The notes below the pieces were generated by a model that did not search any database, had not been told where the DNA came from, and saw only the letters and a program-made list of their open reading frames with translations. DNA of 64,000 nucleotides. It comes from Stieleria bergensis. Lineage in GTDB: Bacteria > Planctomycetota > Planctomycetia > Pirellulales > Pirellulaceae. The position numbers and the translations under genes are program-made. Below, in pieces: positions 1 to 64,000 of this stretch. Each line of letters starts with the position of its first letter. Position 1 is the first letter of the stretch. The DNA is taken from positions 4,740,459 to 4,804,458 of the forward strand of contig CP036272.1 in NCBI GenBank assembly GCA_007745635.1, in the 5' to 3' direction.

Positions 1-154
1 GCGCTATCACCAACACCCTCCCGCAGGCGGGAGAGTGAAGTTCATTGGTGCGTGCAAGCACGGCACCCTACTATTTTGCCATTCGCCGCGTCCCATCAGC
101 CGTTTTGGCGTCCGCCTAAAAACGGGCCGAACGGGCTGCGCGAATCCCGTTAAC
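1..154. other. Intergenic stretch at window edge
   Basis: No gene is seen here. It holds a GC-rich hairpin at 18-33 (7-bp stem CTCCCGC/GCGGGAG, 2-nt loop) without a T-run, and a 28-nt sequence at 44-71 that recurs near 56.7 kb. It follows the stop codon of the first minus-strand gene. Confidence 0.5.
44..71. repeat. Dispersed 28-nt intergenic repeat, copy 1
   Basis: Identical at 26 of 28 positions to 56723-56750. Core GTGCAAGCACGGCA. Both copies lie just beyond the 3' end of a gene. The role is unknown; it may be part of a larger family of intergenic repeats in this genome. Confidence 0.55.
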
Positions 155-2083
155 TCACTCGTCCAAGCCTAATGGACGCAAGGAGTACATGCCAAAGTGG
201 ATGCCCGAGGGATCGTTGTAGCCGAAGATCCCCGTCGGAGCGAAATACTTTTTCATCTCACTAAAGGGCGGCAATTCGTTTTCATCCAACAGGTTAGCCA
301 CTGCCCCTAGGACAGGGTTTCCCTCTGCGGCGCCACGGACGAATCGCTTGGTGTTAGGATCACGCAAGAGCTCGTAATAAACTTCCATGGCCTGGGCTCC
401 ATCGATATAAGACAGCAAGAATGGCTTCTGCGACTTCAACTGCCCGGTCAATTCAGCGGTGACCAATTCGTAATCGGGCTTGGCCAGCAAGCGTGGCAAG
501 TTACCGGCCTTCGCCAGAATCGCCCGCTCGATGAACTTGGTGCTATCGCAGTAGATCATCCAGTTGTCGAGCAGCATCAACGATGGTTCGGGAGTTCGAA
601 AGTTCGGTGGCATGGCACCTTCTGGGATCTCCGACAGGCGATAAACCACCTTGCCGCCAACGGTATCCACTTTCATGTTGGGAAGTTTATCGCGCAACTC
701 TGCCAACAGATTTTTGGCCTCGCCAGCGTCCTTGACTTCAAGAGCGAACAGATTGGTTCCGCTGTTGACGCGGTTTGGTGGTTCCATCCAAACCAGTCGC
801 AACATTCGCCCGGTTAGGTTGGGCAACACTTTGCCTTTTAGATCCACGCCGACTTGATTCTGAACGGGAGTTTCCACAAACCGCTTCAGGGATTCTGGCC
901 CCTGAAACTGGTCGATCACGTTGCCAATGTTATCGTATGTTTTTTCGATATCCCAATGAATCGAAGTGTATCCCGCAACGTCTTCCGGAATCCACTGCGG
1001 CGGGGTTGTGTCCCCGTTCAGTGGACGCAAGACGCCCAACAATCCGTCTCGAGGTGGATCGATGGCAATGAAGTAGTGTGCGATCGATTCAAACGATTCG
1101 CCACCATAAAAAGACGCTCCACCAATGCCGCCGATTCGCGATGCTCCCAGGTCTTCAAACATTCCCCAGAACAAAGCGGTCGTCACACCACCATTGAGAT
1201 CGATCAAGCGGTCGACGATGGCGTGTGGATCAACGAAGAACGTAAACGCGGGCTCTGATTCATGACTGCCAATGCAATTGGAAACAATCACTCCGAAATC
1301 GGCGTTATCGGCCAGCGTTTTTTCTTCAGACTTGCCCAGCCAGTTCATCAAGACGGTTTCTGCTGATTGATAACCAACGCCCATGACAAAAACGCCATCG
1401 CGTTCAAAGTATTCGATCGGAGTCTGGCCGGCTCGTGAAGGCATTAAACGCACGATTTCGGTGCCTTCAACATCACGTGGTTTTTTGTTAAACGGACCTT
1501 TCAATACTTGCGTTTCAAACCGCTCTACCAAGGTCATCAAGGGCCCAATGTTCTGTCCGGCGTCAATGATCAGCGTGACCCCCACACCGAATTCTTGTTG
1601 ACGTCGCATGCGAGTTTCTCGCCGCGCGCGACGTTCTTCGTCTTCTTCATCATCACCGGCGGCAATCTCTGCGATGTCTTTCTCATCCATGGGCATGGAC
1701 GGATGCAACGCGAAGGCAACCTGTCCTTGGGGAATGTCTAAAAGCTCATCCAATGACACTCCCAACTGCTCACGTAACAGTTCGAACAATTCTGCGCCGG
1801 TCGCATAAGCCTGTTCAGCGAAAGGCTGCATCTTGGGATCATTCAACATGCGGCCCATCGAACCGTCCGTGAACTGCTCCTTAAGTCGATCCACGCTGTC
1901 CAGTCGGATGTAGACCATGGACTCAAATGGCAATAACCGCGAAGCCGCAGGCAGCGCATCGTCGTCGGACTGACTACGCTGCGCCATCGCTGGTGTCGCT
2001 TGAATGATCGCGACTCCCAAAACGACGCACAGCAACGCCCTGAAGGCCTGGCGAGCAGGTTGGAAAAAAAGAACTCTCATCAT
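155..2083 (-). CDS. Exported protein of unknown function
   Basis: About 642 residues. The frame stays open upstream to 2347, but I place the start at the ATG ending at 2083 (a second ATG follows at 2080) because it opens directly into a signal peptide: basic residues, a hydrophobic stretch (about 15-30) and an AMA-Q type cleavage site near residue 34. The mature part is a soluble periplasmic or surface protein with an acidic DDEEDEERRARRE-type run about 160 residues in. No catalytic motif was recognised. Proteins of this kind, with an opening that reads like LPFESMVYIRLDSVD, are common among planctomycete exported hypotheticals. The gene points away from the BON-domain gene, with a 743-bp spacer between them. 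Confidence 0.8.
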   Translation of the reverse strand: MMRVLFFQPARQAFRALLCVVLGVAIIQATPAMAQRSQSDDDALPAASRLLPFESMVYIRLDSVDRLKEQFTDGSMGRMLNDPKMQPFAEQAYATGAELFELLREQLGVSLDELLDIPQGQVAFALHPSMPMDEKDIAEIAAGDDEEDEERRARRETRMRRQQEFGVGVTLIIDAGQNIGPLMTLVERFETQVLKGPFNKKPRDVEGTEIVRLMPSRAGQTPIEYFERDGVFVMGVGYQSAETVLMNWLGKSEEKTLADNADFGVIVSNCIGSHESEPAFTFFVDPHAIVDRLIDLNGGVTTALFWGMFEDLGASRIGGIGGASFYGGESFESIAHYFIAIDPPRDGLLGVLRPLNGDTTPPQWIPEDVAGYTSIHWDIEKTYDNIGNVIDQFQGPESLKRFVETPVQNQVGVDLKGKVLPNLTGRMLRLVWMEPPNRVNSGTNLFALEVKDAGEAKNLLAELRDKLPNMKVDTVGGKVVYRLSEIPEGAMPPNFRTPEPSLMLLDNWMIYCDSTKFIERAILAKAGNLPRLLAKPDYELVTAELTGQLKSQKPFLLSYIDGAQAMEVYYELLRDPNTKRFVRGAAEGNPVLGAVANLLDENELPPFSEMKKYFAPTGIFGYNDPSGIHFGMYSLRPLGLDE

Positions 2084-2826
2084 ATTGCTTGTCTTGTGAG
2101 TAGGAATGACTAGGAGGCGAGCAAGACACTTTCGATGGTTGATGCCCCAAAGCACGAGAGGCTTTGAACGTGTCCACAGCCAGTTACCCAGCGTGTGCAC
2201 CAGCATGTGCCGCAGGAAAGGTCGATTATCAATGACTAAAAAGGCGTGCGATGCGGACAGCCGCATCGAATCGATTGTCGCCAAGCTAAAAGGGTTCAGC
2301 CGCGGATCGATTCGCTGCTGAGTATCCATACTTGGCTCACCGATCAAAAGATTCGCACCAGAACGCGAATCTTTTAAAAATCAGCCAAAATTCGCAGAGA
2401 ATCTAAGATGCCCGTCGTCGCAAGATGGAACGGCCAAAAACGCACATGCCGGGGGCGAATCTTTTTCGCCAAAGCCAAGCGAACCGACGACGATGCATCG
2501 AGTCCTGGGTAAGATAGAGCGGTCGAATCAACTGGTGACGCTAAGAGCGGGAAATTCCAGCCACTGGCCTACACCTCGATTCAATCATCGCCCCCAGCGA
2601 TTCCGACACGGTAACGGAGGGTGCTCTTGTCACGCCACCCCTGCGGTTGCCGGAGAACGATTGCTGGCCCCAGCTGCAGCGAACAGCATCAGCCTCACTG
2701 GCCAACGACAGACCGTTACTCGTCACATCGCTGGTAGCACGACTGATCATTGGCAGAGAAACTTTCTCTGCTGGGCAGTGTTTACCCAGTGGCACGTTTC
2801 AATATCCACTCCGAGTTTTGAATCCC
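2084..2826. other. Divergent intergenic region, no gene supported
   Basis: 743 bp between two divergent exported-protein genes. Open frames on both strands have the composition of shadows (rich in Arg, His, Ser, Pro) and no recognisable domain. The promoters of both neighbours must lie here, but no convincing -35/-10 pair was identified. Confidence 0.4.
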
Positions 2827-3438
2827 ATGAACCGACGCCTTTTCAACCGTCCCGGCCGACACTTGTTCATCAAGACTCTGGGATGCTTCGCGCTGCTGGC
2901 CGTCAGCACGGCAACGGCCAGTGCTCAAGAGGAAAACGACACCTCATCGGTCGCAGCGGCCGACACCAGCGCGTTCAACACCTTGGAACGAAGCTCTGCG
3001 GATGCCAATGGCGTGACTCAGTTCAGCAGCCCCACGAGCGGCTCCGCCGCTGGCGGCCAAGGCAACACCGGCGGCTTTGGCGGCGGCGGTGCAGGAGGCT
3101 TAGGCGGATTCTTCAGTGGACTTGCCCAAGCGTTTGGAGGCGGCAATGGCTCCAACGCAACGCCTCGATTGCGAGTGCGTCTACGATCGGCCGTGGAATT
3201 CACTCCACGCACCGATCAACACGTCCAAGATGCAGCAACAAAGATTTTGACCAACCTGCGTCACCGAAAATCGCTCGCCGGCGTTTCCGTCTCATTACAA
3301 GACGGTGTGGCTCGACTTGAAGGCGCGGTGCCTGATCAGAAATCAAGCCGCATGAGCGAAATGTTGATTCGCTTGGAACCGGGTGTTCGCTCCGTGGACA
3401 ACCAACTGAAAGTCATCAACTCGCCGTCAGATCGCTGA
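2827..3438 (+). CDS. Exported BON-domain protein
   Basis: 203 residues from the ATG at 2827, chosen because it starts a signal peptide (Arg-rich start, hydrophobic core, cleavage after ATASA near residue 33). A Ser/Thr-rich segment is followed by a Gly-rich linker (about 77-100, GGFGGGGAGGLGGF) and a C-terminal BON domain (about 135-200) with the typical pattern of a short helix, the strand VSVSLQDGVARLEGAV and the closing VRSVDNQLKV. BON domains are thought to bind phospholipid or envelope surfaces, so a periplasmic or outer-membrane-associated role is likely. It converges on the next gene with only 25 bp between stop codons. Confidence 0.82.
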   Translation: MNRRLFNRPGRHLFIKTLGCFALLAVSTATASAQEENDTSSVAAADTSAFNTLERSSADANGVTQFSSPTSGSAAGGQGNTGGFGGGGAGGLGGFFSGLAQAFGGGNGSNATPRLRVRLRSAVEFTPRTDQHVQDAATKILTNLRHRKSLAGVSVSLQDGVARLEGAVPDQKSSRMSEMLIRLEPGVRSVDNQLKVINSPSDR

Positions 3439-3463
3439 TCGAAACGGCTTGCTGATTGCCAGC

Positions 3464-4555
3464 TTAGCTGCGAACCATCACGCCGACAGCTGTCAGATAC
3501 TGTTCGACGGTGTCCAAGCTAACATCTCGCCACTGCGTTGCCTTGTGCCGCAGCAACGACAGCTTCAAGGCATCGACAGCATCCTGTAGATCTGCGGGCA
3601 ATTCAGGCAGATCGATAAAGGGCTGCACAGGAGCCTCCGCCACGGCGGCCCCAGACATTTGGTCGCTGGATTCATCACCCGCTTGGCTGGGCATGGCCTG
3701 CAGCTCTTCTTCGTCGCCAAAGTCGGGTGCCTCATAGACAGGACCTTGAGCGACCGAGCCATCGCCGTCTTCGTAGTTCTGGCCCCGTTTTGCGTCGTCT
3801 TGATCATTTGCTGCCAGGTCACCGGCATCTTCGTCGGTTTCGACGTCAATGATCGTGGCGTTACTGGGATGCCGATCGGCAACGGCGCCTTCGGCTTTCC
3901 AGCGAGCTTCCCGCATCTGCGAAATGCTCCACTTCTCTTTGGTTGCCCCCTCCAACCACAACGGGGCATCAGACCAATCAAAGGCCGCCAGGAAGTGAGT
4001 CCAGTAAAGCCCTTCGTAGCTCTGGTAATCGTCTTTGAAGCGATCAAACACTCGCCGCAGCCGCCCAACGTGTGGTCCGGTCACACCGCCGACAGCCTTC
4101 GCCCAGGCGTCGTCGGAGTACTGCGTCGCATCCACTCCGGAATCAATCAGCTCTTTTCGCCACTGGCTAATGATGCGACCTTTTTCCCAGTTGGTCGTGC
4201 TGATCAAGGTTTTCCATTGCCCGACGAAGGGTGCCGCCAGATCACTGACGCGCTGCAGTTCCTCTTCGCTCATTTCCACAGGCTGATCTCCCACACCGTC
4301 CCAGGCTGCCTTAGCCGCAGCCAGGTCACCATCTTGAATCGCTTTGGCGGCATCCTGTGGTGCCTCAGTGGCGGTCTCAGCGATCGCCTCAGTGGCGGTC
4401 TCGCCGGAGGTCTCGCCGGAGGTCTCGCCGGAGGTCTCCACCTGGACCTCTGTGCTCGTCGTCTGCTCGGTCAGCGGCTGATCAGCGGCTACAGCAGCTT
4501 GATGATCGGATTGCAATTCGTTTTCATTCTGGTTGGGGGTTTCGTCTTGGGGCAT
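3464..4555 (-). CDS. Acidic protein of unknown function with ETSG repeats
   Basis: 363 residues from the ATG ending at 4555; a TTG 18 nt upstream is less likely. The first 100 residues are rich in Glu, Thr, Gln and Ala and include three perfect ETSG units encoded by a 12-bp tandem repeat. A compact, Trp-rich central region (about 100-225, with motifs NWEKGRIISQWRKEL and LYWTHFLAAFDWSDAP) looks like a folded domain; the rest is acidic and probably disordered. No signal peptide or membrane segment. The central region resembles conserved planctomycete proteins of unknown function. No function can be assigned. Confidence 0.75.
   Translation of the reverse strand: MPQDETPNQNENELQSDHQAAVAADQPLTEQTTSTEVQVETSGETSGETSGETATEAIAETATEAPQDAAKAIQDGDLAAAKAAWDGVGDQPVEMSEEELQRVSDLAAPFVGQWKTLISTTNWEKGRIISQWRKELIDSGVDATQYSDDAWAKAVGGVTGPHVGRLRRVFDRFKDDYQSYEGLYWTHFLAAFDWSDAPLWLEGATKEKWSISQMREARWKAEGAVADRHPSNATIIDVETDEDAGDLAANDQDDAKRGQNYEDGDGSVAQGPVYEAPDFGDEEELQAMPSQAGDESSDQMSGAAVAEAPVQPFIDLPELPADLQDAVDALKLSLLRHKATQWRDVSLDTVEQYLTAVGVMVRS
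4399..4434. repeat. In-frame 12-bp tandem repeat (3 copies)
   Basis: Three perfect copies of TCTCGCCGGAGG, encoding ETSG on the minus strand in the N-terminal low-complexity part of the acidic protein. The unit is a multiple of three, so copy-number change keeps the frame. Confidence 0.9.
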
Positions 4556-4908
4556 CAGCGTCCGTCTCTGCAAGAAGTCGATCTATCATGAATTCGTGAA
4601 GTTATCACGAAGCCCCAAACGCTAACCGACAGTTAGCTTTTTGGAAAACGCACTTGAGTGTTTCTGCTAAGACTCTGCAAATTTCCAAGCCACATAGACA
4701 CGCTAGGTAATCTGGTCGTTGTGGAAAGATTGTCAGGCAACGAGGGGCCTTAGTGACGACACGGATTTTGGCGGAAGACCGCGCGTTGCGGCGGCGAATG
4801 GACGCCCTAACCAATCATCCCTTGCAGGCTGACTCAGGCGGGAATGAATCCCCAATCTGACCAACGGTTGATCCGCCAACCCCTATCCGAATCAGCCAAC
4901 ACGCCCGG
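4556..4908. other. Intergenic region, no gene supported
   Basis: 353 bp between the acidic-protein start and the LON-domain gene stop. I see no domain, RNA gene or clear terminator. A 69-codon minus-strand frame is Arg- and Cys-rich and looks spurious. Confidence 0.4.
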
Positions 4909-5751
4909 TCAGTTCAAACTGAAAGACGGCGGAAAGGGAAGCTTCTCGGGCGACTTCTGCGAAGCGGCCAAGGCAAGCTGCCAAGGAGATGCCGCTGGCG
5001 TCGCGAGCTGAATAATCGCCGCAATCAAATCACGTGCCCGCTGATCGACATCAGGCTGTTTCAGCAAGCTCAACTTGGCAGCGATCGGCAGGGGCAGTGT
5101 GTGACTGATGATGTCCGTGATCGGCCCCAGCCCCATCGAGCTGGTGATCAATTCCTGGAGACTCTGCTGCACAGAATCGGTGCCGGGAATGACTTTGCCA
5201 AAGGTATGCAGCAACTGTTCTCGCAGCTGGATGCGTCCAGGAGCTCCTGCCGGAGGGTACATGTCATGCAGCGGCTGGACCGTTGCCATGCGATAACAAC
5301 GTCCAGCGTCGACTTCGCTGGTGATTGTGGCGCGTTTGATTCCCACCAGCAGAACGTTGGATCGATCACCGTCCAAGGGAACGTGCGAAACGATTTTACA
5401 GATACAGACCGTCGAATGGATCTCCGGAATGTCGTCCCCGGACTGCAAGGCCTCAGCATCCGCCGCTTCGGATCCCAAGGAGGATTCCCAGCCGGCCTGC
5501 GAAGCGGTGGGATTCCATTTGGCAGGCGGTTTCCCTTCTGAGCCACCCTGCGATCCAGGCTGTTTGTAGGTGGACATGGTGATCAATTCGTCGGTCTTCA
5601 ACGCATCGGCCAACAGCTCGCAATAGCGAGGCTCATAGAAATGCAACGGCTGCATCGCGTGCGGCATCAACACTAACGAAGGCAGAGGAAACAAGCGCAC
5701 GCACCCGTCGAAATCACTGGGAAGCTTCGTCAGATCATCTAACTCGCTCAT
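4909..5751 (-). CDS. LON substrate-binding-domain protein
   Basis: 280 residues from the ATG ending at 5751 (a GTG 30 nt upstream is the alternative). Residues about 18-230 match the N-terminal LON domain (PF02190 type): the opening VRLFPLPSLVLMPHAMQPLHFYEPRY is cut here to its hallmark LFPLPSLVLMPH and LHFYEPRY, followed by the strand CICKIVSHVPLDGDRSNVLL. There is no AAA+ or protease domain, so this is a stand-alone domain as in many bacteria, where it presumably binds peptides or acts as an adaptor; the real partner is unknown. A Gly/Ser/Pro-rich insertion (about 65-105) interrupts the first part of the domain. Confidence 0.85.
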   Translation of the reverse strand: MSELDDLTKLPSDFDGCVRLFPLPSLVLMPHAMQPLHFYEPRYCELLADALKTDELITMSTYKQPGSQGGSEGKPPAKWNPTASQAGWESSLGSEAADAEALQSGDDIPEIHSTVCICKIVSHVPLDGDRSNVLLVGIKRATITSEVDAGRCYRMATVQPLHDMYPPAGAPGRIQLREQLLHTFGKVIPGTDSVQQSLQELITSSMGLGPITDIISHTLPLPIAAKLSLLKQPDVDQRARDLIAAIIQLATPAASPWQLALAASQKSPEKLPFPPSFSLN

Positions 5752-6180
5752 CTGCCTGCCTGCTGTTAGCGGGAAACTCACTGTGTTGTCGTGGACCGAT
5801 TGACTCCATTCAGTTCAAAAATCGGCGATTCCTGCCTGAACGCTCCAATTTATCATACGCGGAAAGTAAAGACACGTTGCCAGGTTCATGACCGTTTTAG
5901 GTCGTTCATGGTTGTGTTGCTCAAGCGAGCGACCATTGCGCCGGTTTCTATCCCGCCAAAGTGCCGGCATACCAGATCGGGCTGCAAGCTGGGGCAACGA
6001 GTCAGCTGAGCATCAGGCACAACAGGCTGTGTCGGTGTCAACCGCTGGCCGCCTAAGCAATCAGGCCTGCTATTGAGCGGGCCCGATCGGAGGATGACAG
6101 TGGTTTCAAGTGCAACGGGCGGTCAAAATGCGGACGCCGTGGCACTGCGATTGCTTCAAGGCAATGCGACCGATGCGCTG
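5752..6180. other. Intergenic region, no gene supported
   Basis: 429 bp between the LON-domain gene and the Bax-inhibitor gene (both minus). It holds a plus-strand match to a sigma-54 type -24/-12 element (TGGCAC, 5 nt, TTGCTT at 6140-6156) pointing into the Bax-inhibitor gene on the antisense side; no plus-strand gene follows it within 1.4 kb. Confidence 0.4.
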
Positions 6181-6918
6181 CTACTCTTCGGACGCAAAGT
6201 AGAGGGCGAGTCGCAGCACATACCAGAACAACAGCGTGACCGATGCAAACAAGGCCAGCGAAGCGGCGACATGCTGATCCGTTCGATAGTGGTGCAACAC
6301 GTTGGATGTGTCGTACAGGATGTAGCCCGACGCCAGCACAACCATCGCCACAGAGAACCAAATTCCCAAGGAGAATCCCATGATGGCCCCCACAACAACC
6401 GCTACAAAGGCGCCCATGCCAGCGACGAACAGGTAGGGTCCTATCCCTGAAAGATCAGCCCGCGTGACGAACACAAACGCGCTCAATCCGCCAAAGACGA
6501 CAAGCGTGATGATCGCAGCGATCAGCGGCAACTGGGGATCCACATAGGCAATGGAGACAAACAGTAACGGCAACAGCAAAATCGCCTCGGCCACCACATA
6601 CAAGCCTAACCCAGCATATTGCATCCCCACGGAACTCGAATGACTGGCCCAGTATCTGGCGACCCACCCGACCACCATGAACAATCCCAACATCCCAATC
6701 CACATCAATGGGTTAACGCTCTTGACAAACGCCAACATCTGATCCTGTGGAGTCAATCCAAAGATCAGCGCTTCGATGGCCACCAATGCCGCGATTGCAC
6801 ACCCTAAGTGAACGTAGGTTCTTCGAATAAAGCCAGCTCGTGCCGATTCATCAGCAAATGCTGCTGGCATGGCAGCATCGGTCACCTGATATGGATTCGT
6901 ATGGTTGCCAAAACTCAT
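6181..6918 (-). CDS. Bax inhibitor-1 / YccA family membrane protein
   Basis: 245 residues from the ATG ending at 6918. After an N-terminal cytosolic segment there are seven hydrophobic helices, spread between about residues 30 and 240. The C-terminal half carries the family signature: a helix ending in ILYDTSNVLHHY, then a short loop and the last helix with ALFASVTLLFWYVLRL. Members are inner-membrane proteins related to a calcium or proton leak channel (BsYetJ) and to YbhL/YccA, which interacts with FtsH in E. coli. The conserved pH-sensing Asp pair is partly present (YDT). Stands alone, transcribed away from the esterase gene. Confidence 0.92.
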   Translation of the reverse strand: MSFGNHTNPYQVTDAAMPAAFADESARAGFIRRTYVHLGCAIAALVAIEALIFGLTPQDQMLAFVKSVNPLMWIGMLGLFMVVGWVARYWASHSSSVGMQYAGLGLYVVAEAILLLPLLFVSIAYVDPQLPLIAAIITLVVFGGLSAFVFVTRADLSGIGPYLFVAGMGAFVAVVVGAIMGFSLGIWFSVAMVVLASGYILYDTSNVLHHYRTDQHVAASLALFASVTLLFWYVLRLALYFASEE

Positions 6919-7645
6919 CTTCCGTCCCTCTGAACTCAATGACTCGCGAAATCAATTCAACCGCCCCCCCCAAACTAGCTTTGTTTTCCAGCGCTGTTTT
7001 CCAGCAATGGTTTGACCACCGTTAGACGGTGCTGCAACGATGCGGTTTCCAGTGGTGTGGCCGTCATGGCCACGCTTTCGACAAAGGCCAATCAATCACC
7101 GGTCACCATGTGACGCGTCCCGTTTGCTTGACCCCAGCCAACAGGCCAAATCCAACTTGGTGGGGAGTGAACCGCCGGTAGCATAACAGGCTGGTTCACC
7201 GCTGGGACGCCAGAATCCCCCTCGCATGGGAAATCAGCCAATTTATCACGCCCATGGACCACTGTTTCGGGCGATCTGCGGCAATGCAACGCAGCGACGA
7301 CGGAAAACAACGATCAGGTCGAGGCTGGGGCATTTTCAATGAACTGGCTGGTGAGCCGATTGTTTTTTTTTCGTTGCAGCCAGCCAGTGCTTCGTTGCAG
7401 CCAGCCAGTGCTTCGTTGCAGCCAGCCAGCCAGTGCTTCGTTGCAGCCAGCCAGCCAGCCAGCCAGTGAAAATCAGGCGTCCGGCTTGGTTCCCTCTCCA
7501 CCATCTAACACGGCCGTCTCCATTCGGATACGCTATGACGATCCGAGCGGTTTCTGGGTTCAGCCTCTGGCGGCCTTGATCCCGTCCCCCTTCTTCCCAC
7601 CTGTTTGGCCGCGCTTCGCAGAGCGTCCTCTTGGAGCAATCAATC
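6919..7645. other. Intergenic region with a tandem repeat
   Basis: 727 bp between the divergent Bax-inhibitor and sialate-esterase genes. The main structure is a CCAG-containing tandem repeat at 7372-7469. Several long frames cross the repeat on both strands; they are repeat-driven and are not called as genes. Confidence 0.5.
7372..7469. repeat. Compound tandem repeat, ~21-bp unit with CCAG expansion
   Basis: Four units beginning CGTTGCAG. The first two are identical 21-mers (CGTTGCAGCCAGCCAGTGCT plus T); the third carries one extra CCAG and the fourth carries two and diverges at its end. The stepwise gain of CCAG suggests slippage within a slipping array. It starts after a run of T at 7362-7371, about 180 bp upstream of the esterase start. 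Confidence 0.9.
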
Positions 7646-9187
7646 ATGAAACGAATGTTGACCGCAGTCCTTGCGGTTTTCCTGCTGACTACCCTTCCGC
7701 TTGCCAGTGTGCAGGCTGAGATTCGCACCAGCGCCATCTTTGGCAATTCAATGGTGCTGCAACGAGATCAACCCATTCACGTTTGGGGCTGGGCAAATGC
7801 TGGCCAAGCGGTGGCGGTTGATTTGGCCGGTCACAGCGCCAACGCAAAATGTGACGACCAAGGCCGCTTTGATGTCATGCTTGATGCTCTGCCCGCCGGT
7901 GGGCCGCACAACATGACGATCAAGTCCGGTGGCGAGACCGTGACGTATGGTGACGTGCTGATCGGCGAAGTCTGGGTCTGCAGTGGCCAATCCAACATGG
8001 GCTGGTCAGTCGGCCAATCCAACGACGCCGACCTCGAAGCGTTGTCGGCGAATTATCCCAAACTGCGTTTGATCAGTGTCCCACAAGTCGGCACCCAAGA
8101 ACCGCAGGACAGTTTTAAGGGTCAATGGGAAGCCTGCACTCCGCAGAGCGTCCCCAATTTCTCCGGCGTGGGCTATTTCTTTGGCCGCCAAATCCATCAA
8201 ACACTGGGCGTACCGGTGGGACTGATCGACAATGCTTGGGGTGGCTCGGCAGCGGAGGCTTGGGTCGATCGCGACCGTTTGGCCAACGCGGGCAGCTTTG
8301 ATGATCTGCTCGCCAAGTGGGAACAAACCGAACAGACGTACGACCACGAAAAAGCCATGGCCAGCTATGAAGCACGGTTAAAGAAATGGCAAGCCGATCG
8401 CAAAGGCAATCGCCCACGTGCTCCCAGGAATGTGCTTGCCGGTCAGCACCGACCCGCGAACCTCTATAACGGTGTGCTCAACCCGATCATGGGCTACACC
8501 ATTCGTGGCACCATCTGGTATCAAGGCGAATCGAATGCCGGCCGCGCTTATCAATACCGTGAACTGTTCCCAATGATGATTTCCGCTTGGCGTGAAGACT
8601 GGAAACAGGGTGATTTCCCCTTCTACTGGGTGCAACTCGCTGACTTTAAAACGGAGCAGCAATCGCCCGGCCCCAGCGACTGGGCTGAATTGCGTGAAGC
8701 CCAAACCATGACCCTGTCAAAACTGCCCAACACGGGCGAAGCGGTCATCCTGAATCTAGGCGAAGCTTCTGACATTCACCCCAAAAACAAACAAGACGTC
8801 GCCAAACGACTCGCACGTTGGGCATTGGCCAAGGACTACGGCTACGAAATCCCTTATCGCAGCCCAACGTTCAAGTCGATGACGATTAAGGGGAACCAAG
8901 CGGAACTCACGTTTGATTTCGTGGGCAGCGGACTTGACACCTTTGATGTCAACACACCGATTGGTTTCACCATCGCGGGTGAGGACGAAGTCTTTGTTCC
9001 AGCAACGGCCAAAATCGTTGGCAAAGACACCCTTGTCGTTTCAGCGGGCGATGTGGAAACGCCGGTCGCCGTGCGTTACGCCTGGGCGGACAACCCGGTC
9101 TGCAATGTCCAAAGCCGCGAAGGCCTGCCCATGACCCCGTTTCGGACGGACCAGTGGAAGGGCATCACAGCTGATGTGACCAAGTAA
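7646..9187 (+). CDS. Secreted sialate O-acetylesterase (SGNH hydrolase)
   Basis: 513 residues from the ATG at 7646, which begins a signal peptide ([20 protein letters not shown], cleavage near residue 24 after VQA). The SASA/DUF303-type SGNH blocks are all visible: GQSNM near residue 115 with the nucleophile Ser, [11 protein letters not shown] near 195, WYQGESNAG near 291, and the catalytic Asp-His pair in SDIHPKNK near 375. A beta-sandwich N-terminal part ([13 protein letters not shown]) and a C-terminal beta domain complete the usual architecture. The family removes acetyl groups from sialic acids and related acetylated sugars; in marine planctomycetes it is usually linked to polysaccharide use. 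Stands alone; followed by a strong palindromic terminator. Confidence 0.92.
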
Positions 9188-9222
9188 CGGCTGGAAAACC
9201 AACGGTCTTCATTGAATGACAC

Positions 9223-9254
9223 ATGGCCACCGCCGATGCATCGGCGGTGGCCAT
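9223..9254. terminator. Perfect 32-bp palindrome, bidirectional terminator
   Basis: A perfect self-complementary sequence, ATGGCCACCGCCGA-TGCA and its mirror, followed on the plus strand by CTTTGTTT. It lies between the convergent esterase and hydrolase genes, where a two-way intrinsic terminator would serve both. A weak T-run makes it less than ideal. Confidence 0.65.
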
Positions 9255-9258
9255 CTTT

Positions 9259-9309
9259 GTTTGGCAAGCGACTACGTTTGGCAAGCGATCACGTTTGGCC
9301 AGCGACTAC
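9259..9309. repeat. 17-bp tandem repeat, 3 copies
   Basis: Three copies of GTTTGGCAAGCGACTAC with 2 or 1 mismatches in copies two and three. The last copy runs into the stop codon (TAG, 9306-9308) of the minus-strand hydrolase gene, so the array fills the gap between the terminator palindrome and that gene's end. Confidence 0.85.
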
Positions 9310-10397
9310 TTCTTCTTTTCCAAGTACCGGACCAACAAGTCCTGGGTCCACTGTAACCCCATCTTCTTGACACGTTCCAATGTCGATGGCGGAATCGCCT
9401 GCTTGCGATCCAAATACAGCGTCACGTCGGAGAGTCCGTTGTGCAGCATCAACTCGCGATGATGCCAGTTGACGTAAACGTTATCTTGTAAGTACTCGTT
9501 CGTCACCAATCGCTTGCGATACTTTGACGCATTGTTTTGGGGCCAAGTCAGGGCCACCAAGGCGTACTTTTCAATCAGACTCAGTGGCGTCAACTCGCTG
9601 AAAGCGGTGCGAAATCGGGTGCCGTGGCGTTCCATGAACTGCTGGCATAAATAACCGCCGATGTCGCCTTCCCCAGTGGGGGTGTCATAGCGAGCCGCTG
9701 AACCGTGGCGTCCCGGCATCGGAAATAACTCACGCGGTGTCCGCCGCGGGTGCGAGCCTTCGTACTCCGGCACCACGCACTTGAAGGTCAAGTCTTTGGC
9801 CCAACCCTTGATGTTCTGCTGCAAAACCGATCGATAGTTGGCCACGATCGGCGAAAGCGTCTTGGGGTTGCCAACGCGTCCGGTTTGCGCGAACGAATGC
9901 CCCTTGCTCTTGAAATCGTTCAATCCGCCAGGAACGGGATCAAAGGTAAAGAGATTGACGTTGATGTTGCCAAAGCGGGTAAAGCCGGCTTCATGCATCG
10001 CGTGGGCCAACATGATGCCACTGACTCCGCCGCGGCTAAAGCCAACCACATTCACATCAACAAATTTCAGCGAATGGTATTGATCCCAGAGCCACTGCAA
10101 CGCCATCACGATATTGGATGCCGTCCCCGCCCCTGTCACGCCTCGGCCAAACTTCGTCTCCTTGAGCGTCCAAAAGTTCTTCCAACGCACCCACCAGCTA
10201 TCCTTGCCGCCCTTGGACTGCACGGACGTCAGCATGGATTCGGCGTCTCGGATCGGAGCCCCACCAGGACCATCAAAGATGATTTTGCGTTCACCGATCA
10301 CGTTGTTGTACAGATGAGAAACCAGCTGTTTGTCACCCTTGTCCCGGTTTTGTCCACTTCCACAAAAGAACAACGAAACAACATCAGTCCTGGACAT
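9306..10397 (-). CDS. Alpha/beta-hydrolase-like protein with GFSRGG elbow (DUF2235/Tle-like)
   Basis: 363 residues. It starts with LFFCGSGQNRDKGDKQL, continues with a long substrate-gating region and has the nucleophile-elbow motif GFSRGG at about residue 119-124 (Ser as candidate nucleophile) after a V-DVNVVGF strand. An Asp in LFTFDPVPGG (about 153) and His residues further on could complete a catalytic triad. This opening, elbow and FDPV order is that of DUF2235-type hydrolases, a family that includes type VI secretion phospholipase effectors of the Tle1 type, though homologues with other roles exist. No signal peptide or membrane segment, so it is either cytosolic or exported by a specialised route. 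Parts of a type VI-like locus lie 44 kb away, but nothing links them directly. Confidence 0.65.
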   Translation of the reverse strand: MSRTDVVSLFFCGSGQNRDKGDKQLVSHLYNNVIGERKIIFDGPGGAPIRDAESMLTSVQSKGGKDSWWVRWKNFWTLKETKFGRGVTGAGTASNIVMALQWLWDQYHSLKFVDVNVVGFSRGGVSGIMLAHAMHEAGFTRFGNINVNLFTFDPVPGGLNDFKSKGHSFAQTGRVGNPKTLSPIVANYRSVLQQNIKGWAKDLTFKCVVPEYEGSHPRRTPRELFPMPGRHGSAARYDTPTGEGDIGGYLCQQFMERHGTRFRTAFSELTPLSLIEKYALVALTWPQNNASKYRKRLVTNEYLQDNVYVNWHHRELMLHNGLSDVTLYLDRKQAIPPSTLERVKKMGLQWTQDLLVRYLEKKK

Positions 10398-10765
10398 GCT
10401 GAACTACCAACACGATTTTCTTAAAAGGCCAACTCGGAATACAACAGACTCTCCATCTGCGTCTCGCGAAAGTTTACCCGCCACACTCAAAAACCAACAG
10501 CATGCAAACCGCATTCGCCGCGTTGAGAACGACGAAAGTCATCGGAAGATGCCCCGGCAGACGGGAACTCGCCTCATCGATCGCTGATGCGAACCTGCGA
10601 TGGCATCGCCAAGAGGCATCGCCAAGAGGAATCGCCAAGAGGAATCGCCAAGAGGAATCGGCAGTGCAGCAACCGCAGCCAGTTGAAAACCTGCAGCCAG
10701 GGCAAACAACGTGCTTCTGGCCATGTCGGCCTGTTCACGGCCAGCGGCCGCAATCGAACAACCGA
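10398..10765. other. Intergenic region with a tandem repeat
   Basis: 368 bp between the hydrolase start and the bioB stop (both minus strand). It contains the 13-bp array at 10603-10660. Frames crossing it on the plus strand are antisense to bioB and are not called. Confidence 0.5.
10603..10660. repeat. 13-bp tandem repeat, ~4.5 copies
   Basis: GCATCGCCAAGAG twice, then GAATCGCCAAGAG twice and a partial unit. The change from GC to GA splits the array in two homogeneous halves, as expected from successive duplication. It lies 3' of bioB. Confidence 0.9.
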
Positions 10766-11806
10766 TCATTCACCGACGCTGGTGGTGACTTCAAAGCCCA
10801 GATCTTTGACCATTTGATAGTCTTCATCAGGAGCCTGCCCCTGGGTGGTCAAGTAATCACCCACGAAAACGCTGTTCGCGACATACAGGCCCAACGGCTG
10901 GAGGGTACGCAAGTGGATTTCACGTCCACCGCTGATGCGCAATTCGCGTGTTGGATTGACGAAACGGAACATCGCCAACGCTCGCAAGCAATCCTGGGGA
11001 GAAAGATCCGTTTTCCCTTCCAGCGGAGTGCCATCGATGGAGTTAAGGAAGTTCAGCGGAATCGACTGCACGCCCAGATCTTTCAGATCGAACGCCATGG
11101 AAACGATATCGCCCAAGCTTTCGCCCATGCCAATGATTCCACCACTGCACATTTCCATGCCCGCATCGCGCACGTTGCGCAGCGTTTGGACGCGATCGGC
11201 GTACGTGTGCGTGGTACAGATCTCGCCGTAGTACTCCTCGCCAGTGTTCAAGTTGTGGTTGACTCGGTCGACACCACAGGCTCGGAGACGATCGGCCTGC
11301 TGGCGATCAAGCAAGCCTAAACAAGCGCACACGTCCAGGTCGTACTTTTCCTTAATCTCAGGCACGATCGATTCAACCGCCGCCATCTCACGCTCGTTTG
11401 GACCACGGGCGCTGATGACCAGGCAATACGTCTTGGCTCCACGCTCCTTGGCCACGCGGGCTGCATCAAGCAACTTGTCGCGTTTCAGAATGTTGTACTT
11501 GGGAACCGGTGCATCGGAGACTTTTGATTGGCTGCAGTAATGACAGTCTTCAGGGCATAAGCCACTTTTTGCATTCATCAAGAAGTACAACTGCACCGTT
11601 TTGCCGAAGTATTTCGTACGCAAACGCCCGGCTGCGGCGATCAGGTGCAATAACTGATCATCGTCGGTTTCCAGGATTTGTAGCGCTTGCTCGCGAGTCA
11701 GCTGGCCGCCTTCGAGCACATGATCTGCCCAGGCATCAAAATCAATCCGTTCATTCTGGACGGAGTTCGAGTCTTGCGAGATGGTTTCGTTCAGGTCGGT
11801 CGCCAT
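10766..11806 (-). CDS. bioB: Biotin synthase
   Basis: 346 residues from the ATG ending at 11806. Radical SAM enzyme that inserts sulfur into dethiobiotin, the last step of biotin synthesis. The radical-SAM 4Fe-4S motif is C84-x3-C88-x2-C91 (GLCPEDCHYC). The family motifs YNHNLNT-like (HNLNTGEEYY), CSGGIIGMGE and PLNFLNSIDGTPL are present; the Arg and Cys residues that bind the auxiliary 2Fe-2S cluster can be placed in the VCACLG and MEMCSGG segments and the C-terminal RISGGRE. Full family length with a slightly long N-terminus. No other bio genes adjoin it, so the rest of the pathway is elsewhere. Confidence 0.97.
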   Translation of the reverse strand: MATDLNETISQDSNSVQNERIDFDAWADHVLEGGQLTREQALQILETDDDQLLHLIAAAGRLRTKYFGKTVQLYFLMNAKSGLCPEDCHYCSQSKVSDAPVPKYNILKRDKLLDAARVAKERGAKTYCLVISARGPNEREMAAVESIVPEIKEKYDLDVCACLGLLDRQQADRLRACGVDRVNHNLNTGEEYYGEICTTHTYADRVQTLRNVRDAGMEMCSGGIIGMGESLGDIVSMAFDLKDLGVQSIPLNFLNSIDGTPLEGKTDLSPQDCLRALAMFRFVNPTRELRISGGREIHLRTLQPLGLYVANSVFVGDYLTTQGQAPDEDYQMVKDLGFEVTTSVGE

Positions 11807-12199
11807 TGCGTGAGCCTATTGCAGATGGTTTTCGTAAAAAAACGGTTCCCAACATAGTGTGCTACCGACGCGAAATCGACAAGGCACCTTGCCCCATTGG
11901 GCGGCACGGATTGGCAATCGTTGCGTAAATCCGGCCGAGACACCACAATAAAACGGCTTGGGAAACACTTCAATCCGCCGAACGCAGGCCAACAAGCCAC
12001 TTTTGCACCATCCCGTGCGGATCAACCCCCAACGAACAGCCGTTGGCGGCTGGCGACTCCCGAAGCGACACAGCCACCCCAAGGCCGACTCCGCCCCCCT
12101 GCGGCGGCGAGCGAACTCCCACAGCGTTTGACAGCAACCACCCTGCCGAAGGCGACTGGATGCGAGCCAGTCAAGCCGATTGCCAGCGAGAATTTATAC
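11807..12199. other. Divergent intergenic region, no gene supported
   Basis: 393 bp between bioB and the PSP1-like gene. The downstream frame stays open back to 11897, but that extension is Pro/Arg/Thr-rich and has no domain. No BirA-type operator was recognised. Confidence 0.4.
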
Positions 12200-12742
12200 G
12201 TGTCTATCTACTTCGTTCGCCTCGGCTCGGCCGGTGACATCCACCGCGCCACCGCGTTGGCTCCTTTGCAAAGAGGCCAACAAGTGGTCCTGCGCACTCC
12301 GCGCGGCCTGGAGGTCGGCGAAGTGTCTGCGCCCTGCCGTCAACTGAGTGAGGCGGATCAAGTCGCAGCCCGCCGATTGAAAGTCATTCGCCCGGTTTCA
12401 TCGACCGACCAATTGGTGATCGATCGCTTACAGCAGCACAAGACCGAAGCTTTACTGGCCTGCCGCAAGGCACTTCAGCAAGCAGGCAGCGATGCGGTGC
12501 TGTTGGACATCGATCATTTGCTTGATGGTGGAACGCTGATCATGCAATTTTTAAGCCCTGCAGATTCAATCGCTCAATCGATTGTCGATCAAGTCGCCCA
12601 AGACTATGAGCAGATCATTCAAAGCGAACAGCTGGCCGAAAAAATCTCCACTGGCTGCGGCCCCGATTGCGGGACTGAATCGGGAGGCGGCTGCGGCACC
12701 GGTGGTGGCTGCCAATCCTGTGGCAGCTCCTGTCATTCGTAA
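12200..12742 (+). CDS. PSP1-like domain protein with cysteine-rich tail
   Basis: 180 residues from the GTG at 12200. The open frame extends 101 codons upstream, but that part is low in complexity and the first recognisable strand (SIYFVRLGSAGDI) follows the GTG immediately. The body (about 1-140) resembles the PSP1 C-terminal domain: an initial strand, the pair QQVVLRTPRGLEVGEV near residue 28-45, then helices. PSP1 proteins in Firmicutes (YaaT/RicT) take part in RNA maturation or cell-regulatory complexes that hold Fe-S clusters. Here the last 30 residues form a Gly/Cys tail (GCGPDCG, GGGCGTGGGCQSCGSSCHS) with 7 Cys, which could bind metal. The start is uncertain. Confidence 0.7.
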   Translation: MSIYFVRLGSAGDIHRATALAPLQRGQQVVLRTPRGLEVGEVSAPCRQLSEADQVAARRLKVIRPVSSTDQLVIDRLQQHKTEALLACRKALQQAGSDAVLLDIDHLLDGGTLIMQFLSPADSIAQSIVDQVAQDYEQIIQSEQLAEKISTGCGPDCGTESGGGCGTGGGCQSCGSSCHS

Positions 12743-12757
12743 CGGCAAGCGAACCGA

Positions 12758-15655
12758 TTAAACGTCAAACACCACCACCAAGTCAGTGCACTGATGAGCG
12801 CCCAGCGTTAAACTGACCACGCCGTCTTCGCAAGTCACATCCTCGGGCAGCTCCGCCAGATCACGATCGATGCCCGCTTGATCGGCGACGAAGGCTGCCA
12901 TCGCATGCGCCGCGAACTGCAGATTCACTTTAGAAGTCGTCGACCGAGATCGAACCAACAACAACCGCGCGGCCAGCTTACCATCGCGGCGACGCTGAAC
13001 GTCTGCATCGACCACCAGCACATCCGGGGCACTGACGTGCATTAACCAGGCTTGCTGATTTTTAGCCGAATCCAGCTGGACGGGAATGGACTCGCTGCCG
13101 GCGATGAATCCGCGAGAGACCGCAATCGGGGCCGGAGCGTCGAACGCCAAGCCAACGCGAAAGTCCACACTGGCAGAGGCGCCGTCTTGATCAGCGACGG
13201 GGAACCCAAGGATGGTATCCAAGAAGCGTTCGCCAACCTTTCGGTGCATCGGCAGACCACCGCTACAGATCAAGGTTTGCTTTTCGGCTTCATCAATCAG
13301 AACGCCCAGCGGTGCGACCAGTTTGCGTTGGTTTGATGTATGCACTTTGTCACGCACCAGAGGCCGAAACACAGCCGCCTCTCCGGCAACAGCCACTCGC
13401 ATCGCCACGTAATCATTCCACAGCTGTGCGGCAGCGACCTCCGCCCCTTTTTTCAGGGGAGTGAACGAGCCTTCGATTTCCAGCAATCGACTGCCACGGC
13501 GCAACCGGTAAACCAATTCAAACTCGGCAACGTCTTGGTGATCGTCATCGCGAAGTGTGCCCTTGGATTGAATCTCGCCGACCACTTGGGTGCTGCGCAA
13601 GACTTTCACTTGCGAGGCGACCATGGTTCCGCCACCGGACTCCTTGGACTTACCACCGCCGACAGCCAATTGCATCGACAGTCGATTGCCACGAGCGGCA
13701 CTGAACACACCTGAGATGCCGCCGGTGTCTGGATCAATCGAAGCCACTAGAAAACGATTCTGCAGCGCTTTCCCGCGGACGATTCCAGGCTTGCCACCCT
13801 TTAACTTGGTAAGCAATCCGTCCCTGGGCAGCGAAGCGGTGGCATTCACGATGCTCATGCCGTAGGCCGGAACATCCACGGTGACATCACAGCGACCGGC
13901 GTGTTCTTTGGACGCTGAGGCAGCGTAAATGTACGATTCTTTTGCCGGGCCGCCTTTGCCCAGTTCCAGTTGATCGCGACGGGCGGCGGCGTGAGGATTG
14001 AACAGCAAGGCACTGGTGGCGGCCGACGGTTCAACAGGCGTGGCTTTCATCGCCTGACAGGCCACGCCGGCTAATTCCAGCGACTCGTCTGCATCATCCA
14101 GCAACGTTGGAACGGCAATCGACAAAACGCTACGCCCGGTCCGCTGGGTTTCCGTTTGAACCCGCTTTGCAAATCCCGCGGCTGCAGCGTGGAGCGACTG
14201 ATTGGCTGACGATCCCTGAATGGCCTGCGCAACAACGGTCGGTGATCCAGAGGACAGCGTCGCCAGGGAACCATGATGATAAGGCTTTTCGCCATCTGTA
14301 AAGTAATTGGGCAGGGTCCAAAACTTGCCCAAGGCAACGCACCACGTCGCGGCACGCACAAAGTCACTAAAGCTATCGCAGACCGATTGCGGCCAGTGCA
14401 CAAACAAGCCGGTTGCCACTTCACCAGAGTCGATGGCTTCACCTAAGCGGGCGCCGAGGGTCAGGAACGCCGATTCACTGGCAGCATCAATTGGCTTAGC
14501 CGTTAACGCTTCAATTTCGGCACCACTTCCAGAGGCGATGACTTTTGATTCGTCACCGAAGCCAACGCCTGCGACAAAGTCGATCGGTATCACACCTTGG
14601 TATCCAAGTTCAGCCAAGGTGGGAACCAAGTCCGCTGGAGTCACTCCTTGCAAGCGTCCCATCACCGTCGGGCGTTGCTTGATCGCATCGCTGGCAAGTT
14701 GCAGGCCTTGTTCTAAGTCCGCTCGCGCTGCGGCCATGGTCATGGCATCCAAACAGGAAGCGGCGGGCGCAGAGGGTTGGCTCGAATCTCGTTCGGCGGC
14801 GCCACCACCGGCCCAACCAATTGCGGGCTGCTGGAGCAAATCCAAAAACTTCTGATAGCCTGGATCCTGACCAGCGTCTTGAATCGCCTTGGCCACATTC
14901 CCATCAATCAGCACATTGCGTGGGGTCCCTTGCTTGCCACGATCTTCATCCGCCAAGCAGGCTTCATCAGCGAACTGCTCCAACCAGCCGCCCTCAATCG
15001 CTTTGCCAAGAACGCTCGGCGTCAGCAGCGTCAAGTCGATCAGATGTGGGTCGGAGGTAAAGTAATGATCACGTTCCTCCGCCAAGGCATCAAACACATC
15101 GTGCAACGACTCGGCGGTTTTCGCGGCATCGCGAGCGATAAAGGCCTCGGCGGCTTCGAGCACTTTGGTCTGTAAGTGCAGTTCATCCAGATTACTGGTG
15201 TACCGCAAGCGCCGCGTCATGATTTGGATTTGCAGCGACAAGAAACCGATGGCGTAAAAGTCTTCAACGGCCAGCGATCGGCCCTCGAATTCCAATGGAC
15301 TGGTTTGATCAAGCGCCTCCTGGCTAGACAATCCAATCGCTTCGGCGAGCTGCTGCCGACTTTCCCCTTCGACCCATTTACAGTCCGGATTCGTTTCGCA
15401 CTTGCGCTGAAAATCACTGGGCAAGATGGACTGTGACAATCGGGGAACGATGATCAGCCGTGGGCCATCAGGCGTCGGAGGTGCGTCGGCTCGGTACCAG
15501 CTAGGCAGTTGCTGGCTACCGGCAATCAGCAACGGGTGCCACAACACCGACCAAGCAGCCAACAAGCCACGAGCGTCAGGTTCGGCGGCATGGGATGGAA
15601 AGTCCTCCAACGTCGCGGAGGGCAGCAGGACTGAGCACTCGTCAAAGTGATCCAT
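12758..15655 (-). CDS. Large uncharacterised protein, possible glycoside-hydrolase-like
   Basis: 965 residues from the ATG ending at 15655 (a GTG two codons upstream is possible). No signal peptide or membrane segment. The second half carries segments that read like the beta-sandwich region of GH38-type alpha-mannosidases: TGGISGVFSAARGNRLSMQL, then FELVYRLRRGSRLLEIEGSF and a long all-beta tail. The first half has aromatic-rich helices and a FTLPNYFTDGEKPYHHG-like segment cut here to NYFTDGEKPYH. I could not identify a catalytic nucleophile, so an enzymatic role is only a suggestion. Convergent with the PSP1-like gene, 15 bp between stops. Confidence 0.6.
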   Translation of the reverse strand: MDHFDECSVLLPSATLEDFPSHAAEPDARGLLAAWSVLWHPLLIAGSQQLPSWYRADAPPTPDGPRLIIVPRLSQSILPSDFQRKCETNPDCKWVEGESRQQLAEAIGLSSQEALDQTSPLEFEGRSLAVEDFYAIGFLSLQIQIMTRRLRYTSNLDELHLQTKVLEAAEAFIARDAAKTAESLHDVFDALAEERDHYFTSDPHLIDLTLLTPSVLGKAIEGGWLEQFADEACLADEDRGKQGTPRNVLIDGNVAKAIQDAGQDPGYQKFLDLLQQPAIGWAGGGAAERDSSQPSAPAASCLDAMTMAAARADLEQGLQLASDAIKQRPTVMGRLQGVTPADLVPTLAELGYQGVIPIDFVAGVGFGDESKVIASGSGAEIEALTAKPIDAASESAFLTLGARLGEAIDSGEVATGLFVHWPQSVCDSFSDFVRAATWCVALGKFWTLPNYFTDGEKPYHHGSLATLSSGSPTVVAQAIQGSSANQSLHAAAAGFAKRVQTETQRTGRSVLSIAVPTLLDDADESLELAGVACQAMKATPVEPSAATSALLFNPHAAARRDQLELGKGGPAKESYIYAASASKEHAGRCDVTVDVPAYGMSIVNATASLPRDGLLTKLKGGKPGIVRGKALQNRFLVASIDPDTGGISGVFSAARGNRLSMQLAVGGGKSKESGGGTMVASQVKVLRSTQVVGEIQSKGTLRDDDHQDVAEFELVYRLRRGSRLLEIEGSFTPLKKGAEVAAAQLWNDYVAMRVAVAGEAAVFRPLVRDKVHTSNQRKLVAPLGVLIDEAEKQTLICSGGLPMHRKVGERFLDTILGFPVADQDGASASVDFRVGLAFDAPAPIAVSRGFIAGSESIPVQLDSAKNQQAWLMHVSAPDVLVVDADVQRRRDGKLAARLLLVRSRSTTSKVNLQFAAHAMAAFVADQAGIDRDLAELPEDVTCEDGVVSLTLGAHQCTDLVVVFDV

Positions 15656-16993
15656 TGACACACTGAAAGGTTTGCGGAAAGGACAACATCACAGGCACGC
15701 CACGGGCGGTTACACGCCTCCATTGGAAGCGTCACCCTTTGTAGGAAACCGCTGACATGCCAAACCCATTTGACATGCCCCTGAATTCTAGAGTGGAACC
15801 GGCCCATTTGAACCGGCCCATTTGAACCAGGCAGTCGCTTCCTGAATGGTTCGCTTTCATCGCAAGGGAGCAGAAAAAGATTTGACGCGACGTGTGGCAA
15901 GCCGATAGACTAATAGAAGTTGATCCGCAAGCAGTACGGGGGCATCAGCATTTTCGAGCAGCTTTTCGTTCTTATTTCCGGTTATTCACTCTGAAGACGC
16001 CATACTTTTCTGCTCATTTCATTTGCCCATTCCATTTGCTCAGATCGCTCACGCCCGACAGCTTGTCCAACTCACGACTCCACAGGCAGCTTGTTAAATG
16101 AACGCAGACGTGCTGGGGTTGTTTTGCCGTTTGCGTCCAGAACGTTGGATTTTGTTTGCCATTCCAAAGGAAACGGTTTGGCAACGTGGATTGATTGCAG
16201 GGATTAATTGCAGGGATTACCAGTGTGAATTGCCGCTCGCACGCGTGTTGTCACGGCTGATCGGGATGGCATGACTACGGGAATGCGACAGAACCGCAAA
16301 CCGTCCGCCAAAAAGCGGCCCTAAGAAGGCGACGACGAGATCGTTCAGTTGAGTGGTGGCCAGTAGACCAGTGATTTCCAGTAGACCAGTGATTTCCAGT
16401 AGACCAGTGATTTCCAGTAGACCAGTGATTTCCAACGAACTAGTGATTCCAAGGGAACTGCCAACAACCCGCCGACACCAAACGTCTGTCGGGCGCTGGC
16501 CAAGTTTCGTGGCCAAACATCACCGAAAACTAGGGGATTCATCAGGACCGGAACCACTTCAATCAAGTAAATCGCCGATCCCGGCAGGCCAAGCGTGGAG
16601 GAATCACGATTGTTTGACTAATCTGCCATCAAGGATTGCAGTGGAAGACTCCCAGTGATGGAAATTCTATGGGAAAACCTCACGTTTTCGTCGCGTAGTC
16701 AATCACCATTGAGTCTCACGACGAATTGATTCGCTAAACTAGGGCCTTTTGGCCGCGTCTGAGGACCTTATCCAAATTGTCTTCAGCGTTCCGTTTCGAC
16801 CTTTGGTCAACACGTTCAACTTTTCAACTGTCATTCCTAAGTGGCCTAAACCGCATCGGCACTGACTTGTTCAGCGCAGCGAAGACGCCGTTTGATGCAT
16901 CGCTTGATAACTCATTGGGCCCGCTCCTTTGATGTTTGAAACGTAGAACACCGACACTTTCATTGACTTTACTTTTCTAAATCACGATCAACT
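15656..16993. other. Long intergenic region with repeats, no gene supported
   Basis: 1.3 kb between the large minus-strand gene and the PilM-like gene. It contains a 14-nt direct repeat (GAACCGGCCCATTT at 15796 and 15810), a short double ATTGCAGGGATTA near 16192-16218, and the 18-bp array at 16360-16431. Open frames in both strands across the array (for example a SRPVI-repeat frame) come from the repeat. The promoter of the PilM unit must lie in the last part but was not identified. Confidence 0.5.
16360..16431. repeat. 18-bp tandem repeat, 4 perfect copies
   Basis: Four perfect copies of CCAGTAGACCAGTGATTT followed by a decayed copy (CCAACGAACTAGTGATTC). There are no spacers, so it is not a CRISPR array. 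The nearest genes are more than 500 bp away on each side. Confidence 0.92.
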
Positions 16994-19399
16994 ATGGCCA
17001 AGAGTTCATCCGTCTGGGGCATTGAAATCGGTCAGTCAGCTCTCAAAGCGCTGCGCTGCTCTCTGGACAACGACACCGTTGTCGCCGATGCCTTTGACTA
17101 CATCGAATATCCCAAGATCTTGAGTCAACCAGAGGCGGATGCTGATGCGTTGATTGCCGATGCGTTGCGTCAGTTGATTGAACGCAATGAGGGGATGACG
17201 GAAAAGATCTGCATCAGCGTGCCCGGCCAAAGCGGACTCTCAAAGTTTTTCAAGCCGCCGCCGGTTGAAGTCAAGAAAATCGCCGACTTGGTGGGCTATG
17301 AAGCGCGCCAGCAAATTCCCTTTGATTTGGCAGACGTTGTTTGGGATTACCAAATGATGCCTGGAAGCCAGATCGAAGACGGCTATGCGTTGGAGACAGA
17401 AGTCGGTCTGTTTGCGATGAAGCGGGAACAAGCCAACCGGCAACTGGCTCCCTTTGATGACGCGAACCTCGAAGTCGACGTCGTTCAGCTTTCGCCGATC
17501 GCGCTGTACAACATGCTGGCCTATGACCGCATGCATGATCTGCTGGCAACGACCACCTTCAACCCCGATTCGCCGCCCAAAAGCGCCGTGATGCTGTCCA
17601 TCGGAACGGACAGCTCGGACTTGATCATCAGCAACGGGTTCCGGATTTGGCAACGGAGCATGCCGATCGGTGGTAACCACTTCACCCGGCAGCTGACGAA
17701 AGACTTGAAAATGACTTTCGCCAAAGCGGAGCATATCAAACGCCATGCTCGTGAAGCAGCCGATCCGAAGCTGATCTTCCAAACCATGCGTCCGATCTTT
17801 AACGACTTGGTCACCGAAATTCAGCGTTCGATTGGCTTCTTCCGGTCCATCGATCGCAAGGCCGAGATCGGCGAACTGCTGCTGACCGGTAACACCGTCA
17901 AAATGCCCGGCCTAGCGGCCTACCTGGGCAAGAACCTGGGATACGAAGTCCACACCCTCGATCGTTTTAACCGACTCGGTGGCGAAGAGGTGTTGGCGAT
18001 GCCAACCTTCCGTGACAACGCGACGTCGTTTGCCGTTTGTTACGGCCTGTGCTTGCAAGGCTTGGGCGTTTCAGAAATCAATGCCAGCTTGATTCCTCAG
18101 GAAATCCTGACGGCTCGAATGATCCAGGCCAAAAAGCCTTGGACCGTCGCCGGCCTTTCCGTCCTGATACTAGGCATGCTGGTCAATTACGGATTCACCG
18201 CCCGCAGCTACCGAACCAGCGAAGGCGGTGATTGGAAAAGCATGCACAGTGAAGTGCAGTCCATGAACGCCGACGCCAACAATCATCGCAGCACCGATAG
18301 CGAACTCGAAAGCAAACGAAGCTATCTGAACAAAGTCTCCGCCGAACTCAGTGGCGATCCAGAACGCCGACTGCTGTTCATGGAACTGCAGCGAGCCATC
18401 AATCAAATCGTGCCTCGCGGGCGCTACGCTGACCAACAAACCGGCGAACTCCCCTCACCGCTGAAACTCCCCTACAGCGAGCGAATTGATTTCCACATCA
18501 CCTCGATCGACAGCAAACCCTACGAGGACTTGGCGGACTGGTTCGAGGAACGCAAAGCCCGCTACACCACCGAAGATCTCGACTGGCGTGGCTTAATGAA
18601 ACCACGTAGCACGGCAGCCGTTGACCCGAATGCACCCGCTGGTGCAACAGGTGCTCCCGCCGGTGCAACGACCGAAGATCCCGGCCCAACCGGTGCCGGT
18701 CATGTCGTCGAAATCCAGGGCTATCACTACTTCAACGACACCAGCAAGATTGGTCGGCACGGTAACGATCACATTCGCAAGTACCTGACCACCGCGTTCC
18801 GTGATCCTTCACTGTTGCCCAATGGATCCGGACAAGACGACGCGCCGATCAACCGAATCATCACTCTGCCAGATCCAACCAAGCCCGGCCAGAAGATTCA
18901 ATACACGCCTCAAGAGCTGGGAATCACCTATCCCATGCTGTTGAACCTGGAAACCGCAACGGAAGTTGAAATCGAGAACCCTGACTTCGATAGCAGCACC
19001 CTGGTTGAGGGACAGCCACTGGTGGACTTGCCCCCTGACCAACAACCAACCCTAAAAGTGCGTCGCATGGACTTCGTTTTCCAGTTCGTCTGGATTCCGA
19101 GCACGCACAGCGAACGCATGGAGAAACGCCGCGAGCAAGCCGAAGCTGCGGCCGCACAACAAGCAGCCGCAGGGGGCGGCGTGCCAGGTGAACCCGGTGC
19201 AGTTCCACCTGGACCGGGTCAACCCGGTGCTGTTCAACCCGGTGCTGTTCAACCCGGTGCTGTTCAACCCGGTGCTGTTCAACCTGCACCTGGGCAGCCA
19301 GGAACGACTCCCCCAGTTCAACCGGGCACTCAGCCCGGCGCTGCGACCGGGCCACCGGTCGCCGCCGCTGGAAACCCCAACCCACCGACAACACCTTAA
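16994..19399 (+). CDS. PilM-like actin-fold ATPase with membrane-spanning C-terminal half
   Basis: 801 residues. Residues 1-370 are a PilM/FtsA-type actin-fold domain: WGIEIGQSALKALR (phosphate 1), the CISVPGQSGL segment, VMLSIGTDSSDLI (phosphate 2) and ELLLTGNTVKMPGLAAYLG (adenosine motif). PilM is the cytosolic ATPase-like part of the type IV pilus or type II secretion inner-membrane platform. Unlike standard PilM (about 350 residues), this chain goes on: a helix at 384-402 (TVAGLSVLILGMLVNYGF) spans the membrane, followed by a 400-residue extracytoplasmic part ending in GAVQP repeats and a Pro-rich tail. It so resembles a PilM-PilN-type fusion or a GspL. First gene of a three-gene unit; no other pilus gene adjoins it. 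Confidence 0.85.
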   Translation: MAKSSSVWGIEIGQSALKALRCSLDNDTVVADAFDYIEYPKILSQPEADADALIADALRQLIERNEGMTEKICISVPGQSGLSKFFKPPPVEVKKIADLVGYEARQQIPFDLADVVWDYQMMPGSQIEDGYALETEVGLFAMKREQANRQLAPFDDANLEVDVVQLSPIALYNMLAYDRMHDLLATTTFNPDSPPKSAVMLSIGTDSSDLIISNGFRIWQRSMPIGGNHFTRQLTKDLKMTFAKAEHIKRHAREAADPKLIFQTMRPIFNDLVTEIQRSIGFFRSIDRKAEIGELLLTGNTVKMPGLAAYLGKNLGYEVHTLDRFNRLGGEEVLAMPTFRDNATSFAVCYGLCLQGLGVSEINASLIPQEILTARMIQAKKPWTVAGLSVLILGMLVNYGFTARSYRTSEGGDWKSMHSEVQSMNADANNHRSTDSELESKRSYLNKVSAELSGDPERRLLFMELQRAINQIVPRGRYADQQTGELPSPLKLPYSERIDFHITSIDSKPYEDLADWFEERKARYTTEDLDWRGLMKPRSTAAVDPNAPAGATGAPAGATTEDPGPTGAGHVVEIQGYHYFNDTSKIGRHGNDHIRKYLTTAFRDPSLLPNGSGQDDAPINRIITLPDPTKPGQKIQYTPQELGITYPMLLNLETATEVEIENPDFDSSTLVEGQPLVDLPPDQQPTLKVRRMDFVFQFVWIPSTHSERMEKRREQAEAAAAQQAAAGGGVPGEPGAVPPGPGQPGAVQPGAVQPGAVQPGAVQPAPGQPGTTPPVQPGTQPGAATGPPVAAAGNPNPPTTP
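19226..19285. repeat. In-frame 15-bp tandem repeat, 4 copies
   Basis: GGTGCTGTTCAACCC four times (the last ends in T), encoding GAVQP units in the C-terminal Pro-rich tail of the PilM-like protein. Confidence 0.92.
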
Positions 19400-19568
19400 T
19401 TGGACCGCTGGCACGAACCTGTGTCGCGACAGGTCGCCTGAACGAAACATTGAATGACTTTCGCATCCCGGTTCGCGGATCGAAATCAATAAACCATCAC
19501 CCATCCGGTTCTTCATCAGAGCCACCCCTTAACGGACTCCAGAGCCCTTGACCGGCGGAGTGTTCATT

Positions 19569-21341
19569 ATGGATCAAGTGAAACAATTCTTAAGCGTGAT
19601 GCAGAAACACGGTTTCTGGATTGGCAGCGGCATCATCCTGATTGGGACCGTTGCCGTATGGTTTATGACTGTCAGCTCCCTGGACTCACAAACCTCAAAG
19701 CAAATCAGTGGTATCAAAGCGGACGTGAACATGATCACAACCGTTGATTCCGGCCTTAGCGATCAACCCAACGAAAAAACGCACGAAGAAATGCGAGCGT
19801 TGATCGCCGATCAGGAGCAAAAGGTTCTGGAGGCTTGGAAAGAACGTTTCGACGAGCAGCGTGACATCTTGAAATGGCCCACCAAACTTGATGTCGCGGT
19901 GAACAACCAGACAGACTCTTTCAACGATAAGTTTCGCTATGTTCTGGACGAACGAACCGGGCAGCTAGACAAAACCAAACTGAAACTTCCGTTCGAAGTT
20001 TACGAATCGCATGATGCTGCGGCAAACGACAACAACGTCACTCCCTCCGAACTTCGTTTCTATGCGGATTACATCGGGGTTGACTTACCGAACTATGCCA
20101 AGATTGTGGGTGCCAAGTGGGAAGCCGACTTCGAAAAGCAACAAACCGCTGGCTCAATGGGTGTAGGCGGTGAGTTGGAAAACCGCGGCGCGGGTAACCC
20201 CAGAACGGCGCTTCAAACCATCCCAGAGGAAGAGCCATTGGTTCGCTGGAGCATTGCCAGCCAAGAATCCCTGCTCTCGGACTTGTTCCCCTGGCGCAGT
20301 ACCGTGGACGATTATCCATCGGAGCTGGAAGTTTACTATTCCCAAGAGAACCTGTGGATCCTGGAACAGATGTTGCGCATCATCTCCCAAGTCAATGGTG
20401 ATGCCAAACAAGCCTTCGAAGCCAACATCCGCGAAATCCAGGCCTTGAAAATCGGCAGCAGCGTCGACTTCTCGGGCGGTAGTATCTCGGCTCCCGGTGC
20501 ACGCGCTGGCGGAGGCGCCTTCGGCATGATGGGCGGCGACATGGATGGCGGCGGATACGGCGGCATGGGTGAAAGCGAAGGCGAGATGGACGGGGGCTTT
20601 GGTGGCGGCGGTGGTCCTGAGACGGTTGCACCCGACCCGGGCGAAAATCGCTATGTCAACACAGCGTTGGAACCGATCACCGCATCGAGCCTGCGGCAGA
20701 CATTGACCGGAAACCAGCCACAAGACGTTGCCCTGGCGATCGCAAAACGCATTCCGGTGCAAATGAATCTGGTCATGGACCAACGCAGCATCCAGAAACT
20801 GCTCGCTGCCTGCGGAACAGCTCCTCTGAAAATTGATGTTCGCCATGTCAGCATCCTTCCCAAATCCGGCAAACGCCCCGGCGGCATGCAGTCCGGAATG
20901 GGCATGGGTGGTGAAGGCATGGGCGCGATGGGAGGTTTTGGCGGCGAAACCGAAGGTGGATTTGAAGGCGCTGGAGGCGGCCCCTCGCTGCAGGCTGAAG
21001 AAGACGAATACCCGTTGGACATGAATGTCAAAATCACCGGATTGATTTACTTCTACAACCCGCCAAGCAAGCAATCACTCGGTGTCGAAGAAGTCAACGA
21101 AGAGGTCAGCATTGACCAGTCAGCTGAAGTGATCGAAAGCGACGCCACGCCAGCTACCGGCCCTGCAAATGGGACAGGCACGACAACGCCAGTGACCCCG
21201 CCACCGGCTGCACCGCCAGCAACTGGTCCACCAGCACCGGCAACCGGTCCACCAGCACCTGGCATCCCCTCACCAGCACCTGGAACACCGGCACCTGGAA
21301 CCCCTGTGACACCGCCAGTCGGCGCCCCGACGGCTCCCTAA
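19569..21341 (+). CDS. Single-pass membrane protein of the PilM-like unit
   Basis: 590 residues from the ATG at 19569; a TTG 21 nt upstream is less likely. One N-terminal transmembrane helix (about 16-36, FWIGSGIILIGTVAVWFM), then a charged helical region and two Gly/Met-rich segments (about 315-350 and 445-475, with GGMGESEGEMDGGFGGGG) separated by folded parts, and a Pro/Ala/Gly/Thr-rich tail. The topology (cytosolic stub, one helix, large extracytoplasmic domain) is that of PilN/PilO-type platform proteins, but no sequence signature was found. Position, 169 bp after the PilM-like gene and in the same direction, suggests they act together. Confidence 0.75.
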   Translation: MDQVKQFLSVMQKHGFWIGSGIILIGTVAVWFMTVSSLDSQTSKQISGIKADVNMITTVDSGLSDQPNEKTHEEMRALIADQEQKVLEAWKERFDEQRDILKWPTKLDVAVNNQTDSFNDKFRYVLDERTGQLDKTKLKLPFEVYESHDAAANDNNVTPSELRFYADYIGVDLPNYAKIVGAKWEADFEKQQTAGSMGVGGELENRGAGNPRTALQTIPEEEPLVRWSIASQESLLSDLFPWRSTVDDYPSELEVYYSQENLWILEQMLRIISQVNGDAKQAFEANIREIQALKIGSSVDFSGGSISAPGARAGGGAFGMMGGDMDGGGYGGMGESEGEMDGGFGGGGGPETVAPDPGENRYVNTALEPITASSLRQTLTGNQPQDVALAIAKRIPVQMNLVMDQRSIQKLLAACGTAPLKIDVRHVSILPKSGKRPGGMQSGMGMGGEGMGAMGGFGGETEGGFEGAGGGPSLQAEEDEYPLDMNVKITGLIYFYNPPSKQSLGVEEVNEEVSIDQSAEVIESDATPATGPANGTGTTTPVTPPPAAPPATGPPAPATGPPAPGIPSPAPGTPAPGTPVTPPVGAPTAP

Positions 21342-21364
21342 ACGACGCCGCTCAACGCACAAAC

Positions 21365-21394
21365 GGTCTTGCGAAGACTCGACGCAAGACCTTT
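21365..21394. terminator. Weak stem-loop between membrane-protein genes
   Basis: 9-bp stem GGTCTTGCG / CGCAAGACC with a 9-nt loop followed by TTT only. It may be an attenuator or partial terminator, or an RNA-stabilising hairpin, inside the three-gene unit. Confidence 0.4.
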
Positions 21395-21475
21395 CCGTCG
21401 CACGTCGCTGACGTCGACTTTTTGACTCACTGATCCAGTTGAACCTTCACTACACCGTTACATCGGTACGTAAAC

Positions 21476-23566
21476 ATGGACACTGAAAAAGCAAAAGAGT
21501 TCATCATTCACAACTTTGAAAAAGCCATTGTTGGAGTGGTGGTCTTGATGGCATTGGTGCTGATTTTTCTTGGCAGTCGAAAGCCAGTGATCACATCGAC
21601 CTACGACCCCGATGCTGAAAAATCGAAAGCGACCAACGTGCGACGCCGCATTACCGAAGTCGACAATCGCGCGAGCATCATGTCCGAACGTCGCGAAACC
21701 GTTTTTGACATCAAGCAACAAACCGCTGGATTCAAGAACAGCATCGCGTCCAAAGACTATGCCATGGGAACGCTGGATTCGACGATCAACGTTTCGAACA
21801 AAGTCCGTCGTGAAGACCCGGCCCTTGCCAAACCCGTCGGCATCATGGCCCACGGATTCTTGGGCTCCATGGCACTGGCTTCTCCAACGGGCATGTACGA
21901 AATCAAGAACCTTGAGGCTGCTGGCGAACTTGAAAAAGAGGAAAAACGCCGTCCCCGACGAAGGACGAAACCCAAGGCCCCGGAGCCGGGCGAAGGGGCC
22001 TTCGGCGAAGGCTATGGCGAAGATGGCGGCGGCTTCGGCGAGATATTTGGTGACAGCAGCGGCGGTGGTGGTGAAGGCGAGGGCGAGGGAATGTTCCCCC
22101 CGATGGGCGGTGGCAACTTCTCCAACAACCCGGTTCGCCGTCTAGCCAGTGAAGCGACCAATGGTTTCACGCCTGCGGAAACCAACGCGCCCAACAGCAC
22201 CCGCAAGCAAATCCCTGCCGCGTTCCCAGCGATGTTCATCGGTGGCACCGCAGCGATTCCTCACGCGGACCTGATCAATGCGTATCAAAAAGCACTTTCC
22301 TATGCCGCTGATTACCAACCGATCCGTCGCGACCGCCCTGTCTACTTGGCCTACGAAGTACAGCGCGCCGATGTGACCAACAAGTCCGTCGACCAACTCA
22401 CTGACAAAGACTGGATCCTCCGTGACACCAATACGCAGACCATTAAGTTGGCGGCCAATTACTGGTGTGGCTTTGCCCCTGAAGTCGTCCCTCCAGACTA
22501 CTGGGTCAATGGCGTGACGATGTGGATTCCACCGGTCCTGGTTGATCCCTACAAGAGCTTTGCCATCAATCCACTGATCCCATTGAAGACTCAACGAGAG
22601 CTCGAAATGGAGGCACTTGCTGAGCAACCGGTTGAGGAAACCGATGTCGAACAAGAGATCATCATCGGCGGTGGCGGCACCAGCGGCGTTAACTATGGTG
22701 AAGGCATGATGGGTGGCGAAGGCGAAATGGGTATGGGCGGCGAGGCCGGCTTCGGTGGCGACGACATGCGTTACCAGGGCGGTGTCGCCAGCATGCAAGG
22801 CTTGCCTGCTGAAGAAGACCCCGTGCAACACAAACTGCTGCGTTTCTATGACTTCCGTGGCTTGGATCAAAGCAAACCCGATAAAGCTCCAATTCAAATG
22901 GGACGCAAGTACGTTTATCGGATTCGCTATGCAGTCGAAGACCCCAACTTCCCACGCGAACGCATCGCGGAACCCAAGAGCAAGCACCTCGCAACCGCTG
23001 CTTTCAACCGAGTGTCAGCGTTGCGTGCCAAGTCCGAACAAAGCAACAATCGGGAATTCACTCTCTGGAGCCCTTGGAGCGATCCAAGCGCCCCGGTGTC
23101 CTTGCCTGGGTTGGAACAGTCATTTGCTGGCCCGGTTGAAAAAGTCAGCGGTCGTTGGATCGACAAGGATGAAACCGAAGTCTTCTTGGAGTCCACCCCA
23201 CCGAGTGCAGAAATGGTGATTGGTAAGTTTCAATTCCCACTGGCCAACTTTGCCAACACCAGGATGGACGTGACTCGCGGGTCCGTGCTGACGGCCAAAG
23301 CCGAAAAGCCTGAGATCATTGATCCGATTACGTTGGAGGTCAAAGCGATCGATAACGAAGTGGTGATTGATTCCTCCGCCACCGTGATTGACCTAAAAGG
23401 CGGCCTGAAGATGCCCCTGCAAGAGGACAATGATGACGAAGACTTGATCACCGAGCCGGACTTTATCCTGATGACCGATAGCAACGGTAATTTAAAGGTC
23501 CGCGATGCCATCGAGGAGCAACGGATTTATCGTTACCGGTCATTCGCGACAGAGCGAAACAAATAG
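21476..23566 (+). CDS. Second single-pass membrane protein of the PilM-like unit
   Basis: 696 residues. One transmembrane helix near the N-terminus (about 17-34, AIVGVVVLMALVLIFLG), then a helical region and several Gly/Glu/Met-rich stretches (about 160-205, with GGGFGEIFGDSSGGGG; and 400-435). The middle part has a conserved look (LINAYQKALSYAADYQPIRRDRP, cut here to YAADYQPIRRDRP; YWVNGVTMWIPPVLVDPYKS) and the end is beta-rich. No signature domain. It shares its layout and Gly/Met-rich inserts with the preceding protein, which suggests related roles at the periplasmic side. Followed by a strong terminator, so it probably ends the unit. Confidence 0.75.
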   Translation: MDTEKAKEFIIHNFEKAIVGVVVLMALVLIFLGSRKPVITSTYDPDAEKSKATNVRRRITEVDNRASIMSERRETVFDIKQQTAGFKNSIASKDYAMGTLDSTINVSNKVRREDPALAKPVGIMAHGFLGSMALASPTGMYEIKNLEAAGELEKEEKRRPRRRTKPKAPEPGEGAFGEGYGEDGGGFGEIFGDSSGGGGEGEGEGMFPPMGGGNFSNNPVRRLASEATNGFTPAETNAPNSTRKQIPAAFPAMFIGGTAAIPHADLINAYQKALSYAADYQPIRRDRPVYLAYEVQRADVTNKSVDQLTDKDWILRDTNTQTIKLAANYWCGFAPEVVPPDYWVNGVTMWIPPVLVDPYKSFAINPLIPLKTQRELEMEALAEQPVEETDVEQEIIIGGGGTSGVNYGEGMMGGEGEMGMGGEAGFGGDDMRYQGGVASMQGLPAEEDPVQHKLLRFYDFRGLDQSKPDKAPIQMGRKYVYRIRYAVEDPNFPRERIAEPKSKHLATAAFNRVSALRAKSEQSNNREFTLWSPWSDPSAPVSLPGLEQSFAGPVEKVSGRWIDKDETEVFLESTPPSAEMVIGKFQFPLANFANTRMDVTRGSVLTAKAEKPEIIDPITLEVKAIDNEVVIDSSATVIDLKGGLKMPLQEDNDDEDLITEPDFILMTDSNGNLKVRDAIEEQRIYRYRSFATERNK

Positions 23567-23592
23567 TCAGTCGATTCCAGCTAGAATCTCTC

Positions 23593-23635
23593 TCACGCGA
23601 TCGTTCCCAGCGGGCGATCGCGTGATTTTGTTTTT
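23593..23635 (+). terminator. Intrinsic terminator after the PilM-like unit
   Basis: 10-bp stem CACGCGATCG / CGATCGCGTG with an 11-nt loop (23604-23614), followed by ATTTTGTTTTT. Placed 27 bp after the stop of the last membrane-protein gene. Confidence 0.85.
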
Positions 23636-23730
23636 GACGGAATCATTGTCCTGCCGGGCAATGATTGCTAGTCTTGAACGATCAACCTGCTGCTGATCCT
23701 GTTCACTCATTCGCTTTGTTTGGATACTCC

Positions 23731-24753
23731 ATGACCGGATTTGGTTCTTTCGGTTTGTCGCGCGGTCCCTACCCACAGACCCGCATGCGTCGACTTCGTC
23801 GCTTTGAATGGTCCCGACGTCTTGTCGCTCAGTCACAACTCAGTGTTGCCGACCTGATTTGGCCGATCTTTGTTCATCCCGATCATGGTCGCCAGCCGAT
23901 TGATTCGCTGCCCGGCGTCGACCGCCTGGGAACAGACTTGGTCGTCGATGCCGCCAAGCGTGCCCGCGACCTGGGGATCCCAGCCATTGCCGTCTTTCCA
24001 GCGACTCCCGCTGAACTGAAAACGGAGATGGCAGAAGAAGCCACCAACCCCGACAACTTAGTCTGCCAGACCGTTCGCAAAATCAAGCAAGCCGTTGGCG
24101 ACGACGTTGGCATCATCTGTGACGTCGCGTTGGACCCCTATAGCATTCACGGTCACGATGGCATTGTGCGAGACGGCGACGTCGTGAATGATGAAACCGT
24201 TGAAATTCTAGGCCGCCAAGCGGTCGTTCAGGCTGACGCAGGTTGCGACATTATCGCACCGAGCGACATGATGGACGGCCGGATTGGAATGATCCGCCAG
24301 GCACTGGAAACCGCTCAGCACACCAACGTGCAGATCATGTCCTACGCAGCCAAATACGCCAGCGCCTTCTATGGCCCGTTTCGCGACGCGGTGGGTTCCA
24401 AAGGCAATCTCGGTGGCGCCAGCAAATCAACCTACCAGCAAACTCCAAGCCAAAGTGACGAAGCACTTCACGAAGTTGCGCTTGATCTGGCAGAGGGCGC
24501 CGACAGCGTGATGGTCAAACCGGGGATGCCTTACTTGGACATCGTGCAGCGCGTCAAGGAAACCTTTGGCGTCCCAACCTTCGCCTACCAAGTCAGCGGT
24601 GAATATGCGATGCTGTCAGCCGCCGGCCAAAAAGGCTGGCTGGATCGCCAATCAGTTGCCATGGAAAGCTTGCTGGGATTCAAGCGTGCCGGAGCCGACG
24701 GAATCCTGACCTACTTTGCTCCCGAAGCTGCACAGTGGCTCGCGGAGTCTTGA
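23731..24753 (+). CDS. hemB: Delta-aminolevulinic acid dehydratase (porphobilinogen synthase)
   Basis: 340 residues from the ATG at 23731, chosen over an open extension upstream to 23665. It condenses two 5-aminolevulinates to porphobilinogen in tetrapyrrole synthesis. Both Schiff-base region lysines are visible: K208 in SYAAKYASAFYGP and K263 in MVKPGMPYLD. The metal loop reads CDVALDPYSIHGHDG: the Cys triad of zinc enzymes is replaced by Asp, as in the magnesium-dependent type found in Pseudomonas and Bradyrhizobium. Full length. Convergent with the GNAT gene 52 bp downstream. Confidence 0.97.
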   Translation: MTGFGSFGLSRGPYPQTRMRRLRRFEWSRRLVAQSQLSVADLIWPIFVHPDHGRQPIDSLPGVDRLGTDLVVDAAKRARDLGIPAIAVFPATPAELKTEMAEEATNPDNLVCQTVRKIKQAVGDDVGIICDVALDPYSIHGHDGIVRDGDVVNDETVEILGRQAVVQADAGCDIIAPSDMMDGRIGMIRQALETAQHTNVQIMSYAAKYASAFYGPFRDAVGSKGNLGGASKSTYQQTPSQSDEALHEVALDLAEGADSVMVKPGMPYLDIVQRVKETFGVPTFAYQVSGEYAMLSAAGQKGWLDRQSVAMESLLGFKRAGADGILTYFAPEAAQWLAES

Positions 24754-24805
24754 TCGACCGAGGCGGTCGCTGCGATGGACGGTGCTCTGTGCAACGCCAA
24801 TCCTT

Positions 24806-25375
24806 TCAAGCATCCTGACTACGTGAAGCTTTACTGCGTGAAGCTTTACTGCGTGAAGCTTTACTGCGTGAAGCCAGCGCCGCGATGCCGGCTTGTTCTA
24901 GTCGCACCAAGCGCCAATCAGGCATCACCGTCGCGCCGAGCGATTCGTAGACATCAATCGCGTTCTGGTTCCAATCCAGGACCGCCCACTCCATCCGTCC
25001 GCACTGGCGTTCGACGGCGATCCCCGCCAGATGCTGCATCAATGCCGAACCAATTCCCTGTTGACGATGTGCTGGTCGAACATAGATATCTTCTAGATAC
25101 AAGCCACGCCGGCACATGAACGAGGAGTAGTTTTCAAAGTAGATTGCGTAGGCGACCAAGACCGAGCTTTCTGGCTGAGCGTGTTTATCGGGCCTTTGTT
25201 CAACCACCAAGCCTCGCGATGTTCCCTCGCCACCGAGCAAGGCCTGGGCCATTTCTTGGGGAGTTCCGACAAGCTTATCGAGCAACTTTTCAAATTCGGC
25301 AAGCTCCCTCAGCATGACGTACAACTCGTCGATATCACCACTTTGAACGGGACGAATCTGATAACGTGAATCCAT
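24806..25375 (-). CDS. GNAT family N-acetyltransferase (diamine acetyltransferase-like)
   Basis: 189 residues from the ATG ending at 25375; an in-frame ATG 12 nt upstream also works. The order of elements is that of the spermidine/spermine (SAT-type) GNAT subfamily: IRPVQSGDIDELYVMLREL at the start, YAIYFENYSSFMCRRGLYLEDIYV, the acetyl-CoA loop HRQQGIGSALM (motif A), and EWAVLDWNQNAIDVYESLGA. The probable role is acetylation of a polyamine or similar amine. The last 20 residues are three ASRSK units and a terminal variant, encoded by a 15-bp tandem repeat that replaces the usual end of the family. Confidence 0.9.
   Translation of the reverse strand: MDSRYQIRPVQSGDIDELYVMLRELAEFEKLLDKLVGTPQEMAQALLGGEGTSRGLVVEQRPDKHAQPESSVLVAYAIYFENYSSFMCRRGLYLEDIYVRPAHRQQGIGSALMQHLAGIAVERQCGRMEWAVLDWNQNAIDVYESLGATVMPDWRLVRLEQAGIAALASRSKASRSKASRSKASRSQDA
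24822..24874. repeat. In-frame 15-bp tandem repeat at a gene's 3' end
   Basis: CGTGAAGCTTTACTG three times plus a partial unit, encoding the Ser/Lys/Ala repeats that end the acetyltransferase. The array stops one codon group before the stop codon (TGA at 24806-24808, minus strand). Confidence 0.92.
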
Positions 25376-25594
25376 GGTTTCAAACATCAATGGGCTTACG
25401 GACAAACACCGCAGCTGGTCCAAAACAAACCAGCATTCTGGTGTATCCTGTGACAGGCTGTGACACTCAATTGACCTCAGCCTCAACGAAGTACCCCGCT
25501 AGGCTGTCGGTGGGTCGGACATCTTCATCTATTTGCCCAATCGTGGCAAGCGAGCCATCGCACTGCTTGCTTTGGAAGGGACGAAGCCGTAAAA

Positions 25595-26602
25595 ATGAAG
25601 TCTATTTCGACCAACACCACGCCATCGTCAACCAACGCCGCATTGACACCACCGGTGCAGTCACCCAAGGCAGCTTTAGGCATGAGCGAATCGAATCCAG
25701 CGCTGCAAACCACTTCGCCTGAAATCACTCAAGGTGTCTTGAATTCGCTAAAAAAACAGACACCTGATACGGAATCTTCCTGCCTGGTACAGATTTACCC
25801 CACCGATGTTGTCGCCGGAATCATCAATTTACAAAAAGAGGATGTCGTCATTGGGCGCGAGGGGAATGTGGACGTCGCACTACCGGACAGCAGTGTCTCG
25901 CGACGGCATGCTTGCATCCGTTGGGAAAACCACCAGCATCTGATCGTCGATCTAAACAGTACCAATGGAACCTTGGTCGACGAGGCCGATATCAAACAGT
26001 GCACGCTCAAGTCAGGCAATACAATCCGCATTGGCACGTATCTGTTTAAGTACCTGGAAGCGGGTAGCGTTGAAACACAGTATCACGAGATTGTTTATTC
26101 GGCGCTCACTCGCGACGCCTTGACCGGCGCGATGAACCGAAGCTATCTGATGGAATCCCTGGGTCGTTGCACCGCAACCGCTCAGCGACGCCAGCAACCA
26201 TTGGCTGTGATCATGATCGACATCGATCACTTCAAGTCGATCAACGACACACACGGTCACTTGGCGGGCGACGAAGTGCTTACAACCTTTGGCAGCCGCT
26301 TCATCGAACTTGGCCGCAACGAAGACTTGTTTGGTCGATACGGCGGTGAAGAATTCTGCATGGTGCTGCCGTCATCAGACGCCGAACGTGCCAAGCAAGC
26401 CGCTGAACGCTGCCGTGAAATCATTGCGGGCGTCCCCTTTGAGACCCATGCCGGACCGCTGCAGATCACCGCCAGCTTTGGTGTCGTTGCAACCACGCCT
26501 TCGCGAAGTGATACGCCACAGACGCTGACTGACCGTGCTGATCGCCAGCTGTACCGAGCGAAAGAACAGGGTCGCAACCAGGTTTGCGTAGAAGAATCCT
26601 GA
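25595..26602 (+). CDS. FHA-GGDEF diguanylate cyclase
   Basis: 335 residues. An N-terminal Ser/Thr-rich tail (1-60) is followed by an FHA domain (about 65-155; GRE at 88, SRRH at 102-105, NSTNG at 121-125, the phosphothreonine-binding residues) and a GGDEF domain (about 170-333) with the active-site motif GGEEF at 250-254, the DIDHFKSIND segment and an allosteric RxxD site (RNED, 241-244). It should make cyclic di-GMP from two GTP, with product inhibition, under control of a phosphothreonine signal from a Ser/Thr kinase. No membrane segment. Its own N-terminal Thr-rich tail may be the phosphorylated target. Confidence 0.95.
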   Translation: MKSISTNTTPSSTNAALTPPVQSPKAALGMSESNPALQTTSPEITQGVLNSLKKQTPDTESSCLVQIYPTDVVAGIINLQKEDVVIGREGNVDVALPDSSVSRRHACIRWENHQHLIVDLNSTNGTLVDEADIKQCTLKSGNTIRIGTYLFKYLEAGSVETQYHEIVYSALTRDALTGAMNRSYLMESLGRCTATAQRRQQPLAVIMIDIDHFKSINDTHGHLAGDEVLTTFGSRFIELGRNEDLFGRYGGEEFCMVLPSSDAERAKQAAERCREIIAGVPFETHAGPLQITASFGVVATTPSRSDTPQTLTDRADRQLYRAKEQGRNQVCVEES

Positions 26603-27592
26603 TCAGCTGGCGGCGTTAGCTGACGACTCGCGAAACAAACTGGCAATCACGTCTTCCAACGGCGGGTCCTCAATCGCAATGTCCTCAATGCGATACTGAT
26701 CCAGTATCTGCGACATGATGCGAGGCACGTTGGCCCGGGGCACTTTCAATTTCACCTTGGGCCAAGTCTCCGAAATGACTTCGCCCATGGTGCTCAATTC
26801 GACATGCGATCGTTCATCAAATTGCAGTGTCACGATTTTGTGCCCCGAGAACTGATCGATGATCCCGGATAATGATCCGTCATATTCGATTCGTCCCCGA
26901 GCGATCACCACCACGCGTTTGCATAACGCGGCCACGTCTTTCATATAGTGACTGGTGAGCAAAATCGTGATCTTGCGTTGTTCCTGATAGAACTTCAAGA
27001 ACTGCTGAATGTTGTGCTGAGCGATGACATCCAGACCGATGGTGGGCTCATCGAGAAACAGCACATCGGGGCTGTGCAACAACGCCGCGATCAGCTCCAT
27101 CTTCATTCGCTCGCCAAGTGACAGCTCGCGGACGGGCTGGTTTAGCAACCGCTTGACCTCAAGCAAATCAGTCAGTTCCGCCATCGTGTCGCAAAACTGA
27201 TCTGCAGGGATCCCATAGATCTGCTGCTGCAAGCGATAGGACTCCTGAGCAGGTAAATCCCACCACAGTTGATTCTTCTGCCCCATGACCAATGCGAAAC
27301 GGCGGCGATAGGCGTTGTCTCGTTTCCACGGTGTGAATCCCATCACGGAGGCATCCCCGCTGGTCGGATCGATCACGCCGCTGAGCAGTTTCAACGTCGT
27401 TGTTTTGCCAGCCCCGTTGGGTCCCAAGAACGCGACAAACTCGCCGGCTTCGACCTTCAGATCGATGCCACGGACCGCGTCAACCTGTTCGTACTCGCGA
27501 TGAAACAAGCCCTTGATACTCTGCTTCAACCCCTCGCCCTTGCGATAGACACGATAGGACTTGGTCAGCTGTTTTACTTCAATGATTGACAT
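26603..27592 (-). CDS. ABC transporter ATP-binding protein (ABC-2 export type)
   Basis: 329 residues. Walker A GPNGAGKTTT (57-66), Q-loop region with MGQKNQLWWDLP, signature LSLGERMK near 157, Walker B VLFLDEPTIGLD near 180 and the H-loop His in LLTSHYMKD. The GQKNQLWWDLP variant and a C-terminal extension of about 90 residues match the COG4586 group of daunorubicin/ABC-2-like ATPases, which pair with two membrane proteins of the ABC-2 type. No such permease lies in the window, so the partners must be elsewhere. Convergent with the FHA-GGDEF gene, with no gap between the stop codons. Confidence 0.93.
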   Translation of the reverse strand: MSIIEVKQLTKSYRVYRKGEGLKQSIKGLFHREYEQVDAVRGIDLKVEAGEFVAFLGPNGAGKTTTLKLLSGVIDPTSGDASVMGFTPWKRDNAYRRRFALVMGQKNQLWWDLPAQESYRLQQQIYGIPADQFCDTMAELTDLLEVKRLLNQPVRELSLGERMKMELIAALLHSPDVLFLDEPTIGLDVIAQHNIQQFLKFYQEQRKITILLTSHYMKDVAALCKRVVVIARGRIEYDGSLSGIIDQFSGHKIVTLQFDERSHVELSTMGEVISETWPKVKLKVPRANVPRIMSQILDQYRIEDIAIEDPPLEDVIASLFRESSANAAS

Positions 27593-27867
27593 CGCAGATC
27601 GCAGGTAGGGAATACGGAACCGCCCTCGGCGAAGGCCCTTGCAGTGACAGATTGTATCGGCAACCCGAGTGGCTGTTCAGGCCCGCAGCTGAAATGTCGC
27701 ACAATCCATCACGTCCGAACAATCACCCCCAACCGCCAGAGCCTCGCCAGGGGTGTGTGGCTGGGCATCGCCTGCGGCATTGTCGCGGCTCCTGGTTTAC
27801 CTTAGGATCTTTTTGCGACATCACTGCATTTCCCCTTCAACGCCAACGATTCTTGCTGGTCTGATCG

Positions 27868-28368
27868 ATGCCTGACGCTGCTGCTTTACCGAACCTTCGA
27901 ATTGGCCTGGGCTATGACTCTCACCGCATCGTCCCCGGCGGGCCCTTACAGGTTGGCGGGATCAGCATTCCTTGGGATCACCACCTGGACGGCCATAGCG
28001 ATGCCGACGTGGTGCTGCACGCGCTCACAGACGCCTTGCTAGGAGCGATTTGCCAACAAGACATCGGCCGGCTGTTCCCCAACACCTCTGACGACAACGC
28101 CGACCGAGACAGCGGCGACTTTGTCGACGAGGCGATGCGCCGAGTCCGAGCAGAGTCCATGCAAGTGGTTAACCTGGACTGCGTGATCCTTGCCGAACGC
28201 CCCAAGATGGCTCCACACATCGATCAGATGCGTCAAGCCATCAGTGAACGATTGGGCGTGGACAGGAATCAAGTCAGCGTGAAAGCCAAGACCGGTGAGG
28301 GTGTGGGAGAAATCGGCAACGGTCAGTCGATGGCTTGCCGAGTGGTGGTCTTGCTAGCGGGGCAATGA
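27868..28368 (+). CDS. ispF: 2-C-methyl-D-erythritol 2,4-cyclodiphosphate synthase
   Basis: 166 residues. It forms the cyclic diphosphate in the non-mevalonate (MEP) isoprenoid pathway. The metal ligands are D17 and H19 in GYDSHR and H51 in the signature HSDADVVLHALTDALLGA. The later motif VKAKTGEGVGEIGNGQSMAC is present in parts (AKTGEGVGEIG). Full length with an 8-residue N-terminal extra. No ispD adjoins it. It is the only gene of the pathway in the window. Confidence 0.97.
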   Translation: MPDAAALPNLRIGLGYDSHRIVPGGPLQVGGISIPWDHHLDGHSDADVVLHALTDALLGAICQQDIGRLFPNTSDDNADRDSGDFVDEAMRRVRAESMQVVNLDCVILAERPKMAPHIDQMRQAISERLGVDRNQVSVKAKTGEGVGEIGNGQSMACRVVVLLAGQ

Positions 28369-28397
28369 GCACGCGCCGCTCAAAAGACCGACACTTG

Positions 28398-29033
28398 TCA
28401 GTCATTGACTTTCCGTGACAGCTGCATGTGATTGGGCCCTAGGAACATCAACAACATCGCCCCGGGTGCCGCGTATCGATCGAACACTGCAGCGTGGAAC
28501 TCGTCTTCACCCGGCCACGGGTACGAGTAAACCAGCGCAAAGTCGTCCAGTTCCAAGTCCCAGGCATGGTATGGATTCTTGCCCTCATGATACAGCGAGG
28601 GCAGCGTCGGATCGTCCGCTAAGTGCTCTGCGCCTGGCGGCAAGAAGTTCCCAGCGAACAACTGTACCCTGGCGAGCTCCTGTCCGTTGGCCGACCACTG
28701 CTGGATGGTTTGCTTGGCTTGCTGAACTAAGTCTGGGTGTGACTCAATGGCATGACTGTTCCAGTTCAAAGAGTCGGCTAAACAAGCAACGGCGGCAAAG
28801 CCACAGCCCCACTCAAGAAATCGCGAGCCAATCATGGGCTGAGCCTTCGCGAGCCACTGGAGTGTCTGATAGACCAGGAAATAGTCCGCCGCCACAAACT
28901 GCTCGGCATGCGACTGAGCCCAGCAATCCTGAAAGGCCTGAATCCGTTGTTCCAGTAATCGAATGCCCTGTTCCGTCTGTTGCGGTACGGGAATCGAATC
29001 AATTTCAGAGGGTAAATCAATCGAGCGTAACAT
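28398..29033 (-). CDS. Putative class I SAM-dependent methyltransferase
   Basis: 211 residues. Motif I is FLEWGCGFAAVACLA (about 73-87), followed by an acidic strand end in HAIESHPDLV. The rest fits a Rossmann fold but has no substrate-specific signature. A helical N-terminal region (20-65) may form a lid. It converges on ispF, 29 bp between stops. The target is unknown. Confidence 0.7.
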   Translation of the reverse strand: MLRSIDLPSEIDSIPVPQQTEQGIRLLEQRIQAFQDCWAQSHAEQFVAADYFLVYQTLQWLAKAQPMIGSRFLEWGCGFAAVACLADSLNWNSHAIESHPDLVQQAKQTIQQWSANGQELARVQLFAGNFLPPGAEHLADDPTLPSLYHEGKNPYHAWDLELDDFALVYSYPWPGEDEFHAAVFDRYAAPGAMLLMFLGPNHMQLSRKVND

Positions 29034-29121
29034 GCTGGCCTCTCAAGACAGAAGACTGCGATCAGCGTTCAAAGTTGAACGAACAGTCTGCCTTCCAGGC
29101 CCGATGACTGCAAGCAGTCAA

Positions 29122-31737
29122 TCAAGAACCGATTGAGGAATCATAGCTTCCACCGGAACTCTGTGGCGGCTGCGGAGGCAACCCCGGTGCTTCGGCCCCA
29201 TTGGGATAGTGCCCCGGCGGTACGACGCCGCCACTACTTGGCCCTCCCATCCCCGGCCCCGATTGAGCATAAGAATCGTAACGCGCGTCGTACTGCGCGT
29301 CTGATCCTGCCGGTCGATAGCCTCGCACAACGTACGCGTCATGTGCGATGGCGTCGTGTTGATACCGGCGGCGATAGGAATCGCCATACCCGTAGCCAAT
29401 GCTTTGGTAGCTACCACTGGCACTACTACGGTAATAGGACTTGCCGGTGAATTCGTCCATCTTGTTGATCACCACGCCCAAGATACTTGCTCCGGCGGAT
29501 CGCAACATGGCGACAGCCTCACGAGCATTGGGACGACAGCGGCGACGAATTCGCATCACCAGGATGGTTGAATCAACATAGGTCGTCACCACGGCGGGGT
29601 CACTGACCATCAGCAACGGTGGAGTGTCCACGATCACGTAATCATAGTTTTCGCGAGCCCATCGGAACACTTCAGCGACTTCAGCTAACGCCAAGGCTTC
29701 GGCCGGGTTGGCCGGCAGAGGACCACAAGGCAAGATATCAAGATTATCGATCGGCGAGTGGCACACGGCCTCTTCTGGGGCTAATTCACCATTGAGCACG
29801 TTCGTCAATCCAACGTTGGTGGACAGGTTAAACCGCAACGACAATCGGGGACTACGAAGGTCCAAGTCAATCAGTAGCGTTCGCTTGCCGGACTGGGCCA
29901 CAAGACAACCGATGTTTCCAACCAAAGTACTTTTTCCATCGCCAGGCAACGGACTGGTCACTTGGAAAACCTTGCTATTGAATTGCCTTTGTTCAAACAG
30001 CATGGCTGTTCGAACGCCGCGCACCGCTTCTGCGGCAGCCGAATAAGGCCGGTGAACAACCGCTAGTTTTGGATCAAGCTGATCGACATGTGGATCACCC
30101 ACTTTGGCGGACTGAACCATTGAATCGTCCAGCGGGATATGCGACAGGACAGGCAATCGCAAATCACTGTGCACTTCTTCGGCACTGCGGAACATCTTTG
30201 CACTGGCCTCGAACGTCATCGCCAACAGGCCGCTGATGCCCAAACCGAACAAGCCATAGATCAGCAGATAGCGTGTCAATTCGGGACCAACACGAATCGC
30301 GGGGCTGGTCTCTTGAATCTGCTTGACCATGATACCATCGTTGACATGAGCAAGATTCAACGCCGCCAACTGCTGCTCCAACTGGAAGCGCAGTGCATGA
30401 ATGGTTTCCAAGCGACGATTGAACGATGCGTCATTTTCTTCGGCCTTCTTTAGCTCGTCTGCAAGCTGCCGCTCACGTTCAATCTGAACGTCAATGCTTT
30501 GCATGTCTTCGTCAAGAATATTGATCCGCTCGGTGATTCCATTGACGTAGGCGTCGACCATCACCGAGGCCGCATTCTTGGATGCGTCACGTGGACGCTG
30601 TGATTCTGGATCATTTTTGTTCTTGGCCTGCAGTTCAGCAATCCGATTGGACATCAGCTGATTTAGCTCGTTCAGTTTTCGCTGTGAGGATTCAATCTGC
30701 AGCGCAATCGATTTCACTTCGGGGTGCGAAGGACCGAACTGCAGCTCCATCTGGTCGCGTTTAATTTGCAGCGGAATCAGCTTGCGTTGCACTTCAAGAC
30801 GCTGCAGGGTCAAGTCATCTTGACGTTGGTTTTCGCCATTCAATGCTCGCTTGATTCCTGTCATGCCTTCGTGATTGAGAGACCCCAGCAGCCCGATCAC
30901 TTGCGCGACAATGGCGGGATCCTGGTGCCGCTGGATCGTTTTCTGAGCCAAGCGCAAGTCGCTTGAAAGCAATCGGAGCTGCTGCTCCAAGTCCAAGCGA
31001 TTTTTTTGCAGCATCACTTGCCGTTCGCGGTGCGGGTTGATGGCCTGTCCATCAAGGTCCCATTGCAGAGGCGCCGTTTCACGAAACCTTCGATACTCCT
31101 GCTCCAGCTTTTCCTGGTCGGGCAGCAACTTGTTTCGCGCATTGTTGACCAGGTTTTCAATCTCTTTGATCGTTGCCTGACGTTCGGCGTCAAAGTGCTG
31201 ACGAATGGCACTGTAGAACCCATTGATCGCAGCCACACAGGCATAGGGGTCTTGGCTCTGATAGTTCAGACCAACGATCATGCGATCACGAGAGTCTTTT
31301 ACCGCAGTGATCGTATGAAACCGCACGCTACCGCGAATCGCCGAGACCACTTGTGCTTCGCTGCGCCCACGCATTGATGGCGATTGACGCAACTGAGGCG
31401 ACATGGCCACACGCTTGACAATCGCATCAGAAATCACCAGCGATTCCATCAGATTGCCGCTGGGCACACCACCTTGCACCAACCCCGTGGCGGTGTCCAA
31501 AGAGAGCGGCGTTTCGCTCTTGAACATCAACTGAGTACTGGAAAGAAACGTCGTTGGCGTGCGTTTATAATTCCAATAGCCGATAATCAAACCAGCAAGC
31601 AGCAACATTCCGATCAACCACTTGTATCGCCACAAGATGGTTAAAACGGATTCGCCATTGGCAGGCGACTGGTTCTGCGAACCATAGGCGCCGCTGGTAT
31701 CAAAGCCCACTGGCGTGGACGGTGGCATGTCTAACAT
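29122..31737 (-). CDS. Polysaccharide-type tyrosine autokinase (Wzc-like BY-kinase)
   Basis: 871 residues from the ATG ending at 31737; one 9 nt downstream is equally good. Residues about 35-60 form the first membrane helix (IGMLLLAGLIIGYW), then a Wzz-type periplasmic chain-length region with long coiled coils (150-450), a second helix (about 490-512) and a cytosolic bacterial tyrosine kinase domain: Walker A LPGDGKST near 597, Walker A' LLIDLDLRSPRL, Walker B YVIVDTPP near 700. The last 130 residues are Tyr- and Gly-rich (SIGYGYGDSYRRRYQ), the usual autophosphorylation cluster. It should control assembly and export of an exopolysaccharide. No glycosyltransferases, export protein or phosphatase lie beside it. 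Confidence 0.94.
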   Translation of the reverse strand: MLDMPPSTPVGFDTSGAYGSQNQSPANGESVLTILWRYKWLIGMLLLAGLIIGYWNYKRTPTTFLSSTQLMFKSETPLSLDTATGLVQGGVPSGNLMESLVISDAIVKRVAMSPQLRQSPSMRGRSEAQVVSAIRGSVRFHTITAVKDSRDRMIVGLNYQSQDPYACVAAINGFYSAIRQHFDAERQATIKEIENLVNNARNKLLPDQEKLEQEYRRFRETAPLQWDLDGQAINPHRERQVMLQKNRLDLEQQLRLLSSDLRLAQKTIQRHQDPAIVAQVIGLLGSLNHEGMTGIKRALNGENQRQDDLTLQRLEVQRKLIPLQIKRDQMELQFGPSHPEVKSIALQIESSQRKLNELNQLMSNRIAELQAKNKNDPESQRPRDASKNAASVMVDAYVNGITERINILDEDMQSIDVQIERERQLADELKKAEENDASFNRRLETIHALRFQLEQQLAALNLAHVNDGIMVKQIQETSPAIRVGPELTRYLLIYGLFGLGISGLLAMTFEASAKMFRSAEEVHSDLRLPVLSHIPLDDSMVQSAKVGDPHVDQLDPKLAVVHRPYSAAAEAVRGVRTAMLFEQRQFNSKVFQVTSPLPGDGKSTLVGNIGCLVAQSGKRTLLIDLDLRSPRLSLRFNLSTNVGLTNVLNGELAPEEAVCHSPIDNLDILPCGPLPANPAEALALAEVAEVFRWARENYDYVIVDTPPLLMVSDPAVVTTYVDSTILVMRIRRRCRPNAREAVAMLRSAGASILGVVINKMDEFTGKSYYRSSASGSYQSIGYGYGDSYRRRYQHDAIAHDAYVVRGYRPAGSDAQYDARYDSYAQSGPGMGGPSSGGVVPPGHYPNGAEAPGLPPQPPQSSGGSYDSSIGS

Positions 31738-31899
31738 TCCAAAACCACGAAGGTTGCAAAGGTGTGCTGTCCCGGAAAAGTACACCCTACTCTACAACAC
31801 TCACCATTTGCCTTCGCGGATTCCCTTCGCGAAATCAAGCCGGTTTTCCCCAACCAGGTGACCGTCAATCCCTATCGCAGCAATGCCCAGGCGACGGCA

Positions 31900-32688
31900 T
31901 CAACCGATTTTCCGCAACACCAACAGCGCTTCTAGCAACTCGCTATCGAACGGTTGTGGGTCATCAATGTCGTAGCCAAAGTCAAAGGTCTCGACGATCT
32001 CGAAACGATCGGATGCCTTTTTTAGAAGCCGCTTCAATTGCTTGGCGGTATACAGCCGCAGTGGAAACTCGCTGACAATCCGTACCTTCTTGCCGCTGCG
32101 TTGGACGGCATTGAGTTTGATCCTGAGGGTTTCCTGACGCCGCTTCAGGTCCGATTGTGGCACCGAAATCACAGTCTTCAGCACCGTTCCATTGCTGCGA
32201 CTGGTAAAGCGTTCAACCACCGGATCATACTCTTCTTCAGGATCAAGATGCATGCCCAGGACATACAGCCCCTGATCATTCAAGCAATCAGCCACACAGT
32301 TCAGATGTGCCAACGCCTGTTGTTCAGTCAACAAATGACGAAACGTATTGAAGGTACAAAATGCGGCGTCAAAGGGAGCATCAAAATGAAAGTCGGCCAT
32401 GTCACCGTTGATCGCCGTGGCGGTCAACCCGCGACGCTTCAAACGCTGCTTCATGTAGGACAACATTGGATCACTGAGGTCCAAGCCCGTGGCGTCATAC
32501 CCCAGGGCTGCCATCGCAATCACCAAGCGTCCCGTGCCACAACCTGGTTCAAAGAGGCGTTTGATCGGGCCATTACCATAACGCTCAAACGCTTGTTGAA
32601 AAAACTCAACCTCGCTCGCTGTCTCATCTCGAAACAACATGTCGAAATATTGAGGGTAATCGTACCAGCTTGCTTCGCTCATTCCCAT
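31900..32688 (-). CDS. Class I SAM-dependent methyltransferase
   Basis: 262 residues; the first ATG (32688) or the third codon (32682) could be the start. Motif I LFEPGCGTGRLV (about 44-55), acidic end of strand 2 in ATGLDLSDPML, and the strand 4 segment DAAFCTFNTFRHL. The beta-rich C-terminal insert with YDPVVERFTSRSNGTV is typical of the small-molecule methyltransferases in this superfamily. Substrate unknown. It follows the autokinase on the same strand, 162 bp upstream of it. Confidence 0.85.
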   Translation of the reverse strand: MGMSEASWYDYPQYFDMLFRDETASEVEFFQQAFERYGNGPIKRLFEPGCGTGRLVIAMAALGYDATGLDLSDPMLSYMKQRLKRRGLTATAINGDMADFHFDAPFDAAFCTFNTFRHLLTEQQALAHLNCVADCLNDQGLYVLGMHLDPEEEYDPVVERFTSRSNGTVLKTVISVPQSDLKRRQETLRIKLNAVQRSGKKVRIVSEFPLRLYTAKQLKRLLKKASDRFEIVETFDFGYDIDDPQPFDSELLEALLVLRKIG

Positions 32689-32811
32689 CGCTCCACCAAT
32701 TCACGGCCTTTGCTGTCAGGCGTCGCCTGTGACGCAAGCAGAGCTTAGCGGATGCTCGCTGGCAGCAAAAGCCAACGAGCAGCTTTGCATCTCAATGCCC
32801 GCGACCGGCGA

Positions 32812-33369
32812 TCAGGGAAGCGGGACAATTTTGCCGTACAGGTGGCCGCCAACCTTTCCGTGTTGCCAGGTTCCCGCGTAGCGGGCGCCGGCTTTACTAA
32901 CATGCAACATGACTCGTGAGTCAAATGTTCCCATGCCTGGAATCCACAGTGAGTCCAGTGTGATGACTGGCGCATTGCCAGCCCACAAGATTTTCAGATC
33001 GAGCGGCACTTCAGCATCGACGTCACCGTATTTGATGCGTGCCGTCATTCGATACATGTCTTTTGCGGGCAGCTTTTCACACTTGCTGATCGTATAGGCC
33101 TCTTCCTTCGGCGGAGCCTCTTGACCGTCAATCGTGAAGCGACCAACAAACTGAGTGCCTGAAAGGTACTTGGCCAACCGCTCTTCACGGCTCTCTGACG
33201 ATTCTGGCTTTTCCGGGGGCTTAGCTGTTTCCGGTAAGATCTCCTGCGCCGAGACAGGACCGCATGACAACATGGCGACCAATACTCCGGCCATCATCCA
33301 TCCAGGGGAACGCAAGGCTCCCGCAGCCTTTAAAAGACGAGTCAACATAGAGAGCTTCCTAGGGTTCAT
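32812..33369 (-). CDS. Exported protein of unknown function
   Basis: 185 residues. A signal peptide covers about 1-42 (hydrophobic MMAGVLVAMLSCGPVSAQ); an internal ATG at 33348 would shorten it by 7. The mature part begins with a Pro/Glu/Ser-rich linker, then a small beta-rich domain (about 65-185) ending in SRVMLHVSKAGARYAGTW and GGHLYGKI. It resembles small planctomycete secreted proteins but has no named domain. Confidence 0.7.
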   Translation of the reverse strand: MNPRKLSMLTRLLKAAGALRSPGWMMAGVLVAMLSCGPVSAQEILPETAKPPEKPESSESREERLAKYLSGTQFVGRFTIDGQEAPPKEEAYTISKCEKLPAKDMYRMTARIKYGDVDAEVPLDLKILWAGNAPVITLDSLWIPGMGTFDSRVMLHVSKAGARYAGTWQHGKVGGHLYGKIVPLP

Positions 33370-33568
33370 TTCTGTGTTACTGGAACTTCCAAGACATCAA
33401 AAGTTTCACACGACCGACGCCAATCGCCAGAGGCCATCGCACTTGAAAACACAACGATGCAGCAAAAACCAATCCTGACGCGTCCGGTCACCCTCTCAGA
33501 ATAACCGATTTCACAGGCCACGGCGGTCGCCACACTGGACCATCGTTTGCCCCAAGGATCAACAGGGC

Positions 33569-33596
33569 AAAAAAAAACGGCCCCGATGGGGCCGTT
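33569..33596 (-). terminator. Intrinsic terminator of the coiled-coil gene
   Basis: On the minus strand: stem AACGGCCCC / GGGGCCGTT with loop ATC, followed by a run of T (33569-33577 as A on the plus strand). It lies 53 bp after the stop of the gene ending at 33649. One of the clearest terminators in the window. Confidence 0.92.
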
Positions 33597-33648
33597 ACGC
33601 TGAAAGAGGATGTGCTGCCGTTGCTGGCAACGGCCAGATCAAGCCGCC

Positions 33649-35124
33649 TTAGGGGCGAACAATCTGGTTGGTGCGTTGCACGTTGTCACGCTGGTTCAAG
33701 AACAGCTTTGGCAAGTTCGTGGGACGACGGTTTATCGCGTTAGACCGCATCGGTGCGAAATCTGCTGCGTTTGATGCCGAGCCAAAGGGAGTGGTCACGC
33801 TATCGGACATGTTCTGCAAGTAGCCCTGCAGTTTCCAACCAGGAATGATGGTGACGCCGGACTCGATCGCTCGCTGCTTCGCTTCACCAACAGCCCGCAC
33901 GGCATCCGCCGCCAGGTCCTCGTTTGGACCACCCAAGCTGGCTTCACCGACGACCAGGAACCGTACGCTAGGATCCAAAAATCCGCTACGTGCTCCGTTG
34001 TCAACGACTTCAGCACCGGCGTCCAGAATCATGCCTTTCAATGGTTCGTTATCGGGGCGGCCATCACCATCCAGATCGATCGGTCCAGCCAAGGCAATTT
34101 TAACGGTACGCCCTGGGGCCCAGAACGGCGAGTAAACCGAGTCGCCAGCAATGATGGGGTCGCCAATTTCAGGTCGTGCAATGACACGAGCTTCTGCAAG
34201 GTGAGCGTCCAAAATCTTCGTGATTTGAATCGATGCTTTCACCTTGGCGTCTGCAAGTCGAGCGGTGTCATCACGGTCAACGACGCCAAATGTAATGCCA
34301 GGACGCAGAGCATCCGCAGAACCGAGGTTAATCGAAACCAGTGTTCCACCCGACTGAATGTAGCGAATCTCACCCTGAACGGTCTCGAATTGGCCGACAC
34401 GCAAACGCTGCAATTCAAGACGCTGCGATTCGATCGTGGACTCCAACAACGCGATGCGGTTGTCTCGCTTCTTCAATTCAGCAGCGTTTTGGTTTCGCAG
34501 GATGTCAAAGTCGCGCTTGCTGCGATTCATCGCGTCCTTGGCTTCTTCTTGTTTCTTCAGCATCGCCTCACGGTCAACAGCGAACTTATCGGTCTCGATT
34601 TTCAGCTCTTTGACTTTCTCATCCCGATCGTCTTCGGCGAGCTTCTGAGCAGCACGAGCCGCCGCGACATCGCGCTTCTTTTCATCTTCAAGCTGCTTTT
34701 GGCGATCTTGTGACGCACTCAGCAAACGGCTTTGGGTGGTGTAGGCGCCACGCAACTCCGAAAGAGCGGTTTGGTAGTTCTGGACCGCCGATGGCTTTAA
34801 CTTGCTCAGCAGACCCATGTCTTGAACAAAGATCTTAGACATGCCGTCGATCTTTTCATCACCCGAAGAGGTCGTGGAGAGTGTGTCGACTTCGCCAGTA
34901 TTCCAGCTGGTGCCACCGACCATCTTGCTAAGCGTTTCGATCTTGCGGTTTTGATCGCGAATCTGATTCGCACTGCTCGCAACCTTTGTCTTTTCATCAG
35001 CCAGCTTACCGGCTGTCTCGTCGCCCGAACTCCACAACAAGAAGTTCACGATCAAGGAAATGACAAGTAGGATCAAGCTGGTGATCATACTGCCGCGAAT
35101 TACGGAATCATCTCTTGCCGGCAT
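33649..35124 (-). CDS. Membrane-anchored coiled-coil protein of unknown function
   Basis: 491 residues. One transmembrane helix (about 13-31, MITSLILLVISLIVNFLLW) follows a short cytosolic stub; then a long coiled coil (45-255, rich in K, E, D, A, Q) and a compact C-terminal domain (about 260-430) with the segment TLVSINLGSADALRPGITFGV and the motif DLDGDGRPDNEP, which has the look of a calcium-binding loop. The C-terminal 60 residues are rich in Arg and Asn. The order suggests an envelope protein with an elongated stalk. Similar proteins appear conserved in planctomycetes; no function is known to me. Confidence 0.8.
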   Translation of the reverse strand: MPARDDSVIRGSMITSLILLVISLIVNFLLWSSGDETAGKLADEKTKVASSANQIRDQNRKIETLSKMVGGTSWNTGEVDTLSTTSSGDEKIDGMSKIFVQDMGLLSKLKPSAVQNYQTALSELRGAYTTQSRLLSASQDRQKQLEDEKKRDVAAARAAQKLAEDDRDEKVKELKIETDKFAVDREAMLKKQEEAKDAMNRSKRDFDILRNQNAAELKKRDNRIALLESTIESQRLELQRLRVGQFETVQGEIRYIQSGGTLVSINLGSADALRPGITFGVVDRDDTARLADAKVKASIQITKILDAHLAEARVIARPEIGDPIIAGDSVYSPFWAPGRTVKIALAGPIDLDGDGRPDNEPLKGMILDAGAEVVDNGARSGFLDPSVRFLVVGEASLGGPNEDLAADAVRAVGEAKQRAIESGVTIIPGWKLQGYLQNMSDSVTTPFGSASNAADFAPMRSNAINRRPTNLPKLFLNQRDNVQRTNQIVRP

Positions 35125-36339
35125 GGCAGCTTACCCAATTGATTAGTGAAAAGACTGAGACTGAGCAGGTCGCCCCGACGCAAACGTCGATCGACCTGGA
35201 AGACCAGATGAAAAGTTCTGTACACGAGCTCTTAAGGAATGACCCCGATGGATCAACCTGACCAAACATTTACAACGCTGCTGCAAATCCTGACCGCTCG
35301 CCGCTATCCCTGAGCGAAAACCTTCCTTCCTGATCAAAAACCCGGAATCCCCTGCAAAAAACGCTTCAAAATCGCTTGACAATTTCAATGCAAGCACGCG
35401 TCGAGGGAAAACCGGCTTCATATTTCTTAAAGCGGCGATCTCGCTGGATCTGTTCAAAGAATATTCGGAAGTCTTGATCTTTCTACCGTCATTCTACCAG
35501 AAACAACGACCACCCACCTGCTTCAGGGGATGGTTGACACGATTCTAACTCCTGGTTCAATCGTTTTGTCTAACCTTTTCCCTAAGATTACCTATCTTCC
35601 CTAAAAGTTCTGATCTTTGGCGTCGGGCCACCCACGATCAGAGCCGATTGGTCGCTCACCGCACCACCCTGTGGCGGCATGCCGACGCCCCAAATTTCAG
35701 CAGCAAACGACAAGCGGCCACCTCCCCCCCGCGACAAAACGACCTATGTTTCGAAACAAAAAGACAAAACAACGAATGGGAGACATCCTGCCTCTGACGG
35801 CCAATCGCTCAGGTTCCAGGCAAGATCCGCTCTCCACGGGCGAAACCTTTCCAGCGTGCAGTGGTTAAATCAGCAACCGAGATCCTGCGCGTTGCCCGTG
35901 GTCGCCCAATGACCCGTGGCTGCCCAATGACCCGTGGCTGCCCAATGACCCGCCCGACGACCTAGCCATTGATTCGCACAGCGTTTGATTCGATGACTTC
36001 AGCGGGTTCGCGACTTAGGACTATCGCCACGACAGAACGCTGGTAACTACCGGCCGTCGCAGACAGGAGTCATTGTCAGCTTCGTCACCGGATCGACAGA
36101 ACCGCGACGCGTGCCCTAGACCGGCACGCAAAACCAGACTGAAACCCATTTGATGATTGATCCTCAAGGGCCATTGAGCACTCTTTGCTAGTGCTGCCTG
36201 AGAAAGTTTGCCTTGTTGTTTGATCTTTGATGACAATAGACTGATGACCGGGTCACTCCCCCACCGCTCGCATCGCGCTGCGGTGGTCGCTGGAGTGCCG
36301 ATTCACCTTCCCCCAACCCCCGCTCCAAGCTTGCATCCA
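35125..36339. other. Long intergenic region with a tandem repeat
   Basis: 1.2 kb between the divergent coiled-coil gene and the pseudopilin cluster. It contains the 18-bp array at 35905-35953 and a plus-strand TTGACA at 35376 that lacks a matching -10. No gene is supported; the small frames in it are Arg/Ser/Pro-rich. Confidence 0.5.
35905..35953. repeat. 18-bp tandem repeat, ~2.7 copies
   Basis: CCCAATGACCCGTGGCTG twice in full and a third partial copy, preceded by a diverged half unit (GCCCGTGGTCG). It lies 390 bp upstream of the gspG-like gene. Confidence 0.9.
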
Positions 36340-36798
36340 ATGAACGCTTCGCTTTCCAAGCCCTTATCAGTTTCCAGACGTCACCCCGCAGCCCTTCGTC
36401 GTGGCAATCGCCGCGGCTTTACCTTGTTGGAACTGCTGTTGGTCTTGGCGATTCTGGTGATCCTTGGTGGTACCGTTGCTTACAACGTCGTCGGCATTCA
36501 GGCAGGCGCCAGCGAAGACGTGACCAAAACGAATATGGAAAAGATCGACACCGCGATCAAGATGTACCAGATTCGCATCATTTCGCTGCCCAAGACACTC
36601 GAAGAATTGCGTGATGGCCCGTCCGATGCGGACAAAGCCAAAAAGTTCCCCAGCGGAGGCTTCCTGGAAGAGATTCCATCGGATGGCTGGGGCAACGAGA
36701 TCAACTACACGATCAGTGGCGCAGGTTTTGAACTGCGCAGTGCAGGGATCGACCAACAAATGAATACCGACGATGACATCGTGGTGTCCAAGAAATAG
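36340..36798 (+). CDS. gspG: Type II secretion major pseudopilin (GspG-like)
   Basis: 152 residues from the ATG at 36340. A basic leader of 26 residues ends at the prepilin peptidase site G-FTLLELLLVLAILVILGG (cleavage before F27, with the conserved E5). The C-terminal globular part has the GspG features: PKTLEELRDGP, SDGWGNEINY and the calcium-site end (RSAGIDQQMNTDDDI). GspG forms the body of the pseudopilus that pushes substrates through the outer-membrane secretin. First gene of the gspG-M cluster, separated from the next by 202 bp. Confidence 0.93.
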   Translation: MNASLSKPLSVSRRHPAALRRGNRRGFTLLELLLVLAILVILGGTVAYNVVGIQAGASEDVTKTNMEKIDTAIKMYQIRIISLPKTLEELRDGPSDADKAKKFPSGGFLEEIPSDGWGNEINYTISGAGFELRSAGIDQQMNTDDDIVVSKK

Positions 36799-37000
36799 GT
36801 TCGTTTGCTCGGTTCCTACAAGAGCGCACCACGCGTCAGGCGGACTCGAATCGATCCGCCACCGGCGAGAGCGAATTTCGGGGACAGACACCTAGTCTAA
36901 TGAGCATCGTGCCCTCGCGGTCGTCCACCGCGGTCAATCTGATGAAGACAGGACATCTCAAGCAGGATGCTTTCCGACTTATCCGCACTCTCTTCTGACC

Positions 37001-37714
37001 ATGCACTCATCTGTCCCACTTAATCAGCCGCTTGCCAACGGCCATGCGCCTCGCGCGATGGACCCAATGCGCACCGCGAGCCCACTGGGACAGCGTCAGC
37101 GCAGCGTGTTGTCAAGAGGCTTCACGGTGCTGGAATTACTGCTGGTGCTCTCGGTGATGGCCATCATCGCCGCCGGAGCACTGCCACAGGTCTTGTCACT
37201 GTTGAGCGATCGCCGACTGGTTCGCGGATCTCGAATAGTGCGTGAAGAGATGCTGCAGACTCGAATCGATGCCATGCGTCAAGGGCGCACGTTGATCATG
37301 GACGCAGAACTCGAAACAGGAACGCTTCGCGTGCGCCCCTATCAATCATTGGCCGATGCGGTCAACGCAATTGACCAAACGGGCTCACAGGAAGCGTTGC
37401 TCACCGGCTCGGACCAAGGCATGATCGCGACAGTGGACATGGACGAGCCGACGCCAGAGGAGATTGAACTTCCGGAAGAAGTCACCATCGAATCGATCAA
37501 CGTTGTCTCCGCGGCGCGTGCCTTGGAGGTCCAACAGACGATCAGCCAGACTTCCAGCGGTCAGTCAAGTTCACCGATCCTATTTTACGCTGATGGCACC
37601 ACGAGCACTGCTTCGGTCACTCTGGCACATCCTACACATGGACAAATCACCATCAAACTGCGTGGGGTGACCGGCGACGTTACCCTTGGTGAAGTCGAGG
37701 GCAGTGACCAATGA
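37001..37714 (+). CDS. gspH: Minor pseudopilin (GspH-like)
   Basis: 237 residues. A long Arg-rich leader ends in the prepilin site RGFTVLELLLVLSVMAIIAAG (residues about 40-60; conserved E at +5). The C-terminal region is beta-rich, closing with ILFYADGTTSTASVTLAH and GQITIKLRGVTGDV, as in GspH/FimT minor pseudopilins. Later in-frame ATGs (codons 20, 23) could give a shorter leader. It overlaps the next gene by 4 nt (ATGA), so they are probably translationally coupled. Confidence 0.85.
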   Translation: MHSSVPLNQPLANGHAPRAMDPMRTASPLGQRQRSVLSRGFTVLELLLVLSVMAIIAAGALPQVLSLLSDRRLVRGSRIVREEMLQTRIDAMRQGRTLIMDAELETGTLRVRPYQSLADAVNAIDQTGSQEALLTGSDQGMIATVDMDEPTPEEIELPEEVTIESINVVSAARALEVQQTISQTSSGQSSSPILFYADGTTSTASVTLAHPTHGQITIKLRGVTGDVTLGEVEGSDQ

Positions 37715-38250
37715 GCTCTCCCATTCAGAGACAAACCACCACCGCACGCCTGCAACTCAACGGCCAGAAGACGCGACAACGATCAGGTTTCTCGCTGCTG
37801 GAAATGATGCTGGCACTGGCGATTCTGGGCACTAGCCTAGCAGTGCTGGCCGACATTGCTGGACTGGGTGTGACCGCTGCTCGCGAAGCCCAAGCCTTGG
37901 TCACAGCTCGAATGATTTGCCAGAACAAGTTAACCGAAACGCTGCTGAACGTTGATGGCGGACTGGCTCCGACCCCGGTCAGTCGCAATGCGGTTGACTC
38001 CTACGACAGCGACTCTTTGGAGACGTTCTATTTCACTCTGGAAATCAATCCCGGTGAAATCAGCGGCCTTCTGTCTCTTCGCGGCACCGTGGAAGTCATG
38101 GATCCCGAAGAACAAGTGACGATCGCAACGTATTCGATCGACCGCTGGATCGTCGATCCGGACATCGGGTTGATCGAAATGGAGCAAGAGGAAATGGCGG
38201 CTCGTGAAGAGATTGCCAATGGTGGTGCTGCAAGCGGAGGGATCGAATGA
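37711..38250 (+). CDS. gspI: Minor pseudopilin (GspI-like)
   Basis: 179 residues. The prepilin site is RSGFSLLEMMLALAILGTSL (about 25-44). It has the GspI pattern TAREAQALVTARMICQNKL in short form (REAQALVTARM), where GspI proteins carry helices that bind GspJ and GspK. The tail is unusually rich in Glu and Ala. ATGA overlaps at both ends. Confidence 0.85.
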   Translation: MSSPIQRQTTTARLQLNGQKTRQRSGFSLLEMMLALAILGTSLAVLADIAGLGVTAAREAQALVTARMICQNKLTETLLNVDGGLAPTPVSRNAVDSYDSDSLETFYFTLEINPGEISGLLSLRGTVEVMDPEEQVTIATYSIDRWIVDPDIGLIEMEQEEMAAREEIANGGAASGGIE

Positions 38251-39272
38251 GTCACGCTTGTTGCCCGCGATCGAAACGGCATTTCGCTGGCGGTTTCACG
38301 CTGCTGGAAATGGTGCTCTCACTAGCCCTGTCCCTGATCATCCTAGGCATGATCAGCTACGCATTGAACTTCTTTACCATTGAAGTCGATCGCAGCGATC
38401 GAGAAATCCGCCGCACCATGCTAGCCGCGGCACTGATGCAGATGATCGAAGACGATCTTGCAGGCGCCTTACGCCCCAAACCACTGGACACCTCGGCGCT
38501 GGAGGAACTGCTTAGCAGCACCGCGCAGGGTGCGGCCTCGATGGGTGGCGCAGCGGCCGGCGGAGACGACACATCCGACACCGATGACGCCAGCGCTCCC
38601 CCCGACGATTCCACCACGGGTGATAGCGATGTCCTCACTGACGACACTCTGGAGACCGGCGATACACTGGGCACCCTGGTCGAGCCAGGTTTGATCGGAA
38701 ACCAGTTCCAGCTGCAATTTGACACCAGCCGTCTGCCAAGGCTGGAGGAATACACCAACATCATTGACGATGAAACCTTCAGCACCGTCGTCGATGTCCC
38801 CAGTGACATGAAAACCGTCACCTACTATGTCCAGCAAGCCGGCGCGATGTCGGTTCAAGACCAAGCAGCCAAACTGAACAACCAAACGGACAGCAGCGTC
38901 AATCAGGGCGGCGGACTAGTACGTCGCTCGATCGATCGAGCGGCCACCCAGTTCAGCATGAACAATGGCAACTTGACCACCTTGATGCAAACCGGAGACG
39001 TCTTGGCGCCGGAGGTCGTGGCGATTGAGTTTTCTTACTGGGACGGCCTGCTTTGGCAGATCGAATGGGACAGTGACTTAACGGACTCCTTGCCCCTGGC
39101 CATCAAGGTCACCATGCAAATGATCGACCCCATGGACCTGGACGCTGAACAGACACCGCGAGTGTTTGAACACATCGTCCGTCTACCGATGGGTGAAATG
39201 GCTGAAGAAGAAGAGGAAGAAATGCTCGACGGCACGACCTCTTCGGACACCTCTAGCGAGGCCGTCCAATGA
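38247..39272 (+). CDS. gspJ: Minor pseudopilin (GspJ-like) with an acidic insert
   Basis: 341 residues. Prepilin site GGFTLLEMVLSLALSLIILG near residue 15-34, then DREIRRTMLAAALMQMIEDDL, typical of GspJ where a conserved arginine-rich helix packs on the tip. Between about 80 and 150 sits a Asp/Thr/Ser/Gly-rich insert (GDDTSDTDD) not seen in typical GspJ of about 200 residues, and the end is Glu-rich (AEEEEEEML). A pilus-tip role with GspI and GspK is inferred. Confidence 0.83.
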   Translation: MSHACCPRSKRHFAGGFTLLEMVLSLALSLIILGMISYALNFFTIEVDRSDREIRRTMLAAALMQMIEDDLAGALRPKPLDTSALEELLSSTAQGAASMGGAAAGGDDTSDTDDASAPPDDSTTGDSDVLTDDTLETGDTLGTLVEPGLIGNQFQLQFDTSRLPRLEEYTNIIDDETFSTVVDVPSDMKTVTYYVQQAGAMSVQDQAAKLNNQTDSSVNQGGGLVRRSIDRAATQFSMNNGNLTTLMQTGDVLAPEVVAIEFSYWDGLLWQIEWDSDLTDSLPLAIKVTMQMIDPMDLDAEQTPRVFEHIVRLPMGEMAEEEEEEMLDGTTSSDTSSEAVQ

Positions 39273-40972
39273 ACCAATCACGCTTCTCTGAATCAGCAAC
39301 GAATCACCGCCAAGCATTCGGACCGCGCCGCAACGGCTTCTATATTGTCATGGCCTTGGTCATGATTGTCGTAGCCACCTATGGCGTTTACTCATTCAGC
39401 AACATCATGGTGGTCTACGATGACGCGGCGTATTTACGCGGCGACATCGTCCGTGCTCGCGCCGCAGCCCAGTCGGGAATCGAGTCCGTCCGACTGCTGC
39501 TGTCAAATCCTCCCGTTGAACGCATCAACATGGGCGGCGTTTACAACAACGCCAACCTGTTTCAGTCGGTCCCCGTTTCGGCTCAAGATGAAGGGAATGT
39601 TTGCAACTTTTCGATCGTCGCTCCGTCATTGACCGAAGAGGGCTCACTGGGAGGTGTTCGGTTTGGACTGCAAGACGAATCGACGCGGCTAAACGTCAAC
39701 ACGCTGATCGTCTTAGAAGAAAACGCACAGGGATTAACCGCAGCTCTGGAACTGATGGCAGCCGCCACCGAGAGCGACCCGTCGTCACTAATGTTAGGCG
39801 ACAGCTTGGCGACGTCGCTGTTGCTGGCGCTACCGGGAATGAGCCCCGAACTTGCCGACTGTATCATGGACTGGTTGGACGCCGACGACGAAGCCCGACC
39901 CTATGGAGCCGAAAGCGAGTACTACAGCACACTGCCGACACCCTACGAACCGGCCAACGGCGCGGTGACGAGTGTCGAAGAATTGCTGCTCGTCAACGGC
40001 ATGACACCCGCGTTACTCTTTGGTGCCGACGCCAATCGCAACGGTGTTTTGGATCCGGACGAACAACAACGCTATAACGTCACCGTGGACACTCCCGGTG
40101 TGCTGGGCTTGGCAAACTACTTGACCGTGTACGGCAAGGAAGCCAATAAGCAATTGGACGGTTCGTTTCGAGTGAACGTCAATTCGGATGACCTGGAAAC
40201 GCTTTACGAAGACCTGACCGCCGTGCTCGAAGATGAACGGTACGCCAGTTTCATTTGCGCCTACAGGCAATACGGCGCCCCGTCGGCCCAACTGACCAGC
40301 TCTCTTGCTAGCGCATCGGGCGGCAACAGTCAAATCAACCCTGGGGCGACCTCAGGCGGTACGCCGCAACCTTGGGATGTCGGTGTGATGTCAGATTTGG
40401 ACCTCAGCGCTGGCGGCGACAATAAGTTCACACAAGTCTTACAACTGGTCGACGCCACGGTCACCATCGGTTCGGGCAACAACGCCAGGACTTACTCCAG
40501 TCCCTTCGATTTGCTGACACTGGAATCGTACCTTCCAATTATCATGGACAGGCTGTCGACCTCCGATTCGCCAGAGATGCCGGGCCGGATCAATATCAAT
40601 GAATGCCCTGCCGAGATGCTCTACGGGATTCCGCTGCTGACCGAAGAACAGGTCGGTTTGATTTTGGAATCACGCAACTCGGCCGGTGACGACGAAAACC
40701 ACCAGTTTGAAACTTGGCCGCTGGCCGAGGGCATTTTGACCTTGGATCAAATGGTCAACGTGCTGCCTTTGATCACCTGCGGTGGTGACGTGTATCGGGC
40801 CCAAGTGGTCGGTTACTTCGAATCCACCGGCTTGTTCCATCGTCGAGAAGTCATCATCGATGCCACGACAGTCAATCCTAAAGTGATTTTCTTTCGTGAC
40901 TTAAGCCATCTGGGACGCGGCTTCGACCTGTCCGTCCTGGGACTCCGAAACTCAATCACCGAAACACAATAA
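39269..40972 (+). CDS. gspK: Type II secretion protein GspK-like
   Basis: 567 residues. The N-terminus has a prepilin-type helix without a strict GFTL site (NGFYIVMALVMIVVATYG), as usual in GspK, then the first part of the large globular domain with LNVNTLIVLEENAQGL and CIMDWLDADDEARPYGAESEYY, the helical tip-complex region (calcium-binding Asp/Glu). A second half with FRVNVNSDDLETLYEDL and NINECPAEMLYGIP reads like a duplicated helix-hairpin-helix part. Full GspK size is about 330 in E. coli, so this is enlarged. It caps the pseudopilus tip. Confidence 0.85.
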   Translation: MNQSRFSESATNHRQAFGPRRNGFYIVMALVMIVVATYGVYSFSNIMVVYDDAAYLRGDIVRARAAAQSGIESVRLLLSNPPVERINMGGVYNNANLFQSVPVSAQDEGNVCNFSIVAPSLTEEGSLGGVRFGLQDESTRLNVNTLIVLEENAQGLTAALELMAAATESDPSSLMLGDSLATSLLLALPGMSPELADCIMDWLDADDEARPYGAESEYYSTLPTPYEPANGAVTSVEELLLVNGMTPALLFGADANRNGVLDPDEQQRYNVTVDTPGVLGLANYLTVYGKEANKQLDGSFRVNVNSDDLETLYEDLTAVLEDERYASFICAYRQYGAPSAQLTSSLASASGGNSQINPGATSGGTPQPWDVGVMSDLDLSAGGDNKFTQVLQLVDATVTIGSGNNARTYSSPFDLLTLESYLPIIMDRLSTSDSPEMPGRININECPAEMLYGIPLLTEEQVGLILESRNSAGDDENHQFETWPLAEGILTLDQMVNVLPLITCGGDVYRAQVVGYFESTGLFHRREVIIDATTVNPKVIFFRDLSHLGRGFDLSVLGLRNSITETQ

Positions 40973-41057
40973 CTCCGCTGTCTCGTTTGACGAATCAGCT
41001 CAACTGTGAACCGCCCGGTCAACAACCGTTGTTCATCTAGCAACAAGTCCAATCGTT

Positions 41058-42914
41058 ATGCCACAGAAAATCGCCCTCGACTATGACGACAATGAGCTTC
41101 GTGTGGTCGTTGCCCAGTGCAGCGGATCACGCGTGCACGTGTCCGATGCGCGAGTCATCCCCATTGATGAATCCAGCTCGCCCTCCCAAGAGCTGCGCAG
41201 CTTCATTTCCGAAAACAGTCTGCAAAAGACCGATGTTCTGGTCGCTGTTGGTCGCGGCAAAGCGGAACTGCGCGAACTGCGTTTGCCGATTGTGCCGCCA
41301 GAAGAACTGCCTGACATGGTTCGCTTTCAGGCCATCCGTAGCTTTGCCTCGGCAAGTGACCGAGCCCTGGTGGATTTCTTGGAAACGGGTCGCGACGGCG
41401 AGATCTCATTGATCGCAGCTGCGATGTCGCCTACCGACATGGACCAACTGAGAGAACTTTGCCAGACTTCAGAGCTGAACATTCAGCGGGCAGCCTTGCG
41501 ACCGCTGACCGCGGCGCCACTTTACCTGAAGTCCAAGGGAAGCGTCCCCATTTGCGTCTTGATCGACCTCTTAACGGACGATGCCGAGATCACCGTCGCT
41601 CGTGATGGCAAGGTGATCTTCGTGCGAACCGTTCGCCTGCCACAAGAAGACGAGCATCGCAGCAACGCCATTGCCGCCGAAATCAAACGGACCCTGATGG
41701 CCTGCGGGGAAACCAACCACGCCGATCGCATCATCGTCTGGGGAACACAGCAAGTTCATCAAGCTGACCTGGATGCCATCCGAACCTCGTCCGGTTGCCA
41801 AGACGTCCAAGCAGTGAACCCCTTTGACTTGGTCGATCTTAAAATGCCTGCCGATCAGGTGCCCGCACATGTTGGACGATTGGCCCCACTGGTTGGCCTG
41901 CTGGCAGCCGACGAAGGATCACCACAGAGCCTGATCGATTTCCTGAATCCACGCGAGCGCCCCGAAGACAAACCGGACCATGTCAAACGAGCTTGCATGA
42001 TCGGTGGCCCGATCGCGGCAGTGGTTCTGGTCGGCGCTCTGATCATGCTGCAACTGCGTTCGCTGGACCAACAGATCGCGACCGCTGAAACCACCGCCAA
42101 CCAACTGGCCTCCAAAGCGGACGAAGCCCAGAAGCGCGTTGCCCAAACCGAAGAAATCGACGTCTTCCTGGACGAGGACGTGCACTGGCTGGACGAATTC
42201 AAACGCATTGCCGCCAACGTGCCGCCAAGCGACCAAATGATTGTCAGCAACGTCTACGCCAGCTCCACTGCCAAGGGCGGCGGAACCATCAAGTTCGCCG
42301 GAGCAGTGGTCTCGCCGGATGTCATCGAAACGATGGAGTCCGCGCTTCGTGAAGCCAACTACCAAGTCCAAAGTGGCAGTTCCAACAAACTGCCCCGCGC
42401 GACTCGCTACACCTGGTCCTTCGATGAAACCATTACCATTCCCGCCTCGGCGGTCCGCCAAGCTCGCGAAGAAAGACTGGCTGCTATGAAAGCAGCGGAG
42501 AATGGCGAAACCGCCGACCCAAAGGAAGCTTCCGAATCAGAGCCAGCCGAACAGACGGCCCCCGTGACTGAGCAGCCCGCTGAAGATCAAGAAGCTGAAG
42601 ATCAAGAAGCTGAAGATCAAGAAGCTGACGACCAAGAAGCTGACGACCAAGAAGCTGACGACCAAGAAGCTGACGATCAAGATGCTGACGCACCAGTCGA
42701 GTCAACAGAGCAGCCATTGCCTGACGACCAGACAAAGCCCTCCGACCAGGAGGGTGAATCGGCTGTGCCGGATGCCTCCGAAGCGTCTTCCGAAGCTGCC
42801 CCAGAAACCTCCGTCCCTGATTCATCGGCCTCTGGAGCCGAGGCTTCGCCCACAACCACCTCCCCACCAACCACTGACGCTGCAGCAACATCCTCTCAGG
42901 AGCAAGACCAATGA
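41058..42914 (+). CDS. GspL/PilM-type inner-membrane protein with acidic repeat tail
   Basis: 618 residues. Residues 1-300 form an actin-like cytosolic domain: IALDYDDNELRVVVAQ, LVAVGRGKAELRELRLP, and VCVLIDLLTDDAEITVARDGK; the family includes GspL and PilM. A membrane helix lies at about 311-334 (ACMIGGPIAAVVLVGALIML), then a coiled coil and a small extracytoplasmic fold. Residues about 507-545 are seven 5-residue acidic units (AEDQE/ADDQE) encoded by a 15-bp array, ending in a Pro/Ser/Thr-rich tail. In type II systems GspL links the GspE ATPase to GspM; it overlaps the next gene by 4 nt. Confidence 0.85.
   Translation: MPQKIALDYDDNELRVVVAQCSGSRVHVSDARVIPIDESSSPSQELRSFISENSLQKTDVLVAVGRGKAELRELRLPIVPPEELPDMVRFQAIRSFASASDRALVDFLETGRDGEISLIAAAMSPTDMDQLRELCQTSELNIQRAALRPLTAAPLYLKSKGSVPICVLIDLLTDDAEITVARDGKVIFVRTVRLPQEDEHRSNAIAAEIKRTLMACGETNHADRIIVWGTQQVHQADLDAIRTSSGCQDVQAVNPFDLVDLKMPADQVPAHVGRLAPLVGLLAADEGSPQSLIDFLNPRERPEDKPDHVKRACMIGGPIAAVVLVGALIMLQLRSLDQQIATAETTANQLASKADEAQKRVAQTEEIDVFLDEDVHWLDEFKRIAANVPPSDQMIVSNVYASSTAKGGGTIKFAGAVVSPDVIETMESALREANYQVQSGSSNKLPRATRYTWSFDETITIPASAVRQAREERLAAMKAAENGETADPKEASESEPAEQTAPVTEQPAEDQEAEDQEAEDQEADDQEADDQEADDQEADDQDADAPVESTEQPLPDDQTKPSDQEGESAVPDASEASSEAAPETSVPDSSASGAEASPTTTSPPTTDAAATSSQEQDQ
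42579..42683. repeat. In-frame 15-bp tandem repeat, 7 copies
   Basis: GCTGAAGATCAAGAA three times, then GCTGACGACCAAGAA three times and a last copy with GATCAAGAT. Encodes acidic AEDQE/ADDQE units in the C-terminal part of the GspL-like protein. Confidence 0.92.
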
Positions 42915-44113
42915 CACAACGAGAACGCTTTTTGGCGATCCTAGTCGGTGGCGGCGTGCTGCTGGTTGTCCTCCAGTGGTGCTTCACAAGCTATCGCGGT
43001 GCCGTGCAGCAACGGCAGACAAAACTGTCGACCGTCTCGAATCAAATCAAGACGCGCACCGAGATGCAATTGATGGGAGAAATTGCCGCGGTACGGATGG
43101 ACGACTACGCGCTGCGATCGCTGCCCAGCGACATCAATCAGGCTCGCAGTCTGTACACCGGCTGGCTGCTATCGGTCATGAATTCGAACAACGCGAAAGA
43201 CATCAAAGTAATGCCCAGCACGCCGATGCCAGTCCGCGCGAATAAACCCGATGGCTATGATCGCTTGGCCACTCGCCTGCCGTTCAATGTGACCGGCAAC
43301 AGCGAGATCGAAGACTTGCTGGCGATCCTGCATGACATCCAGGCCAAAGGATTCTTGCACCGGATCAAAAAAGTCGATTTCAAGCCGTCGCGACGAGGCG
43401 AAGGCTTTGACTTCTCGCTCGATATCCATGCCTTGGCACTGGCCACCGCACCAGAGGAACCGCGTGAAAAAGATCATGGAGCCTGGCGAGTGGAACCGGA
43501 CCTGGAAGGTTACAAAAATGTGATTTTGAATCGCAATCTGTTTGAACCGCCAAACAACAAACCCTCGTTTGCTGGCATCCGAGCCCTTGAAGGCATCATC
43601 GGTCGCGATGAATCATTCACCTTGGCATTCAAAGATGCCGAAGATCATGCGCTTTCGTATGAAATCATCGATGGCCCTGGCAATGCCCAGATCGATTCAC
43701 GAACCGGAACCCTGCGGATTCGCTCCGACGAAGTTTCGGAACTGGAAGTCACTGTCCGCGCAATCGACGATGGCTACCCCAAACAAACCACCGAAGAAAC
43801 CCTGGTCATTAAGTTCGTTGAACCGCCACCACCAGAAGAACCCGAACCAGAGCCGCTGAAGTTTGATGACGCCAAACAAAGCTATCTGACCGGACTGGTT
43901 CAAGGCGCCAACGACTGGACTGCGTGGATCAATGTTCGCACCCAAGGCAAGACGCTGAAGCTGCGCGTGGGTGACGAATTCCAAATCGGCAGCGTCCGTG
44001 GCACCATTACGTCGATCAACGCTGATCAAGTGGAAATCAAACTGGACGACAAACTCGTGACGCTGACCAGCAAAGTCGCGCTGAAGGATGCTGTTGATCA
44101 AGCATCCGAGTAA
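42911..44113 (+). CDS. GspM-like inner-membrane protein
   Basis: 400 residues. A short cytosolic stub is followed by one transmembrane helix (about 8-26, ILVGGGVLLVVLQWCFTSY), a coiled coil and a ferredoxin-like region (about 130-190, with DLLAILHDIQAKGFLHRIKKVDF cut to ILHDIQAKGFLHRI), as in GspM/PilO. The rest carries a cadherin- or Ig-like sandwich (about 245-325, ending in LEVTVRAIDDGYP) and a small barrel at the end. The last part is an addition relative to typical GspM. It is the last gene in the cluster; an array of 15-bp repeats starts 28 nt later. Confidence 0.78.
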   Translation: MTQRERFLAILVGGGVLLVVLQWCFTSYRGAVQQRQTKLSTVSNQIKTRTEMQLMGEIAAVRMDDYALRSLPSDINQARSLYTGWLLSVMNSNNAKDIKVMPSTPMPVRANKPDGYDRLATRLPFNVTGNSEIEDLLAILHDIQAKGFLHRIKKVDFKPSRRGEGFDFSLDIHALALATAPEEPREKDHGAWRVEPDLEGYKNVILNRNLFEPPNNKPSFAGIRALEGIIGRDESFTLAFKDAEDHALSYEIIDGPGNAQIDSRTGTLRIRSDEVSELEVTVRAIDDGYPKQTTEETLVIKFVEPPPPEEPEPEPLKFDDAKQSYLTGLVQGANDWTAWINVRTQGKTLKLRVGDEFQIGSVRGTITSINADQVEIKLDDKLVTLTSKVALKDAVDQASE

Positions 44114-44140
44114 TCCGGCCACCACGGGCACGATGACGAG

Positions 44141-44220
44141 ACAGGCCACTGCATCACAGGCCACTGCATCACAGGCCACTGCATCACAGGCCACTGCATC
44201 ACAGGCCACTGCATCACAGG
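44141..44220. repeat. 15-bp tandem repeat, 5.3 perfect copies
   Basis: ACAGGCCACTGCATC five times plus ACAGG, all perfect, 28 nt beyond the stop codon of the gspM-like gene. It is the most homogeneous array in the window, so it is probably young. Confidence 0.93.
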
Positions 44221-44290
44221 GCCCCCGACGCAGCTTGCCACAATCAACCGCCAGGCCCCTGGCCGATCGGCACTGCTCTGATGCTTTGCG

Positions 44291-44342
44291 CTGATGCACT
44301 GGGCTGATGCACTGGGCTGATACTTGGGGCTGATACTTGGGG
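44291..44342. repeat. 13-bp tandem repeat, 4 copies in two types
   Basis: CTGATGCACTGGG twice then CTGATACTTGGGG twice, followed by CTGATCAC. Just upstream of the PQQ-propeller gene. Confidence 0.88.
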
Positions 44343-44506
44343 CTGATCACTTCCCCCGCTCGGATCACTTCGTCAGCGCACCTGATCGCGGGGAGCTTCT
44401 CGTCTGGAAATCGACGGCGTCTGGCAATCCAGCGCAGGCAAAGTTACACTTGGGTGCAGCGGACCACCTCAGTCCCTCCCGCCTTTTTCTTTCCGCTGGA
44501 TGATCC

Positions 44507-45853
44507 ATGCCTGAATCAAGAACCCACAAGGCTCTGCAGCGCATCGTTGCTGCCGCCACGCTTTCCATCCTTGGTGTCAACGCTGCCGCAGAATCTCCCT
44601 GGCCCCAGTTCCGTGGCCCAGCCGGTGACGGCATCGTCACTGACTGCGAAGTGCCACTGACGTTTTCTGATTCGCAAAACGTGACTTGGAAAACGGAACT
44701 CGAAGGCAAGGGCTGGTCATCACCCGTGGTGGCTGACGGAGTGATCTGGCTGACCAACTCGATTGAAGTCTTGCCAACCGAAGAGGAGCGGCTGGAAATT
44801 TTGAAAGCCAGCGGCGTGGAGGAACGGAAATTCAAACAGCTGGCGGTTGCCAAATCGATCCGCTTGCAACTGCTTGCGCTGGACCTTCAATCGGGCAACT
44901 TGCTTGACACCATTGAACTGACCACCGTTGAGCCTCCGGATCCGATTCACCCGCTGAACAGCTTTGCCTCGCCGACGCCTGTCATCGATGGTGACTACAT
45001 TTATTGTCACTTCGGAACCTACGGCACGCATTGCATTGACCGCGCCACCAAGAAAACAGTCTGGCAACGCCAGCTGCCTCTGGAACATGGCGTCGGCCCT
45101 GGCAGCTCACCCTTCATCGATGGCCCGCGTTTGGTCTTGATTCAAGATGGCATGGATCGGCAGTACGTCACAGCGCTCGACAAGCTGACCGGCAGCACGA
45201 TCTGGGAAACCGACCGCCCCGAAATGGACGCTCCCACCGGCGACCAGAAAAAGGCCTACTGCACGCCGATCAAGATTGTCGATCCCCAAGGACGCCCACA
45301 ATTGATCTGCATGGGATCACAGTGGATGGTTGCCTACGCTCCAGAATCTGGCAAGGAAATCTGGCGCGTCCGCCATGGCAAAGGCTTCTCAGTCGTCCCG
45401 CGACCTGTTTACGCGGACGGCGTGGTTTACTTTTCCACGGGGTTTGGCAAAGCACAACTCTGGGCCGTAGGCGTCGACGGGTCCGGTGATGTCACCAAGA
45501 GTCATGTGAAGTGGACTGTCCTGAGCGGTATCCCCACCAAACCCTCGCCGCTGGTTCACGATGGCCTGATCTATGTGATTGGAGACAGCGGCATTGCCCG
45601 CTGCTTTGACACCAAGAACGGCGAAGAAGTTTGGCGCAAACGAATTGGCGGCAAGTTCAGCGCCTCGCCATTACTGGTCAATGATCGAATTTACCTGGGT
45701 TCGCAAGAAGGCCTAGTCACCGTGCTAAGCGCTGGGGCGGACAGCGAGATGATCGCGGAAAATCAAGTCAGCGGACAGATCATGGCCAGCCCAGCAGTCT
45801 TCGATAACATGATCATCCTGCGAACCAGCGAAGCGGTTTACCGAATTCAGTAA
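44507..45853 (+). CDS. Secreted PQQ-like beta-propeller protein
   Basis: 448 residues. A signal peptide (about 1-28, hydrophobic LQRIVAAATLSILGVNA) precedes the planctomycete-style opening SPWPQFRGPAGDGI. The remainder is a set of PQQ-type blades, each with an outer strand and a loop such as LSGIPTKPSPLVHDGLIYVIGD and AYAPESGKEIWRVRHG. The fold is that of BamB and of PQQ dehydrogenases, but there is no dehydrogenase signature. It probably acts in the periplasm as a binding scaffold; ligand unknown. Followed by an intrinsic terminator. Confidence 0.9.
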   Translation: MPESRTHKALQRIVAAATLSILGVNAAAESPWPQFRGPAGDGIVTDCEVPLTFSDSQNVTWKTELEGKGWSSPVVADGVIWLTNSIEVLPTEEERLEILKASGVEERKFKQLAVAKSIRLQLLALDLQSGNLLDTIELTTVEPPDPIHPLNSFASPTPVIDGDYIYCHFGTYGTHCIDRATKKTVWQRQLPLEHGVGPGSSPFIDGPRLVLIQDGMDRQYVTALDKLTGSTIWETDRPEMDAPTGDQKKAYCTPIKIVDPQGRPQLICMGSQWMVAYAPESGKEIWRVRHGKGFSVVPRPVYADGVVYFSTGFGKAQLWAVGVDGSGDVTKSHVKWTVLSGIPTKPSPLVHDGLIYVIGDSGIARCFDTKNGEEVWRKRIGGKFSASPLLVNDRIYLGSQEGLVTVLSAGADSEMIAENQVSGQIMASPAVFDNMIILRTSEAVYRIQ

Positions 45854-45899
45854 CTTGCCGAGCACGGGTATCTCCCTCTCACTACCGGACCTTCCTCTC

Positions 45900-45936
45900 G
45901 CCAGCTGGCCATTTTCAGGCCAGCTGGCTTTTCTCT
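45900..45936 (+). terminator. Intrinsic terminator between propeller gene and rsmE
   Basis: 11-bp stem GCCAGCTGGCC / GGCCAGCTGGC with loop ATTTTCA, followed by TTTTCTCT. It starts 46 bp after the propeller stop and ends 13 bp before the rsmE start, so rsmE needs its own or read-through transcription. Confidence 0.9.
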
Positions 45937-45949
45937 ATCAAGCCAGCAA

Positions 45950-46690
45950 ATGACACGCCGTTACTATGTTCCCGACCTGCTTGAGCAGCACGGTTCGTTG
46001 GCACTCTCAGATGAAGAGGCACGGCATGCAGCCCGCGTGATGCGACTGCAGCCGGGGGACGCTCTTGAATTGTTCGACGGACAAGGACATCAGGCCGATG
46101 CCGTCGTGCTGCACATCGACAAACGCAGCTGCACGGTGCAGTTCGAACCCGCCGCACTTGTCGACCGAGAACCTCGCCTGCACAGCCACCTGCTGATTGC
46201 ACTGCCCAAACCGGAACGGGCCAAAGAGATGGCCGAGCGGCTCTGCGAACTCGGCGTCGGCGAGATCACGCCGGTGTCTTGCCAACACACACAGCGGCCA
46301 CCCACTCGCAACCTCCTGGAAAAACTCCGCCGCACCATGGTCGAGTCGTGCAAACAATCGACTCGCAACGTCGTGCCAGCACTGAACGACTGCATCGGCT
46401 TTGAACAGGCGGTGGAACTCGCCAAGGACAATCCACCACTCGCCGCCTGGATCGCTCATCCCGGGGGACAAGAGTTGCTGGGGATCGACCTCGCTGAGCG
46501 GTCGTCAAACACAGAGAAACCGCCAAGTGGCCGCCAGAGCGTGCTTGCCTTGATCGGCCCTGAAGGGGGCTTCACCGATCAGGAAATGCAGATGGCCAGC
46601 GAAATGGGCTGGACCAACGTTGGGCTCGGGAAACGAATCTACCGAGTGGAAACGGCGGCAGTGGTGATCCAAACGATGCTCTCTCGCTAA
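45950..46690 (+). CDS. rsmE: 16S rRNA (uracil1498-N3)-methyltransferase
   Basis: 246 residues. SPOUT-class enzyme that methylates U1498 in the decoding centre of 16S rRNA. PUA-like N-terminal domain (1-70, RRYYVPDLL; HAARVMRLQPGD), then the SPOUT knot with LLIALPKPERAKEMAERLCELG, LIGPEGGFTDQE (about 200-212) and the trailing motif LGKRIYRVETAAVV. An insertion of about 20 residues (EKPPSGRQ) precedes the GPEGG motif. Stands alone. Confidence 0.95.
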   Translation: MTRRYYVPDLLEQHGSLALSDEEARHAARVMRLQPGDALELFDGQGHQADAVVLHIDKRSCTVQFEPAALVDREPRLHSHLLIALPKPERAKEMAERLCELGVGEITPVSCQHTQRPPTRNLLEKLRRTMVESCKQSTRNVVPALNDCIGFEQAVELAKDNPPLAAWIAHPGGQELLGIDLAERSSNTEKPPSGRQSVLALIGPEGGFTDQEMQMASEMGWTNVGLGKRIYRVETAAVVIQTMLSR

Positions 46691-46739
46691 GACCAGCCAA
46701 CCGAAGCGAGACGGCGACTGGAATCTGCGCGGGGAGAGA

Positions 46740-47438
46740 CTAGCCCAAGTTCGGCTGTCCAGTGGCATTCGCTTTGACCTTGGCCTGCATGACCAGCCCC
46801 TGCTTGACCAGCCCCTGCTTGACAGCCTTGCCTTGCTCCCCCGGCTTGCGGCCACGGATATTGCCAACCTGCTCCGGAACAAACCGAGGATCAGCAGGCA
46901 CAAGCAGCTTGCTGATCGCCAGCTTATTGATGCTCAAATTGCATTCCGCTGACTCTGCCTGCAGCGAAAGGTGCAACGATCGCGGGATGCGAATGGTGAT
47001 CATTTGCTCCGGCTCCGCCGCATCGGACTTTGAAGTGTCTTCGCTGCGCATCCCGGCCAACATTTCCTGAACGGCGATGAACTGAGGAGTTCCGAAGAAC
47101 CGCCGTCGCTCAAGCTCTGCGGGGAACAATTGCACCACGATGCCTTCCACACCCAGGATCTCACGATAGAACGCCACCCAGCTTCCGGTGCATGTGAAGG
47201 CCATCGAAGCCACTTCCACGGCTTTCCGGCAGCGTTCGTCAAAGGTCCCCACGCAGGGGACTGGATCCAAGCTCAAATCTGCACCAGCAGGTACAGGTGC
47301 CTTGCGACGTCCACGTCGAGCCCCTGATTGTGGCGTCTCATTCGTCCCTGCATCAGCGACTAGTTCAACTCCGCCAGTCAACGAACTTGCAGCTTCAGTG
47401 ACTTCGGGGCGGCCAGCAACTTTCTGAGATTCCAACAT
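46740..47438 (-). CDS. Ribbon-helix-helix-type protein, possible HicB-like
   Basis: 232 residues from the ATG ending at 47438; the frame is open for another 113 codons upstream, without recognisable features. The N-terminal half is Gly/Ala/Arg-rich with a folded mid-section (CVGTFDERCRKAVEVASMAF, cut to DERCRKAVEVA; GSWVAFYREILG). The C-terminal part has IRIPRSLHLSLQAESAECNLSINKLAISKLL, whose core RIPRSLHLSLQAES and SINKLAI fits a ribbon-helix-helix fold like HicB or Arc. It could be a transcriptional regulator or antitoxin; no toxin lies beside it. The tail has two QGLVK units from a 15-bp repeat. Confidence 0.65.
   Translation of the reverse strand: MLESQKVAGRPEVTEAASSLTGGVELVADAGTNETPQSGARRGRRKAPVPAGADLSLDPVPCVGTFDERCRKAVEVASMAFTCTGSWVAFYREILGVEGIVVQLFPAELERRRFFGTPQFIAVQEMLAGMRSEDTSKSDAAEPEQMITIRIPRSLHLSLQAESAECNLSINKLAISKLLVPADPRFVPEQVGNIRGRKPGEQGKAVKQGLVKQGLVMQAKVKANATGQPNLG
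46791..46820. repeat. In-frame 15-bp tandem duplication
   Basis: GACCAGCCCCTGCTT twice, then GACA; encodes two QGLVK units near the C-terminus of the ribbon-helix-helix protein. Confidence 0.85.
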
Positions 47439-48198
47439 GGAAACGATTCCTTTCAACGACAAACAAAGACAGGCGATCAACAATCCGTTGCGCCCCACAG
47501 CCGGTCGCTCGCTGGCACCGGCCAGAGAAAAGCGATTGACTGCAACCCAGTGCGTGATCGGTGAATCACGATGACATGGGGCTTGGACACGACTCACACC
47601 GCCGCCGCGTCGCAACTGCCACGATCTTCGCCCCGCGTCAAGCAGCAAGCCGCAAACCACTTCCAGCAAGAGACTTAAGGCAGAATCGCCCCGGTGCACA
47701 ATCCGCAGGCACGCTGCCAGAGGCGACTGCCTCGAGAAGTGCACAAAAAAAGAGCACCGAAAACACCCTGCAGCCAAGGTGTCCAGCTAGCATTAAAAGA
47801 AGTTTCACGAAAAAGTTTCGCGTGAATCTGGCCGGCACCAAAGCGAGCCTACCGGCCAGCCTGCTTAGCGGCTTTGGCGATCGCCGCCAGCCTGCCTGGC
47901 CAGCCTGCCTGGCCCGAGCCAGTTCCCCGACTCGCCCCCCAGCGACCCAATCCAGGCTTCACACCCATTGCAGACGCATGCAAACCTTCAGCCCCGACAA
48001 CATCCGCAAACGCAGCGATGGCTGATGGCGACTGACCCAAGATGACGCGGTCCGATTAGCAGACGGACCGACACAAATTTGCGGTGAAAAATGGAAACAC
48101 AGAAGCACCGCAATACCGAAGCAACGTCGCTTCCACTGCAACCCTCCGCCAGCGTTTTTTTGGCCGGGGCGGGAGTCGCGCGATTCTCGCGCTGGCAA
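47439..48198. other. Intergenic region, no gene supported
   Basis: 760 bp. Long frames on both strands are Pro/Arg/Ser/His-rich without domains and are taken as shadows. A short duplication (CAGCCTGCCTGGC twice) lies at about 47888-47914. No RNA gene was recognised. Confidence 0.4.
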
Positions 48199-48759
48199 TC
48201 AGTCACCGACGCCTAGATCATCGTCAAACGAATCGAGGATCAGATTCAACTCTGCTTCCTCATGCAACTGGAACTTGCACTGAAAGACATCGAAGCGTTC
48301 AATCCACTTCGCCAACTTCTCAAGATCCGCGCGATCGATCCGAGCGACCTGATCACTTAGCGCTTGAATCTGCGTGAACAAGCCTGGGTGTTGAGCCCTC
48401 AATCGCTGCGCTTCGACACTTCGGTGCGGAGCCACATCGACGGCATCATCGAAATAGCCGTACGCTTCTTCGAGCGAAAAATGAATGGCCAATTGGTCGC
48501 ACAACTGTTCAATCAGCCCGACCAGTTCAGAGTAGTGATTGGAGGCAACCTGTCGGTGTGCGACCAACTCTCCTGCTCGATCCCACAGCGTTTTCAGCTG
48601 GCGGTTATCGTCTTTGATCTCTTTTAGAAAAGCCGCATTGATTGTCAGCCCGCTTTGCAGCGTTCCGGCAGCCTTGTGATCATTCGCCGGCGCGGTTGCT
48701 GCAAGGCTTGACGACGCAGCCCCAGCGACAGCGCGACTCGAAATGAGTGAATCAGCCAT
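48199..48759 (-). CDS. Hemerythrin-like protein
   Basis: 186 residues. A Ser/Ala-rich start (1-40) is followed by four helices with the HHE-type spacing: FLKEIKDDNRQLKTLW, LAIHFSLEEAYGYF (about 90-103), AQHPGLFTQI and FQLHEEAELNLIL (near 167-180). His and Glu in the HFSLEE and HEEAE motifs are positioned as di-iron ligands; the first His of the motif is replaced by Asn (DDNRQL for DHRQL-type). This could be an oxygen- or nitric-oxide-binding or iron-storage protein, or a degenerate helper. Stands alone, upstream of epmA. Confidence 0.75.
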   Translation of the reverse strand: MADSLISSRAVAGAASSSLAATAPANDHKAAGTLQSGLTINAAFLKEIKDDNRQLKTLWDRAGELVAHRQVASNHYSELVGLIEQLCDQLAIHFSLEEAYGYFDDAVDVAPHRSVEAQRLRAQHPGLFTQIQALSDQVARIDRADLEKLAKWIERFDVFQCKFQLHEEAELNLILDSFDDDLGVGD

Positions 48760-48841
48760 CAGCGTCCTCCGTTGGTTAGAGTGCTCTTATTCTACCCTTA
48801 AATCGGCTCTGATGCGTGAATCGTTCCCAAAAACAGGGAAT

Positions 48842-49843
48842 TCACCCCCTTCCAATGACCACAGAAAGCACATCAATCAGATCATTTTCCCCGACAGATA
48901 GCATCAAGAGGCGATCGAAACCCAACGCCACACCACTACATGCGGGAATCCCCTTGCGCATCGCGTTCAGCAGCATGGTTTGCTCGGGCAAGGCCGCTTT
49001 GCCGGTCGCTAGCCGCTGCTGATTGCTCTGTCGGTAACGCTGCAGCAGCGTTTCGGCATCCTGCAATTCGTCATATCCATTCGCGATTTCAATCCCGTCC
49101 ACAAACACCTCGAACCTAAGGGCACACAGCGGGTCACGCTCACTTGGCTTTGCCAGCGCCGCCTGGGTCAAAGGGTAATCCGCCAGCACGCAAGGGCGTT
49201 GCTTGCCCAACTGTGGCGTGATGGCAAACGACATCAAGGCGTCCAGCAATCCGTCACGATCCTGCTTCAGCGAGTCAACCAGCGTGGTATTCGAACGAAC
49301 GGCATCCACATCGGCCAGCGCATTGGCGAGCTGTTCGATCGAAGCGGTAAAGGGATCAAGATTCGAGTGTTCCGCAAAGCACTCCCGATAGGTCACTCGG
49401 TCATGCCCAGTGCTGCCCAGCGTGCGACCGATTAAATCGACGGTCAACTGAATTGCCGACTCATAGTCTCCGCCCACCTCGTACCATTCCAGCATCGTGA
49501 ATTCTGGATGATGCAACGGCCCTGATTCACCAGCGCGAAAGACGGGGCCGATGCTATAGATCGACGGAGCCCCTTCGGCCAGCAGACATTTCATCACCGA
49601 CTCAGGAGACGTCTGCATGTAGAGCGACTGCAAGGGACCGGCATGCGGCAGGCCAAGCTGGGCGGCGGACACCGTGACCGGATCCAGATAGGCATCGACC
49701 ACCGCATCGACAGCCAAGCAGGGCGGCTGAACCTCCAGGAAACCGCGCTGATCAAAATCGCCCCGAACTTGGCGCAGCAACTCGGCACGCTGAGCAAGAT
49801 AGCGTACATTGACCGTTGGCAAATTTGCTTGTGACGACTGCAT
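48842..49843 (-). CDS. epmA: Elongation factor P lysine-34 lysyltransferase
   Basis: 333 residues from the ATG ending at 49843. PoxA/GenX-type class II aminoacyl-tRNA-synthetase paralog that attaches (R)-beta-lysine to EF-P. Motif 2-type segment SIGPVFRAGESGPLHHPEFTMLEWY and the C-terminal motif 3 GVALGFDRLLML are present in parts (VFRAGESG, HHPEFTMLEWY, GFDRLLML). There is no N-terminal anticodon-binding domain, as in EpmA. The partner EpmB, which makes beta-lysine, and efp are not in the window. Its start codon overlaps that of the divergent E1-like gene. Confidence 0.93.
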   Translation of the reverse strand: MQSSQANLPTVNVRYLAQRAELLRQVRGDFDQRGFLEVQPPCLAVDAVVDAYLDPVTVSAAQLGLPHAGPLQSLYMQTSPESVMKCLLAEGAPSIYSIGPVFRAGESGPLHHPEFTMLEWYEVGGDYESAIQLTVDLIGRTLGSTGHDRVTYRECFAEHSNLDPFTASIEQLANALADVDAVRSNTTLVDSLKQDRDGLLDALMSFAITPQLGKQRPCVLADYPLTQAALAKPSERDPLCALRFEVFVDGIEIANGYDELQDAETLLQRYRQSNQQRLATGKAALPEQTMLLNAMRKGIPACSGVALGFDRLLMLSVGENDLIDVLSVVIGRG

Positions 49844-50969
49844 GACCCAACATGGAAATGAATTGGTGAACAAACCGACAGCGGAGACCGAACACGGGAC
49901 GGAAGACGCCTCGCCGAACCAGCAAACCACGTTGCCGCACCAAGATCGCTATGCCCGCCAACGTCAGTTTTGGGCCATCGGCGAACAGGGACAACAACAA
50001 ATCGAAGCTGCCAGCGTGGCTGTCATTGGCTGTGGAGCTTTGGGAACCGTCGCCGCAGAACTGCTTTGCCGCGCCGGAGTGGGACGGATTCTAATCATCG
50101 ACCGCGATGTCGTGGAATGGACAAACCTGCAGCGACAGTCGCTTTTCGACTCCAAGGATGCCCAACAAGGCAACGCCAAAGCGGAGGCCGCCTGCCAGCG
50201 ACTTGCAGAGATCAACCCATCGATCGAATTGATCCCCTGCGTCGCGGATCTGAATCCAGGCAACATTGAATCGCTCCTGCAGGGCGTCGACTTGGCGATC
50301 GATGCAACGGACAACTTTGGGATCCGCTTTCTGATCAATGACTGGGCCCTGGCCACATCCTCAGTGTGGGTCCATGGTGGTTGCGTGGGAGCCAGCGGTC
50401 AAGTCCGCCTGTTCGATGGATCAACCAGGCCGTGCTTTCGCTGCTTGGTGCCGGAACTTCCCCCGCAAGGCATGGTTGACACCTGCGACACCGCCGGGGT
50501 CCTTGGCTCGGCAACCCACGCGATCGCCAGCATGCAAGTCACCGAAGCGATCAAATGGATCTCTGGAAACCGGCAACAGGTCAGCCAAGCGGTGATTGCG
50601 GTTGACTTTTGGAACAACAAAACGCGCGCCGTCAGCCTACCGCCAGAGGTGGCTCCGAACTGCCCAGCCTGTGTGGGAAGAGACTTTGAATACTTACAGG
50701 GACAAGCACTCGCAACCGACGCGATCTCGCTTTGCGGTCGCAACGCGGTGCAAATCGCAGCGGCCAAATCCACCCCGCCTCCCAGCCTTGACGCGCTGCA
50801 ATCGCGTTGGACGGGAGTTGGCGATGTGCAACGGACGCGGTTCTTTGTTCGATTACATGTGGATGCTGAAACCAGCGTGACCGTTTTTCGCGACGGCCGA
50901 ATGGTCGTCCAAGGAACCGACGACTTGGCCAGAGCTCGTGCAATGGTCGACCGTTTCATCGGCCAGTGA
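49842..50969 (+). CDS. ThiF/MoeB/HesA-type E1-like adenylyltransferase
   Basis: 375 residues from the ATG at 49842. ATP-dependent activation of a sulfur-carrier or ubiquitin-like protein C-terminus. Features: AVIGCGALGTVAAELLCRAGVGRILIIDRD (Rossmann, cut here to IGCGALGT and LIIDRD), adenylation residues in WTNLQRQSLF, the two zinc CxxC pairs (CFRC and CPAC), and DTCDTAGVLGSATHAIASMQ with a possible catalytic Cys. The last 60 residues form a small beta domain common to planctomycete and cyanobacterial HesA/MoeB-like proteins. Which carrier it serves (ThiS, MoaD or another) is not shown by the context. A GTG at codon 20 would avoid overlap with epmA. Confidence 0.9.
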   Translation: MTQHGNELVNKPTAETEHGTEDASPNQQTTLPHQDRYARQRQFWAIGEQGQQQIEAASVAVIGCGALGTVAAELLCRAGVGRILIIDRDVVEWTNLQRQSLFDSKDAQQGNAKAEAACQRLAEINPSIELIPCVADLNPGNIESLLQGVDLAIDATDNFGIRFLINDWALATSSVWVHGGCVGASGQVRLFDGSTRPCFRCLVPELPPQGMVDTCDTAGVLGSATHAIASMQVTEAIKWISGNRQQVSQAVIAVDFWNNKTRAVSLPPEVAPNCPACVGRDFEYLQGQALATDAISLCGRNAVQIAAAKSTPPPSLDALQSRWTGVGDVQRTRFFVRLHVDAETSVTVFRDGRMVVQGTDDLARARAMVDRFIGQ

Positions 50970-51024
50970 GCCATTGCATCGGCCACCCTCCGTCTTTATC
51001 GGCCAGTGAACTTTGCCAGACAAC

Positions 51025-52545
51025 ATGACAGCGACCGACCTTTCAACCGACCCCTCCGAAATCCTTCGCAGGCATTTCGGCCACGCCCAGTTTCGCCACG
51101 GGCAACAAGCCATCATCGAGCATGTGCTGAGCGGCCAACATGCAATGGTGGTGATGCCAACCGGCATGGGAAAGAGTCTGTGTTACCAGATCCCCGCCTT
51201 GGTGATTGCTCACGCCGCCGCATCGGCCCAGCATGCCCAGGCAGGCACTGCCAGGCAATCGCCCTCCAGCGCCAGCGCTGTCGCCCGCCCGCTGACTCTG
51301 GTTCTGTCACCGTTGATCGCACTGATGCAGGATCAAGTCGATAGCCTGCAACGCCGCAACATCAACGCCACCTTCATCAATTCCAGTCTGGACAAACAGC
51401 AACGCGAATCACGCTATCAAGCCGTTGCCGAGGGGCAGCACGACTTGCTATTCGTCACTCCGGAACGTTTTCGCAAAGCGGACTTCTGCGACGTCATCGC
51501 TCGCCGGGATGTCAAACTACTGGCCATCGACGAGGCCCACTGCGTCAGCCAATGGGGACATGACTTCCGCCCCGACTACACGCGGATGGCTGAAATTCGC
51601 CAGCGACTGAATCATCCCACCACCATCGCACTGACGGCCACTGCCACCGCTGAATGCCGGCAAGACATTTACAGACAACTGGAGATTCCGAGCGATCAAA
51701 TCAAACTGTTTCACCACGGCATCGATCGCCCTAATCTGACGCTTGATGTCACGCCCGTCTTTGACGAATCAGAGAAACTAGAACAGCTGAACGAATTGCT
51801 GTCCGCGCCGCTTCCCGATTCAGGCAGCCTGATCGTGTACTTTTCACTGATCAAAACGCTCCAGCGGTTCAGTGATCATTTGCTGCAACAGCGGGTCGCG
51901 CATGTCTGCTATCACGGCGACGTGCCGCGCAACCAGCGCCGGGCGATTCAACAATCCTTTCTTGGTGGCGAATGTGATTTGGTGCTAGCGACAAACGCCT
52001 TTGGCATGGGGATCGACAAAGACAACATTCGCATGGTTATCCACGCGGAAACACCGGGATCGGTGGAGTCCTATTATCAAGAAATTGGCCGCGCTGGCCG
52101 AGACGGCCAGCCCAGTCGCTGCGTCTGGCTGTACGACCAGAACGATTTGATGACGCAAATGCAATTCATCGATTGGGCCAATCCCGACGCTGCCTTTTAC
52201 ACTCGGCTGTACCAACTGGTCGCGGAACACACCGACCAGTGTGACGCCTTTGGCTTGGAATGGGTCAGCAGCCAACTCCAGAAACGAAGTCGCCACGACC
52301 ATCGCATTCAAACCGCGATCTCGATTTTGGACCGATACGGGGTCATTGCTGGTCCGCGAGCGCCGGAGTGTTTTCAGATCCTGGCGTCGCTGCCCGCTGA
52401 ACTGCAAAACGACGAACTGCTAAACCAAAAAAAGCTCCGCGCACAACAGCGTTTGTACGCCATGGTGCAACTCGCCGCAGAAACCGAGGATCGCAAAGAA
52501 TTCCTGAACCGCTATTTTGCCGAACCGGACGATTCAGCGTTTTAG
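51025..52545 (+). CDS. recQ: RecQ-family ATP-dependent DNA helicase (short form)
   Basis: 506 residues from the ATG at 51025. Helicase core with motif 0 FGHAQFRHGQQAI, Walker A PTGMGKS (45-51), DEAH box IDEAHCVSQWGHDFRPDY (from about 168), motif IV to VI with ATNAFGMGIDK and EIGRAGRDG near 350-358. The zinc-binding site usual after the core (four Cys) is missing and there is no HRDC domain; a winged-helix remnant may be present. Also odd is a 35-residue Ala/Ser-rich insertion between motifs I and Ia. Short RecQ proteins like this exist in several phyla and function in repair. Convergent and overlapping by 12 nt with the next gene. Confidence 0.9.
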   Translation: MTATDLSTDPSEILRRHFGHAQFRHGQQAIIEHVLSGQHAMVVMPTGMGKSLCYQIPALVIAHAAASAQHAQAGTARQSPSSASAVARPLTLVLSPLIALMQDQVDSLQRRNINATFINSSLDKQQRESRYQAVAEGQHDLLFVTPERFRKADFCDVIARRDVKLLAIDEAHCVSQWGHDFRPDYTRMAEIRQRLNHPTTIALTATATAECRQDIYRQLEIPSDQIKLFHHGIDRPNLTLDVTPVFDESEKLEQLNELLSAPLPDSGSLIVYFSLIKTLQRFSDHLLQQRVAHVCYHGDVPRNQRRAIQQSFLGGECDLVLATNAFGMGIDKDNIRMVIHAETPGSVESYYQEIGRAGRDGQPSRCVWLYDQNDLMTQMQFIDWANPDAAFYTRLYQLVAEHTDQCDAFGLEWVSSQLQKRSRHDHRIQTAISILDRYGVIAGPRAPECFQILASLPAELQNDELLNQKKLRAQQRLYAMVQLAAETEDRKEFLNRYFAEPDDSAF

Positions 52546-53658
52546 CTGAGGCGCCACAAGTGAAGCGGTCGAAGGCACCGGTTGCCCGGAGCGATGCTCG
52601 GTGACGGTGAACTCGGACCAAACCGGTAGTGCACTAAAGTCCTTTTCAGAGGTGGCTGTGCTCGGTGACTGATCGCTGGCGGCCTTGGCACCGGTCAGTG
52701 TGGTCGCAGGACGCTGTTGTCCTGATGCGGGATCGATCGACAGCGCCATCGCTTGCTCGGCAACGGCTTCCCCTGTCACCGAAGCATCGATGAAGACATG
52801 ATCATTCGTCCAACGAGACGGGCTGTTACGCAGCATCATCTCATCCAACGCGACCACGCCTGGAATGCCACGAATCGCTCCCAGCGCCGTTGGCGGCCGG
52901 GCGAAGTCTCCTAAAACAACGAAGTCGTCTTCACCAAAACGCTCCTGCTCAAAAACTCGCACGTTGCGATAAACATTCGCCAGAGCGTCCAATTCACGAT
53001 CGACGAGTTTGGCATCCGTCGCATTGCTTGTCGCACTCGGTGCAATCACCACATTGATTGCCGTGAACCGGAACGGCACGCCGGCTCCTTCCGGAAGACG
53101 GGCAACAAAACTGGCAACCATTGGCGGGCGAGACATCATGCCGCTGGGATCCGAGACCAAGTAAGCGCTTTCCTTGACCAACCCGAGACGTCGCCGATCG
53201 AATAAGAACGCGTAGCTGACATCGCGGCTGGGCCCTAGCTTTTGGCTCACAACGGCCTGATATTGAAACCCCTTTGCTTCAAGCATCTCAATTAATTTCA
53301 GCAACGCTTGATCATCTTGATCGCGCAATTCCTGCAAGGCCAGACAATCATATTGCGCCACGACCTCAGCCAAAGCCGTCAGGGAGGCTTCGGACTGTTT
53401 GGCCAAACTTGAACTGGAATCCACGAAACGCTGCAGGTTGAACGTGCCCAGTCGCAATCGCTGAGAGCCTCGATTGGAGACCACTGTGGCGGATCCTGCT
53501 GCGGTCAAACCATCCATGCCGGAGAACGTCCAACCTTGGATCAGAAAGAGATAGGCACCGAACAGTAACGCAAACAGCGTGAATCCTGGCCCGAGCCAAC
53601 GCAGTGGACCGAGCCCGGACAAAGAGCTTTTATGGCGTCGTTTTGATAGCAGTCCCAC
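52534..53658 (-). CDS. Membrane-anchored endonuclease/exonuclease/phosphatase-family protein
   Basis: 374 residues from a GTG ending at 53658. A basic cytosolic stub, one transmembrane helix (about 21-45, GFTLFALLFGAYLFLIQG) and an EEP domain: LRLGTFNLQRF (Asn, about 68-78), LALQELRDQD (metal Glu), INVVIAP with the phosphate-binding part, VVLGDFA (Asp/Asn region) and NDHVFID with the catalytic His. The usual Asn after the GD motif is replaced by Phe (GDFA instead of GDFN), as in some DNase I-like relatives. The last 70 residues are a Ser/Thr/Ala-rich tail. The substrate may be nucleic acid or a phospholipid. Confidence 0.82.
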   Translation of the reverse strand: MGLLSKRRHKSSLSGLGPLRWLGPGFTLFALLFGAYLFLIQGWTFSGMDGLTAAGSATVVSNRGSQRLRLGTFNLQRFVDSSSSLAKQSEASLTALAEVVAQYDCLALQELRDQDDQALLKLIEMLEAKGFQYQAVVSQKLGPSRDVSYAFLFDRRRLGLVKESAYLVSDPSGMMSRPPMVASFVARLPEGAGVPFRFTAINVVIAPSATSNATDAKLVDRELDALANVYRNVRVFEQERFGEDDFVVLGDFARPPTALGAIRGIPGVVALDEMMLRNSPSRWTNDHVFIDASVTGEAVAEQAMALSIDPASGQQRPATTLTGAKAASDQSPSTATSEKDFSALPVWSEFTVTEHRSGQPVPSTASLVAPQLKR

Positions 53659-53940
53659 CTCGGCCTCCTACCGCACGAATGGATTGGTTCGGTCGTTCAC
53701 TGTTCTTAGAAACCGCTCGATGCTGACCGATGTCATCATCCTCCACGCATACAAAACTCAGTCGCTCGATCGCAATCCCAATTCTGTGAATGAAACCCGT
53801 CGCCGCCCCAATCGATTCGCATGGACGCCAGTGGCCTGGATTTGCTATAGCCGACCGATAGCGTTTTCGGCACGGCGGATTTGTGCTCGCTGAACGCTAT
53901 ATTCACACGCAATCACCATTCCCTTAAGCGGATTCGATCG

Positions 53941-56682
53941 ATGGGCGAGGTCGCAGGTTTACCAATCCCCTCCATTTTTATCTTCATCGCCTCCGGTGTG
54001 TTGCTGGGTTACCTCTTCTGGTACCGAGACACCAGCCGGTTCGAAAAACGCATTGAAGAACTGGAGCGAGATCTCAATCAGGCTGGCGAGGACAACACGT
54101 CGTCAAAAGCTTCGGCAGGCGCTGATGACGCGAATCGCGACAACATCAAACGCCTTAGCCAGACCATTGCGCAGCGCGAAGCGCAGCTGCAGTCACTACG
54201 AGACGACTTGTATGACTCCATGGAAACTCGATCCGAGCTTTCCCACACCATCGAAGCCCTGCAGCAAGAACAAGCTGCGAGCGCGCAGACCATCGACGGT
54301 CTGACTGAGCAACTGGCAGCACAGCAACGCCAACTCGACGACCATCGCCGATCCGTTCCCGCAGGCAATACCGAACAAATGATCCACGAAGTCCTGGATC
54401 ACCCCGCCAGTGACTCCAATGCCTCCGCCGATGCTGACGACGCACTGATCGCCGAGATCACCGCACATGTCGCAGAATTGCAACAACAGCTACAAGAACT
54501 GTCCCAGCACAACAACGACTTACAAGCCGAGAAATTGGCGTTGGAAACGCGACTGGCTGATCTCCTCTCGGACCATCAAAGCCTGACTTCCGAGGTTGAT
54601 GAAAACCAGCAAGCATCTCAACAACTTGCCGACGCCTTGGCCGCCAAGCAACTGATTCAACATGAATTGGATGCGGCAATCAAGCAGTTGGAAGAGGTCA
54701 CCGACGTTGCCGCGACTCAACAGAATGCCGGACAACGATTGCTGCAACAGCAACATCAGGACCTGCGTGACCAACAAGCAGAACTGGAACAAATCCAGTC
54801 CGATTTGAAGGCGTCTCGGGCTGCCGAAACGGTCGCTGAGCGCGAATGTGAAATGCTTCGCCAGGACATCGACAAACTCACCCTGCAACTGAACTACGCC
54901 ATTGAAGAGGCTGAACGGGCGATCGGTCACGGCGAGCAACTGGCGCAAATGGCCGAGCAGCAAGAACAGACCATCGAGCAGCTTGAATCAACCTGCGATC
55001 AACTCCGCCAGGCGGACCAGGAACGCGCTCAGACTCTGGACCAGCTCGCCAGGACTCAATCGGAATACGATCAGCAAAGCGAACAACTGACCGATCGTGA
55101 ACACTTAATCGAGAAGCTTCGCAACGAAATGGCCGACCTCAGCAATCAAGCGGACAGAGGTCTGGTTGACGCCGAGGAACTCGAACTGACCAAGACCAGC
55201 TTGGAAGACGCCTTGGCCGCTTTGGAACAAGAACGCGACATTCGCCTGCGAATGGAATCAACGTCCAGCGAAAAGACCAGCACGATCGCCGAGCTCTCCA
55301 GACGCTGCGAGCAAATCGAACAACTGCAGCTGACCATTGACGCCCTGACCGAAGAAGCGACAGAGCGATCCGAACGGTTCGAGCATCTTAACAACACACT
55401 GCAGCAAACTGAAACGCTGCTCGAAGAACGACAGCAAGAACTGCTGCTCATTCCCGAACTGCAATCTCAACTCAATCTACGTATCACCACGATCGAACAG
55501 ATGGAACAGGATCAGCAACAACTGACCGATAAGCTTCACAGACAGGTTGAAGCCGCCGAGCAGCTGAGCAAGCAACTGCGGGATCGAGAAACAGACATCG
55601 CAGAACTGAAACTTCAACTTGACCAAGCAGACCAACAAGCCGAACAACTGGCCGAAGTTGAACGGGCACTGCTAGAATCACAGGAATCGATCACCAACGC
55701 GATGCAGGTCAACTTGAATCAGGAAGCCCACGTCGAAGAACTAAAACGCAAGCTCGATGCACTGGACAATGTCAAGCAACAGAACGACTGGTTGGCGACC
55801 GAATTGGCTGAGTCAAAACGTGTCAATGCCGGCTTGAACGCCAGCCTGAACGATCAAATGTCCGAAATGGAATCGCTGCGCAGCTTGGAGGCCGAACTGG
55901 AGGAACTCGAAGAGCGTTTCTTTGAATCCAACAAACGCGGCACTCAACTGGCACAACAACGAGACCACATCGCCGATCAACTGATTCTGCGCGAAGAGGA
56001 GGTTGCCAGCCTGCAACGACGCATCCAAGCGACGGCGGAGCTTGAAAAGCAACTGCACTTGTCTAAGCGAGAAATCGACCAACTGAAACAACAGAGTGAT
56101 CTGCAAACGATCGCGTTTTCAGACCAACGCGACGAGCTGCTAAAACTGCGTGATGCCAGCGCTGAACTGGAAGCCGCAAACAAACAACTCGACCTCACGC
56201 ACCAACGCTTGGTCCAAGCAAACCAGTTGTCCGATCAGCTCAAGCAAAAGGTGGATCAACACGACGAACTGATCAGCAAAACCAATACCAGGCTGTCCCT
56301 GGCCAACGAATCGGTCAAGGACCTGGAACGGCAACTGACCACCAAGTCAAAGCAGCACGATGAATTGGCCCAGCAAGTCGAACAACTGACCGATGATCAA
56401 CAAGCCAACCAAGAGTTGATCGCCAATCTTGAATCAAAACTGACGAGCATGAACTCGTTGGAAGCCGAATCTGACTTGCTAAGATCGAAGAACACTGACC
56501 TCATGGGCCATCTCCGTCGGATCGGCAACGCCCACGAAGAAAGCCTGCAAGAAAACGAACGCGCTCAGGAATCCATTGCGAACCTGCAGCAGGAGATTCA
56601 CCAGCACCTGCAAACCATTCGCATGCTTCGCCGCCAGCGCGGCAGCTTCCCGGCAATCGACGATGAATACGACGCCGCCTAA
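53941..56682 (+). CDS. Long coiled-coil membrane-anchored protein
   Basis: 913 residues from the ATG at 53941, which begins MGEVAGLPIPSIFIFIASG and so opens directly into a membrane helix (about 9-28). Almost all the rest (about 40-900) is coiled coil, rich in Gln, Glu, Leu, Asp and Ala, with no Pro and few aromatics, interrupted by a short Ser/Asp linker near 130-150. There is no SMC head, kinase or GTPase. Such proteins serve as scaffolds, tethers or intermediate-filament-like cytoskeleton. It converges on the TssB-TssC fusion, so a functional link to it is only suggested by position. Confidence 0.85.
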   Translation: MGEVAGLPIPSIFIFIASGVLLGYLFWYRDTSRFEKRIEELERDLNQAGEDNTSSKASAGADDANRDNIKRLSQTIAQREAQLQSLRDDLYDSMETRSELSHTIEALQQEQAASAQTIDGLTEQLAAQQRQLDDHRRSVPAGNTEQMIHEVLDHPASDSNASADADDALIAEITAHVAELQQQLQELSQHNNDLQAEKLALETRLADLLSDHQSLTSEVDENQQASQQLADALAAKQLIQHELDAAIKQLEEVTDVAATQQNAGQRLLQQQHQDLRDQQAELEQIQSDLKASRAAETVAERECEMLRQDIDKLTLQLNYAIEEAERAIGHGEQLAQMAEQQEQTIEQLESTCDQLRQADQERAQTLDQLARTQSEYDQQSEQLTDREHLIEKLRNEMADLSNQADRGLVDAEELELTKTSLEDALAALEQERDIRLRMESTSSEKTSTIAELSRRCEQIEQLQLTIDALTEEATERSERFEHLNNTLQQTETLLEERQQELLLIPELQSQLNLRITTIEQMEQDQQQLTDKLHRQVEAAEQLSKQLRDRETDIAELKLQLDQADQQAEQLAEVERALLESQESITNAMQVNLNQEAHVEELKRKLDALDNVKQQNDWLATELAESKRVNAGLNASLNDQMSEMESLRSLEAELEELEERFFESNKRGTQLAQQRDHIADQLILREEEVASLQRRIQATAELEKQLHLSKREIDQLKQQSDLQTIAFSDQRDELLKLRDASAELEAANKQLDLTHQRLVQANQLSDQLKQKVDQHDELISKTNTRLSLANESVKDLERQLTTKSKQHDELAQQVEQLTDDQQANQELIANLESKLTSMNSLEAESDLLRSKNTDLMGHLRRIGNAHEESLQENERAQESIANLQQEIHQHLQTIRMLRRQRGSFPAIDDEYDAA

Positions 56683-56722
56683 GACCGACGTTGAAACGAA
56701 GTGCGCAGGGTGTGATGGGTCA

Positions 56723-56750
56723 ATTGGTGGGTGCAAGCACGGCAACCTAC
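56723..56750. repeat. Dispersed 28-nt intergenic repeat, copy 2
   Basis: 26 of 28 positions identical to 44-71. It lies in the 86-bp gap between the convergent coiled-coil and TssB-TssC genes. Confidence 0.55.
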
Positions 56751-56768
56751 GGTGTGCGCTGGTGTCGC

Positions 56769-58277
56769 TTAACTCCAAGGACCGGTCAACGCTGAGACTG
56801 GCTGGGCGATCGACTGAAAACGCAACACGCGGACGGCATTGCGATTCACGAAGCTAACAAGTGGCATGATGCCATGCGATAGAATCTCGGTCGCCAACGC
56901 CTCAGGCAGATAGACCTCGGCACACGGCTTGAGCTGTGATTCCTGATCCTCATCGGTGTAGCTCAGGCTGGGCAGATCATCCAGTTGAAGACGATCACCG
57001 GGATCCATTGCCAGACCTGACTGGACAAAGCTTTGTCCCAGCAAGATCCCGGCCGCGATCGCGGGGCTTCCCCACAGCAACTGATCGTGCTGTGCAACTG
57101 GATCATCGATTTCTTCGAAACGAATCGCATCGGTCTCCTCGCCATACTTACCGTAGGGCAGACGCATAAGGGGACGCGGACCGACCAATCCCAACGAATC
57201 AGCGATCGCACTGCCGCGCAGGTCACTCCAAGCACTGGACGCCTCTGCGGTCAGCGTTCCTGCATTCAATTCAGGCCAAGCATCGACACCTAGCAACTGC
57301 GGGCTCGCGCCGGCAATCGCACAAGCACCACAGGCTTTGGCGACGGCCGTCAATCGGCTTAACTGATCAATCTGTTGATCACTGGCTGCAAACGCATCAG
57401 CATGCAACACCACGGCGTATGGAGACTGCTGGGGCGCCACAACCAGTCGCTGATAGAGCGGACTGGATTGCAAGTCCGATCCTGCGGGACCGACCAACTG
57501 GCCTAATTCGGCCTTCTTGGCGTCCAAGACAAACAACTGAATCGATTCTTCACCGGTCAGCTCACGAACGATCCAATGCAAGCCACGCCAGTTGGATTCC
57601 AAAGTCTGGAACGCGGGCCAGTGCAACAGGCGACACAACTGCTGGGAGATCGCTTCGTCGGCCCACTGGATGTACTGATCTTGGCGAGGGTCAGCGGCGG
57701 GCTGCACATGCGGGGCAACGATCTGATGAATCAGCTGATCGATGCTCGCGGAGGCTGCGCCGGTGGCTTGCGTTGCGCCGGTCGTCGCCCCAAGCAAACG
57801 CTGCAAAGTCTCTGTATCGTTTTCGTCTGTTGAAGCGCTGTCCGCAGTGGCCTCGCTCGCGGGCGAATCCTGTTCAGAGTCAGCCATTGTCTGCGAGAGC
57901 TGGCGCAATTCAGTCGCGGCACTTTCAAAGGTGCTCACATCACCTAACCGAGAACGCAAGTCGCGCAAACGCTTGAACACATCCAGGTGTTGGTACAGAA
58001 AGTCCGGTTCAAACGACTCCAGTTCCTCGAATGGAATCTCAATCATCTGTGTTGAATCTTCGGTGAACGGGACTTTGACCAAGGGATTCATCTTCCCCAT
58101 CACATCGTCAAAGTTATCGATGTCCACTCGAACGGGTTTCCGTTGATCGATCGGCGACCCCGTCTTATCGCCGGACAAATCAGCAATCAGCAGGATCTTC
58201 AGCGGGGATTCGGGATCGCGACGGGGACGATCAGGGGCTGAACCAAATCCAAAATCAGAACCAACAAGATTTGACAC
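56769..58277 (-). CDS. TssB-TssC fusion, type VI secretion contractile sheath protein
   Basis: 502 residues from a GTG ending at 58277; no upstream ATG in frame before a stop. Residues about 25-112 match TssB: PLKILLIADLSG, then VRVDIDNFDDVMGKMNPLVKV and PFEELESFEPDFLYQHL. After a Ser/Glu/Ala-rich linker (115-180), residues about 185-500 match TssC: HWPAFQTLESNWRGLHWIV, GACAIAGASPQLLG, LPYGKYGEETDAIRFEE in part, LLWGSPAIAAGILLGQSF, and the end LKPCAEVYLPEA ... MPLVSFVNRNAVRVLRFQS (shortened here). In canonical type VI systems TssB and TssC are two proteins that form the contractile sheath; here they are one chain. The baseplate, membrane complex and Hcp are not in the window. Confidence 0.9.
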   Translation of the reverse strand: MSNLVGSDFGFGSAPDRPRRDPESPLKILLIADLSGDKTGSPIDQRKPVRVDIDNFDDVMGKMNPLVKVPFTEDSTQMIEIPFEELESFEPDFLYQHLDVFKRLRDLRSRLGDVSTFESAATELRQLSQTMADSEQDSPASEATADSASTDENDTETLQRLLGATTGATQATGAASASIDQLIHQIVAPHVQPAADPRQDQYIQWADEAISQQLCRLLHWPAFQTLESNWRGLHWIVRELTGEESIQLFVLDAKKAELGQLVGPAGSDLQSSPLYQRLVVAPQQSPYAVVLHADAFAASDQQIDQLSRLTAVAKACGACAIAGASPQLLGVDAWPELNAGTLTAEASSAWSDLRGSAIADSLGLVGPRPLMRLPYGKYGEETDAIRFEEIDDPVAQHDQLLWGSPAIAAGILLGQSFVQSGLAMDPGDRLQLDDLPSLSYTDEDQESQLKPCAEVYLPEALATEILSHGIMPLVSFVNRNAVRVLRFQSIAQPVSALTGPWS

Positions 58278-58331
58278 AATTGACTCAGGGGTACGGATGG
58301 TTTGGGGGGGAACAAGAAAGAGTGCAGTGAA

Positions 58332-58446
58332 TTAAGAAGCTTGCTTCGCATCACGGAAGCCTGCTTTGTAACCTGCTCGGAACGCTTGATTAAGCAACGT
58401 TGCATAGTGGTTGGCGCTACGCGGATCTCGGCACGACATTGGAATG
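58332..58446 (-). pseudogene. 3' fragment of a small gene interrupted by an IS element
   Basis: Minus-strand frame ending in TAA (58332-58334) after ANHYATLLNQAFRAGYKAGF and RDAKQAS. It has the composition of a real gene end, lies 54 nt upstream of the TssB-TssC start in the same frame, and has no start codon of its own before the IS edge. The matching 5' part is probably 59721-59814 on the other side of the IS. The joint cannot be confirmed because no clean target duplication is visible. Confidence 0.5.
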
Positions 58447-58467
58447 CCCCCGAAACTTGGTCCAGGG

Positions 58468-59322
58468 TTATGAAGGTAGGGATTGGGTTACTGAATCACA
58501 TTCGTTGTGCCGCTTCGACGTAAGGAGCGCAGCGACTGGAGTTGAAGCGGCACAACGGGTCGCGAACTCCGCAGGAGTAAGCCCGCTCAGCGAGCTGTGG
58601 GGACGTCGATGGTTGTACGTCGATCTCCATTGCCCGATTACCTGTTGCGCTTCGGCAAGCGTGCTGAACGCTTCGCAGGACAAGCACTCGTCACGAAACC
58701 GGCTGTGGAAGCTCTCGACATAGCCGTTCTCCCAGGGGCTACCTGGTTCAATGAACGATGTGCCGACATCAATGCGTCCAAGGAAATCGCGGACGCGGCG
58801 ACTGATGAACTCTGGTCCGTTGTCACTTCGGATAAATGCCGGAATGCCTCGAATTGCAAACACATCCACTAGAAGGGCAACCAAGTCATCGCCGGTGAAC
58901 CGGCGTGAGACCTCCAAGGCGATGCATTCTCGTGAGTACTCATCGATCAACGAAAGGATCTTCACTGACCGCCCATTGATTGTTCGATCAAAGATAAAGT
59001 CAATCGACCAAACGTGATTGATGCGTTCGGCGCGGCGACGGCAGATCCCTCCTGAAACGCTTCCAAGCCTGCGTTTCTTCGTCTTTCTTCGTGGCACTCG
59101 AAGACCTTCTCGTTTCCAAAGCCGATAGATTCGTTTGTAATTCACTGTCCATCCTTCGCGGCGTAACATCCGCGTGATCATCCGGTAGCCGTAGCGGGGG
59201 AATTCTCGAACCAGTTCGTAAATGCGGCGAAGCAATCGCTCTTCGTCGCTCTTGGATTTCGCTTGGTACCGATGAGTACTCCGCGGTTGGCCAAGCGTTT
59301 TGCATGCCCGACGTTCTGACAC
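58468..59322 (-). CDS. IS3-family transposase OrfB (DDE domain)
   Basis: 284 codons from an internal GTG, but it is most likely made as an OrfAB fusion by a -1 frameshift at about 59376-59378, where the OrfA frame ends (AAC TTC TGA) and the other frame reads LSPTRRREAVAKAQKSF. HTH-21 segment RERRACKTLGQPRSTHRY-type, then the rve core with the three acidic residues: D in HVWSIDFIFD, D in IRSDNGPEFIS, and E in GSPWENGYVESFHSRF. All three are present. The C-terminus is complete. Confidence 0.93.
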   Translation of the reverse strand: MSERRACKTLGQPRSTHRYQAKSKSDEERLLRRIYELVREFPRYGYRMITRMLRREGWTVNYKRIYRLWKREGLRVPRRKTKKRRLGSVSGGICRRRAERINHVWSIDFIFDRTINGRSVKILSLIDEYSRECIALEVSRRFTGDDLVALLVDVFAIRGIPAFIRSDNGPEFISRRVRDFLGRIDVGTSFIEPGSPWENGYVESFHSRFRDECLSCEAFSTLAEAQQVIGQWRSTYNHRRPHSSLSGLTPAEFATRCAASTPVAALLTSKRHNECDSVTQSLPS

Positions 59323-59372
59323 TGCAAAGGATTTCTGAGCCTTTGCAACAGCCTCACGTCGTCGCGTCGGGC

Positions 59373-59657
59373 TCAGAAGTTTCCCTCTGCAGCCATCTTG
59401 AGGATCTTCTTGTCTAGCTCGGCCTCGGCGAGAAGCTCTTTGAGTCGTTGATTCTCGACTTCAAGCTCACGAAGTCGTTTTGCTTCATCCGACTTCATTC
59501 CGCCATACAGTTTCTTCCAACGCTCCCAGGTCGTTACGCTGATTTCAAGCGTTTGAAACACCTCGGCCTCTGTCTTGCCCGCCGCCATCATCGCATCGCC
59601 TTCTTGAATCGCCTTCACGATCTGCTCGGGTTTCCGTCGTTTGCGTTTCTTAGTCAT
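59373..59657 (-). CDS. IS3-family transposase OrfA
   Basis: 94 residues. Helix-turn-helix (HTH_Tnp_1 type) with KPEQIVKAIQEGDAMMAAGK and ISVTTWERWKKLYGGM, followed by a leucine-zipper-like helix LRELEVENQRLKELL, which mediates oligomerisation. Directly upstream of orfB; it stops at TGA 59373-59375 within the presumed frameshift site. Confidence 0.93.
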   Translation of the reverse strand: MTKKRKRRKPEQIVKAIQEGDAMMAAGKTEAEVFQTLEISVTTWERWKKLYGGMKSDEAKRLRELEVENQRLKELLAEAELDKKILKMAAEGNF

Positions 59658-59720
59658 AAAAAGTCTCCTTTGGCCAGCTCGGCCGGTAAACCTTCATAAC
59701 AGATGGATTAGTTTTTGGGG

Positions 59721-59814
59721 AGCACGCCAACATGACCACCCGATCACTGGCTGAGACGACATCGTATTGCTGTTCCTTCGCAACCACACGATACGTTTCT
59801 TGGTCATCATTCAT
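59721..59814 (-). pseudogene. 5' fragment of a small gene interrupted by an IS element
   Basis: From ATG at 59814: MNDDQETYRVVAKEQQYDVV and SASDRVVMLAC, then the IS edge. It has no stop codon before the IS, into which the frame runs. Together with 58332-58446 it would make a protein of about 70 residues upstream of the TssB-TssC gene on the same strand. Loss of this gene, or loss of its coupling to the sheath gene, is the expected effect of the insertion. Confidence 0.5.
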
Positions 59815-60050
59815 CAGTGCACTCCACTTGCAATGTAAGTTGCCACGCAATGGGCATCCAACCGAGCTTGATTTTACAGATTCGTAACGTCTATACGGGC
59901 AGGTAGCGTGAATTAATCTGCTTGAACCGCCCTAAAAGACAAGGCACGCGGCGCATGGACGGGTTTTGCGGTATATTTGCTTAGACCGCAGCGGTGAATT
60001 CGCGTGAGGCCGTTTGGCCATTTGATCCGCCATCACAGAAGAGACCTTCG

Positions 60051-61106
60051 ATGCCATGCTTTTGCCAGCCCCAGGCAGCCCAAATGCTTGCCGCACTTCC
60101 GGCGTTGCCTGCCATGGAGATCCCAGCGTTGCCCGCTGGTGCAGGTTCAGCTGCCGCTGCCGCTTCGATGGCAGCGGCGATGAGCGCAGCATTATCGATG
60201 GCTGCTAGCCTGGAAGCCATGCTCGGATTGCCGATTCCAGCTTTGTCTGCCGAAGGGGTTGCAGCTTTAGAAGCCATGGCCAGTGTGGAAGGCGAACTCG
60301 GCATTGGCATGACCGCCCCTTCAGCACAGGCAGAACTCTCACTCGCCGCTGGCTCGTTAAACCTGGCGGCTCCAACCTTAGGAGAACTAGGCGCAGCTCT
60401 GGGGCCTGCCGCCGAACCGATGGGTGCCCTGCCCGAAATGCTGGCATTGAGCGCAGCCATCGAAGCCAGCTTAGGAATCAACATGGCCTTGCCAGGCGCG
60501 GCGGCCAGTTTTGAAGCCGCGATGGACGCAGCCATGGAAGCCGCCGTCGCCTTAGAAGCCAGTCCAGCCGCCGGTGTTTCTGCAGAGCTTGCAATGGGAT
60601 TGCCGCTCGCCGCCCGCGCGTTGAACGCTGCACTTGCCTTGGGTTTACCGCTGGGTGATCCGCCGGCGATGGCTGCGGAACTCGCGGCGACGGCTGAACT
60701 TACAATGCCCCCGTTAGACATGACGCCTGCTGAAATGGGACAGGTCAGTGCAGGTATGGTTGACTTGGGGCTGGTTGCTCCAGTTGCCGGTGGCATGCCC
60801 TCGCTCCCAGCGATCCCGGCCATGGAAGCCACCGCTGCCGAGCTCGCCGCGAACCTGGAGGCCGCCGCCGAGATCGCCGCCAGCATGGACCTAAGCGTCA
60901 GTCCCAGCATGAGCCTGGCCGCGGGAATGCCCGCAATCGAAGCGGCGCCCATGGAGTTCGCATTGGCCATGGCGGCACCGGAACTCGGTGGCTTGCCAAG
61001 TATGGGCGACATGCAAGTGGCCGCTGCGATGGCGGCTAGCTTTGAAGGCAGCGCTCCCTCGTTGCTTTCCAGCGTCCCTTGCCCCAATATTTTTTGCTCG
61101 GCCTAA
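60051..61106 (+). CDS. Ala/Met-rich protein without Lys, His, Trp or Tyr
   Basis: 351 residues from the ATG at 60051, preceded by an AGAAGAG that may serve as ribosome-binding site. A GTG at 59994 is the alternative. The chain is about one third Ala with much Met, Leu, Pro, Gly, Glu and Ser, a single Arg and no Lys, His, Trp or Tyr; it is therefore strongly acidic. Cysteines appear only at the ends: CFC at residues 3-5 and CPNIFC near the C-terminus. Most of it is predicted amphipathic helix (repeating AEL/AAM units). The opposite strand is also open, so the strand choice rests on direction: it stops 43 bp before the parvulin gene, with the PAAR gene beyond. Function unknown. Confidence 0.65.
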   Translation: MPCFCQPQAAQMLAALPALPAMEIPALPAGAGSAAAAASMAAAMSAALSMAASLEAMLGLPIPALSAEGVAALEAMASVEGELGIGMTAPSAQAELSLAAGSLNLAAPTLGELGAALGPAAEPMGALPEMLALSAAIEASLGINMALPGAAASFEAAMDAAMEAAVALEASPAAGVSAELAMGLPLAARALNAALALGLPLGDPPAMAAELAATAELTMPPLDMTPAEMGQVSAGMVDLGLVAPVAGGMPSLPAIPAMEATAAELAANLEAAAEIAASMDLSVSPSMSLAAGMPAIEAAPMEFALAMAAPELGGLPSMGDMQVAAAMAASFEGSAPSLLSSVPCPNIFCSA

Positions 61107-61149
61107 CAGTCACTTCAGCCCGTTCGTTGTTCCACCGAGTCGTTATTCC

Positions 61150-61434
61150 ATGTTGCGAATCCGAGCCAGACACATTCAGCTGTCCAGTCCTGACGTTGCC
61201 AACCAGGTCATGCAGCTTTGGCAGGCCGGTGAGAACTTTGCTGACCTTGCCAAACGTTATTCAGAATGCTCAACCGCTGTCCAGGGAGGCAGCTTGGGGC
61301 ACTTCGGTCCCGGACAAATGAGCCCCGAGATCGATGCGGTTTGCATGCGTGGAGAACCGGGCGGTGTGTATGGTCCCATCCAAACGGCCCATGGCATTCA
61401 TCTGGTAGAAGTCATCGAACGAGCAGAAGTTTGA
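61150..61434 (+). CDS. Stand-alone parvulin-type peptidyl-prolyl isomerase
   Basis: 94 residues from the ATG at 61150. A complete parvulin (PpiC/rotamase) domain: RARHIQLSSPDVA at the start with the first His, ENFADLAKRYSECST, GGSLGHFGPGQMSPEID and YGPIQTAHGIHLVEVIERAE with the second conserved His. No signal peptide, so it acts in the cytosol. It lies between the Lys-free protein and the PAAR gene, on the same strand, which suggests it helps fold or load a protein of this locus; Pro-rich sequence in both neighbours would suit an isomerase. Confidence 0.9.
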   Translation: MLRIRARHIQLSSPDVANQVMQLWQAGENFADLAKRYSECSTAVQGGSLGHFGPGQMSPEIDAVCMRGEPGGVYGPIQTAHGIHLVEVIERAEV

Positions 61435-61588
61435 CCGATTCTGTTCATCTGGCTCTGCTGGATGACGAAGACTAAACGAATCACCGAAAGACAACATCAC
61501 ATTGAATCCATCACGGATTCGCACTCACTTACGATCGCCTCTGCGGCGAGTTCATCCGACACACCTTCATTTCCTTGAGGCCCCTGCC

Positions 61589-61972
61589 ATGCCATCCGCT
61601 GCGACACTTGGCGATTCAATCAAACAGGATGCACCTCATTGCCATGCACCGATCCACCCGGCTGCCCCCACACCGACGCCGGTTGCTCATCCAGCCTTGC
61701 CATTAACGATCATCAAGGGTGCACCAACGGTGATGATATCAAACAAACCGGCCGCCCGAGTCAGTGACCAATCAACACCGTGCATGTTGCCCAGCTGTGT
61801 CCCCGCTGGACCTGGGATCATCAGCAAAGGCTCTGCCACAGTGATGATCGGCGGCATGCCTGCAGCACGGGTCAACGACATGACCGCTCATGCCAGCTGT
61901 GTTGCGCCGATTCCCAGCCCCGTTGGCAAGGTGATTGGTCCAGGGGTGGCGACGGTACAGATCGGAGGCTGA
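61589..61972 (+). CDS. PAAR-domain protein (type VI secretion spike tip)
   Basis: 127 residues from the ATG at 61589. The PAAR signature repeats three times: IKGAPTVMISNKPAARVSD, KGSATVMIGGMPAARVND and a last VIGPGVATVQIGG. His and Cys residues (HCHAP, CMLPSC, AHASC) are placed to bind the zinc that sharpens the tip. The Pro/Ala-rich insert (about 15-35) is like that in PAAR proteins of the DUF4150 group. PAAR caps VgrG and carries effectors; there is no C-terminal toxin domain here, so any cargo would be a separate protein. The stop overlaps the start region of the methyltransferase by 9 nt spacing. Confidence 0.93.
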   Translation: MPSAATLGDSIKQDAPHCHAPIHPAAPTPTPVAHPALPLTIIKGAPTVMISNKPAARVSDQSTPCMLPSCVPAGPGIISKGSATVMIGGMPAARVNDMTAHASCVAPIPSPVGKVIGPGVATVQIGG

Positions 61973-61980
61973 TTGTCAGA

Positions 61981-63129
61981 GTGAAACTATCGCATTTCCA
62001 GACGTTCGCCCCTGTCTGCCCGGTGTGTCGAACGCAACGAGGCAGCGACAACGCATTGGTCATCGCTAATGTCTTTGACGGGGACGATCAAGTCATCCAA
62101 CACGGGATGCTGCATTGCAGCGAAGCCAGTTGCCAGCACGAGTATCCAATCATCGACGGGATCCCCATCATCGTCGAGTCGCTTCGCACCTACCTGCCTC
62201 AACAGCTTGCCGATTTACTGTATCGAACGGATTTGCCAGCTGACACGCTCAGTTTGATTGGCGATTGCTGCGGCCCGGGCAGTGAGTTCGACGCCAAACG
62301 CCAGCAATTGAGCACCTATTGCTGGGACCATTACGGTGACCTGTTGCCGGTCGACCTGAGAGAACCGCCACACAGCGCGTTCGTTTCCCAAACCGACCAG
62401 GAGTGCTCTGGAAGCATGACACGCGTGCTTCATGCAGCACTCGATCGCTGCTCTGAAACCATAGCGTCTGGCGCTGATTTAGGCCCAGGACCGTTGCTAG
62501 ATGTGGGCTGCTCCGTTGGCCGAGCCGCCTTCGAACTGGCCGCGAGGTATCAACAACCGGTGCTTGGCATCGACATCAACCTGGGCATGTTGCGAATCGC
62601 GGCAAAGATCCTCCGCGATGGCTTGGTTCGCTATGATCGCCGGCGGGTTGGCATGGTCTATGATCGCATCGAACATGAACTGAAATTCTCTGCGGCGGAG
62701 TTCGTGGACTTTTGGGCCTGTGATGCTCAAGCGTTGCCGTTTGCGGAAAACAGCGTCGCTGGCATTTGCGGAATGAACATCTTGGACAGCATTCATTCAC
62801 CGACACAACTGCTTTTCGAAATCAGCCGAGTTCTGCAGCCTAACTCCTCCGTCGTACTGAGCTGCCCTTACGACTGGACACCGTCTGCTACCACCGTCGA
62901 GCAGTGGATCGGTGGCCATTCACAACGCAGCGTCGATGGCGGTGCCGCGGAACCGATGCTGAGACGTCTGCTTTCTGGGACAGAACCAAGCATTCCTCTA
63001 AAGCTGATTGATGAACAAAATCTGCCCTGGCACCTGCGACTGCATTCACGCAGTCGTGTGACCTATGATTGCCACGTCACGCTCTCACAGAAACTCGCTG
63101 AGCGCCAGCCCGCCCCCACAGTACAATAA
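61981..63129 (+). CDS. Zinc-ribbon (Trm112-like) SAM-dependent methyltransferase
   Basis: 382 residues from the GTG at 61981, 8 nt after the PAAR stop; the frame is open upstream but inside the PAAR gene. N-terminal Trm112-like zinc ribbon (C13-x2-C16, C46-x4-C51, then YPIIDGIPIIV), a helical linker (70-170), and a class I methyltransferase domain with motif I LLDVGCSVGRAAFEL (about 172-186), GIDINLGML, WACDAQALPFAENSVAGI and an ISRVLQPNSSVVLSCPYDW segment. Methyltransferases with this layout occur next to PAAR-type genes in several planctomycetes, but no target is known. It could modify a secreted component. Confidence 0.87.
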   Translation: MKLSHFQTFAPVCPVCRTQRGSDNALVIANVFDGDDQVIQHGMLHCSEASCQHEYPIIDGIPIIVESLRTYLPQQLADLLYRTDLPADTLSLIGDCCGPGSEFDAKRQQLSTYCWDHYGDLLPVDLREPPHSAFVSQTDQECSGSMTRVLHAALDRCSETIASGADLGPGPLLDVGCSVGRAAFELAARYQQPVLGIDINLGMLRIAAKILRDGLVRYDRRRVGMVYDRIEHELKFSAAEFVDFWACDAQALPFAENSVAGICGMNILDSIHSPTQLLFEISRVLQPNSSVVLSCPYDWTPSATTVEQWIGGHSQRSVDGGAAEPMLRRLLSGTEPSIPLKLIDEQNLPWHLRLHSRSRVTYDCHVTLSQKLAERQPAPTVQ

Positions 63130-63151
63130 GCAAACGCGGACGGCAGCTTCG

Positions 63152-64000
63152 TCAGTTGCTCGCAGGCAATAACCCGCCAACACTTGGTACAGGCACTCGA
63201 ATGCCCGTCCCGGAGAGTCGTCGCGTGCCCTTGATCTGATAGGCTTTGTTGGTCAGTTCAACGCTTGAGGCGACTTTGCCCGTCGGTGAATCAAAGTAGA
63301 ACGTATGCGTTGCCAGCCCCTTTTGCTGGTCATAGCGACGATCAACGCGAACCGGCTGGACGGATTCATCACTGTCAACATCAACCTTGAATTCGTTGAC
63401 GTTTACGTCATCACGACCAAACACCTTCAACACAAACCGCTGACGATGAAGCAACTTGCCATCTTCGGTCTCCAAGGGCTCGTTGGCTGTTTTGTCTTGC
63501 CACAGCTGAATGCCTTCGCTGACGGTGACCGGTTTTGCCAGTTGTTCATCAACGGAATAACGCCATGATTCCGGAGCGGACTCAGGATCAACCGGCGGCG
63601 GCAATGGCTCGTCTTGTGGCGCCGAATTCGGGGGCAGCAGAGAAAACACATCGCCAAATGGTTCGGCCATGGACCACACTTTGACCTCTGCAGCGCTGCC
63701 TTGCTCTGGCCAAGCGGGTGCATGCAGATGCAGCAACGGCACGGGCTGCTGTGCGACAAATGCGCTGTCAACGTAGGTGTAAGGCTGTCCCACGGGACGC
63801 TCGTTATTATCCAATGGCTGGACTTCGATCCAAACACGTTTCGGCCGAAACGTAAACCGGAATTGCTGGGCCTTGGCATCTCGCTCGGTGCGTTCAACGG
63901 CATCGGCTTGTTGCCAAGAAATCGGCACCAAGACGTCTCCGGCGGCGTCACGCTGAGCCTGATGGATTCGAGTCAAGACAGTGGTTCGATTGCCATCCAG
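63152..64000 (-). CDS. Protein of unknown function, 5' part outside the window
   Basis: At least 282 residues, open to the window end on the upstream side, so the N-terminus is missing. Beta-rich with segments FRFTFRPKRVWIEVQPLD, EVKVWSMAEPFGDVFSLLPP and FVLKVFGRDDVNVNEFKV, a Pro/Asp-rich linker (DEPLPPPVDPESAPE), and an ending GTRRLSGTGIRVPVPSVGG. No signal for a family. It converges on the methyltransferase with 22 bp between stops. It may belong to the same contractile locus, but that rests on position only. Confidence 0.75.
   Translation of the reverse strand: MDGNRTTVLTRIHQAQRDAAGDVLVPISWQQADAVERTERDAKAQQFRFTFRPKRVWIEVQPLDNNERPVGQPYTYVDSAFVAQQPVPLLHLHAPAWPEQGSAAEVKVWSMAEPFGDVFSLLPPNSAPQDEPLPPPVDPESAPESWRYSVDEQLAKPVTVSEGIQLWQDKTANEPLETEDGKLLHRQRFVLKVFGRDDVNVNEFKVDVDSDESVQPVRVDRRYDQQKGLATHTFYFDSPTGKVASSVELTNKAYQIKGTRRLSGTGIRVPVPSVGGLLPASN

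Follow-up and report, generated by a model that had tools for sequence, protein, structure and literature searches.

A TssB-TssC fusion without the sheath handshake layer, probably a widespread T6SS accessory protein

A 502-residue protein of Stieleria bergensis, encoded in a 64,000-nucleotide stretch of its genome (the window, meaning the whole stretch analysed), carries a TssB-like and a TssC-like part in one chain. This chain retains domains 2 and 3 of a sheath subunit, which form its middle and outer layers, and lacks domain 1, the inner handshake layer through which subunits are joined. Since the domain and the strand that form the handshake are missing, the protein is therefore probably a type VI secretion (T6SS) helper and not a sheath, and its relatives probably make up a widespread and overlooked family of such helpers. 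The domain content and the predicted fold of the chain are established, as are the descent of the family from a single clade, its co-occurrence with a separate TssC and its frequent place within T6SS clusters. As for what the fusion does, we give even chances to its being an accessory component, a sheath pseudo-protomer that replaces no sheath and serves ClpV as an adaptor, either for docking or as a decoy. The features of the locus are collected in Table 1.

Table 1. Features of the locus, in positions of the window.
Feature	Position	Strand	Basis or remark
502-aa TssB-TssC(N) fusion, a sheath pseudo-protomer without handshake	56769..58277	-	Pfam, structure model, VIA
TssB/VipA-like part, residues 22-135, without N-terminal beta strand	57873..58214	-	PF05591 match starts at profile position 24; alignment
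Disordered linker, residues 136-176	57750..57872	-	pLDDT under 50
Short linker helix, residues 155-161, motif TLQRLLG, resembling the ClpV-docking helix at the TssC N-terminus	57795..57815	-	Model, low-confidence region
TssC/VipB N-terminal domain, residues 200-484, without gp25-like C-terminal domain	56826..57680	-	PF05943 positions 1-294 of 301
IS3-type insertion sequence, about 1290 bp; ORFs 58468-59322 and 59373-59657	58440..59729	-	rve and HTH_21 (Pfam) on larger ORF
370-aa protein rich in Ala, Leu, Pro, Ser and Met, with 1 Lys, close to PAAR	59994..61106	+	50% identity in G496
Stand-alone parvulin, 94 aa, ATG at 61150	61150..61434	+	PF00639, E 2.1e-16; 58% identity in G496
PAAR spike-tip protein, the genome's only PF05488 match	61502..61972	+	Pfam; 72% identity in G496
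Methyltransferase with Cys-rich N-terminus, GTG at 61981	61981..63129	+	PF08241, 1.1e-11; weak Trm112p below cut-off
C-terminal part of a 1702-aa protein running past the window, VWA match	63152..64000	-	Module linked to T6SS in this family

Domain content and predicted fold

An earlier note on this DNA had read TssB and TssC signatures, joined by a disordered linker, in one open reading frame. Both parts of that reading were borne out: Pfam matched the first half to VipA (PF05591; E 5e-16, 59.3 bits where the Pfam cut-off is 24 bits) and the second to VipB (PF05943; E 1.5e-44), and the linker is disordered in the predicted model. The PF05591 core domain and PF05943 were each found in all 15 planctomycete fusion members at E <= 0.01. 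In the structure model (pLDDT 81.5, pTM 0.80), residues 195-502 were aligned by VIA with VipB (3j9g_2, residues 61-395). When both halves were taken as one, residues 24-502 were aligned with 23-290 of the single-chain pyocin sheath 3j9q, which is 385 residues long. Single-chain phage and pyocin sheaths, however, run past the aligned range with a C-terminal part of their own (3j9q, 290 of 385; 9qgl_4A, 290 of 383). The window fusion is 42% identical (214/515) to its same-genus orthologue and 27-37% identical to its relatives, and 14 columns are invariant among the 15 members. A phage-tail protein was considered and rejected, as no PHROG match was found at E <= 0.01 and the best folds were T6SS TssC chains; three records of a phage collection matched the fusion, covering under 60% of the query.

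According to PMC5807055, the sheath handshake is formed by strands b11 and b12 of TssC with b13 of a neighbouring TssC and b1 of TssB. We could not detect the gp25-like C-terminal domain of TssC (PF18945) with Pfam, either in the window fusion at E <= 0.01 or in any of the 15 planctomycete members, and the alignment of the window fusion lacked the TssB N-terminal strand. A home-made HMM of the TssC C-terminal domain matched 37 of 37 canonical TssC and two of 68 fusion ORFs, both of them full fusions, leaving 66 without the domain. The corresponding model of the TssB N-terminal strand, which is short and also missed the full fusion G221_3, matched 23 of 23 canonical TssB and one of the 68 ORFs. 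Relative to TssB/VipA (PF05591, TIGR03358), residues 22-135 are alike, and the differences are the fusion itself, the missing strand and a score under the NCBIfam equivalog cut-off (59.2 against 97.25 bits). Relative to TssC/VipB (PF05943 plus PF18945, TIGR03355), they are the missing gp25-like domain, a score again under the cut-off (136.5 against 271.5 bits) and a separate clade. As it has no domain 1, the fusion cannot interweave with the sheath lattice in the manner known for sheath subunits. The structural comparison with TssB and TssC, which the earlier note had suggested as a check for a handshake between the two halves, recovered the sheath core fold; by the profiles and the alignment, the handshake parts are missing.

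The T6SS of the same genome

Matches to TssA, B, C, E, F, G, K, L and M, Hcp, ClpV, VgrG and PAAR were all present in the genome, although TssM was represented only by a 762-aa protein that matches IcmF-N. Separate tssB and tssC genes belong to a T6SS cluster 546 kb from the window locus, so that the core genes are not contiguous with it here. In the same-genus genome G496, by contrast, the fusion ends 0.5 kb from clpV, and the window block lies within one contiguous T6SS cluster. The locus is therefore a split-off part of an ordinary T6SS, and a divergent T6SS standing alone in the window was rejected as an explanation. In agreement with the earlier note, Hcp, VgrG and the membrane parts were not found among the window ORFs examined, at 50-64 kb, and the matches of this genome to VgrG and to separate TssB and TssC all fall outside the window. 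Another genome of the genus, G472, has the methyltransferase and the giant proteins alongside ClpV, TssBC and PAAR, and no full-length fusion match. The fusion is therefore dispensable, which counts against the adaptor reading.

Distribution and gene context

Related fusions were found in Planctomycetota, Pseudomonadota, Acidobacteriota, Thermodesulfobacteriota and Gemmatimonadota. In a tree made by a quick method, 62 fusions fell on one side of a branch with SH-aLRT 100, against 33 canonical TssC and two full fusions on the other; the fusions form a single clade apart from canonical TssC. The full-length TssB-TssC fusions of G221 and L140 are likewise single chains with both halves, but they keep the C-terminal domain (by Pfam in G221, by the home-made HMM in L140) and, unlike the window-type fusions, group with canonical TssC; L140 spans a run of unknown residues, and G221 is a 72%-complete assembly. 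A separate TssC was present in every genome with a fusion, namely 15 of 15 in a phylum sample of 392 genomes, where 15 is a lower bound that leaves out weaker whole-length matches (e.g. G169, G215), and 21 of 21 in a family sample of 119 genomes, in G400 only as contig-end fragments. Fisher tests in which the presence of a T6SS was scored by a match to the fusion query do not stand independently of the fusion and were given no weight.

T6SS genes were found in the examined flanks of 30 of 54 fusion loci. The other 24 had no recognised T6SS gene nearby; for example, at locus L098 the fusion lies among genes that look, by eye, like housekeeping genes. VgrG also occurred near the fusion more often than ClpV did (at 19 as compared with 10 of the 54 loci), and both counts speak against the adaptor reading. 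In Ruegeria, Leisingera and L101, vgrG directly follows the fusion, and in L101 it is followed in turn by DUF2169, pentapeptide, DUF3540 and PAAR-like genes. Relatives carry the RefSeq name "contractile sheath large subunit", and the family is thus hidden among TssC. We found no description of such fusions in the open-licence PMC papers searched.

The linker and possible ClpV docking

On the reading that we favour, the fusion is a T6SS accessory factor that would probably dock ClpV. TssB and TssC are fused back to back, and the linker, which would correspond to the TssC N-terminus, presents a putative ClpV-docking helix. In some relatives, similar acidic and amphipathic motifs are repeated, either in tails or in an N-terminal array more than 500 residues long. 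Acting as a docking or decoy adaptor, such a protein could tune when and where sheaths are dismantled.

The motif of the linker helix is of the same class as that in the genome's own TssC (EFSSLLQKEF). The two classes agreed in 21 of 21 classifiable pairs out of 29 (eight were unclassifiable), with classes that were defined after reading the linkers and an agreement that the tree reduces to one change, since only 1 of its 19 rows is an independent pair. The agreement may therefore reflect co-inheritance with a T6SS group, and co-variation as proof of coevolution with ClpV was not upheld. In G291, the linker match falls downstream of the aligned place, and its tail motif seems to belong to another type than its TssC. 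Motifs similar to that of the linker recur in the acidic arrays and tails of some members. Their counts were above those of all shuffles in four of six proteins tested, L183 and L116 only tying the shuffle maximum; with a stricter pattern, applied to the 17 proteins that have more than 40 extra residues, 11 exceeded all shuffles and six scored zero. The window fusion itself has one motif copy and no tail, which counts against the adaptor reading.

A bolder form of the adaptor reading, which we hold tentatively and consider rather doubtful, is that the fusion is an undescribed T6SS subunit shared across phyla, in which a sheath protomer that has lost its handshake layer acts as a multivalent platform for ClpV. 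In roseobacters, TssC-like docking motifs would be repeated over hundreds of residues of this platform, and by sequestering or delivering ClpV it would set the lifetime of extended sheaths and their recycling. An accessory factor tied to the sheath and ClpV is already known in TagJ/HsiE1 (ImpE), as PMC5048182 describes; it resembles the fusion in this proposed role but belongs to another family (PF07024). The S. bergensis genome also has TagJ, and the fusion therefore does not replace it.

Alternative explanations

One alternative is a structural end-piece, an adaptor or cap that would bind the baseplate-proximal or distal end of the sheath through domain 2/3 contacts and end polymerisation by offering no handshake strands. 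The retained core fold and the missing acceptor and donor strands fit this, since a docked copy could not be extended. On the other hand, it is hard to see how the protein would hold on to a sheath end without any handshake strand. In addition, 27 of the 50 genomes with a TssC-like match in the family sample have no fusion, whether full-length or partial, so that other caps must serve there; we think an end-piece unlikely. A spike-linked assembly factor, which would cooperate with VgrG/PAAR, and with Tvp-type adaptors, to load the spike or to license the start of the sheath, seems to us if anything slightly less likely. It would account for the frequency of VgrG in the flanks, for the genes directly following the fusion in the three cases above and for the position of the fusion next to the genome's only PAAR match. 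However, vgrG islands travel as modules, the loci without any T6SS gene do not fit, and the one VgrG match of this genome is about 314 kb from the fusion.

The single-chain sheath that the earlier note had envisaged, replacing TssB and TssC at a fixed 1:1 stoichiometry, was rejected and is now very improbable. Both signatures do share one chain, and full-length fusions with a C-terminal domain exist elsewhere (L060:2834-4783, L140_4), but the handshake domain and strand are missing here and the genome encodes separate TssB and TssC, as the fusion genomes of both samples encode a separate TssC. We regard a non-functional, degenerate paralogue as equally improbable. Divergence among the relatives, the lack of a full-length fusion in G472 and an insertion sequence about 160 bp upstream could be taken in its favour; against it stand the invariant columns, the open frames found in several phyla, the single clade, and repeated placement inside T6SS clusters.

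If the fusion is an accessory factor, the T6SS parts list is incomplete in several phyla, and tallying TssC by name would overstate the number of sheaths. A natural handshake-less protomer also offers a direct means of studying the outer layers by themselves, for instance in recruiting ClpV.

Neighbouring genes

The PAAR gene, the stand-alone parvulin and the methyltransferase with a Cys-rich start, all reported before, are real genes by Pfam and conserved in the same-genus genome; the methyltransferase is 47% and 43% identical to proteins adjoining PAAR in G496 and G472, respectively. The supposedly Lys-free protein does contain a lysine, and it is a real gene, given its similarity to a G496 protein. 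It had no Pfam or NCBIfam family at E <= 0.01 and could possibly be spike-associated. A relative of the 1702-aa VWA protein also matches a caspase-like model. The IS3-type element lies between the fusion and the plus-strand genes. A repeat search did not list a terminal inverted repeat for it, and its ends, read by eye, are flanked by a 4-bp duplication, ACAT, at 58436-58439 and 59730-59733.

The window locus as part of a T6SS

In the source genome, a single contig of 7.1 Mb (window at G000:C1:4740459-4804458), a tssB gene and a tssC gene encoding both VipB and VipB_2 domains were found 546 kb from the TssB-TssC(N) fusion. Beside them are TssA, Hcp, TagJ, TssE, TssF, TssG and ClpV (TIGR03345, 1270 bits), with TssK, TssL and an IcmF-N protein on the opposite strand. 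The single VgrG match is at 4.48 Mb, and the window's PAAR protein is the only PF05488 match in the genome. In G496, a genome of the same genus, home-made HMMs placed on one contig TssK/L, TssA-G together with Hcp and TagJ, and ClpV, with the fusion after it. The Ala-rich protein comes next, then parvulin, PAAR and methyltransferase, and farther along the contig are a methyltransferase-regulatory protein, a putative lipoprotein and two giant proteins. Given the distant core cluster and this contiguous arrangement, the window locus belongs to an ordinary T6SS from which it has been displaced. The earlier note, which suggested that the system may continue beyond the end of the window or be reduced, did not see Hcp, VgrG and the membrane complex in the window. 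The locus is not a stand-alone T6SS.

Beyond the IS3-type element, the + strand row encodes an Ala-rich protein, a parvulin, the PAAR protein and a methyltransferase whose N-terminus is Cys-rich. The insertion, with its 4-bp duplication, lies between the fusion and the PAAR operon, in their divergent promoter region. The Ala-rich protein, two genes from PAAR in both this genome and G496, is perhaps a spike-linked cargo. A natural absence case is G472 of the same genus (loci L178-L179), where T6SS genes, PAAR, methyltransferase and the giant module are present and no full-length fusion match was found.

Features of the window and of compared loci (L-handles)
Feature	Position	Strand	Remarks
TssB-TssC(N) fusion, 502 aa	window 56769-58277	-	VipA match, residues 22-135; VipB N-terminal domain, 200-484
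IS3-type element	window 58440-59729		between fusion and + strand genes; duplication ACAT, read by eye
Ala/Leu/Met/Pro-rich protein	window 59994-61106	+	C-terminal PCPNIFC shared with G496 relative
1702-aa protein, C-terminal part	window 63152-64000	-	VWA match below cut-off; relative matches caspase-like model
Module: 1780-aa protein, 422-aa putative lipoprotein, 1702-aa protein	L062:1611-13774		NF047832 caspase-like match of 1780-aa protein below its cut-off
Full-length TssB-TssC with C-terminal domain, single chain, 649 aa	L060:2834-4783 (genome G221)		
Full-length TssB-TssC with C-terminal domain, single chain, 807 aa	L140:2391-4814		spans unknown residues
Short Cys-rich-start proteins	L101:5586-6377; L085:8919-9842; L180:12155-13081		

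Absence of the handshake

According to PMC5807055, the handshake sheet of the P. aeruginosa sheath comprises TssC strands b11 and b12, b13 of the neighbouring TssC, and TssB b1. We read PF18945, the gp25-like TssC domain, as strands b11-b13, which the fusion should therefore lack. PF18945 was found in none of 15 fusion members, and among 68 fusion ORFs (three genes entered twice) only L140_4 and G221_3 have the C-terminal domain. By alignment, the TssB N-terminal strand is also absent from the fusion. In the fusion model (pLDDT 81.5, pTM 0.80), residues 195-502 align to VipB residues 61-395; against the sheath chains of pyocin and PVC the model covers the two halves as well, ending before the C-terminal part of those chains (at 290 of 385 in 3j9q and 290 of 383 in 9qgl_4A). 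Because the alignments stop there and the handshake parts are missing, the fusion is predicted to retain the middle and outer sheath layers, with the inner layer gone.

We rejected the fusion as a sheath, given the separate tssB and full tssC. The single-chain sheath of the earlier note thus falls, on those genes and on the missing handshake domain and strand, although its observation of TssB and TssC signatures in one chain holds, with corrections. The candidate single-chain sheaths are the full fusions of G221 and L140, not that of the window; G221 has a second PF18945 match on a different contig.

A putative ClpV-docking linker

PMC5048182 reports that the TssC N-terminal helix recruits ClpV. 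The fusion linker corresponds to this N-terminus; in the window fusion it has a short predicted helix at TLQRLLG, and the TssC of the same genome has EFSSLLQKEF. With motif classes (LL[DE] and FxxLL-like) defined after the linkers were read, linker and TssC agreed in 21 of 21 classifiable pairs (29 in total), but that agreement amounts to one change on the tree (19 rows). The sequences suggest that the fusion is a pseudo-protomer, a sheath-like subunit without handshake parts, whose linker may dock ClpV. That it is instead a structural end-piece of the sheath, built on the retained layers, seems less likely to us, and a role in spike assembly, next to the PAAR operon, slightly less likely still.

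Other members may extend the putative docking function of the pseudo-protomer. Some have added acidic tails ending in DPELAALLADL or similar, and the extra N-terminal residues number 548 in Ruegeria and 621 in Leisingera. The non-core parts of these two hold 11 and 16 motif-like matches (shuffle means 2.4 and 2.8, maxima 8 and 7); those of genomes G274 and G291 likewise exceed their shuffles, and those of loci L183 and L116 only equal the shuffle maximum. When the pattern was made stricter, 11 of the 17 proteins that have extra residues (two genes entered twice) beat all 200 shuffles and six scored zero. The TssC proteins of Ruegeria and Leisingera have SSEFEALLTKEF and SAEFASLLQKEF near their starts. 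Among the ORFs compared, DPELAALL was seen in fusions alone; a looser pattern matched three non-fusion ORFs.

Distribution and neighbourhood

The fusion query, which also matches canonical TssC, hit 83 of 392 genomes in the phylum sample. The fusion was read in 15 of these, all with an additional TssC bearing the C-terminal domain; two (G072 and G368) were dropped by the ORF filter behind the 68 ORFs. In the family sample 50 of 119 genomes matched, 21 with a full-length fusion and two more with a partial one (G430 and G440). A further TssC-like match lies elsewhere in each of the 21, though G400 has it as fragments only. The remaining 69 genomes had neither a fusion nor a TssC-like match at E 1e-5. 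A scan of named genomes gave 74 loci, 54 of them (including L140) with a single-ORF fusion passing the filter. Hosts include tube-worm endosymbionts, Thiodiazotropha, Massilia, Motiliproteus, Paraglaciecola, Desulfosarcina, Pyrinomonadaceae and Gemmatimonadetes; the taxonomy used for the tree assigns MAGs with a Deltaproteobacteria label to Myxococcota. In that tree, 62 fusions fall together on one side of a branch (SH-aLRT 100, quick method), with long branches such as L136_10 flagged. In Ruegeria conchae M340 and Leisingera M658 the fusion is on plasmids, within T6SS clusters, and is annotated "sheath large subunit", as in further Leisingera database rows. The family appears to be undescribed, in that the open-licence PMC literature searched yielded no description.

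T6SS genes were recognised in the flanks of 30 of the 54 loci (Hcp at 20, VgrG at 19, TssC at 18, ClpV at 10) and in none of the flanks at 24, some contigs being short and the HMMs built from few planctomycete proteins. For example, the neighbours of the L098 fusion resemble, by eye, mnmE, mnmG and parAB. In two Deltaproteobacteria-type loci, short proteins with a Cys-rich start lie close to the fusion or to VgrG, and another is close to the VgrG of the source genome; none matches a Pfam family at E <= 0.05.

The giant-protein module is tied to the T6SS: 40 genomes of the family sample encode a relative of the 1702-aa protein, and in 38 of them the fusion query has a match too, to TssC or fusion. 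Since the TssM-like protein of the source genome is only 762 aa, the module might be a planctomycete-specific envelope part.
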